Assembly: GCA_030538085.1 (NCBI GenBank)
Contig: JAUNUR010000028.1
Location: 1-34,728, forward strand
Source: Pseudomonadota bacterium
GTDB lineage: Bacteria > Pseudomonadota > Gammaproteobacteria > Burkholderiales > Burkholderiaceae_C
Direction: 5' to 3'
Length of the DNA: 34,728 bases
The notes beneath the pieces were generated by a model. That model saw nothing but the letters and a program-made list of their open reading frames with translations, did not search any database and was not told the DNA's origin. The position numbers were made by a program, and so were the translations under genes. Of the stretch, positions 1-34,728 are shown one piece after another (positions within the stretch are counted from its first letter, which is position 1; each line of letters starts with the position of its first letter).

Positions 1-145
1 TCATTGCGGCGAAGGCCGCAATCCATGGGGCGTCACCTTGACACGGTATTGACCCACAGACACCGTGTGGATTGCGGCCTTCGCCGCAATGACGGGATAA
101 AGTGAAGGCATTACATAGGCTTTTCCTGAATTACGAAACTCTCTC
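1..145. repeat. Palindromic dispersed repeat, copy A (cut by window edge)
   Basis: Two 25-bp arms at 1-25 and 68-92 are inverted copies of each other, and each arm is itself a hairpin (ATTGCGGC, GAAG loop, GCCGCAAT). They are followed by the tail ending near 145 in GAATTACGAAACTCTCAA. The same core and tail occur at 32202-32347 and, in inverse orientation, at 7572-7779. The left end lies outside the window. No gene is seen between this element and 271. The double-hairpin layout resembles BIME/REP elements, and the tail matches one end of the terminal-inverted-repeat family described in the findings. Confidence 0.85.
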
Positions 146-270
146 AAGAAAACGTTTTGTAAGTCATTGATTTTTCTTCAGGTGCACCGGCCCTGCTGAC
201 AGGGTTGGGGCGCTTAATAATCGGTCTTGCTTCAGAATAGGCGTTTCGCTACGCGCATCGGAGACTTGTC

Positions 271-504
271 ATGACATCGTTGGACCGCATCACCCAAAGC
301 CCTGATGTGATGGGTGGCAAGGTGTGCATCCGTGGGATGCGCGTGACGGTGGGCATGCTCGTTGGACAGATCGGCGCCGGTCGCAGCATCGACGCGGTGC
401 TGAGCGACTACCCGTATCTTGAGCGAGAAGATGTTCTGCAAGCGCTGCGTTATGCCGCGTGGCGTGCGGAAGAACGCAAGGTGCCGCTGGCGGTGAACGG
501 ATGA
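271..504 (+). CDS. DUF433 family antitoxin-like protein
   Basis: This 77-residue protein has the typical DUF433 layout: an N-terminal stretch with a conserved GGKVCIRGMRVTV motif (residues about 15-27), followed by a helical half containing SDYPYLEREDVLQALRYA. DUF433 proteins are usually small helix-turn-helix-like antitoxins encoded just upstream of a DUF5615 (PIN-like, Mut7-C related) toxin. That layout holds here: the stop codon overlaps an ATG (ATGA, 501-504) that opens a DUF5615-like reading frame. The start is supported by GGAG eight bases upstream. The partner toxin is broken (see next entry), so this is probably an orphan antitoxin. It lies in a repeat-rich region with relic genes. 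Confidence 0.8.
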   Translation: MTSLDRITQSPDVMGGKVCIRGMRVTVGMLVGQIGAGRSIDAVLSDYPYLEREDVLQALRYAAWRAEERKVPLAVNG

Positions 505-632
505 CGTTCGTGGTCGACATGAACCTGTCGCCGCGCTGGGTTCAAACCTTGCGGGATGCGGGATGCGGGATGCGGGAATCGAGGCCATCCATTGGCATGC
601 GCCTGCTGCCTTTGGCCCGGCGTGGTGGTTGA
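501..632 (+). pseudogene. DUF5615 PIN-like toxin remnant, frameshifted and truncated
   Basis: Translation from the ATG at 501 begins MTFVVDMNLSPRWVQTLRDA, which is the characteristic start of DUF5615 proteins (acidic residue at position 6, then N/L-S-P). At 551-577 the unit GCGGGAT occurs three times in tandem followed by GCGGGA. If two units (14 bp) are removed, the frame continues as RDAGIEAIHWHA, as expected of the family, until a stop at 638-640. With them, translation drifts and stops at 632. Even the repaired frame lacks most of the usual length of about 110 residues, so the gene is both frameshifted and 3'-truncated. Translational overlap with the DUF433 gene is preserved. Confidence 0.7.
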
Positions 633-810
633 ATGGGTGATTTGCATGGGGCTCAGTCCGTCGGCTGGGTTAGCGCAGCAATGCCTAGCCGTCGGCGCGT
701 GCAAGGCTGGGTTTCGCGGCGCTTTACCCAGTCTACGGATTTATTAAGTGAAATCGGCCTTTGGCCCTAGTGCATAGGGTGTAACCAGCTACTTTTTTTG
801 GAGCAATTTC

Positions 811-1389
811 ATGACCAGGACGACCAAGCCGACCCGCACCTTAACCGCCAGCGCAACGCGCCGCGCTGCATCCGCCCCGTGCTCGGGCATGGAACCAGCG
901 GCATGCTTTGCGAAAGGCACGCTGGTGCATACCAAGGATGGGCATAAACCCATCGAGCAAATCCAGATGGGCGATTGGGTGCTGTCCAAGCCGGAGAATG
1001 GCGGGGAGCAAGCTGACAAGCGAGTGGTCAAGACGTTTGTGCAGCCTCTGGACCGTATCGTTGGACTCGTGTACACGTTGCCTGGGCAGGACCTAGAAGA
1101 TTTGATTCAAAAGGGGCAGGGAATCAAGACGGCTTTTGTGAATACCACTTTGAACCATCCCGTTTGGACAAAGGAGGAGGGCTGGATCACTCCCGCTCAT
1201 ATACAGCCTAACGGAATGGGAGCATTCCACTTTGAAGCGAGCACTGGCGTTGAGATTGAGTTCTGGGCTGTCGAGAACATCTATCGCTCCGAGTATCCGG
1301 ACGTGGGTTGGACGTCCAAGCGCTGGCCGGAAGATCTGAGAGCGAGGGGGACTCTGTGGAACTATGACCAGCATCAACAAGTCGCGTGA
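811..1389 (+). CDS. Hint (hedgehog/intein) domain fragment of a polymorphic toxin
   Basis: This is a 192-residue reading frame. After a low-complexity Thr/Ala/Arg leader, residues 31-60 read ACFAKGTLVHTKDGHKPIEQ and onward, the opening block of a pretoxin Hint domain, with Cys32 as the expected autoprocessing nucleophile. A second conserved block, TTLNHPVW (112-119), is the intein B-block. Such domains normally sit inside large secreted Rhs or filamentous-haemagglutinin toxins and release the C-terminal toxin. Here the domain stands alone, with GGAG upstream of the ATG, and lacks its last block, which is found in a different frame at 1364-1543. It is most likely a decayed relic of a larger toxin locus. 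Expression as a short protein cannot be excluded. Confidence 0.75.
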   Translation: MTRTTKPTRTLTASATRRAASAPCSGMEPAACFAKGTLVHTKDGHKPIEQIQMGDWVLSKPENGGEQADKRVVKTFVQPLDRIVGLVYTLPGQDLEDLIQKGQGIKTAFVNTTLNHPVWTKEEGWITPAHIQPNGMGAFHFEASTGVEIEFWAVENIYRSEYPDVGWTSKRWPEDLRARGTLWNYDQHQQVA

Positions 1390-1543
1390 TGACGCGGTCG
1401 CCCTAGAGGCGATCCGTTGGGAAGAACACCCCGATCCGTACTTTGAAGCTCCGGTCTACAACCTGGAAGTAGAAGACTTCCACACCTACTATGTGGGCGA
1501 ACACGGTATCTGGGTACGCGGCCACAAGGGCGGCAGCCCATAA
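1364..1543 (+). pseudogene. C-terminal Hint block, frame-shifted from the upstream fragment
   Basis: Frame 2 from the ATG at 1364 encodes a short peptide that ends YNLEVEDFHTYYVGEHGIWV followed by RGHKGGSP and a stop. This is the highly recognisable terminal block of Hint domains of bacterial polymorphic toxins, where the usual end is WVHN. It overlaps the end of the preceding fragment (811-1389) in another frame, so a single frameshift near 1364-1389 separates two halves of one ancestral domain. No toxin domain follows. Confidence 0.75.
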
Positions 1544-1577
1544 GCTTGGTAGCGCGCAACGAAATACAGCGTACGGG

Positions 1578-1628
1578 CTGGCCGACCTGGCCAAGGGCGG
1601 CTTCGATCCGGTGTTCGGCGCGCGGCCA
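1578..1628 (+). pseudogene. Short ClpB-like C-terminal fragment
   Basis: In frame 3 the sequence reads LADLAKGGFDPVFGARP, which resembles the conserved segment in the C-terminal D2-small domain of ClpB/HSP100 unfoldases (commonly GFDPVFGARPLKRAIQ). Only about 17 residues match before the similarity stops. No start codon or remaining gene is present. It could be a recombination scar or a chance match. Confidence 0.4.
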
Positions 1629-1640
1629 ATTGGGATGAGC

Positions 1641-3611
1641 CTACGCTGGCCTGGTGCGATAAAACCGTAGCGCGTGCTCGGTGGCTTCGCGCGCGCCCTG
1701 CGCCAGCACGCCGCGCTTGATCTTGCCGACCACGTGCATCTCGCACGGCTTGCAGTCGAAGCGCAGGGTGAGCTTTTCCTTGCCGTTCACCAATTGCAAC
1801 GGCTCGGCCTTCACCGTGCCCTTGACGCCGATCACGCCCTTGGCCTGCTTGGGGCACAGGCTGAGCGAGTAGCGCACGCAGTGCTTGGTGATCATCAGGC
1901 TGACTTCGCCTTCTTCCTCGTGGCTTTCGTAGGCTGCATCGATCACCTTCACGCCGTGCTTCGCATAAAAGTCGCGCGCGGCGTGGTTGAACACGTTCGC
2001 CAGATAGGTGAGCGAGTCTTCGGGGTAGGGCGTGGGCGGCTGCACCGGCACGGCGCGCGGCAGGCGCTGCCAGGCTGCCGCACGGGTGGCCTCCAGCGCG
2101 GCCATGGCATCGCGCCGCAGCGCGTTGGCCACGCTGGCGGGCACGAACCAAGGGCGGGGCAGATCGAGCGCGATGTCGATGGGCGTGAAGATGGTTTCAC
2201 CCAGCTTGGCGAGCGATTCGCGCAGCTTGGCGGCATTGCTGGCTGCATCTTTGGGAGCGGCGTGCGCAAGCTGGACCTGCGCTAAAGTCGTGTGACCATC
2301 CTCATCGGTCGCTGAAAGCTGTAGGCCATCGGCGGTTTCCGACAGTTTGAGCCACACGCCGATGCGCCGGTCGGCAGACTTCTTTTCCAGCGTGCGCGCC
2401 CAGTCCATGCTGCGGTTGCGGTTGATCACGGTGCCTTTGCGCAGGTCGTGCAGTTGCGCCATCGGGTCCTTGGGGAACACGCGCCAGGCGCCATCGCCCA
2501 AGCTCTCCACGCGGTTGGTCTGCGCGCCGACCAGTTCCTTCTGCTGGTCGAAATAGCACAGGCCGTCGCCGTTCGACAGTTGCAGCGCCGCATCGTCGGC
2601 CATCAGCTCGAAGTGGTCCTTGCCCACGCGGGTGACGAAGCCGATGGGCTGGCCGGGGTTCTTGGGCGTGTCGAAGGCGCCGATGTCTTCTTTCCGGCCA
2701 TTGACAAAGTAGTCGGTGAACTCGCGGTTGAAGTTCTGCTCGGGGTCGGGCGCGAAGGTGAAACTGCAGCGGCCCGACGAGCCGCGCGCCAGTTCGGGCC
2801 GCTCTTCCAGAATCTCGTCGAACAGGCGGCGGTAGTGGGCGGTGATGTTCTTCACGTAGCCCATGTCCTTGTAGCGGCCCTCGATCTTGAAGCTGCGCAC
2901 GCCGGCGTCGATGAGCGGTCGCAGGTTCAGGCTCTGGTTGTTGTCCTTCATGCTCAGCACGTGCGCGTCGTGGGCGACGAAGCGGCCTTGCGCATCCAGC
3001 ACCTGATAGGGCAGGCGGCAGGCCTGCGAGCAGTCGCCGCGGTTGGCGCTGCGGCCGGTGTGGGCATGGCTGATGTAGCACTGGCCGCTGTAGGCCACGC
3101 ACAGCGCGCCGTGGATGAAGAATTCCAGCGTGCAGCGGTCGGGGTCGGTAGCAGCACGCACGGCGGTGATTTCTTGCAAATCGAGTTCGCGCGCGAGCAC
3201 GATCTGGCTCAGGCCCGCGTCCTGCAGAAAGCGCGCCTTCTCGGGTGTGCGGATGTCGGTCTGCGTGCTGGCGTGCAGTTGCAGGGGCGGCAGGTCCAAC
3301 TCGAGCAGGCCCATGTCCTGGATGATGAGCGCGTCGGCACCGGCTTCGTACAGTTGCCAGGCCAGTTGGCGCGCGGGCTTCAGTTCGTCGTCGCGCAGGA
3401 TGGTGTTGAGCGTGACGAAGATGCGCGCGTCGAAACGGTGCGCGTGGCGCGTCAGGCGCTCGATGTCGGCCAGCGCATTGCCCGCGCCGGCGCGGGCGCC
3501 AAAGCCGGGGCCGCCGATGTAGACGGCGTCGGCGCCGTGGTTGACGGCCTCAATGCCGATGTCGGCGTCGCGCGCGGGGCTGAGCAGTTCAAGCTGGTGG
3601 GGCGGGGGCAT
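1641..3611 (-). CDS. rlhA: U32 peptidase-family 23S rRNA hydroxylase, RlhA-like
   Basis: This 656-residue protein belongs to the U32 family. It begins with the conserved LELLSPARDADIGIEAVNHG and DAVYIGG segment, continues through a TIM-barrel-like half, and carries the four-cysteine signature: ALCVAYSGQC then GDCSQAC (Cys171, 178, 194, 198). Family members RlhA and TrhP hydroxylate 23S rRNA C2501 or tRNA wobble uridine, probably with iron-sulfur help and a prephenate-derived oxygen route. The length, with a long C-terminal part containing two more cysteine pairs (CVRYSLSLC and CKPC), matches E. coli RlhA (about 650) rather than the shorter TrhP (about 450). The longest frame begins at a TTG at 3629; the ATG at 3611 fits the family start better. 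It is transcribed away from AsmA across a REP palindrome. Confidence 0.85.
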   Translation of the reverse strand: MPPPHQLELLSPARDADIGIEAVNHGADAVYIGGPGFGARAGAGNALADIERLTRHAHRFDARIFVTLNTILRDDELKPARQLAWQLYEAGADALIIQDMGLLELDLPPLQLHASTQTDIRTPEKARFLQDAGLSQIVLARELDLQEITAVRAATDPDRCTLEFFIHGALCVAYSGQCYISHAHTGRSANRGDCSQACRLPYQVLDAQGRFVAHDAHVLSMKDNNQSLNLRPLIDAGVRSFKIEGRYKDMGYVKNITAHYRRLFDEILEERPELARGSSGRCSFTFAPDPEQNFNREFTDYFVNGRKEDIGAFDTPKNPGQPIGFVTRVGKDHFELMADDAALQLSNGDGLCYFDQQKELVGAQTNRVESLGDGAWRVFPKDPMAQLHDLRKGTVINRNRSMDWARTLEKKSADRRIGVWLKLSETADGLQLSATDEDGHTTLAQVQLAHAAPKDAASNAAKLRESLAKLGETIFTPIDIALDLPRPWFVPASVANALRRDAMAALEATRAAAWQRLPRAVPVQPPTPYPEDSLTYLANVFNHAARDFYAKHGVKVIDAAYESHEEEGEVSLMITKHCVRYSLSLCPKQAKGVIGVKGTVKAEPLQLVNGKEKLTLRFDCKPCEMHVVGKIKRGVLAQGAREATEHALRFYRTRPA

Positions 3612-3767
3612 CGGGCGATTATCTTTCAAATCGGCCTGTTGCGCCCGCTGGCAAAGCGGCAGAAGCTATGCAAATGATAGCGATTCATCTTTATCCAGGA
3701 TAAAAAGAGCTTGCTTATCAACGAGTTTCAGAGCGTGCAAGCATGCACGCGGTTTTCCATCGTTTTT

Positions 3768-3843
3768 TGTGGGAGCGGGCTTGCCCGCGATAAGCCTTGG
3801 CTTAGGGCGAAACGCTGCCATCGCGGCCAAGGCCGCTCCCACA
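3768..3843. repeat. REP-type palindrome between asmA-like and rlhA genes
   Basis: The segment begins TGTGGGAGCGG and ends CCGCTCCCACA, with inner arms GGCTTGCCCGCGA and TCGCGGCCAAGGCC. The design resembles the REP sequences known from Pseudomonas genomes (GTGGGAGCGGGCTTGCCCGCGA). It lies just downstream of the AsmA-family gene on the minus strand and could stabilise its mRNA 3' end or attenuate read-through. There is no T-run on that strand, so it is not a standard intrinsic terminator. Confidence 0.85.
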
Positions 3844-3859
3844 CAAAGAGGTGTGGCCC

Positions 3860-6034
3860 TCAGCGTGCCGGGTCACTGCCCGAAAACTCGCCAGCGGCGG
3901 GCCTGGGCGCGGCATGGGGCGCATTGGCCGCCGGGCTGGCCGATGCGGCCACCGCTGGCCGGCCCGCCTTGGGCGGGCGCGTGGCCTTGGCCAGCAGCGG
4001 CGCGCAGCTTTCGTTGTCCTCGGCGCCCGGCACGGTGATGGGTACCAGCACCAGCGCGCCCGGCGCCGCCGTCAGCGCCGCCAGGGCCGCCGTGGCGCGG
4101 GCAATCAATGGCCCCGGCTGAACCCCCACGCGCGGCTTGGCGAATGGTCCGCGTATTTCCAGTGGCGTGCGCAGTGAGAACAGTTTCAGGTCGTAGGCCT
4201 TGGGGTCGATGTCGATATCGAACACTTCTTGGCGCATGTCGGCGGTGCCGGTGGCTTCGATCAGGGCCTCGTCGGTGTTGACCTTCACGTTTTGCAGATA
4301 GGCCACGCCGTCGCGCACCGGCAGGTCGGCGATGGCGCAGCGCAGGCGCACTTCCTTGTCGCGGCCAAACAGCTTGGAAACAATCACGCTGCCCAGGTTC
4401 AGGCCCGCCAAGTCCAGCAGTTGCTGGCTCATCACGCCGTCACGCACGTAAAGCCGGGCTTCACCCTGGGCGGAGGCCAGCATCCGCGCGACCGATGAGC
4501 CCTGGCCGTCCAGCGCCACGCCGCCATCCACGTGGCCCAGGCTTTTCTTCATCAGTTCGATCTCCGGGAACAGCGCCGACAGCTGCAGGCCCTTCACGTC
4601 GCCACGCAGCGAGACCTGCATGGGCTGCACACGCGAATTCATGCGCACCTGCGTCTTGAAGCGCCCGTTGGCAACGCCGAAATCCAGCGGATTCAGCGTG
4701 AGCTGCGCGTCTTCCATTACGGCATGAACCTTCAGGCTGTCCAGCGGCACGGCCTTGGGGCGCTCGATGCGCTGGCCGGTGTAGTGCAGGTCCAGATCCA
4801 TCTTGCGCCAGCGCGAGGTGTCGAAGGGATCATCGGGCAGCACCTTGCCGGGGCGCTGTGTTTGCCCCGGCTTGTCCGCATGGGCGCCCACCACCGGCCC
4901 CAGGTCTTCCAGGCGCAGCAGCCTGGAACGCATGGCGCCCTCCAGGCGGGGGCGTGGCTTGCCCGAGGTGTAGGTCACGTCTCCGGCCAGATCGCTGCCG
5001 CCCACCACGCCCTTGAAGCCGCTGTAGCGCCACACGGCCTGATCCGGCTTGAGCGTGCCGATGAGGTGCCCTTGGGTGCGAAACGGTGGCGTGTTGGGCA
5101 ACACGATGCCGGTGAGCGCATACAGGTCGGCCAGGCTGCCGCCTTTGAGCGTGACCTGAAAATCCACGCCCGACAATTGGCGCGGGTTGCTCAGCGTGCC
5201 CTCGGCCGTCGCGCCCAGGCGGCCGGCGCGGGCGTCGAGCTTGAGCGGAAATTCCAGCTGCGTCTGTCGCAGCGTCAGCAACTGCCCCGCCTTGCCGCTG
5301 CCGCGCACCTCGGCCTTGCCGTGCCAGCCCGAGAACTGAAAGCCGATGCCATAGCGGCCATCCTCGGTCTGGTCGGCTGGCAGCGTGTCGAGCGTGCTGG
5401 ACACGCTCAGATGGCGCATGGCGTTTTCATAACTCAATTGCCCCTTGCTCAGCAGCAAGCGGTCCAGGCTCACGCTCCAGCGGCCATCGGCTTCGTCCGG
5501 CTGGCGGCGGAAATCGAAAGTCCAGTTGTTGTGTTCGTTGTCGGCGCGCTCCAGGCGCACATCGGGCTCGGTCAATGCCACGTGGCCCAGCTCGATCCTG
5601 CGCGCCAGCAGTGGCAGCAGGGCGATGTCGGCCGATGCTCTGCCGATGTGGGCGAAGTGCGGCCCCTTGGCGGCGAAGCCCGCCGGGTTGCCAATCAGCA
5701 CGTCGCTGGCATGAATGACCGGCGTGGGCACCCAGCGGCGCCACCCGTTTTCCTGCTGGCGGGGCCATTGCCAGTTCAGCGCCAGCGGGCCGCGAATGGC
5801 GAAATCACGCCCCATGGCCGTGCCGACCTTTTCTGAAACCCAGTCACGCGACCGGTTCCAGTCGTTCCAGGTCAGCCACGTCAACAGGGCCGCCACCGCC
5901 AGCAGCAAGGCCGCCAAAATGCCGGCCAGCCAGCGCCAGGGCGATGTTCGCCAGGAAGGGGCGGAGTCAGACTTGGAAAGTCGGGAGTCAGTGAAATGCA
6001 TGGGCAAAATGTTCTGCTCGGTCTTAACGGTCAT
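3860..6034 (-). CDS. AsmA family protein
   Basis: This is a large envelope protein of about 724 residues. A single N-terminal membrane anchor (WLAGILAALLLAVAALLTWL) is followed by an extended periplasmic part typical of AsmA-like proteins. Features include RDFAIRGPLALNW near the N-terminus, the HASDVLIGNP segment, and a C-terminal region reading IDPKAYDLKLFSLRTPLEIR and GPFAKPRVGVQPG, the family hallmark. AsmA-like proteins are bridge-like repeat proteins linked to phospholipid transport and outer-membrane assembly. The tail after residue about 670 is Ala/Pro-rich and probably disordered. Start choice is uncertain: TTG at 6052, ATG at 6034 and ATG at 6001 are all in frame, and none has a strong ribosome-binding site; all keep the membrane anchor. 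Confidence 0.85.
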   Translation of the reverse strand: MTVKTEQNILPMHFTDSRLSKSDSAPSWRTSPWRWLAGILAALLLAVAALLTWLTWNDWNRSRDWVSEKVGTAMGRDFAIRGPLALNWQWPRQQENGWRRWVPTPVIHASDVLIGNPAGFAAKGPHFAHIGRASADIALLPLLARRIELGHVALTEPDVRLERADNEHNNWTFDFRRQPDEADGRWSVSLDRLLLSKGQLSYENAMRHLSVSSTLDTLPADQTEDGRYGIGFQFSGWHGKAEVRGSGKAGQLLTLRQTQLEFPLKLDARAGRLGATAEGTLSNPRQLSGVDFQVTLKGGSLADLYALTGIVLPNTPPFRTQGHLIGTLKPDQAVWRYSGFKGVVGGSDLAGDVTYTSGKPRPRLEGAMRSRLLRLEDLGPVVGAHADKPGQTQRPGKVLPDDPFDTSRWRKMDLDLHYTGQRIERPKAVPLDSLKVHAVMEDAQLTLNPLDFGVANGRFKTQVRMNSRVQPMQVSLRGDVKGLQLSALFPEIELMKKSLGHVDGGVALDGQGSSVARMLASAQGEARLYVRDGVMSQQLLDLAGLNLGSVIVSKLFGRDKEVRLRCAIADLPVRDGVAYLQNVKVNTDEALIEATGTADMRQEVFDIDIDPKAYDLKLFSLRTPLEIRGPFAKPRVGVQPGPLIARATAALAALTAAPGALVLVPITVPGAEDNESCAPLLAKATRPPKAGRPAVAASASPAANAPHAAPRPAAGEFSGSDPAR

Positions 6035-6248
6035 CGACGCGGGCAGGGCCAACAGGCCGGATCGGTCGATGCTAGTCAGGCCAAGGGCCGATGTGTGGCC
6101 GACATTCGCGCTTTGGCCGTCTTCCTACAACACCTTGCGCCAAACGGCCGCGGCGCCCATCCGCGTGTCTGACAAGACCACTGGTTTCTGCCGCTGCCAT
6201 GGCTGTCAAGTGATATTCTGTGGCCTGAACAAAAAACGATAAAAATTG

Positions 6249-6836
6249 ATGGAAACCAACCATTCCCCCAACCAGATCCGCGCCGTTTACAACGATCGAA
6301 CGATCAGGGTTTATCAGGCTTATTCCGACCCCATTGCCGACAGCGCATTGGCCCGGCAGACCTTTATTTCCCCTCCGTTCAAAATGGAGCGCATGACCTG
6401 GATAAAGCCATCGTTCTTATGGATGATGTACCGCGCGGGCTGGGGTTTGAAAGACGATGGCCAAAAGCGAATCTTGGCCATTGACATCAGCCATGAAGGC
6501 TTTGAATGGGCATTGGCGCACAGTTGCCCCAGTCGCGCGCCACAAGGCATGAACAAAGAGGATTGGCAGCAACTCAAGCATGCTTCGCCGGTGCGCATCC
6601 AGTGGGATCCAGAAAGGGACTGGTTGCTTGAGCCATTGCCCCATAGGACCATACAAATTGGCTTGAGCGGTGAGGCGGTGCAAAGATATGCCAATGATTG
6701 GATCACGAGCATTGAAGAAGTGACCCCATTGGCTCATAAAATCAGATCGGCCGTAGATCAAAAAAATCTTGATCTTGCAAAATCACTTTTGCCTGAAGAA
6801 AAGATTTATTTTTCAAAAACTGGCGTAGCGGATTAA
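6249..6836 (+). CDS. DUF4291 domain-containing protein
   Basis: This 195-residue protein matches the DUF4291 family. Its conserved block comprises IRVYQAYSDPIADSAL (residues 19-34) and FKMERMTWIKPSFLWMMYR (44-62), and a later block contains VRIQWDPERD. The molecular function of the family is not established to my knowledge. The ATG at 6249 is chosen over the TTG at 6246. The gene is noticeably richer in A/T than its neighbours, especially near its 3' end, suggesting recent acquisition. It ends 27 bases before kptA, and the two are probably co-transcribed, which hints at a role connected with RNA or NAD chemistry. That link is inference from position only. Confidence 0.85.
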   Translation: METNHSPNQIRAVYNDRTIRVYQAYSDPIADSALARQTFISPPFKMERMTWIKPSFLWMMYRAGWGLKDDGQKRILAIDISHEGFEWALAHSCPSRAPQGMNKEDWQQLKHASPVRIQWDPERDWLLEPLPHRTIQIGLSGEAVQRYANDWITSIEEVTPLAHKIRSAVDQKNLDLAKSLLPEEKIYFSKTGVAD

Positions 6837-6863
6837 AAAATATCCAGCCACATTGGACATACC

Positions 6864-7409
6864 ATGAATAAGCAACTGGTGGAAAGCAGCAAATTCCTGA
6901 GCTACGTTCTTCGTCATGAGCCTCAAGCTATCGGCTTGCAGCTGGATCGTGAAGGCTGGGCCAATATCAACGAGTTGATTGCCTGTGCTCAACAGTCTGG
7001 CCGCAAGCTGGACAGTGCGCTGATTACCGAGGTGGTTTCAACCAACGACAAGAAACGGTTTGCAATCTCGGAAGATGGCCTGCGCATTCGTGCGGTGCAA
7101 GGGCATTCGACGGGTTCAGTCGCCATCTCGCATGTGGAGAAGGTGCCACCTGAAATTCTTTACCACGGCACGGCCACGCGATTTCTGGATTCAATCCTGC
7201 GCGAAGGGTTGAAGCCTGGCTCACGCCAACATGTCCATTTGTCCGAAAATGTCGAAACGGCCAAGTCTGTTGGGCAGCGCTATGGCAAACCCGTGGTGCT
7301 CAAAATCGAAGCCTTGCGGATGCACCAGCAGGGCTTTAAGTTTTTTCAGGCGGACAATGGTGTTTGGCTTGTAGAGCGAGTGCCAGAGAAGTTCTTGATT
7401 TCGGAGTAA
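6864..7409 (+). CDS. kptA: RNA 2'-phosphotransferase, Tpt1/KptA family
   Basis: Tpt1/KptA enzymes remove an internal RNA 2'-phosphate using NAD+, forming ADP-ribose 1'',2''-cyclic phosphate. This 181-residue protein has the full set of landmarks: FLSYVLRH (Arg17-His18), NDKKRF (Arg65), the ILYHGT NAD-binding motif (His101-Gly102-Thr103) and PGSRQHVHLS (Arg121), which correspond to the Arg-His-Arg-Arg catalytic set of characterised Tpt1 enzymes. The N-terminal winged-helix lobe and C-terminal ADP-ribosyltransferase lobe are both complete, so it should be active. Bacteria lack the tRNA-splicing reaction that yields the eukaryotic substrate, so its physiological target is unclear. It follows a DUF4291 gene by 27 bases. 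Confidence 0.93.
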   Translation: MNKQLVESSKFLSYVLRHEPQAIGLQLDREGWANINELIACAQQSGRKLDSALITEVVSTNDKKRFAISEDGLRIRAVQGHSTGSVAISHVEKVPPEILYHGTATRFLDSILREGLKPGSRQHVHLSENVETAKSVGQRYGKPVVLKIEALRMHQQGFKFFQADNGVWLVERVPEKFLISE

Positions 7410-7454
7410 TGGCAGGGTGGAGCCGGCTTCTGTTCTCTGCATTTATCTGATTCC

Positions 7455-7493
7455 AATTTCAGATCAAGGCTCCCATAAGCCTTATCTGAGATT
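7455..7493 (+). terminator. Imperfect hairpin downstream of kptA, possible terminator
   Basis: The arms AATTTCAGAT and AAGGCT (7455-7471) pair with AGCCTT and ATCTGAGATT (7478-7493), with one bulged C, one G-U pair and a six-base loop. It lies 46 bases after the kptA stop. The following tract is only weakly T-rich, so termination is plausible but unproven. The left arm resembles sequence next to the repeat elements at 13378 and 17664, so it may instead belong to a repeat. The rest of 7410-7571 shows no gene. Confidence 0.45.
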
Positions 7494-7571
7494 TCTTGAT
7501 AATCAAGAAGCTGTGAAAGTCAGTGCTCATGCCAGTTGTCCAAGGATGACGAGCGGTCAACTGCCGTTTTC

Positions 7572-7779
7572 ATTGAGAATTTCGTGATTCAGGACAAGCC
7601 TATGTCATGCCTTCACATCATCCCGTCATTGCGGCGAAGGCCGCAATCCACACGGTGCCCGTGGGGCAACACCGTGTCAAGGTGACGCTCCATGGATTGC
7701 GGCCTTCGCCGCAATGACGAGGGGATGTGAGGGGGTTTTTCTGATGGCCCGCGCTGGCGTGATTTTTGAAAATCTCAAT
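7572..7779. repeat. MITE-like element, copy B, with terminal inverted repeats and palindromic core
   Basis: The left end (ATTGAGAATTTCGTGATTCAGGACA) and right end (GCGTGATTTTTGAAAATCTCAAT) are imperfect inverted repeats of about 25 bp. The interior holds the same double hairpin as copy A, in opposite orientation: TCATTGCGGCGAAGG... near 7626 and its inverse at about 7693-7717. This is the most complete copy, 208 bp. It carries no protein gene, so any mobility would need a transposase from elsewhere. It sits between convergently transcribed kptA and ppiC-like genes. Confidence 0.75.
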
Positions 7780-7844
7780 AGGTTGAAGTGGAAATGGCGT
7801 GACGATTCTCTTTGCTGGAGCGGTAAAGGCCGTGCAGCCAAGAC

Positions 7845-7868
7845 AAACGGGCACCGAAGTGCCCGTTT
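7845..7868 (-). terminator. Intrinsic terminator of the parvulin gene
   Basis: A perfect 10-bp stem (AAACGGGCAC / GTGCCCGTTT) encloses a four-base loop that reads TTCG on the minus strand, a very stable tetraloop. On that strand it is followed by GTCTTGG after the three Ts that close the stem. It lies 26 bases past the stop codon of the minus-strand parvulin gene, at the end of the selO-to-parvulin block. Confidence 0.8.
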
Positions 7869-7894
7869 GATGTGGATTGCGCGCGGCGCGCGGT

Positions 7895-8713
7895 TTATTG
7901 GATCTTGGCCTTGGTTCGCAGTTCTTCCTGGAACTTCACCAGTTTCTGCTGCTGCATCTGCTGCACGATCTGCGGCTTGACGTCCTCGAACTTGGGCAGC
8001 TCGGGCGCCTTGGCTTCGCGGATGTCGTCCACGCGGATCACGTGGTAGCCAAACTGCGACTTCACCGGCGCATCGGCCAGTTGCCCCTTGTCGAGCTGGG
8101 TCAGCGCGTTGGCGAACTCGGGCACGTAGCCTTGCGGGTTGGCCCAGCCCAGATCGCCGCCCTGGGCGCCGGAGCCGGGGTCCTTGGACTGCTTCTTGGC
8201 GATGTCCTCGAACTTGGCGCCTTTTTTCAGCTGGGCGATGATGGCCTTGGCCTCGTCTTCCTTCTCGACCAGGATGTGGCTGGCCTTGTATTCCTTGGCG
8301 CCGGCGGCGGGCGCCTGGGAGCCGACCACGCGGTCGTATTCGGCCTTGGCTTCCTCGTCGGTGACCTTGTTCTTCTCCTGGTAGTCGGCGAACAGCTCGT
8401 TGATCATCACGCTCTGGCGCGCCAGGTCCATCTTGGCGCGGAAGCCGGGCGAGGCCTCGATGCCGCGGCGCTGCGCTTCTTGCATGAAGATTTCGCGGGC
8501 GATGACTTCCTCGCGCAGTTGCTTGTCCATGTCGGGCGGCACGGGGCGGCCGGTGCGCGCGGCCTGCTCGTTGATCTGCTCCGCCAGCGCGTCCAGGCGT
8601 GTCTTGGGCACGGGCTTGCCGTTGACGATGGCGACGTTCTGCGCCATCACGGGCAGCGCCAGGGCGCTGGCCAGCATGGCCGCCGCGGAAACGGTCAGAA
8701 ACTGTTTTTTCAT
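7895..8713 (-). CDS. Secreted peptidylprolyl isomerase, parvulin (PpiC/PrsA-like)
   Basis: This is a 272-residue periplasmic foldase. The start at 8713 gives a clear signal peptide: MKKQFLTVSAAAMLASALAL ending VMAQ, with cleavage likely after MAQ. An N-terminal chaperone-like helical region (about 25-130) precedes a parvulin rotamase domain with the family landmarks YKASHILV, QSKDPGSGAQGGDLGW and GYHVIRVDD. Such proteins help fold exported or outer-membrane proteins by isomerising prolyl bonds. An upstream extension to 8800 is open but would bury the signal peptide, so it is rejected. The C-terminal tail (PQIVQQMQQQKLVKFQEELR) is a charged helix. A strong intrinsic terminator follows. Confidence 0.9.
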   Translation of the reverse strand: MKKQFLTVSAAAMLASALALPVMAQNVAIVNGKPVPKTRLDALAEQINEQAARTGRPVPPDMDKQLREEVIAREIFMQEAQRRGIEASPGFRAKMDLARQSVMINELFADYQEKNKVTDEEAKAEYDRVVGSQAPAAGAKEYKASHILVEKEDEAKAIIAQLKKGAKFEDIAKKQSKDPGSGAQGGDLGWANPQGYVPEFANALTQLDKGQLADAPVKSQFGYHVIRVDDIREAKAPELPKFEDVKPQIVQQMQQQKLVKFQEELRTKAKIQ

Positions 8714-8808
8714 GGTGTCAAAAAAGGAAGGGGAAAGCCCGTCCGAGCCGGGATGAAAAGCGCGTGAAAGCGGTTGAGAAGGCGAAAAAGCAGTCCGCAA
8801 GGTTCTCT

Positions 8809-9075
8809 TCAGCGGGTTTCGATGGCGAGGGCGTGCACGCCATCGTGGTCGATGAATTTTTGCAGCGCATCATATACGAGGCGGTGCCGCGCCACGCGGC
8901 TTTGGCCCTCGAAGCGCGGCGATGCGATGCGCACGCGGAAATGGGTGCCAAAGCCCGTGCCGTTGGCGCCGGCGTGGCCGTCGTGCTGCCAGCTTTCGTC
9001 CAGCACTTCGAGTTCGGTGGGTTGCAGTTGCTGGCGCAGGTGTTCGGCCATGTGGTCGGCCAGGGTGTTGCTCAT
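8809..9075 (-). CDS. BolA family protein
   Basis: This 88-residue protein has the BolA/IbaG fold signature, including [20 protein letters not shown] followed by LVYDALQ and an HALAIET end. BolA proteins partner with monothiol glutaredoxins around iron-sulfur clusters and affect cell shape and stress responses. The ATG at 9075 overlaps the stop of yciB (ATGA, 9072-9075) and has a strong ribosome-binding site, GGAGGA at 9081-9086, so translational coupling is expected. The invariant-type His of the family is present in the [10 protein letters not shown] region. BolA next to YciB is a familiar pairing in betaproteobacteria. Confidence 0.88.
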
Positions 9076-9632
9076 GTCGATCCTCCAGGGGGCAGTTCGG
9101 CGCCGGGTTCGTCCTTCAGGTGCCGTGCCACGTAGACGCCCTGGCCGATGATGAAGGCGATTGGGAACACGTAGCCCCACAGCTTGAAGTTGGCCCAGGC
9201 GTCGGTCGAGAAATAGGCCGCCACGTAGCCGTTGATGGCGGCCATGAACAGGCAGTAGCCGATCCAGGCGATGGTCAGCCGGTGCCACACGAAGTCGGGC
9301 AGGGTGAGCTGGCTGCCCAGCATGATCTGCAGGAAGTTCTTGCGAAAGCCCCACAGCGCCACGGCCAGCGCCACCGCCATGGCGACGTAGAGCACCGTGG
9401 GCTTCCATTTGATGAAGCGCTCGTCCTGCAGGATCAGGGTGAGCGCGCCAAAGATCAGGATCAGGGCCAGCGTGGCCTTGTGCATGGTGGTCAGCTTCTT
9501 GTCGAGCACGTAGATGACGGCCATTTGCACGCAGGTGGCGGCCATGAGCACGGCGGTGCCCACGTAAATGCCCCACAGCTTGTAGGCGCCGAAGAACAGC
9601 AGGATGGGCAGGAAGTCGAGCAGCAGTTTCAT
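9072..9632 (-). CDS. yciB: Inner-membrane septation protein A, YciB/IspZ family
   Basis: This 186-residue polytopic membrane protein begins [20 protein letters not shown], the near-invariant start of YciB. It has about five predicted transmembrane segments, the conserved [11 protein letters not shown] and [11 protein letters not shown] regions and a late [15 protein letters not shown] segment. The family is linked to cell-envelope synthesis and septation, through contacts with elongation and division proteins in E. coli and Shigella. The gene sits between msrB (9 bases upstream) and bolA (overlapping), forming part of one minus-strand transcription unit. Confidence 0.92.
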
Positions 9633-9641
9633 CGCGGCGGA

Positions 9642-10049
9642 TTATCGCGGCTCGAAATCGAGGGACGCGGAGTTCATGCAGTAGCGCAGGCCGGTGGGTG
9701 CGGGGCCGTCCGGGAACACATGACCCAGGTGCGCGCCGCAGTTGGCGCAGACGGTTTCGACACGCACCATGCCGTGGCTCAAGTCGCGCCGCTCCTCGAT
9801 GGCGCCGGGAATCGCCAGCGAGAAGCTGGGCCAGCCGCAGCCAGCGTCGAACTTGGTGCCCGACTCGAACAGTTTGCTGCCGCAGCAGATGCAGTGGTAG
9901 CTGCCGTCGGCCCAGTGCTGTTCGTACTTGCCGGTGTAGGGGCGCTCGGTGGCGGCCTGGCGGGTGACCTGGTAGGCCGGGGCTTCAGCGCCCTTGGCGG
10001 CCAGCAGGGTGCGCCATTCGTCGTCGGTTTTCTGGATAGGATGGGTCAT
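9642..10049 (-). CDS. msrB: Peptide-methionine (R)-S-oxide reductase MsrB
   Basis: MsrB reduces methionine-R-sulfoxide in proteins. The 135-residue product has every family landmark: the zinc-binding pairs CICCG (Cys53 and Cys56) and CANCG, the [10 protein letters not shown] loop with a resolving cysteine candidate, GAHLGHVF, and the catalytic RYCMNSASL near the C-terminus. No signal peptide is present, so it is cytoplasmic. The ATG at 10049 overlaps the selO stop codon (ATGA); a TTG at 10058 is the only other in-frame start. Coupled translation with selO suggests a shared redox-response role. Confidence 0.94.
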
Positions 10050-11539
10050 GAGGAACAACTGATCTGGATGTGGGATGCCCAGTCGGGCGGAAAACCGGCC
10101 CAGTCGGCATGCTGGGGATGGTCGTCGAACGGGCGCTCCAGCACGGCCAGCAGATTTTCGACCATGCGGAAGTCCTTTTGTTTCGCCAGCGCGATGGCCT
10201 GCTCGGCCAGGTAGTTGCGCAGCACGATGGTGGGGCTGGAATGATGCATCAAATTGGCATCTGTCGCTTGTCCATCAATCGTTGTTAGCTCTTTATGTCG
10301 TAGCAAAAGGTGCTCGATGGCCGCGCGGTCGTGAAACAGGTCTTGCACCGTGTCGGCGGGCGCGCCGGCGGCATGCAGGGCCAGGCGGCGCCAGAAGATG
10401 GTCCAGTCGGTGCGCTCGCGCGCCATCAGCTTGAGCAGTTCGCCTACCAGCGCGCGCGTGCCGTCGTTGGCTTGGGCCAGGCCCAGCTTGGCGGCCATGC
10501 GGCGGTCCAGCTCGGCGGGGAAGGCGTTCTTATACGGCTCCAGCGCGGCCATGGCCTCGTCCGGTTCGCCGATCAGCGGCAGCAGCGCCTGGCCCAGGGC
10601 GAACAGGTTCCAGTGCGCGATCTGCGGCTGGCGCTGGTAGCTGTAGCGCCCGCCGTGGTCGCTGTGGTTGCAGATGTGGGCCGGATCGAACCCGTCCATG
10701 AACTGGAACGGGCCGTAGTCGATGGTCAGGCCCAGGATGCTCATGTTGTCGGTGTTCATCACGCCGTGCATGAAACCCACCGCCTGCCATTGGGCGATGA
10801 GCGCCGCGGTGCGCTGCGTGACGGCGGTCAGTAGCGCGGCGTAGGGGTTCGGGGCTTCGCGGCATTCGGAATAGAAATGCTCGATCACGAAATCGGCCAG
10901 CGCACGCAGTGCCTCGGGCTGGCCGTGGTGGCTGAAATGCTCGAAATGCCCGAAGCGGATGAAGCTGGGCGCCGCGCGGGTGACGACGGCGGCGGTTTCG
11001 ATCTCTTCGCGCCGAACCGGCTGGTCGGAGCCGGTGATGCACAGCGCCCGCGTGGTGGGGATGCACAGGCCGTGCATGGCCTCGCTGCACAGGAATTCGC
11101 GGATCGACGAGCGCAGCACGGCGCGGCCATCGCCCATGCGGGAATAGGGCGTCAGGCCGCTGCCCTTGAGCTGCAGTTCCCACCACTGGCCGTCGGGTGC
11201 CTGTACCTCGCCCAGCAGGTGCGCGCGCCCATCGCCCAGTTGCCCGGCCCAGACGCCGAACTGGTGGCCGCTGTAGACGCTGGCCAGCGGCTGGCTGCCG
11301 GGCGGCAGGTGATTGCCGGTGAACGCATCCAGCGCCTGCCGCGAATGCCACCAGTCTTCTTCCAGGCCCAGCTCGCGCGCCATCGACTGGCTGCGAGCGA
11401 CCCAGTACGGGTCGCGCAGTGGCATCGGCGCCAGCCGGGTGTGGAACGCTTCACCCAGGCTGGCAAAGCGATGGCGCCATGCCAGGCCCAGGTTGTCCGG
11501 CGCGGCGCCGGATGTCATGGGGTGCTGCATGGGCGGCAT
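10046..11539 (-). CDS. selO: Protein adenylyltransferase SelO (YdiU)
   Basis: SelO is a pseudokinase-fold enzyme that transfers AMP from ATP to Ser/Thr/Tyr of target proteins, including redox proteins. This 497-residue copy shows [60 protein letters not shown] and [10 protein letters not shown], the active-site blocks of the family. It ends in CSS, the same antepenultimate cysteine that is selenocysteine in animal SelO. An AT-rich stretch at 10246-10306 (encoding the region around [16 protein letters not shown]) looks like an inserted dispersed repeat kept in frame. Starts at 11539, or in-frame ATGs slightly downstream, are possible. It is the first gene of the minus-strand block. Confidence 0.93.
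10265..10292. repeat. Comamonadaceae-type short repeat inside selO
   Basis: The segment CGCTTGTCCATCAATCG... aligns with 24985-25012 (CGCTTATCCATCAAGCG...) at about 23 of 29 bases. It shares the TGTCCATCAA core with the complement of 21519-21540. It is AT-rich compared with the surrounding coding sequence and is translated in frame on the minus strand as part of SelO. Confidence 0.5.
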
Positions 11540-11660
11540 TGTCCGGGGCCTGGCCTAACCATGCAGGCGCGTGGGTGAAGAGCTGTCTCGTCCAGGGCAG
11601 TCGGCGCCGCGCTTATCAATTAGTATTTCGCGCCACCGACTCAACAAACTGGAGACTCCG

Positions 11661-13289
11661 ATGCTGGGCTTGATGCAGAACCATCCGCTGCTGATTTCGT
11701 CGCTGATCGACTTTGCCGCCAGGCACCACAAGGACGGGCAGGTGGTGTCTCGCCGCGTGGAAGGCGACATCCACCGCTACACCTGGGCCGACGTGCAGCA
11801 GCGCTCCAAGCAGGTGGCCAACGCGCTGGAAGCGCTGGGCCTGAAGGCGAGCGAGCGCGTCGGCACGCTGGCCTGGAACGGCTACCGCCACCTGGAGCTG
11901 TACTTTGGCGTCAGCGGTTCGCAGCGCGTGCTGCACACCATCAACCCGCGCCTGCTGCCCGAGCAGATCGCCTGGATCGTCAACCACGCGGAAGACCAGG
12001 TCCTGTGCTTCGAGACCAGCTTCCTGCCCATCGTGCAGGGCATCCACGCGCACTGCAAGACCGTCAAGCACTGGATCGCGCTGTGCGACGAGGACAAGCT
12101 ACCCAAGGACACCGGCATCCCCAACCTGCTGAGCTACGAGGCCTGGATCGGTCGGCAATCGACCGAATACGCCTGGCCCGTGTTCGACGAGAACACGGCG
12201 TCGAGCATGTGCTACACCAGCGGCACCACGGGTCACCCCAAGGCGGCGCTGTACAGCCACCGCTCCACCGTGCTGCATGCCTACGCCGCCGCGCTGCCCG
12301 ACGTGATGGGCCTGTCGGCGCGCGATTCGGCGCTGCCGGTGGTGCCCATGTTCCACGTCAACGCCTGGGGCCTGCCGTACTCGGCGGCCATGGTGGGCTG
12401 CAAACTGGTGTTTCCCGGCCCGGCGCTTGACGGCCAGTCGGTCTACGAGCTGATGGAGGCCGAGAAGGTCACCTTCGCCGCCGGCGTGCCGACGGTGTGG
12501 CAGATGCTGCTGGGCCATGTGGGGCAGAACAAGCTGAAGTTCTCCACCCTCAAGCGCACGGTGATCGGTGGCTCGGCCTGCCCGCCGGCCATGATCGACA
12601 CGTTCCGCAACGACTACGGCGTGGATGTGCTGCACGCCTGGGGCATGACCGAGATGAGCCCGCTGGGCACGCTGTGCACGCTGAAGGAAAAGCACCGCGA
12701 TTTGCCCGAAGACCAGCAAATGGCGCTGCGCCTGAAACAGGGCCGAGCCATCTTCGGCGTCGACATGAAGATCGTCGGCGCCAACGGCGAGGAACTGCCC
12801 TGGGACGGCAAAACCTATGGCGACCTGTACGTGAAGGGCTCGTGGATCCTCGACAAGTACTACAAGAGCGAGGGCAGCGATCCGCTGAGGGATGGCTGGT
12901 TCCCCACGGGCGACGTGGCCACCATCGACGTCGACGGCTTCATGCAGATCACCGACCGCAGCAAGGACGTGATCAAGTCGGGCGGCGAGTGGATCAGCTC
13001 CATTGACATCGAGAACGTGGCCATGGCCCACCCGGCTGTCGCCATGGCAGCCTGCATCGGCATGCCGCACCCCAAGTGGGACGAGCGCCCCATCGTGGCG
13101 GTGACGCTCAAGCCCGGCGCCGAGGTGACGCGAGAGGAGTTGCTGAAGTTCTACGAAGGCCGCGTTGCCAAATGGCAGGTGCCGGACGACGTGGTGTTCG
13201 TCGACTCGATTCCCATCGGCGCCACCGGCAAGATGCTCAAGACCAGGCTGCGCGACCAGCTCAAGGACTACAAGCTGCCGACGGCTTGA
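11661..13289 (+). CDS. Long-chain fatty acid--CoA ligase (AMP-binding)
   Basis: This 542-residue enzyme of the adenylate-forming family activates a carboxylic acid to its CoA thioester through an acyl-AMP. It carries the P-loop [10 protein letters not shown] (185-194), the MFHVNAWG segment, [12 protein letters not shown], the hinge-region [12 protein letters not shown] and [15 protein letters not shown], and the late catalytic lysine in ATGKMLK (Lys524). It belongs to the medium/long-chain group common in beta-oxidation clusters. The ATG at 11661 has GGAG upstream; the longer frame to 11571 lacks support. A good intrinsic terminator follows, so it may be transcribed separately from the transporter genes downstream. 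Confidence 0.9.
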
Positions 13290-13335
13290 TTTGATGGCAG
13301 GTCCCAGGCGGCTCGTCTGGCTGGGGCGCGACGGG

Positions 13336-13370
13336 AAGGCTCGCCCTTCGCACCGGAGGGTGAGCTTTTT
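13336..13370 (+). terminator. Intrinsic terminator after the acyl-CoA ligase gene
   Basis: The arms GCTCGCCCT (13339-13347) and AGGGTGAGC (13357-13365) form a nine-pair stem with one G-U pair and a nine-base loop, followed directly by five Ts. It begins 47 bases after the ligase stop codon. Confidence 0.75.
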
Positions 13371-13410
13371 GTTGTGTGATTCCAGTTCCAGACCAAGGCC
13401 GTGATGCCTA

Positions 13411-13510
13411 CATCATTCCGGCGCGAAGCCTGCTCGTACAGCGATAAGGGGCCTGAATCCAGACGGCCCGTGCGGGGAAACATGGATCCCGGCCTTCGCC
13501 GGGATGACGG
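13411..13510. repeat. Dispersed palindromic repeat (GGATCCCGGCCTTCGCCGGG type)
   Basis: The segment ends AAACATGGATCCCGGCCTTC followed by GCCGGGATGACGG, with a degenerate inverse arm CATTCCGGCGCGAAGCC at its left. A similar right arm occurs at 17708-17742. This kind of sequence is widespread as an intergenic repeat in proteobacteria. It directly precedes the element at 13535-13649. No gene is seen in 13290-13691. Confidence 0.65.
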
Positions 13511-13534
13511 CTGTTGACGTTTCGCAGCGGAGTT

Positions 13535-13649
13535 ATTGAGATTTTCAAAAATCAGGACAGCGTGGGCTATCAGAAAGAACCCCTCACATTCCCTCGTCAT
13601 TGCGGCGAAGGCATTAAATAGGCTTGTCCTGAATTACGAAACTCTCAAT
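13535..13649. repeat. MITE-like element, copy D (internally deleted)
   Basis: The left end ATTGAGATTTTCAAAAATCA followed by GGACAGCG, and the right end TTGTCCTGAATTACGAAACT followed by CTCAAT, are imperfect inverted repeats. The interior has only CATTGCGGCGAAGGCATTAA in place of the roughly 95-bp core seen in copies A and C: it jumps from the first GAAGGC to the second. The right end lies 43 bases before the chosen livH start and probably contributes to its leader. Confidence 0.75.
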
Positions 13650-13691
13650 CGACAAAACACGACAGAACAAGAACAGCTTTTCGGATTTGCC

Positions 13692-14735
13692 TTGGAGTCC
13701 TTCATCGTCACCTTGCTGAGCAGCCTGAGTTACGGGCTGTTCCTGTTCATGCTCAGCGCCGGCCTGACCCTCATCCTCAGCATGATGGGGGTGCTGAACT
13801 TCGCGCATGCCAGCTTCTACATGCTGGGCGCCTACATCGGTTACACGCTGTCGGGCGCCATCGGCTTCTGGGCGGCGCTGGTGCTGTCGCCCATTCTGGT
13901 GGCCGTCCTGGGTGCATTGTTCGAGAAGTACTGCCTGCGCAAGGTGCATAAATTCGGGCATGTGTCCGAGCTGCTGGTCACCTTCGGCCTGTCCTACATC
14001 ATTCTGGAAGTGGTGCAGCTCGCCTGGGGCCGCCCGGCGCTTGATTTCAGGCCGCCCGGGGCGCTGCAAGGGCCGGCATTCACGCTGATCAACCACTCGG
14101 TCGAAGGCATGCGCCTGGTCTGGGGCGCGGCGCCCGATGGCGCCTGCCGCGTGGCCGATGCCGCGGTGCGCGTGGCGTGCTCGCCGTTTCCGGCCACGCG
14201 GGCGCTGATGATGGTGGTGGCCGTGCTCATGCTGGTCGGCATCTGGCTGCTGCTCACGCGCACCCGCATCGGCTACATCATCCAGGCCGCGCTGACGCAC
14301 CCCGACATGGTGGAGGCGCTGGGGCACAACGTGCCGCGCGTGTTCATGCTGGTGTTCGGCGCCGGCACCGGGCTGGCGGCACTGGCCGGCGTGATCGGCG
14401 GCAGCACCTTCGTGACCGAGCCGGCCATGGCCGCCACCGTGGGCGCCATCATCTTCGTGGTGGTGGTGGTCGGTGGCATGGGCTCGCTGGCGGGGGCGTT
14501 CGTGGCTTCGCTGCTGATCGGCGTGATCCAGACCTTCGCCGTGGCGCTCGACTACTCGCTCATCACTCTGGCGGGGCACCTGGGCATTCAGCTCAGCCAG
14601 GCGGCGCGCGAGAACTCGCTGGTCAAGCTCACGGTGTCGCAGGTGGCGCCGATCCTGCCGTATCTGCTGCTGGTGCTGGTGCTGGTCTTCCGTCCGCGTG
14701 GCCTGCTGGGCGCACGGGAGACCTGGAGCCAATGA
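13692..14735 (+). CDS. livH: Branched-chain amino acid-type ABC transporter permease, LivH family
   Basis: This 347-residue inner-membrane permease has the LivH hallmarks: TLILSMMGVLNFAHASFYML near the N-terminus, then about eight transmembrane segments, the TRTRIGYIIQAALTHPDMVE cytoplasmic coupling loop and GGMGSLAGAFVASLLIGVIQ. The longest frame runs back to 13536 but would translate a dispersed repeat. The TTG at 13692 gives LESFIVTLLSSLSYG, matching the usual MEsF start of the family, and is preferred. A loop of about 45 residues between two helices (VWGAAPDGACRVADAAVRVA) is longer than I expect. Its stop overlaps the livM start (ATGA). The name is by family; the substrate is more likely an organic acid than leucine, given the neighbours. 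Confidence 0.82.
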   Translation: MESFIVTLLSSLSYGLFLFMLSAGLTLILSMMGVLNFAHASFYMLGAYIGYTLSGAIGFWAALVLSPILVAVLGALFEKYCLRKVHKFGHVSELLVTFGLSYIILEVVQLAWGRPALDFRPPGALQGPAFTLINHSVEGMRLVWGAAPDGACRVADAAVRVACSPFPATRALMMVVAVLMLVGIWLLLTRTRIGYIIQAALTHPDMVEALGHNVPRVFMLVFGAGTGLAALAGVIGGSTFVTEPAMAATVGAIIFVVVVVGGMGSLAGAFVASLLIGVIQTFAVALDYSLITLAGHLGIQLSQAARENSLVKLTVSQVAPILPYLLLVLVLVFRPRGLLGARETWSQ

Positions 14736-16027
14736 GCACCACCGCGTCGCCCTCGGCGCTACCCTCCGCGCCCGCGCGGCTGCTGATCTGGGGTGGCTTC
14801 GCGCTCGTGCTGGCGGTGGCGCCGCTTGTCTTCAGCAGCCATCTGTCGATCAGCATGCTGGCGCAGATGGGCGTTGCCATCATTGCCTGCCTGTCGTACA
14901 ACATCCTGCTGGGGCAGGGCGGCATGCTCAGCTTCGGACACGCGGTGTATACCGGCCTGGGCTCCTTCGTGGTCATTCACGTGCTCAATGCCGTGGCGGC
15001 GGGGCGCTGGCACATTCCGGTCAGCCTGCTGCCGCTGGTGGGCGGGCTGGCGGGCTTGTTTTTCGCGGCTCTGCTGGGCTGGGTGAGCACCCGGAGATCC
15101 GGCACCACCTTCGCCATGATCACGCTGGGCATCGGCGAGCTGGTGTTCGCCATGTCGCTGATGATTCCCGAATTCTTCGGCGGCGAGGCCGGCGTGTCGG
15201 GCAACCGCGTGGTGGGCGATCCGGTCATGGGCATCAGCTACGGCCCGGCGCGGCAGCTTTATTACCTGATCGCCGTCTACACCTTCGCGTGCGTGCTGCT
15301 CATGTACGCATTCACGCAAACGCCGCTGGGCCGCATGCTGAACGCGGTGCGCGACAACCCGGAGCGGGTCGAGTTCATCGGCTACAGCGGCCAGCACGTG
15401 CGCTATCTGGTGTTCATCGTCGCGGGCTTTTTCGCCGGCATCGCGGGCGGTCTGGCGGCGCTGCACTTCGAGCTGGTCACGGCCGAGGTGGTGGGCGCCA
15501 GCCGCTCGGGCGCCTACCTGTTGTTCACCTTCCTGGGGGGCGCCACCTTCTTCTTCGGCCCCATCATCGGCGCGGTGCTGATGGTGTTCGCCTCCGTGCT
15601 GCTGTCGGAGCTGACCAAGGCCTGGCTGCTGTACCTGGGCCTGATCTTCGTGTTCATGGTGATGTACGCGCCCGGCGGCATCGCCAGCCTGGTCATGATG
15701 AACGTGCGGGTGGCCGCGCGCGGCAAATTTGGCCGCGTGGCGCCCAGCCTGGCGCTGCTGCTGCTGGCCGCCCTGGTGGCGCTGGCGGGCGCGGGCGCGC
15801 TGATCGAGATGGTCTACAGCCTGCAACTCGACTCGATGAGCGACGCGGTGCGCTTCGCCGGCATGACGCTGCATGCCCGGGACACGGCGCACTGGCTGAT
15901 CTTCGGCGGCCTGTTCGTGGCCGGCGCGCTGGCGCTGGAATGGGCGCGCCGCCGCCATGCGCGCGCGTGGGCCGTGGTGCAGGCCGAGATCGAGCAGGAA
16001 AACCAGCCCGCGCGGGAGGCGGCATGA
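14732..16027 (+). CDS. livM: Branched-chain amino acid-type ABC transporter permease, LivM family, extended
   Basis: This 431-residue permease opens with a short cytoplasmic tail. It then carries the LivM signature LSYNILLGQGGMLSFGHAVY (55-74), the TFAMITLGIGE segment and the coupling helix TPLGRMLNAVRDNPERVEFI (197-216). The usual LivM fold ends near MYAPGGIASL (311-320). Here about 110 further residues follow, with two extra hydrophobic segments (about 338-355 and 388-403) flanking a periplasmic loop, and a charged tail. The ATG at 14732 overlaps the livH stop, and the stop overlaps the livG start, so the transporter genes are translationally coupled. Confidence 0.88.
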   Translation: MSTTASPSALPSAPARLLIWGGFALVLAVAPLVFSSHLSISMLAQMGVAIIACLSYNILLGQGGMLSFGHAVYTGLGSFVVIHVLNAVAAGRWHIPVSLLPLVGGLAGLFFAALLGWVSTRRSGTTFAMITLGIGELVFAMSLMIPEFFGGEAGVSGNRVVGDPVMGISYGPARQLYYLIAVYTFACVLLMYAFTQTPLGRMLNAVRDNPERVEFIGYSGQHVRYLVFIVAGFFAGIAGGLAALHFELVTAEVVGASRSGAYLLFTFLGGATFFFGPIIGAVLMVFASVLLSELTKAWLLYLGLIFVFMVMYAPGGIASLVMMNVRVAARGKFGRVAPSLALLLLAALVALAGAGALIEMVYSLQLDSMSDAVRFAGMTLHARDTAHWLIFGGLFVAGALALEWARRRHARAWAVVQAEIEQENQPAREAA

Positions 16028-16815
16028 ACGCCGCGACACCCGCATCCGGTTACGCGATCGAGCTGCGCGGGCTGCACAAGCGCTTCGGCAAGACGGAGGT
16101 CATTCGCGGCGCCAGCCTGGCGGTGCGTCCGGGCGAGCGCGTGGCCATCATTGGCCCCAATGGCGCCGGCAAGTCCACCCTGTTCAACCTGATCAGTGGG
16201 CGCCTGGCCCCCACCAGCGGGCAGGTGCTGCTGAACGGCCAGCGCATCGACGGCAGGAAGCCGTATGAGATCAACCGCCTGGGGCTGGCGCGCAGCTTCC
16301 AGATCACCAACCTGTTTCCCCGCTTGAGCGTGTTCGAGAACCTGCGCTGCGCGCTGCTGTGGAAGATGGGCTACCGCTACACCTTTCTGCGTTTCCTGTC
16401 ACGCCTGCACGATGCCAACGCGCGCACCGACGAGCTGCTGCGCATGATCCAGTTGCAGGGCAAGCGCGACGTGCTGGCCATGAACCTGCCTTATGCCGAG
16501 CAGCGCGCGCTGGAGATCGGCGTGACGATTGCCGGCGGCGCCGACGTGATCCTGCTGGACGAACCCACCGCCGGCATGAGCCGCGGCGAAACGCGGCACT
16601 TCATCGAACTGATCCGCCGGGTGACCGAGGGCAAGACGCTGCTGACCGTGGAGCACGACATGGGCGTGGTGTTCGGCCTGGCCGACAAGATCGCCGTGGT
16701 GGTACATGGCGAGGTGATCGCCTTCGACACGCCGGAAGCGGTGCGGGCCGACCAGCGCGTGCAAGAGGCGTACCTGGGCTCCGCCATCGCCGATGCCCAG
16801 GTGGGAGAACGCTGA
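16024..16815 (+). CDS. livG: ABC transporter ATP-binding protein, LivG family
   Basis: This 263-residue ATPase energises the LivHM permeases. It has the Walker A GPNGAGKS (44-51), Q-loop region ARSFQITNLFPRLSVFENL, Walker B VILLDEPTAG (Asp179-Glu180) and switch His211 in VEHDM. The signature motif reads LPYAEQ (155-160), with Ala where most LivG proteins have Gly (LPYGEQ), a conservative change. The characteristic LivG insert after the Q-loop (WKMGYRYTFLRFLSRL) is present. The start overlaps livM and the stop lies two bases from the livF ATG. Confidence 0.92.
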   Translation: MNAATPASGYAIELRGLHKRFGKTEVIRGASLAVRPGERVAIIGPNGAGKSTLFNLISGRLAPTSGQVLLNGQRIDGRKPYEINRLGLARSFQITNLFPRLSVFENLRCALLWKMGYRYTFLRFLSRLHDANARTDELLRMIQLQGKRDVLAMNLPYAEQRALEIGVTIAGGADVILLDEPTAGMSRGETRHFIELIRRVTEGKTLLTVEHDMGVVFGLADKIAVVVHGEVIAFDTPEAVRADQRVQEAYLGSAIADAQVGER

Positions 16816-16817
16816 GC

Positions 16818-17513
16818 ATGCTCCAGGTTGACCGCCTCCACGCCTACTACGGCAAGAGCCATGTGCTGCATGGCGTCAGCTTCGGTGTCCGGCGCGGCGA
16901 AATCGTTGCCCTGCTGGGGCGCAACGGCTCGGGCCGCTCGACCACCGCCAAGGCCATCATGGGCATGGTGCATGGCGAAGGCGTCATCGACTTCAAGGGG
17001 CAAGCCATCCAGGGCCGCAAACCCCACGAGATCGCCCGCATGGGCCTGGGCTACGTGCCGGAAAGCCGCGACGTGTTCCCGCGCCTGACGGTGCGCCAGA
17101 ACCTGCTGCTGGGACAGAAGGGTGGGGGCAAGCACGGGCGCTGGAGCTTCGACGACATGTACGCCATGTTCCCGCGCCTGAAAGAGCGCGAGCACACCGA
17201 GGCCGGCGTGCTCTCGGGCGGCGAGCAGCAGATGCTGACGCTGTGCCGCACGCTGATGGGCGCCCCCGAACTCATCATCATCGACGAGCCCACCGAGGGC
17301 CTGGCGCCCAAGCTCGTCGAGCTGGTGGCCGACTACTTGACGATGCTGAAAGAGCGCGGCGTATCGGTGCTGCTGATCGAGCAAAAGCTGACCATTGCCA
17401 TGCGCATCTCCGACCGCGCGCTCGTCATGGGCCACGGCAGCATCGTGTTCGACGGCACGCCGGACGAGCTGCGCGCCGATGCGGCCACACGAAAGGAGTG
17501 GCTGCAGGTGTGA
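16818..17513 (+). CDS. livF: ABC transporter ATP-binding protein, LivF family, Walker A Lys-to-Arg
   Basis: This 231-residue ATPase is the partner of LivG. It shows LHAYYGKSHVLHGVSF, the signature LSGGEQ (132-137), Walker B ELIIIDEPTEG (Asp156-Glu157) and the LLIEQKL switch region with Gln in place of His, as is usual for LivF. The Walker A motif is GRNGSGRS (34-41): the canonical lysine is Arg40 (codon CGC at 16935-16937). This could weaken hydrolysis at one of the two ATP sites, or be a conserved feature of a LivF subgroup. No substrate-binding protein gene follows; a repeat element begins 34 bases downstream. Confidence 0.92.
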   Translation: MLQVDRLHAYYGKSHVLHGVSFGVRRGEIVALLGRNGSGRSTTAKAIMGMVHGEGVIDFKGQAIQGRKPHEIARMGLGYVPESRDVFPRLTVRQNLLLGQKGGGKHGRWSFDDMYAMFPRLKEREHTEAGVLSGGEQQMLTLCRTLMGAPELIIIDEPTEGLAPKLVELVADYLTMLKERGVSVLLIEQKLTIAMRISDRALVMGHGSIVFDGTPDELRADAATRKEWLQV

Positions 17514-17547
17514 CGCCCGCCCACAACTGGGGGTTCGCCAGCCATTT

Positions 17548-17663
17548 ATTGACGTTTTCAAAAATCACGACAGCGCGGGCCATCAGAAAGAAATCTCCCT
17601 CTCCCTCTGGGAGAGGGTTGGGGTGAGGGCAAGCGGCGTGTCATGAATTACGAAACTCTCAAT
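17548..17663. repeat. MITE-like element, copy E, with a different palindromic interior
   Basis: The ends ATTGACGTTTTCAAAAATCA followed by CGACAGCG, and TCATGAATTACGAAACTCTC followed by AAT, match those of copy D. Between them sits CCCTCTCCC, TCT, GGGAGAGGG (17597-17617) plus TTGGGGTGAGGG. This interior is unrelated to the ATTGCGGC core of copies A-C but matches the palindromes at 22323-22346 and 24380-24499. It lies downstream of livF and may act as a transcript end. Confidence 0.72.
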
Positions 17664-17933
17664 ATTTCAATTCCGGATCAAAGCTGCAATATCTCGTCAC
17701 GTGTGTGAGGAAACATGGATCCAGGCCTTCGCCGGAGTGACGGTGATTGGCGCTTTGTTTGAAGTGGGCATGGAATTACCCGCCTCCTGCCCGCCTTCCG
17801 GACGCGGTGGGTGAAGCCGCGCTTCTTTGTCCCTGCGGTGACAAGCGCGTTTGCCCGGCGTCATCCACATCTTTCACAATGTGCCGGTTAATCTCGGGGC
17901 ATTCACCCCGCATCATCACAGGAGCCATTGCCC
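17664..17933. other. Intergenic region between livF and the fadB-like gene
   Basis: It holds the right arm of another dispersed repeat (AAACATGGATCCAGGCCTTC and onward, 17708-17742). Just before the next gene there is a small hairpin, CGGGGCATTCACCCCG, and AGGAG at 17919-17923 that serves as ribosome-binding site. No convincing open reading frame, tRNA or clear promoter was found. Confidence 0.6.
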
Positions 17934-20035
<2,102 letters not shown>

Positions 20036-20039
<4 letters not shown>

Positions 20040-20139
20040 CGAAATGACCTCGCTGCGCATCGATGACGGCGCTTTGCGCCATGACGGAGACACATCATTT
20101 GGTCATTGAGGCCGCGCAGCGGCAAAGTCATTTCGTCAT
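20036..20139. repeat. Inverted repeat spanning the fadB-like stop codon
   Basis: The left arm ATGACGAAATGAC plus CTCGCTGCGC (20036-20058) pairs with GCGCAGCGG, CAAA and GTCATTTCGTCAT (20114-20139), with small bulges. A further hairpin (GGCGCTTTGCGCC) lies in the loop. The right arm resembles 32354-32392 next to copy C, so this is a dispersed repeat. Because it includes the stop codon, it probably shapes the 3' end or the fadB-thiolase intercistronic RNA. Confidence 0.65.
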
Positions 20140-20200
20140 TGAAGCCACCAGACAAGTATTGACTGGCAAACGTAACAAGCTATCGAATCAGGAGTAACCT

Positions 20201-21376
<1,176 letters not shown>

Positions 21377-21518
21377 TGCCAGCGCGCACGGCGGGTGGCG
21401 ATGCCGCCTGCCGTGCGCCGCTGCCCAGGCCAGCGGCCACCGGCCACCGGGCGCCTGCGCGGGCGCCCATTTCTTGCCCTCACATCGGTGCCGCCAGCGC
21501 AGTTTGCTATACCAAAGG

Positions 21519-21540
21519 TAGCTGCTTGCGCTTGATGGAC
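21519..21540. repeat. Comamonadaceae-type short repeat upstream of acyl-CoA dehydrogenase
   Basis: TAGCTGCTTGCGCTTGATGG followed by AC is the inverse-orientation relative of the sequences at 24985-25012 and 10265-10292. It lies 25 bases before the next start codon, in a 188-bp gap without other features. Confidence 0.5.
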
Positions 21541-21564
21541 ACCGGTTACAGCCGTATTTGACCC

Positions 21565-23454
21565 ATGAACCTGCGCGACACGCTGAACTTCCTGCTCTAC
21601 GACTGGCTCGACGCGCCGACGCTGACCCAGCGCCCGCGCTTTGCCGAGCATTCGCGCGAAACCTTCGACGCGGTGATGGACACCTGCGAGCGCATCGCGC
21701 GCGAGCGCTACGCGCCGTTCAACCGCGTGGTCGATACCGAAGAACCGCGCACCGTGACCGAGCCCGACGGCAGCTTGCGCGTCGTGCTGCCACAGGCCAC
21801 GCACGACGCCCGCGCCGCCTACGCCGAAAGCGGCATGCTGGCTGCCGCGCAGGACTACGAGCATGGCGGCATGCAGTTGCCGTATCTGGTTGAAGCCGCG
21901 GCCAACGCCTTCTTCGGCAAGGCGTCGATCAGCATCGGCTCCAACCTGCTCACGGTGGGCAACGCCAACCTGCTGATGGTGTATGGCACCGAGTTGCAGA
22001 AGGCGGTCTTCGCCGCCAACCAGTTCAACGGCCGCTGGGCCGGCACCATGTGCCTGAGCGAGCCGCAAGCCGGCTCCTCGCTGAGCGACATCACCACTCG
22101 CGCCACGCTGGAAGATCAGGACGATCCGCTGGGGCCGCGCTATCGCCTCAAGGGCAACAAGATGTGGATCTCCTCGGGCGAGCACGAGCTGACCGAGAAC
22201 ATCGTCCACCTGGTGCTGGCCAAGATTCCGGGGCCGGACGGCAAGCTGATTCCGGGCGTGAAGGGCATCTCGCTGTTCATCGTGCCGAAGAGGCTGGTGC
22301 GCGTGGAGAGCCCTCACCCCGGCCCTCTCCCGCACGCGGGAGAGGGAGAGAACGGCAGTGCGCCGCTGCGCGTCATCCTGGGTCCAAGGAATGACGTGGC
22401 GTTGGCCGGCCTGAACCACAAGCTGGGCTGGCGCGGCACCACCAACACGCTGCTCAACTTCGGCGAAGGCCAGTTCAAGGTGGACGGCGAGGCCGGCGCC
22501 GTGGGCTACCTCGTCGGACAGCCGCACCAGGGCCTGCGCTGCATGTTCCACATGATGAACGAGGCGCGCATCGCCATCGGCATGGCGGCCACCATGCTGG
22601 GCCTGGCGGGCTACGAAGCCTCGCTGGACTACGCCAAGACGCGCACCCAGGGCCGCCCGGTCGGCCCCGCCGGCAAGGACCCGAGCCAGCCGCCCGTGCG
22701 CCTGATCGAGCATGCCGACATCAAGCGCATGCTGCTGATCCAGAAGAGCTATTGCGAAGGCGCGTTGGCGCTGTTGCTGTACTGCGCCAAACTGGTCGAC
22801 GAGCAGCACACGGGTGATGCCGCCCAGGCCGACGAGGCGCGCCTGCTGCTGGAGGTGCTGACCCCCATCGCCAAGAGCTGGCCGAGCGAGAACTGCCTGG
22901 AGGCCAATTCGCTCGCCATCCAAATCCACGGCGGCTACGGCTACACGCGCGACTTTCCGGTGGAGCAGTACTGGCGCGACAACCGCCTGAACATGATCCA
23001 CGAAGGCACGCACGGCATCCAGGGCATGGACCTGCTGGGCCGCAAGGTGCTGATGGAGGAGGGCAAGGGCCTGCAACTGCTGGCAGCGCGCATCCAGGCC
23101 ACCATCGCCAAGGCCAAGCCGCAGCCCGCGCTGGCGGCGCACGCCGATGCCCTGGCGCAGGCCCTGGCGCGTGTGGGCGCGGCGACGAAAGCCGCCTGGG
23201 CCACCGGCGAGCCGACCGAGGCGCTGGCCAACGCCGTGCCCTACATGCAGGCCTTCGGCCACGTGGTGCTGGCGTGGATCTGGCTGGAGCTGTCATTGGC
23301 TGCCGGCGCTACGAAAGATGAAGCACACTGCGCAGGCGTGGCGGGCGCCACGAGCTATTTCTACCGTTACGAACTGCCGAAGATCGACGCCTGGCTGCGC
23401 GTGGTGGAAAGCCGCGACATGACCTGTGCCAACATGCCGGAAGACGCGTTCTGA
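21565..23454 (+). CDS. Acyl-CoA dehydrogenase (DmdC-like, extended family) with in-frame REP insertion
   Basis: This 629-residue flavoprotein catalyses alpha,beta-oxidation of an acyl-CoA. It has the substrate/FAD loop MCLSEPQAGSSLSDI, the KMWISSGEHELTENIVHLVL segment, the NMIHEGTHGIQGMDLLGRK motif with Glu480 as probable catalytic base, and the extra C-terminal helical domain of the long family that includes 3-methylthiopropionyl-CoA dehydrogenase. Residues about 248-263 (ESPHPGPLPHAGEGEN) are encoded by a palindromic REP-like sequence inserted without breaking the frame, just after the FIVPKRLV strand, in a surface loop where relatives have a short turn. The natural substrate is not deducible from sequence. 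It is followed by an SDR gene after 106 bases. Confidence 0.92.
   Translation: MNLRDTLNFLLYDWLDAPTLTQRPRFAEHSRETFDAVMDTCERIARERYAPFNRVVDTEEPRTVTEPDGSLRVVLPQATHDARAAYAESGMLAAAQDYEHGGMQLPYLVEAAANAFFGKASISIGSNLLTVGNANLLMVYGTELQKAVFAANQFNGRWAGTMCLSEPQAGSSLSDITTRATLEDQDDPLGPRYRLKGNKMWISSGEHELTENIVHLVLAKIPGPDGKLIPGVKGISLFIVPKRLVRVESPHPGPLPHAGEGENGSAPLRVILGPRNDVALAGLNHKLGWRGTTNTLLNFGEGQFKVDGEAGAVGYLVGQPHQGLRCMFHMMNEARIAIGMAATMLGLAGYEASLDYAKTRTQGRPVGPAGKDPSQPPVRLIEHADIKRMLLIQKSYCEGALALLLYCAKLVDEQHTGDAAQADEARLLLEVLTPIAKSWPSENCLEANSLAIQIHGGYGYTRDFPVEQYWRDNRLNMIHEGTHGIQGMDLLGRKVLMEEGKGLQLLAARIQATIAKAKPQPALAAHADALAQALARVGAATKAAWATGEPTEALANAVPYMQAFGHVVLAWIWLELSLAAGATKDEAHCAGVAGATSYFYRYELPKIDAWLRVVESRDMTCANMPEDAF
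22306..22350. repeat. REP-like palindrome inside the acyl-CoA dehydrogenase gene
   Basis: CCCTCACCCCGG precedes an 11-bp perfect stem, CCCTCTCCCGC (22323-22333) and GCGGGAGAGGG (22336-22346), with a two-base loop. The same stem, base for base, occurs at 24476-24499, and a close relative forms the interior of copy E. It is translated in frame as a Pro/Gly-rich loop. Confidence 0.88.
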
Positions 23455-23467
23455 AAAAGAGGTTCGG

Positions 23468-23552
23468 CGTTGAGCGTTGGGCGTTTGGCGTGAAATACCC
23501 GAGAACTTCGTGATGCCGCGTTTCTAACCCGCTCAACGCTCAACGCTCAACG
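23468..23552. repeat. Inverted repeat of GCTCAAC heptamers before the SDR gene
   Basis: The right side contains CGCTCAA repeated in a 7-bp register (23530-23552), and the left side CGTTGAGCGTTGGGCG (23468-23483) is its complement. A stem of about 16 bp with a loop of about 46 bases could form eight bases before the SDR start codon, possibly affecting its translation. Confidence 0.65.
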
Positions 23553-23560
23553 GAAAAACC

Positions 23561-24352
23561 ATGACCCGCACCATCCAGCAACTGTTCGACCTCAAGGGCC
23601 GGGCCGCCCTCGTCACCGGCGGCTCGCGCGGCCTGGGCCTGCAGATGGCGCATGCGCTGGGCGAGGCCGGTGCGCGCATCATGCTCAGTTCGCGCAAGGC
23701 GGCTGATCTGGAAGAGGCGGTCGCCGAGCTGCAATCCGCTGGCATCGACGCGCGCTGGATCGCTGCGGACTGCGCGCAAGAGGCCGACATTCACCGCCTG
23801 GCCGACGAAACGCTGGAGCGCATGGGCGACATCGACATCCTTGTCAACAACGCCGGCGCCACTTGGGGCGCGCCCGCCGAAGATCATCCGCTCGAAGCCT
23901 GGGACAAGGTGATGAACCTGAACGTGCGCGGCTACTTCCTGCTCAGCCAGCGCATCGCCAAGAAGAGCATGATTGCGCGCCAGCAGGGCCGCATCATCAA
24001 CATCGCCAGCATCGCCGGCCTGGGCGGCAACCCGCCCGAGATGCAGACCATCGCCTACAACACCAGCAAGGGCGCGGTTGTCAACTTCACGCGCGCGCTG
24101 GCGGGTGAGTGGGGTAGGTACGGTATCACCGTCAACGCCATTTGCCCCGGTTTCTTCCCCAGCAAGATGACGCGCGGCACGCTGAAGAGGCTGGGCGAGG
24201 ACAAGCTGGCCGAGCACGCACCGCTGCGCCGCCTGGGCGACGACGAAGACCTGAAGGGCATCACGCTGCTGTACGCCAGCGATGCTGGCAAGCACATCAC
24301 GGGCCAGTGGCTGGCGGTCGACGGTGGCGTGAGCGTGGTCACCGGAGGATGA
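23561..24352 (+). CDS. SDR family oxidoreductase (3-oxoacyl reductase-like)
   Basis: This 263-residue classical short-chain dehydrogenase has the cofactor motif TGGSRGLG (19-26), NNAG (96-99) and the catalytic Ser150, Tyr166 and Lys170 (YNTSK). The NADP-type SSRK at 43-46 suggests NADPH use. The C-terminal GQWLAVDGGVSVVTGG is typical of FabG-like enzymes. It lies between an acyl-CoA dehydrogenase and a thioesterase, so it probably reduces or oxidises a hydroxyacyl/ketoacyl-CoA in the same catabolic route. The exact substrate is unknown. Confidence 0.9.
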   Translation: MTRTIQQLFDLKGRAALVTGGSRGLGLQMAHALGEAGARIMLSSRKAADLEEAVAELQSAGIDARWIAADCAQEADIHRLADETLERMGDIDILVNNAGATWGAPAEDHPLEAWDKVMNLNVRGYFLLSQRIAKKSMIARQQGRIINIASIAGLGGNPPEMQTIAYNTSKGAVVNFTRALAGEWGRYGITVNAICPGFFPSKMTRGTLKRLGEDKLAEHAPLRRLGDDEDLKGITLLYASDAGKHITGQWLAVDGGVSVVTGG

Positions 24353-24379
24353 GCCCGATGCGGGTGCGCCGGTGTTTCT

Positions 24380-24499
24380 CCCTCTCCCCTCGGGGAGAGG
24401 GCGGGGGTGAGGGGGTGGTAGCGCTTGCCGAACCGTTGACCTGCCTGTCGAGCCGCACCCCGGCCCTCACCCCAACCCTCTCCCGCAAGCGGGAGAGGG
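24380..24499. repeat. Pair of REP-like palindromes
   Basis: Two hairpins, CCCTCTCCCC/GGGGAGAGGG (24380-24401) and CCCTCTCCCGC/GCGGGAGAGGG (24476-24499), each carry the associated GGGGTGAGGG or CCCTCACCCC tail and face each other. This is a typical BIME-like arrangement in the gap between the SDR and thioesterase genes. The right hairpin ends 19 bases before the thioesterase start. Confidence 0.85.
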
Positions 24500-24518
24500 A
24501 GCAAGCATTCATCGTCTC

Positions 24519-24959
24519 ATGAGCCTCGACTTCGGCGCCGTCATCCCCTTCGTCCACCACCTGGGCTTCACGCTGGAGAAGTTTGAGGGCGGTGAATCCG
24601 TCATGCATTTCGCGGCCCGGCCCGAGCACTGCAACTCGTTCGGCGTGGCCCACGGCGGCGCGGTGATGACCTTCCTGGATGTCATCATGGCCACGGCGGC
24701 GCGCAGCGTGCAGCCCGACATGGGGGTCATCACGGTCGAGATGAAAACCAGCTTCATGCGGCCGGCACCGGCGTCGAAGCACGGCGAGCCGCTGGTCGGC
24801 AAGGGCCGGCTGATGCACCGCACGCGCAACATGGCCTTCGTCGAAGGCTCGGTGTTCGATACCGACGGCCAGCTGTGCGCGCATTCCACCGGCACCTTCA
24901 AGTACGTGCCGCCGGCCGAGCGGCCAGACCACACCAGGGGGCCTCTGCCCACCGATTGA
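24519..24959 (+). CDS. PaaI-type hotdog thioesterase
   Basis: This 146-residue hotdog-fold acyl-CoA thioesterase contains the family motif FGVAHGGAVMTFLDVIMATA, with HGG at 45-47 and Asp54 as the probable catalytic residue, followed by TVEMKTSFMRPA and a GKGRLMHRTRNMAFVEG strand pair. Such enzymes release acids from stalled CoA esters in aromatic or fatty acid catabolism. The ATG at 24519 has no close Shine-Dalgarno sequence; the nearest purine-rich tract (GGGAGAGGGA) belongs to the REP palindrome about 20 bases upstream. Confidence 0.88.
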   Translation: MSLDFGAVIPFVHHLGFTLEKFEGGESVMHFAARPEHCNSFGVAHGGAVMTFLDVIMATAARSVQPDMGVITVEMKTSFMRPAPASKHGEPLVGKGRLMHRTRNMAFVEGSVFDTDGQLCAHSTGTFKYVPPAERPDHTRGPLPTD

Positions 24960-24984
24960 TTTATCTAGTCAAATCAGCCGTCAT

Positions 24985-25012
24985 CGCTTATCCATCAAGC
25001 GCTGGCAGCTAT
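24985..25012. repeat. Comamonadaceae-type short repeat between thioesterase and reductase genes
   Basis: The segment CGCTTATCCATCAAGCGCTG, followed by GCAGCTAT, has the self-complementary core AGCGCT. Relatives lie at 21519-21540 (opposite orientation) and inside selO at 10265-10292. I recognise this motif as common in Comamonadaceae intergenic regions. Confidence 0.55.
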
Positions 25013-25036
25013 CAAACTGAAAGTAAAGGAGATTCC

Positions 25037-26053
25037 ATGCCCACCAACCGCCAGATCCTGCTCGACAACCGCCCCGAGGGCGAAGCCGTCGCCAGCAATT
25101 TCAAACTGGTCACCACCGACACGCCTGCGCTGAAAGATGGCGAAGTGCTGGTGCGTCACCATTACCTGAGCCTCGACCCCTACATGCGCGGCCGCATGAA
25201 CGAGAGCAAGAGCTACGCCGTGCCGCAGCCGCTGGGCGAGGTGATGATCGGCGGCACGGTGGGCGAGGTGGTCGACTCCCAGCACCCAAAATTCAAGGCC
25301 GGTGACCAAGTCGTGGGCATGGGCGGCTGGCAAGAATACAGCGTGGTCGATGGCAACGCACCGGGCATGCTGCGCAAAGTCGATACCACGCACGTGCCGC
25401 TGTCGTACTACCTGGGCGCCGTGGGCATGCCGGGTGTGACGGCCTGGTACGGCCTGACGCAGATCATCGAGCCGAAAGAGGGAGAGACCGTGGTGGTGAG
25501 CGCCGCCACCGGCGCCGTGGGCAGCGCCTACGCCGCGCTGGCCAAGGCGCGCGGCTGCCGCGTGGTCGGCATCGCGGGCGGGCCGGAGAAGTGCAAGTAC
25601 GCCGTGGATGAACTCGGCTTCGACGCCTGCATCGACTACCGCCAGTACCCCGACGTCAAGACCATGGCGAAGGCGCTCAAAGATGCCTGCCCGAACGGCA
25701 TCGATGGCTACTTCGAGAACGTGGGCGGCTACATCCTCGACGCCGTGCTGCTGCGCACCAACGCCTTCGCGCGCGTGGCCGTGTGCGGCATGATCGCCGG
25801 CTACGACGGCGCGCCGCTGCCGCTGCAGAACCCGGCGCTGATCCTGGTCAACCGTCTGAAGGTGCAAGGCTTCATCGTCAGCGAGCACATGGAACTGTGG
25901 CCGCAGGCGCTGCAGGAGCTGGGCACGCTGGTGGCGCAGGGCAAGCTGAAGCCGCGCGAGACCATCGCGCAAGGTATCGAGAGCGCGCCCGAAGCCTTCC
26001 TCGGCTTGCTGAAGGGCAAGAACTTCGGCAAGCAACTGGTCAAGCTGATCTGA
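25037..26053 (+). CDS. NADP-dependent medium-chain oxidoreductase (CurA/YncB-like)
   Basis: This 338-residue zinc-independent medium-chain reductase is related to leukotriene B4 dehydrogenase and CurA. It has LSLDPYMRGRM (46-54), the IGGTVGEVVDS region, GMPGVTAWYGL (130-140), the nucleotide-binding VSAATGAVGSA (154-164), and YFENVGG followed by NAFARVAVCGMIAGY. These enzymes typically reduce a C=C double bond next to a carbonyl using NADPH. AAGGAG lies eight bases before the ATG. It probably acts on an enoyl intermediate or detoxifies an unsaturated aldehyde or ketone. It is the last recognisable gene of the catabolic cluster. Confidence 0.92.
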   Translation: MPTNRQILLDNRPEGEAVASNFKLVTTDTPALKDGEVLVRHHYLSLDPYMRGRMNESKSYAVPQPLGEVMIGGTVGEVVDSQHPKFKAGDQVVGMGGWQEYSVVDGNAPGMLRKVDTTHVPLSYYLGAVGMPGVTAWYGLTQIIEPKEGETVVVSAATGAVGSAYAALAKARGCRVVGIAGGPEKCKYAVDELGFDACIDYRQYPDVKTMAKALKDACPNGIDGYFENVGGYILDAVLLRTNAFARVAVCGMIAGYDGAPLPLQNPALILVNRLKVQGFIVSEHMELWPQALQELGTLVAQGKLKPRETIAQGIESAPEAFLGLLKGKNFGKQLVKLI

Positions 26054-26060
26054 TCCGGCG

Positions 26061-26828
26061 ATGGCGCGGCAGCAGGTCGAGTGCGAAACCCACGGCCCCA
26101 GCCATGCGGCATTCGTCTGCGCGCATTTGTGCCGCAAGCCCGGGCAGAAGTGGTTCTGCGACTATCCGTCACCACGCAATCCGGCGCCGGATGCGTGGTG
26201 CGCAGCTTGCGAGGCGCGCTTTCAGGCCGCGGGCGGCTGGAATGCCCAGATCGAGGCAGCGGCAGGCATCCGGCTGATCTGCCAGGGCTGCTACCAGAAT
26301 CTGCTCGGCCAATCGGTGCGCGCAACTGAAAAGCCCACGCGCCGGGCCTGGAATGCTTTCGTCAAGCGCTGCCATGCCGAGTTGCACGAACGGCAGGCCG
26401 CGCTCAGCCATCGCCTGAGCGCTTTCGAGCGCTACGACTACGACCAGGCGAGCAAGCGGATGGTGTTTTCAAACGGCGGCCAACCCGGCTTGCTGGCCGA
26501 CATCGAGATCGTCGGCACGCTGTCACACGGCTCGCGAACGTGGATGTGGTCGTGGGCCAATTTCAGCCTGTTGCCGAAGGTCAGAACCCGCATGAAGCGC
26601 GTGCGGACGCTGGGAGAGGAGCACGGTTTTCCGCGCCTGACCACCTTCATCTGGCCAGCCGATGCGCACGACGCCTGGGACATGGCGGCGGTTGCCGCGC
26701 ACGTGCTGAACGCCGACGGGGTTTTCAGAACCGTGGGCGAAGCGGCGGATTTGTTCTTGACCCTGTCGCGCGTGCGCGTGCCCCGCGTGCGCTCGCCCCA
26801 TGGGGGCGCGCGGAGCGTCCGGCGGTAG
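26061..26828 (+). CDS. Cys-rich N-terminus plus DUF6882-like domain protein
   Basis: This 255-residue protein has no certain function. The N-terminal 80 residues carry many metal-ligand candidates in pairs: Cys8/His11, Cys20/Cys24, Cys33, CAAC (Cys47/Cys50) and CQGC (Cys74/Cys77), suggesting two zinc-ribbon-like sites. From about residue 125, FERYDYDQASKRMVFSNGGQ and RTWMWSWANFSLLPKV resemble the DUF6882 family, whose role is unknown to me. The last 20 residues (RVRVPRVRSPHGGARSVRR) are encoded by a GC-rich repeat-like stretch and may be a recently changed tail. It starts seven bases after the reductase stop, so it may be co-transcribed. Confidence 0.7.
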   Translation: MARQQVECETHGPSHAAFVCAHLCRKPGQKWFCDYPSPRNPAPDAWCAACEARFQAAGGWNAQIEAAAGIRLICQGCYQNLLGQSVRATEKPTRRAWNAFVKRCHAELHERQAALSHRLSAFERYDYDQASKRMVFSNGGQPGLLADIEIVGTLSHGSRTWMWSWANFSLLPKVRTRMKRVRTLGEEHGFPRLTTFIWPADAHDAWDMAAVAAHVLNADGVFRTVGEAADLFLTLSRVRVPRVRSPHGGARSVRR

Positions 26829-26912
26829 CGCGGCATGCTGCTTCTTGACGGAGCGCACGATGCCCGCTTGGCGCCGTGCTCACAATTCCGGGGTTGATCC
26901 ATTGGAGGCCGC

Positions 26913-27869
26913 ATGCACGCGCTGATCCACGAACTTTCACGCCGTTTTTCACTTTCGCCCGCGCAGGGCATGCGCCTGTGGCAGTTGTCGCGGCTGCACG
27001 AAAAGCCGCCCCGGTTGCTGTCGCACCTGGAGCGCGGACTGGCCGTGTTGGCGGCGCTGCTGCTGGGCGCGGGCCTGATCTTCTGGGTGGCCGCCAACTG
27101 GCAAGACCAGACGCGCGAATTCAAGCTGTACCTGCTTGAAGGGGCGGTGCTGGTTTCCAGTATCGCGGCGCTGGCCTGGCCGCGCGGGCGCACGGCCTTG
27201 CTGCTGCTGGCCACGCTGGCGCTGGGCGGGCTGTTGGCCTATGTCGGCCAGACCTACCAGACCGGCGCCGACGCCTGGCAGCTGTTCGCCACCTGGGCCG
27301 CGCTGGCGCTGGCCTGGGCGGTGGCGGCGCGGCGCGATGGCTTGTGGGCCGCGTGGCTGCTGATCGTGGGGCTGGCGCTGGCGTTGTGGTCGGGCGACGC
27401 GCTGCTGGGCGGGCACGGCGCGCGCAACTTGCTCACGTCGGTGCTGTGGGTGGTGATTTTTCTGCTGCCGTTGGCCTTGCCGCGCCTGCGGCTGCTGCCA
27501 GCTGGCGCCAGCAGTGCCCCCATCAGCTGGCGGCTGGCGGTGCTGATGGCGCTCAATGCCTGGTGCGCCTATGCGCTGTTCGGCCTGTTCGAGCGCACGC
27601 AGCTTTGGCAGTATTTCTTCAACATGGCGCTGGTGATCGGCGCCGCCGTGCTGGCGTGGTGGTGGCGCCCGCGCGACCTGGTGGTGCTCAGCCTGTCGGT
27701 GCTGGGCATCAACGTGCTGCTGGTCGCCGGCATGGTGCGCCTGCTGTGGGACAGCTTGCGTTTCGGTGGCACTGGCGCGCTGTTTCTGATTACCCTGATC
27801 GCCGCCGTTTGCGTGGGCACCAGCGGTGCCTGGCTGTACCGGCTGCAACGCGAGGAGGACGCGGCATGA
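26913..27869 (+). CDS. DUF2157 domain-containing membrane protein
   Basis: This 318-residue integral membrane protein has a short cytoplasmic N-terminus and about nine or ten hydrophobic helices. The first contains the DUF2157-type GLAVLAALLLGAGLIFWVAA and NWQD motif, followed later by LLAYVGQTYQTGADAWQLF, the family hallmark. A strong ribosome-binding site, GGAGG, precedes the ATG. The stop overlaps the next start (ATGA, 27866-27869), so the two proteins are made together and probably form a complex. Function is not established for this family. Confidence 0.88.
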   Translation: MHALIHELSRRFSLSPAQGMRLWQLSRLHEKPPRLLSHLERGLAVLAALLLGAGLIFWVAANWQDQTREFKLYLLEGAVLVSSIAALAWPRGRTALLLLATLALGGLLAYVGQTYQTGADAWQLFATWAALALAWAVAARRDGLWAAWLLIVGLALALWSGDALLGGHGARNLLTSVLWVVIFLLPLALPRLRLLPAGASSAPISWRLAVLMALNAWCAYALFGLFERTQLWQYFFNMALVIGAAVLAWWWRPRDLVVLSLSVLGINVLLVAGMVRLLWDSLRFGGTGALFLITLIAAVCVGTSGAWLYRLQREEDAA

Positions 27870-29572
27870 GCACCCACGCACTGAATGAACAGGCTTTGAT
27901 CGAAGCCGCGCAAAACGAAGCCCTGCTGCCCGACGAGGCCAGCACCATCTGGCGCGACGAAGCCGGGCCCAGCTGGATCATCACGGCGCTCAGCTTTCTG
28001 GGCGCACAACTGGTGGTACTGCCGTTCCTGGGCTTTCTGGGCGCGCTGGGCTGGGAGTTTTTCTTCGACGTGCCGGGCGCCTTCATGGCTGGCGCGGCGC
28101 TGATCGGTGGCGCGGCGTGGGTGCTGCGCGCTCGGCCGGGCATGTTCGTGGAGCAGTTGTGCTTCAGCGCGCTGCTGGCGGGGCTGGCCTTGCTCGTGGT
28201 CGGCTTCAAGGCGGAACTGACCAACCCGGCGCTGTTCGTGTTGATCGCGATCATGCTGGGTGTGGCCATGGTGATCCGCGTGGGCTGGGTGCAGCGCGTG
28301 CTGGGCTTCATGGCGGGCGGCGCGTTCATGGCCCTGGTGGTGCCGTTCGAATTGCTCGACGTGATCGAGCCCTGGATGAGCTGGCGCTACTGGAGTGTCT
28401 GGGCCTATCCGATGGTGTTGAGCACGGTGGCTCTGACGCTGGCCTGGGCGTGGTGGGCCGCGCGCGAGCGTTTCTGGTCGGGCCGCGCCTGGGCACCGGC
28501 GCTGCATGCCGTGGCCGATGGCGCCGGCGTGGCCCTGCTGCTGGCGGTGGTGTCTGGCAGCACGCGCCATTTCTGGATGCTCGGTTTGCGCTCGGGCAGC
28601 CCCGCCGGCTCGGCCGATGTGCCCGGCGCCGGAGAGGCGAGCATCTTCATGCTGAGCTGGCCGGCGCTGTTGCAGATGGCGTTGGTGGCGGCCAGTGCCG
28701 TCTGGCTGGCGCGGCTCTGGCGCTTGCGCCAGAACGCCTCGCCGCGCGAACAGGGCCTGCTGGTGCTGGTGTACGCGGTGCTGCTGCTGGCCTGCCTGGT
28801 GATTCCGTATGTGGGCATGGTGGCGATGGTGGGTACGCTGGCGCTGGCCACGGGGCGGCGGTTGATGCTGGGGCTAGCGCTGGCGGCGCTGCTGGCGCAG
28901 TTGTCGGGCTTTTATTACGCGCTGGCCTGGCCGCTGGCGCACAAGGCGGCGCTGCTGGCCGGCGTGGGCGCGGCGCTGGGGCTGTTGCTGTGGGCCATGC
29001 GCGCGCCGTCGGCCTCGGCATCGCGGCCGGGTGCCGCGCCACTGCCGCACTGGCCCACGCTGGTGTTGATAGCCGCTGGCGCGATGCTGTCGCTGGGCAT
29101 GGTGCATTTCGACGTGCAGAAGAAGGAGCAGGTCATCGCCCAGGGCCAGAAAATCTACGTGCCGCTGATGCCGCGCGATCCGCGCTCGCTGATGCAGGGC
29201 GACTACATGGCGCTGAACTTCGACTTGCCGCTCGAAGTGCGCCAGACGCTGGACGGCGACGCCCTGGGCATGGCGGACCACGCCCAGGTGGTCGCCACTC
29301 TGGACGAGCGGGGCGTGGCCACCGTGCTGCGGGTGGCGCGCAAGGGTGAGGCGCTGGCCGCGGGCGAGCGCCTGCTGCCCGTGAAGAGACTCAAAGGTGA
29401 CTGGACTCTGATCACGGATGCGTTCTACTTTCCCGAAGGGCAGGGCGAGCCATTGGCGCTGGCGCGCTTTGGTGAGTTCCGCTCCTTGCCCGATGGCCGC
29501 GCGCTGCTGGTTGGCCTGGCCGATGACAAGCTGCGGCCGATCACGCCCGCGCCACGCAAGCGACAACCCTGA
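27866..29572 (+). CDS. DUF4401 - GDYXXLXY fusion membrane protein
   Basis: This 568-residue protein combines two modules often encoded separately. Residues about 1-385 are a polytopic DUF4401-type region with about ten helices. After one more helix (WPTLVLIAAGAMLSLGMVHF) comes a soluble, probably periplasmic, domain with KIYVPLMPRDPRSLMQGDYM and ALNFDLP, the motif of GDYXXLXY proteins; here the last Tyr is Phe. The final part contains LITDAFYFPEGQGEPLALAR and FGEFR, another family block. It overlaps the DUF2157 gene by four bases. The role is unknown; co-occurrence suggests one membrane assembly. Confidence 0.88.
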   Translation: MSTHALNEQALIEAAQNEALLPDEASTIWRDEAGPSWIITALSFLGAQLVVLPFLGFLGALGWEFFFDVPGAFMAGAALIGGAAWVLRARPGMFVEQLCFSALLAGLALLVVGFKAELTNPALFVLIAIMLGVAMVIRVGWVQRVLGFMAGGAFMALVVPFELLDVIEPWMSWRYWSVWAYPMVLSTVALTLAWAWWAARERFWSGRAWAPALHAVADGAGVALLLAVVSGSTRHFWMLGLRSGSPAGSADVPGAGEASIFMLSWPALLQMALVAASAVWLARLWRLRQNASPREQGLLVLVYAVLLLACLVIPYVGMVAMVGTLALATGRRLMLGLALAALLAQLSGFYYALAWPLAHKAALLAGVGAALGLLLWAMRAPSASASRPGAAPLPHWPTLVLIAAGAMLSLGMVHFDVQKKEQVIAQGQKIYVPLMPRDPRSLMQGDYMALNFDLPLEVRQTLDGDALGMADHAQVVATLDERGVATVLRVARKGEALAAGERLLPVKRLKGDWTLITDAFYFPEGQGEPLALARFGEFRSLPDGRALLVGLADDKLRPITPAPRKRQP

Positions 29573-29583
29573 GGAGCCCCGCC

Positions 29584-31242
<1,659 letters not shown>

Positions 31243-31251
31243 ATTTCAACC

Positions 31252-31257
31252 AAGGAG
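31252..31257 (+). promoter_or_regulatory. Shine-Dalgarno sequence supporting a TTG start
   Basis: AAGGAG lies eight bases before the TTG at 31266. It decides the start of the next gene in favour of 31266 rather than the in-frame TTG at 31239, which would place this site inside the coding region. Confidence 0.75.
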
Positions 31258-31265
31258 ACATTCAC

Positions 31266-32177
31266 TTGATCACGAGCTTCAAAGGCAAAACCGCCGTGCT
31301 GACCGGCGCTGGCTCGGGCTTCGGGCTGGAGTGCGCGCGCATCGCCGCGCGGCGCGGCATGAACGTGGTGCTGGTCGATATTCAGGACGACGCCTTGCAG
31401 GCCGCCGAGGCCGAGATCAAGGCACTGGGCGCGCGCACCCTGGCGCGGCGCGTGGACGTGAGCAAGCCGCCGGTGATGGAACTGCTGGCCGAGCATGTGA
31501 AGGAAGAGTTCGGCGCGCCGCATTTCGTGTTCAACAACGCCGGCGTGGGCGCCGGCGGGCTGGTGTGGGAAAACACGGTCAGGGACTGGGAATGGGTGCT
31601 GGGCGTCAACGTCTGGGGCGTCATCAACGGCGTGCGGTGCTTCACGCCCATGATGCTGGAAGCCGCCAGGTCCGACGCGCACTACCAGGGCCACATCGTC
31701 AACACCGCCAGCATGGCAGGCTTGCTGACGCCGCCCAACATGGGCATCTACAACGTCAGCAAGCATGCCGTGGTGGCGCTGACCGAGACGCTGTACCAGG
31801 ACTTGAAGCTGGTCACCGACCAGATCAGCGCCTCCGTGCTGTGCCCGTACTTCGTCGCCACCGGCATCCACGCCAGCGAACGCAACCGCCCCAGCGATCT
31901 GCCGGCCAGCGACCTGACCGCCAGCCAGCGCATTCAGGAGGCGACGATCACGCGCGCCACGGCCAGCGGCAAGGTCAGCGCCGCCGAGGTGGCGCAAAAA
32001 GTGTTCGATGCCATCGAGCAGAACCAGTTCTACGTCTTCAGCCACCCGCATGCGCTGGGCATCGTCAAGTCGCGGGCCGACGCCATCGTGTCCATTCAGA
32101 ACCCGCCCGATCCGTTCGCCGAGCGGCCTGAAATCGGCCAGCAACTGCGCGCGAGCCTGCGTGGCATGACGATATGA
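31266..32177 (+). CDS. SDR family NAD(P)-dependent oxidoreductase
   Basis: This 303-residue short-chain dehydrogenase has the cofactor motif TGAGSGFG (13-20), acidic VDIQD (37-41) favouring NAD+, NNAG (90-93), and catalytic Ser149, Tyr162 and Lys166 (YNVSK). It is longer than FabG-type SDRs, with a C-terminal extension that includes YVFSHPHALGIVKSR, as in the larger SDR group that acts on hydrophobic substrates. The start is a TTG with AAGGAG eight bases before it. The AidB-like gene ends 24 bases upstream, so the two are likely co-transcribed. The gene is followed by repeat copy C. Confidence 0.9.
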   Translation: MITSFKGKTAVLTGAGSGFGLECARIAARRGMNVVLVDIQDDALQAAEAEIKALGARTLARRVDVSKPPVMELLAEHVKEEFGAPHFVFNNAGVGAGGLVWENTVRDWEWVLGVNVWGVINGVRCFTPMMLEAARSDAHYQGHIVNTASMAGLLTPPNMGIYNVSKHAVVALTETLYQDLKLVTDQISASVLCPYFVATGIHASERNRPSDLPASDLTASQRIQEATITRATASGKVSAAEVAQKVFDAIEQNQFYVFSHPHALGIVKSRADAIVSIQNPPDPFAERPEIGQQLRASLRGMTI

Positions 32178-32201
32178 CGAATGCCTTCTTCACCCCCTTC
32201 G

Positions 32202-32347
32202 TCATTGCGGCGAAGGCCGCAATCCATGGGGCTTCACCTTGACACGGTGTTGACCTGCGGACACCGCGTGGATTGCGGCCTTCGCCGCAATGACGGGATG
32301 AGGTGAAGACATGACATAGGCTTGTCCTGAGTCACGAAAACCTCAAT
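32202..32347. repeat. Palindromic dispersed repeat, copy C
   Basis: The arms at 32202-32226 and 32269-32293 repeat those of copy A in the same orientation. The tail CATAGGCTTGTCCTGAGTCA and CGAAAACCTCAAT follows to 32347. The opposite terminal repeat seen in copies B, D and E is missing; the element begins 24 bases after the SDR stop codon. Next to it, 32354-32392 resembles the right arm of the repeat at 20114-20150. No gene lies between 32178 and 32465. Confidence 0.82.
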
Positions 32348-32465
32348 AGGTTGAAGCGCAGCGAAGTCATTTGTCATCTTGAAAGCCACCAATAGCCGAT
32401 CCTCATGTCGCTATCGGGCGGTCGGCTGACAGCCGCCGCGGCTGGCGGCCGCTACAGTGGGCGCC

Positions 32466-33407
32466 ATGCCATCGGCCGCGCCTTCTTTGTTCATCATTTT
32501 CAATCCCGCATCGGGCAGCGACGACACCGATGAGGTTCGACGCCGCGTGGCTGATCGGCTGCAGGCGGCTGGCCGGCCGTTCGAGTTGTTCGTGGCCGGG
32601 CCTGGCGACGAGCTGGCCGCCGTCATTGGCCGCGCTGTCAACGCGGCGCGCGACGCACGCGGCGCGGTGGTGGCCGCCGGGGGCGATGGCACGCTGAACG
32701 CCGTCGCGCAAGCGGTGTGGAACGCCAATCTGCCCATGGGCGTGCTGCCGCGCGGCACCTTCAACTACTTTGCCCGCGCCCACGGCATGCCCGCCGAGCT
32801 GGACGAGGCCATCGACACCCTGTTGAACGCCCATATCGAGCCGGTGACTGTAGGCCTGGTGGGCGAGCGCCTGTTCCTGGTCAACGCCAGCGTGGGCCTG
32901 TATCCACGCCTGCTGCAAGAGCGCGAGCAGGCCAACCGCCGCCTTGGCCGCAGCCGCATTGTCGCCATGCTCGCGGGGCTGGCCACCCTGCTGCGGGGGC
33001 GCAGCGTGATGACGCTGGAGTTGCACGGCCACGGCCAGGCCAGGGTGGTGCGCACCCGCACGCTGTTCGTGGGGCACAACGAATTGCAGTTGCGGGCCAT
33101 CGGGCTGCGCGAGGCGCTGGCGGTGGAGTCGGGCCGCCTGGCGGCGATCACCTTGCAGCCTTTGCCGGCGTGGCGCACCCTGTGGCTGCTGGTGCGCGGC
33201 GCGCTGGGCCGGCTGGATGGCGCCGAGGGCGTGGACAGCTTCGCCTTCGACCGCCTGGTGGTACAGCCCTGGCGCGCCGGGGCGCATGTGAAGGCCGCGG
33301 TGGATGGCGAGATCGTGCGCCTGCGGGCGCCCTTGGTGTTCCAGACCGCGCCGCGCCCGCTGCGGCTGCTGGTGCCGCGCCCGCCGGAGCCGGAGGCCGG
33401 CGCGTGA
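32466..33407 (+). CDS. Diacylglycerol kinase-like lipid kinase
   Basis: This 313-residue protein of the DAGK catalytic family phosphorylates a lipid or sphingoid-type hydroxyl with ATP. It begins with SLFIIFNPASGSDDTDEVRR, has the nucleotide-binding GGDGT (72-76), then GVLPRGTFNYFARAHGMP (92-109), a variant of the usual LGTxNDFAR motif with Phe-Asn-Tyr in place of Gly-Asn-Asp/Ala. Late in the protein is AAVDGEIV, the family DGE motif. The ATG at 32466 is chosen over the GTG at 32457. The stop codon overlaps the GTG start of the metallophosphoesterase gene, so the two proteins are coupled. Confidence 0.88.
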   Translation: MPSAAPSLFIIFNPASGSDDTDEVRRRVADRLQAAGRPFELFVAGPGDELAAVIGRAVNAARDARGAVVAAGGDGTLNAVAQAVWNANLPMGVLPRGTFNYFARAHGMPAELDEAIDTLLNAHIEPVTVGLVGERLFLVNASVGLYPRLLQEREQANRRLGRSRIVAMLAGLATLLRGRSVMTLELHGHGQARVVRTRTLFVGHNELQLRAIGLREALAVESGRLAAITLQPLPAWRTLWLLVRGALGRLDGAEGVDSFAFDRLVVQPWRAGAHVKAAVDGEIVRLRAPLVFQTAPRPLRLLVPRPPEPEAGA

Positions 33408-34204
33408 TCCTGCACCTGACCGACACCCACTTCGGCACCGAGCGGGCCGAGGTGGTGCGGGGACTGATGGGCTGGGCGCGCCAGCACCGCCCGCGGCTGA
33501 TCGTGCTGTCGGGCGACGTGACGCAGCGCGCGCGGCCACGCCAGTTTGGCGCCGCGCGGGCCTTTGTCGATGCCCTGTGCGCGGCCAGTGGCATCGACAG
33601 CGCGCGCGACGTGCTGCTGCTGCCTGGCAACCACGATATTCCGCTGTTCAACCTGCCGCTGCGGCTGCTGGCCCCCTACGGGCGCTACAGCCGTTTTTCG
33701 GGCGCCGGGCTGAACCCGCTGATCCGCCGAGACGACACGTGGCTGATCGGCGTCAACACCACGCGCCCATGGCGGCACAAGCATGGCGAAATTTCCGGCG
33801 CGCAGATCGAGCGCGTGGCCGCGCGCTTGCGCGCCGCGCCGCCCGGCGCCCTGCGCGTGGTGGTGACGCACCAGCCCTTGTGGGTGGTGCAGCGCCAGGA
33901 CCGCCGCGACCTTGCGCGCAACCATGCCGCCGCCGCGCGGGCGTGGTGCGCGGCGGGCGCCGACCTGTTTCTGGCCGGCCACATTCACCAGTCCTTCGTC
34001 GCGCCCATGCCGTGCGCGCCGCACCGCGCCTGGGTGGTGCAAACCGGCACCGCCGTCTCGACGCGGGTGCGCGTGCAAGTGCCCAACACCATGCACGTGA
34101 TCGACCCGCACCCGCCGCAGACCGACCGCCGCGCCACGGTATGGCGCTGGGACTGGAACGGACACGCCTTTGCGCGGGTGGCCGAAACGGCGATACCGGG
34201 CTAG
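33404..34204 (+). CDS. Calcineurin-like metallophosphoesterase
   Basis: This 266-residue phosphoesterase has the complete dinuclear metal site: DTH (Asp7, His9), GD (Asp38), GNHD (Asn76-His77), His155 in VVVTHQP, and GHIH (His193, His195). The organisation is that of the class containing cyclic-nucleotide phosphodiesterases and LpxH-like UDP-diacylglucosamine hydrolases. Start is a GTG overlapping the kinase stop (GTGA, 33404-33407). A kinase-phosphatase couple acting on a lipid or nucleotide is suggested by the overlap, but the substrate is unknown. Confidence 0.9.
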   Translation: MILHLTDTHFGTERAEVVRGLMGWARQHRPRLIVLSGDVTQRARPRQFGAARAFVDALCAASGIDSARDVLLLPGNHDIPLFNLPLRLLAPYGRYSRFSGAGLNPLIRRDDTWLIGVNTTRPWRHKHGEISGAQIERVAARLRAAPPGALRVVVTHQPLWVVQRQDRRDLARNHAAAARAWCAAGADLFLAGHIHQSFVAPMPCAPHRAWVVQTGTAVSTRVRVQVPNTMHVIDPHPPQTDRRATVWRWDWNGHAFARVAETAIPG

Positions 34205-34297
34205 CCAGGTGCCCGCGGCGCATCTGGCCTATGGCAAACTTGCCAGCTTTTTTTGACCGACCGCCGGGCGCCACGCTCACCCGCGCGGCACGCATGC

Positions 34298-34728
34298 ATG
34301 CTTTCCATCACCGCCCAGATCGCCGCTGAACTCAAGGTTCGTGAAAACCAGGTCGCCGCCGCCGTAGAACTGCTTGACGGCGGCGCCACCGTGCCCTTCA
34401 TCGCCCGCTACCGCAAAGAGGCCACTGGCGGCCTGGACGATATGCAGATGCGCGAACTGGAAGCGCGCCTGGCCTATTTGCGCGAGCTGCACGATCGCCG
34501 CGCGACCATCCTGAAAAGCATTGAAGAGCAGGGCAAGCTCACGCCCGAACTGCGTGCAGCCATCGAGGCCGCACCGACCAAGCAGGAGCTGGAAGATCTG
34601 TACCTGCCCTACAAGCCCAAGCGCCGCACCAAGGGCCAGATCGCGCGGGAATTCGGCATCGAGCCGCTGGCTGATCAGTTGTGGGCCGACCCCACGCTTG
34701 ATCCGCAGCAAGCGGCCCAACCCTTCGT
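34298..34728 (+). CDS. tex: Transcription accessory protein Tex, N-terminal part (continues past window)
   Basis: The reading frame from the ATG at 34298 begins [20 protein letters not shown] and continues through [19 protein letters not shown], the conserved opening of Tex/YhgF proteins, then [20 protein letters not shown]. Tex is an RNA-binding, S1-domain-containing protein acting on transcription and toxin gene expression. Only about 143 of the usual roughly 780 residues are in the window, so the catalytic-like YqgF domain and S1 domain are not visible. A second ATG at 34294 is out of frame. Confidence 0.92.

What the first reader, a model, noticed from the sequence alone, without database searches (positions are those of the whole stretch)
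7572..17663. A family of MITE-like elements with shared terminal inverted repeats and interchangeable palindromic interiors
Three loci (7572-7779, 13535-13649, 17548-17663) have ends that pair as imperfect inverted repeats of about 25 bp: one end reads ATTGAGATTTTCAAAAATCA then GGACA, and the inverse of the other reads ATTGAGAGTTTCGTAATTCA then GGACA. Copies A (1-145) and C (32202-32347) keep only the second end. The interiors differ: a double ATTGCGGC hairpin in A, B and C, a deleted version in D, and a CCCTCTCCC/GGGAGAGGG hairpin in E. Same ends with different contents suggest a mobile frame that picks up REP palindromes, which ordinary REP/BIME models do not describe.
Basis: partly seen in the sequence, partly recalled or inferred. 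Interest (0 to 1): 0.75.

Follow-up and report, generated by a model that had tools for sequence, protein, structure and literature searches.

The report
Jumping DNA frames carrying borrowed palindromes
This bacterium carries well over a hundred copies of a tiny jumping element whose ends match a known family of mobile genes, while its middle is one of several different palindromic repeats, which suggests how such repeats, some of them without a known mover, could spread through genomes.

Summary
The two ends (L: ATTGANATTTTCAAAAATCACGACA; R: ATTGAGAGTTTCGTAATTCAGGACA) are the termini of a miniature transposable element (MITE) family with 296 end sites in the 3.5 Mb genome. The 93 complete copies read fall into two length classes, 109-117 and 197-212 bp, none between. 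T precedes and A follows in 63 of 69, so TA is the likely target. IS630-family elements of 1.1 kb with the same kind of ends exist in relatives, one in the same genus; no such transposase was found in this draft genome. So this is an IS630-type MITE, not a REP/BIME variant.

The unusual part also holds. Scanning other genomes with the ends alone gave 41 MITE-sized frames, in mostly betaproteobacterial records. 40 carry one of five palindrome classes; one is a plain deleted IS (classes post hoc). The hairpin of copy E also matches 59 plasmid records; in the 4 read, no frame ends lie around it. The palindrome in A-D fits the CGTC REP type, said in print to lack a dedicated transposase (PMC3733652). 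Mobilisation and capture are inferred, not shown. I file it as a new variant of a known kind.

The parts
7572..7779 (-). Copy B: complete 208-bp frame (R end at 7572, L end at 7779) with a CGTC-type REP pair inside
   Evidence: folds as single-stranded DNA with z = -9.67 against 200 shuffles
7572..7596 (+). R end of copy B (ATTGAGAATTTCGTGATTCAGGACA)
7755..7779 (-). L end of copy B
7624..7650 (+). CGTC-type REP: CGTC head, ATTGCGGC stem, GAAG loop, CCA tail
   Evidence: sequence; family description in PMC3733652
7693..7719 (-). Second REP, inverted, tail facing the first
   Evidence: inverted pair I6
13535..13649 (+). Copy D: 115-bp deleted form of the REP-pair type; loss between GCGAAGGC and GTGAAGGC
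   Evidence: same junction in L002
17548..17663 (+). Copy E: complete 116-bp frame with the CCCTCTCCC/GGGAGAGGG hairpin, T before and A after
   Evidence: folds as single-stranded DNA with z = -2.74
17597..17617 (.). CCCTCTCCC-TCT-GGGAGAGGG palindrome of copy E
   Evidence: the hairpin is also found in congeners without end matches and in plasmids
1..143 (+). Copy A: REP-pair type cut by the start of the contig; R end carries the extra module
144..218 (+). Extra module of about 75 bp (here called gamma) attached to the R end of copy A
32202..32347 (+). Copy C: REP pair plus R end, no L end
7548..7571 (-). Edge of another dispersed repeat (here called beta; GAAAACGGCAGTTGACCGCTCGTC) that borders copy B

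Best explanation
These loci are copies of a family of IS630-type MITEs. Each is a non-coding frame with about 25-bp terminal inverted repeats that inserts at TA, often CTAG. It is moved in trans by an IS630-family transposase that binds the two ends and does not care what lies between them. The middle has been filled more than once by palindromic repeats: a CGTC-type REP pair (A-D) and a CCCTCTCCC hairpin (E); the hairpin at least also exists as an independent repeat. Once a palindrome sits between the ends, every jump copies it, so the frame spreads it. Shown: ends, fixed lengths, TA flanks, copy number, IS630 elements with the same kind of ends in relatives, several palindrome classes in equivalent frames, and the same flanking repeat with and without the MITE. 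Inferred: that the transposase acts in trans on these frames, that a parental IS630 was once present in this genome, and that the palindromes entered an existing frame (by insertion, or by recombination at short homologies such as CAAGC or between REPs) rather than arising there.
For: (1) 276-296 end sites in G000, 0 for the reversed control. (2) Two discrete length classes in 93 complete copies; median pairwise identity 0.908 (58 long) and 0.931 (35 short). (3) With 24 copies set aside for the extra module or a shifted edge, T left and A right in 36 of 40 long and 27 of 29 short copies, base frequencies about 0.17 each; 36 of 41 frames in relatives. (4) The beta repeat occurs uninterrupted as CCTAGAAACGG and with a MITE at that TA; of 93 joined-flank queries 20 matched across the junction and I judge 3 (L135/L170, L186/L124, L016/L152) to be clean uninterrupted sites. 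(5) Paired ends of the same pattern 1078-1100 bp apart in G315 (two), G149, G316, G211, G074 and, in the same genus, G001; transposase frames were read in four of these seven (L071, L073, L074, L206), and the G001 ones match NF033545 IS630 transposase (137.4 bits, cut-off 100) and DDE_3 (106.6 bits, cut-off 28.6). (6) The ends-only scan gave 41 MITE-sized frames: 15 c2, 10 c3, 8 c4, 6 c1, 1 c6 palindromes, 1 IS-deletion derivative. (7) L-hairpin-REP pair-L composites of 264 and 263 bp at two sites, both flanked by T...A. (8) The hairpin of E matches 59 plasmid records, none covering 80% of the element; 4 of 4 read have no frame ends within 400 bp.
Against: No DDE_3 transposase was found in G000, though it is a 134-contig draft with contigs ending inside copies. 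The exact parent was not found: the G001 IS ends differ from the L and R ends at several positions. The ATTGCGGC form of the REP is nearly confined to G000 (345 sites, against 0-3 in each of 28 congeners), and 88 of the 100 listed sites lie in frames, so this palindrome may have diverged inside the frame. Palindrome classes were defined after seeing the elements. Only 21 of 41 cores matched held DNA outside frames, against 18 of 410 controls, and four loci in that DNA had been chosen for the c2 hairpin. One c3 core, one c4 core and the whole copy B had no match in plasmids. The orthologous test fixes one edge only.
Confidence: 0.85

Rival explanations
1. The palindromes arose inside the MITEs as part of their own foldback structure; solo copies elsewhere are debris of MITEs that lost their ends, as described for QMITE2 of Coxiella.
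For: 88 of 100 listed ATTGCGGC palindromes lie inside frames and 28 congeners have 0-3 each. Truncated copies without one end exist (copy C). QMITE2 small forms are described as REP-like (passages of PMC5896051).
Against: The CCCTCTCCC hairpin is in 23 of 29 genomes of the genus, the own one included (22 of 28 congeners), among them genomes with 0 end matches at up to 2 mismatches, e.g. G018 with 68 hairpins and G010 with 40. It matches 59 plasmid records, and the 4 read have no frame ends. The c2 hairpin lies without frame ends in 4 of 5 plasmid loci read, 3 Sphingobium and 1 Comamonas. Several dissimilar palindromes within one end type would need as many separate inventions.
Confidence: 0.15
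2. These are ordinary REP/BIME elements moved by a RAYT (REP-associated tyrosine transposase); the shared outer sequences are just conserved BIME flanks.
For: Copies A-C contain a REP pair of the CGTC type and D a remnant of one.
Against: The ends are shared with copy E, which has no such REP, and in kind with IS630 elements of relatives. Flanks are TA. CGTC REPs are reported not to be associated with transposase genes (PMC3733652). A RAYT gene was not searched for here.
Confidence: 0.03
3. The frame is a passive landing pad: palindromes inserted many times independently into existing MITEs, so frames do not spread palindromes.
For: Several palindrome classes occur in frames of one end type.
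Against: Within a type the whole element is one sequence family (median identity 0.908 over 58 copies, 0.931 over 35) with constant junctions, which fits few captures followed by amplification. REEB372 contigs hold near-identical 116-bp copies at different sites.
Confidence: 0.05

Closest known systems
IS630-derived MITEs: Correia elements (Neisseria) and RUP (Streptococcus pneumoniae)
   Same: Short non-coding elements with terminal inverted repeats, related to IS630; PMC2817692 names both as IS630-derived (passages). TA target duplication is recalled for these families.
   Different: Different end sequences (recalled, not compared here); in what I saw those families are not described as carrying several different palindromes in one end type.
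QMITE2 of Coxiella burnetii
   Same: A MITE of 150-190 bp that contains a REP, with truncated copies that look like plain REPs (abstract and passages of PMC5896051).
   Different: GTAG REP, direct repeats of 7-11 nt of variable sequence instead of TA, a single content.
CGTC REPs, with 8-bp stem and 4-nt loop
   Same: CGTC head, stem starting AT, CCA tail, paired in opposite orientation (passages of PMC3733652; sequence).
   Different: Here the pair sits inside a transposon frame; the paper reports no dedicated transposase for CGTC REPs.
REP dimers inside palindromic frames in Anabaena variabilis (GTAG-15) and H. neapolitanus (CGTC-1)
   Same: The 2013 paper notes dimers lying within longer palindromes, e.g. 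TATAGGA...TCCTATA, and did not find those frames without REPs in these two species.
   Different: It treats them as target palindromes; in the passages seen there is no IS630 partner and one content per frame.

Membership tests
IS630-type MITE | Terminal inverted repeats | tested here: met
   25-bp imperfect ends in 93 complete copies; consensus
IS630-type MITE | TA target duplication | tested here: met
   63 of 69 copies; beta repeat with and without a MITE at its TA. Orthologous unoccupied site only partial
IS630-type MITE | Ends shared with an autonomous IS630 element | tested here: met
   Same end pattern in relatives, including congener G001; no DDE_3 match in the own draft genome; exact parent not found
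IS630-type MITE | Short, without a transposase gene | tested here: met
   109-212 bp, composites 263-264 bp
IS630-type MITE | Moved in trans by the IS630 transposase | not testable with these tools
   Needs a transposition assay
CGTC REP (interior of A-C) | CGTC head, 8-9 bp stem starting AT, 4-5 nt loop, CCA tail | tested here: met
   CGTC-ATTGCGGC-GAAG-GCCGCAAT-CCA at 7624-7650 against the description in PMC3733652
CGTC REP (interior of A-C) | Dispersed on its own, outside transposon frames | tested here: inconclusive
   88 of 100 listed copies are in frames; related REP variants lie outside frames at 13474 and 17707 and matches limited to the REP part occur in congeners
RAYT-driven REPIN/BIME | Associated tyrosine transposase gene flanked by the REPs | not tested
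   No RAYT search was made in this genome

The most novel reading that the evidence does not exclude
IS630-type frames are a general vehicle for orphan palindromic repeats in Betaproteobacteria. The transposase sees only the ends, so the same kind of frame has captured at least six palindrome classes (two of them, c3 and the ATTGCGGC pair, CGTC-like REPs) and has amplified and spread them. This would be the missing mover of CGTC REPs and of several untagged hairpin families.
Probability: 0.45. Interest if true: 0.8.

Novelty: new variant of a known kind. Interest (0 to 1): 0.62.

Why it matters
How REP-like palindromes without a dedicated transposase spread is an open question stated in PMC3733652 (passages). 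This family links a CGTC-type REP pair and several other palindromes to one definite, testable enzyme family and end sequence. If the frames move, palindromes hypothesised to act in transcription termination or mRNA stabilisation (that paper's abstract) would be delivered to new sites by a transposase that has no need of the palindrome itself.

Tried and rejected
The DDE_3 profile found no transposase in G000, and by eye none of 52 unpaired ends led into transposase-like sequence: they led into REP-pair, hairpin or related REP interiors or ran off a contig or stretch. The idea that the extra module is just another target was dropped after finding it attached at one junction, 3 bp inside the ends, at both L and R ends and on both element types; by eye 18 of 20 places chosen by the module alone carry a MITE end, L322 and L328 do not. 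Orthologous empty-site test: the block that holds the beta repeat, the module and the MITE in L170 (query about 2750-3670, some 920 bp) is replaced by 47-178 bp in the 6 congeners read; right-hand homology starts at the MITE edge (query 3667-3671) in 4 of 6, at 3693 and 3703 in the others, but the left side does not align, so no precise unoccupied site is claimed. Paper searches (listings) showed no description of this family; Mattes et al. 2008 on Polaromonas, cited for MITEs by PMC10969869, was not held, so an earlier partial description there cannot be excluded. Plasmid searches with one c3 core, one c4 core and the whole copy B gave no match.

Bias notes: complete copies were counted only as one L plus one R end less than 260 bp apart, so L-L composites were found separately among the unpaired ends. 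The 80 own stretches were taken mostly in list order from the places printed, unseen; not all printed places were taken, and searches printed about 100 of 186 and of 192 places. The 24 copies set aside before the TA count are 23 with the module at a flank and one (L123) with a shifted edge. Palindrome classes were drawn up after seeing the elements; several of the 41 frames are copies of one family.
Full report
WHAT IS THERE. The window is G000:C69:1-34728 of a 3.5 Mb, 134-contig draft genome. Copies B, D and E have the described paired ends, C has one end, and A is cut by the contig start. In the whole genome the joint end pattern ATTGANNNTTTCNNNANTCANGACA occurs 139 + 137 times with up to one mismatch and 151 + 145 times with up to two; the reversed control pattern occurs 0 times.

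ANATOMY. I read 30 loci, 80 further stretches and the window. 93 distinct complete L-R copies fall into 35 of 109-117 bp and 58 of 197-212 bp, none in between. All 58 long copies carry the REP sequence; of the 35 short ones 32 carry the hairpin and 2 (D and L002) a REP remnant by simple pattern. Both types share about 45 bp at the L side and about 20-25 bp at the R side. Median pairwise identity is 0.908 (long) and 0.931 (short); columns 6 and 7 of the L end are variable (0.40, 0.60 in long copies), the first three lie at 0.86-0.90 and most of the rest of the 25-bp end at 0.95 or more. Copy B folds as single-stranded DNA far better than 200 shuffles (z -9.67), E weakly so (z -2.74, 1 of 200 shuffles as good). 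Copy D and L002 share one deletion junction.

INSERTION SITE. With 24 copies set aside (23 with an extra terminal module, 1 with a shifted edge), T precedes and A follows in 36 of 40 long and 27 of 29 short copies (window base frequencies 0.177 and 0.170), with CT before and AG after in 19 of 40 and 18 of 29. A dispersed repeat (beta, 321 bp at L170:3002-3322, CCTAGAAACGG...CCGTTTCTAGG) occurs uninterrupted at its CTAG and, elsewhere, with a MITE at that TA. Of 93 joined-flank queries, 20 had a match across the junction in held own DNA; I judge 3 to be clean uninterrupted sites, the rest being other MITE or module sites or gapped. In the 6 congeners read, the orthologous interval of one insertion block is 47-178 bp instead of about 920, and homology resumes at the MITE edge in 4 of 6, but the other edge cannot be aligned.

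THE ENZYME. PF13358 finds nothing at E <= 0.001 in G000 but matches in 14 of 29 genomes of the genus, the own one counted. Searching 399 genomes of the family with the end pattern (up to 1 mismatch) gave matches in 35. Some are pairs 1078-1100 bp apart: G315 (two read), G149, G316, G211, G074, and in the same genus G001. Transposase frames were read in four of these seven (L071, L073, L074, L206). The G001 element has two overlapping open frames (180 and 193 aa), consistent with orfA-orfB frameshifting. The second matches NF033545 IS630 transposase at 137.4 bits (cut-off 100) and DDE_3 at 106.6 bits; the first matches the N-terminal part of NF033545 at 95.1 bits, under the cut-off, and HTH models.

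INTERCHANGEABLE CONTENTS. Congeners G003 (7 frames read) and G014 (2) carry 115-121 bp frames with the same CCCTCTCCC hairpin but diverged ends, which suggests that this type is older than the species; G004 carries 193- and 374-bp frames with a TTCGACA hairpin; G066 and G211 (other genera) carry frames with GTCATTGCGA repeats. In them 41 frames of 60-500 bp were found (one end with at most 1 mismatch, the other with at most 4): 15 have the TTCGACA hairpin (c2), 10 the GTCATYGC repeats (c3), 8 AAATCCC/GGGATTT repeats (c4), 6 the CCCTCTCCC type (c1), 1 GGGGTCAGAGT (c6), and 1 (L271, Collimonas) is an internally deleted IS630 whose remnant reads ...NKLKSAQKRPSIIAACWAQATLW*. The classes were named after seeing the elements, and several frames are copies of one family, so 41 is not 41 independent captures. 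In G000 itself, L114 and L124 are 264- and 263-bp composites with L ends on both sides, holding the hairpin and the REP pair, both flanked by T...A; a third (L188) is cut by the fetched stretch.

ARE THE CONTENTS INDEPENDENT REPEATS? For the CCCTCTCCC hairpin, yes as far as tested: it is in 23 of 29 genomes of the genus (22 of 28 congeners), including G018 (68) and G010 (40), where no end matches were found. The interior of E matches 59 plasmid records (Klebsiella, Escherichia, Variovorax and others), none covering 80% of the element; in the 4 that I read, Variovorax (2), Mitsuaria and Azospirillum, no end-like site with up to 5 mismatches lies within 400 bp. For the TTCGACA hairpin, 4 of 5 plasmid loci read have no frame end, and 1 (Polaromonas) has a frame. 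For the ATTGCGGC form the evidence is against full independence: 345 sites in G000, 0-3 in each of 28 congeners, 88 of 100 listed sites in frames (one of the 12 others, C24:744, lies beside a module-bearing end). Related REP variants lie outside frames in the window (13474, 17707), and one truncated copy (L134) has the L end joined to such a variant REP, which suggests recombination between REPs inside and outside frames. In a class-free test, 21 of 41 cores matched held DNA outside frames, against 18 of 410 random segments, but four loci in that DNA had been picked for c2. One c3 core, one c4 core and the whole copy B had no match in plasmids.

INTERPRETATION. The best reading is an IS630-type MITE family whose transposase (in trans, inferred) recognises the ends only, so that palindromes caught between the ends are amplified with them. 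The constant junctions within each type argue for few captures and much amplification. The capture step itself (insertion of the palindrome into a frame, or recombination at short homologies such as the CAAGC junction of the composites) is inference.

RELATION TO PRINT. PMC3733652 (abstract and passages) defines CGTC REPs, states that they apparently lack a dedicated transposase, asks whether other transposases move them, and mentions REP dimers inside longer palindromes in two species. PMC5896051 (abstract and passages) describes QMITE2, a MITE with a GTAG REP. PMC2817692 (passages) names Correia and RUP as IS630-derived MITEs. PMC10969869 (abstract and passages) is a 2024 review that cites MITEs in Polaromonas from a paper not held here. 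PMC12306157 was seen only as one reference-list passage. My searches (listings) showed no report of IS630 frames with several palindrome classes.

Noticed in passing
window 144-218; L003, L028, L118 and others: A module of about 75 bp (TCAAGAAAACGTTTTG...GGGTTGCTC) sits 3 bp inside MITE ends, at L and R ends and on both element types; 56 sites in G000, and by eye 18 of 20 places fetched by the module alone carry a MITE end. It may be a third mobile element that targets the ends.
   Followed up: partly
L170:3002-3322; L338: A 321-bp dispersed repeat with inverted ends (CCTAGAAACGGCAGTTG...CAACTGCCGTTTCTAGG), multicopy in G000 and matched in congeners, whose CTAG edge is a recurrent MITE site; C67 has MITE-repeat-MITE in a row.
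   Followed up: partly
L114:504-767, L124:354-616, L188:3252-3401: Composite elements with both contents and, in the two read in full, L ends on both sides, joined at CAAGC, which look like fused remnants of two MITEs that were still able to jump.
   Followed up: partly
L134, L end at 1296: L end joined to a different REP variant and then to other sequence, as if REPs inside and outside frames had recombined.
   Followed up: no
G001 (congener), 24 DDE_3 matches: One congener has 24 DDE_3 matches, many short or near contig ends, which may point to a recent IS630 burst.
   Followed up: no
L271:626-782 (Collimonas): 157-bp frame holding the 3' end of an IS630 transposase frame: a plain internal-deletion MITE, in none of the palindrome classes.
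   Followed up: partly
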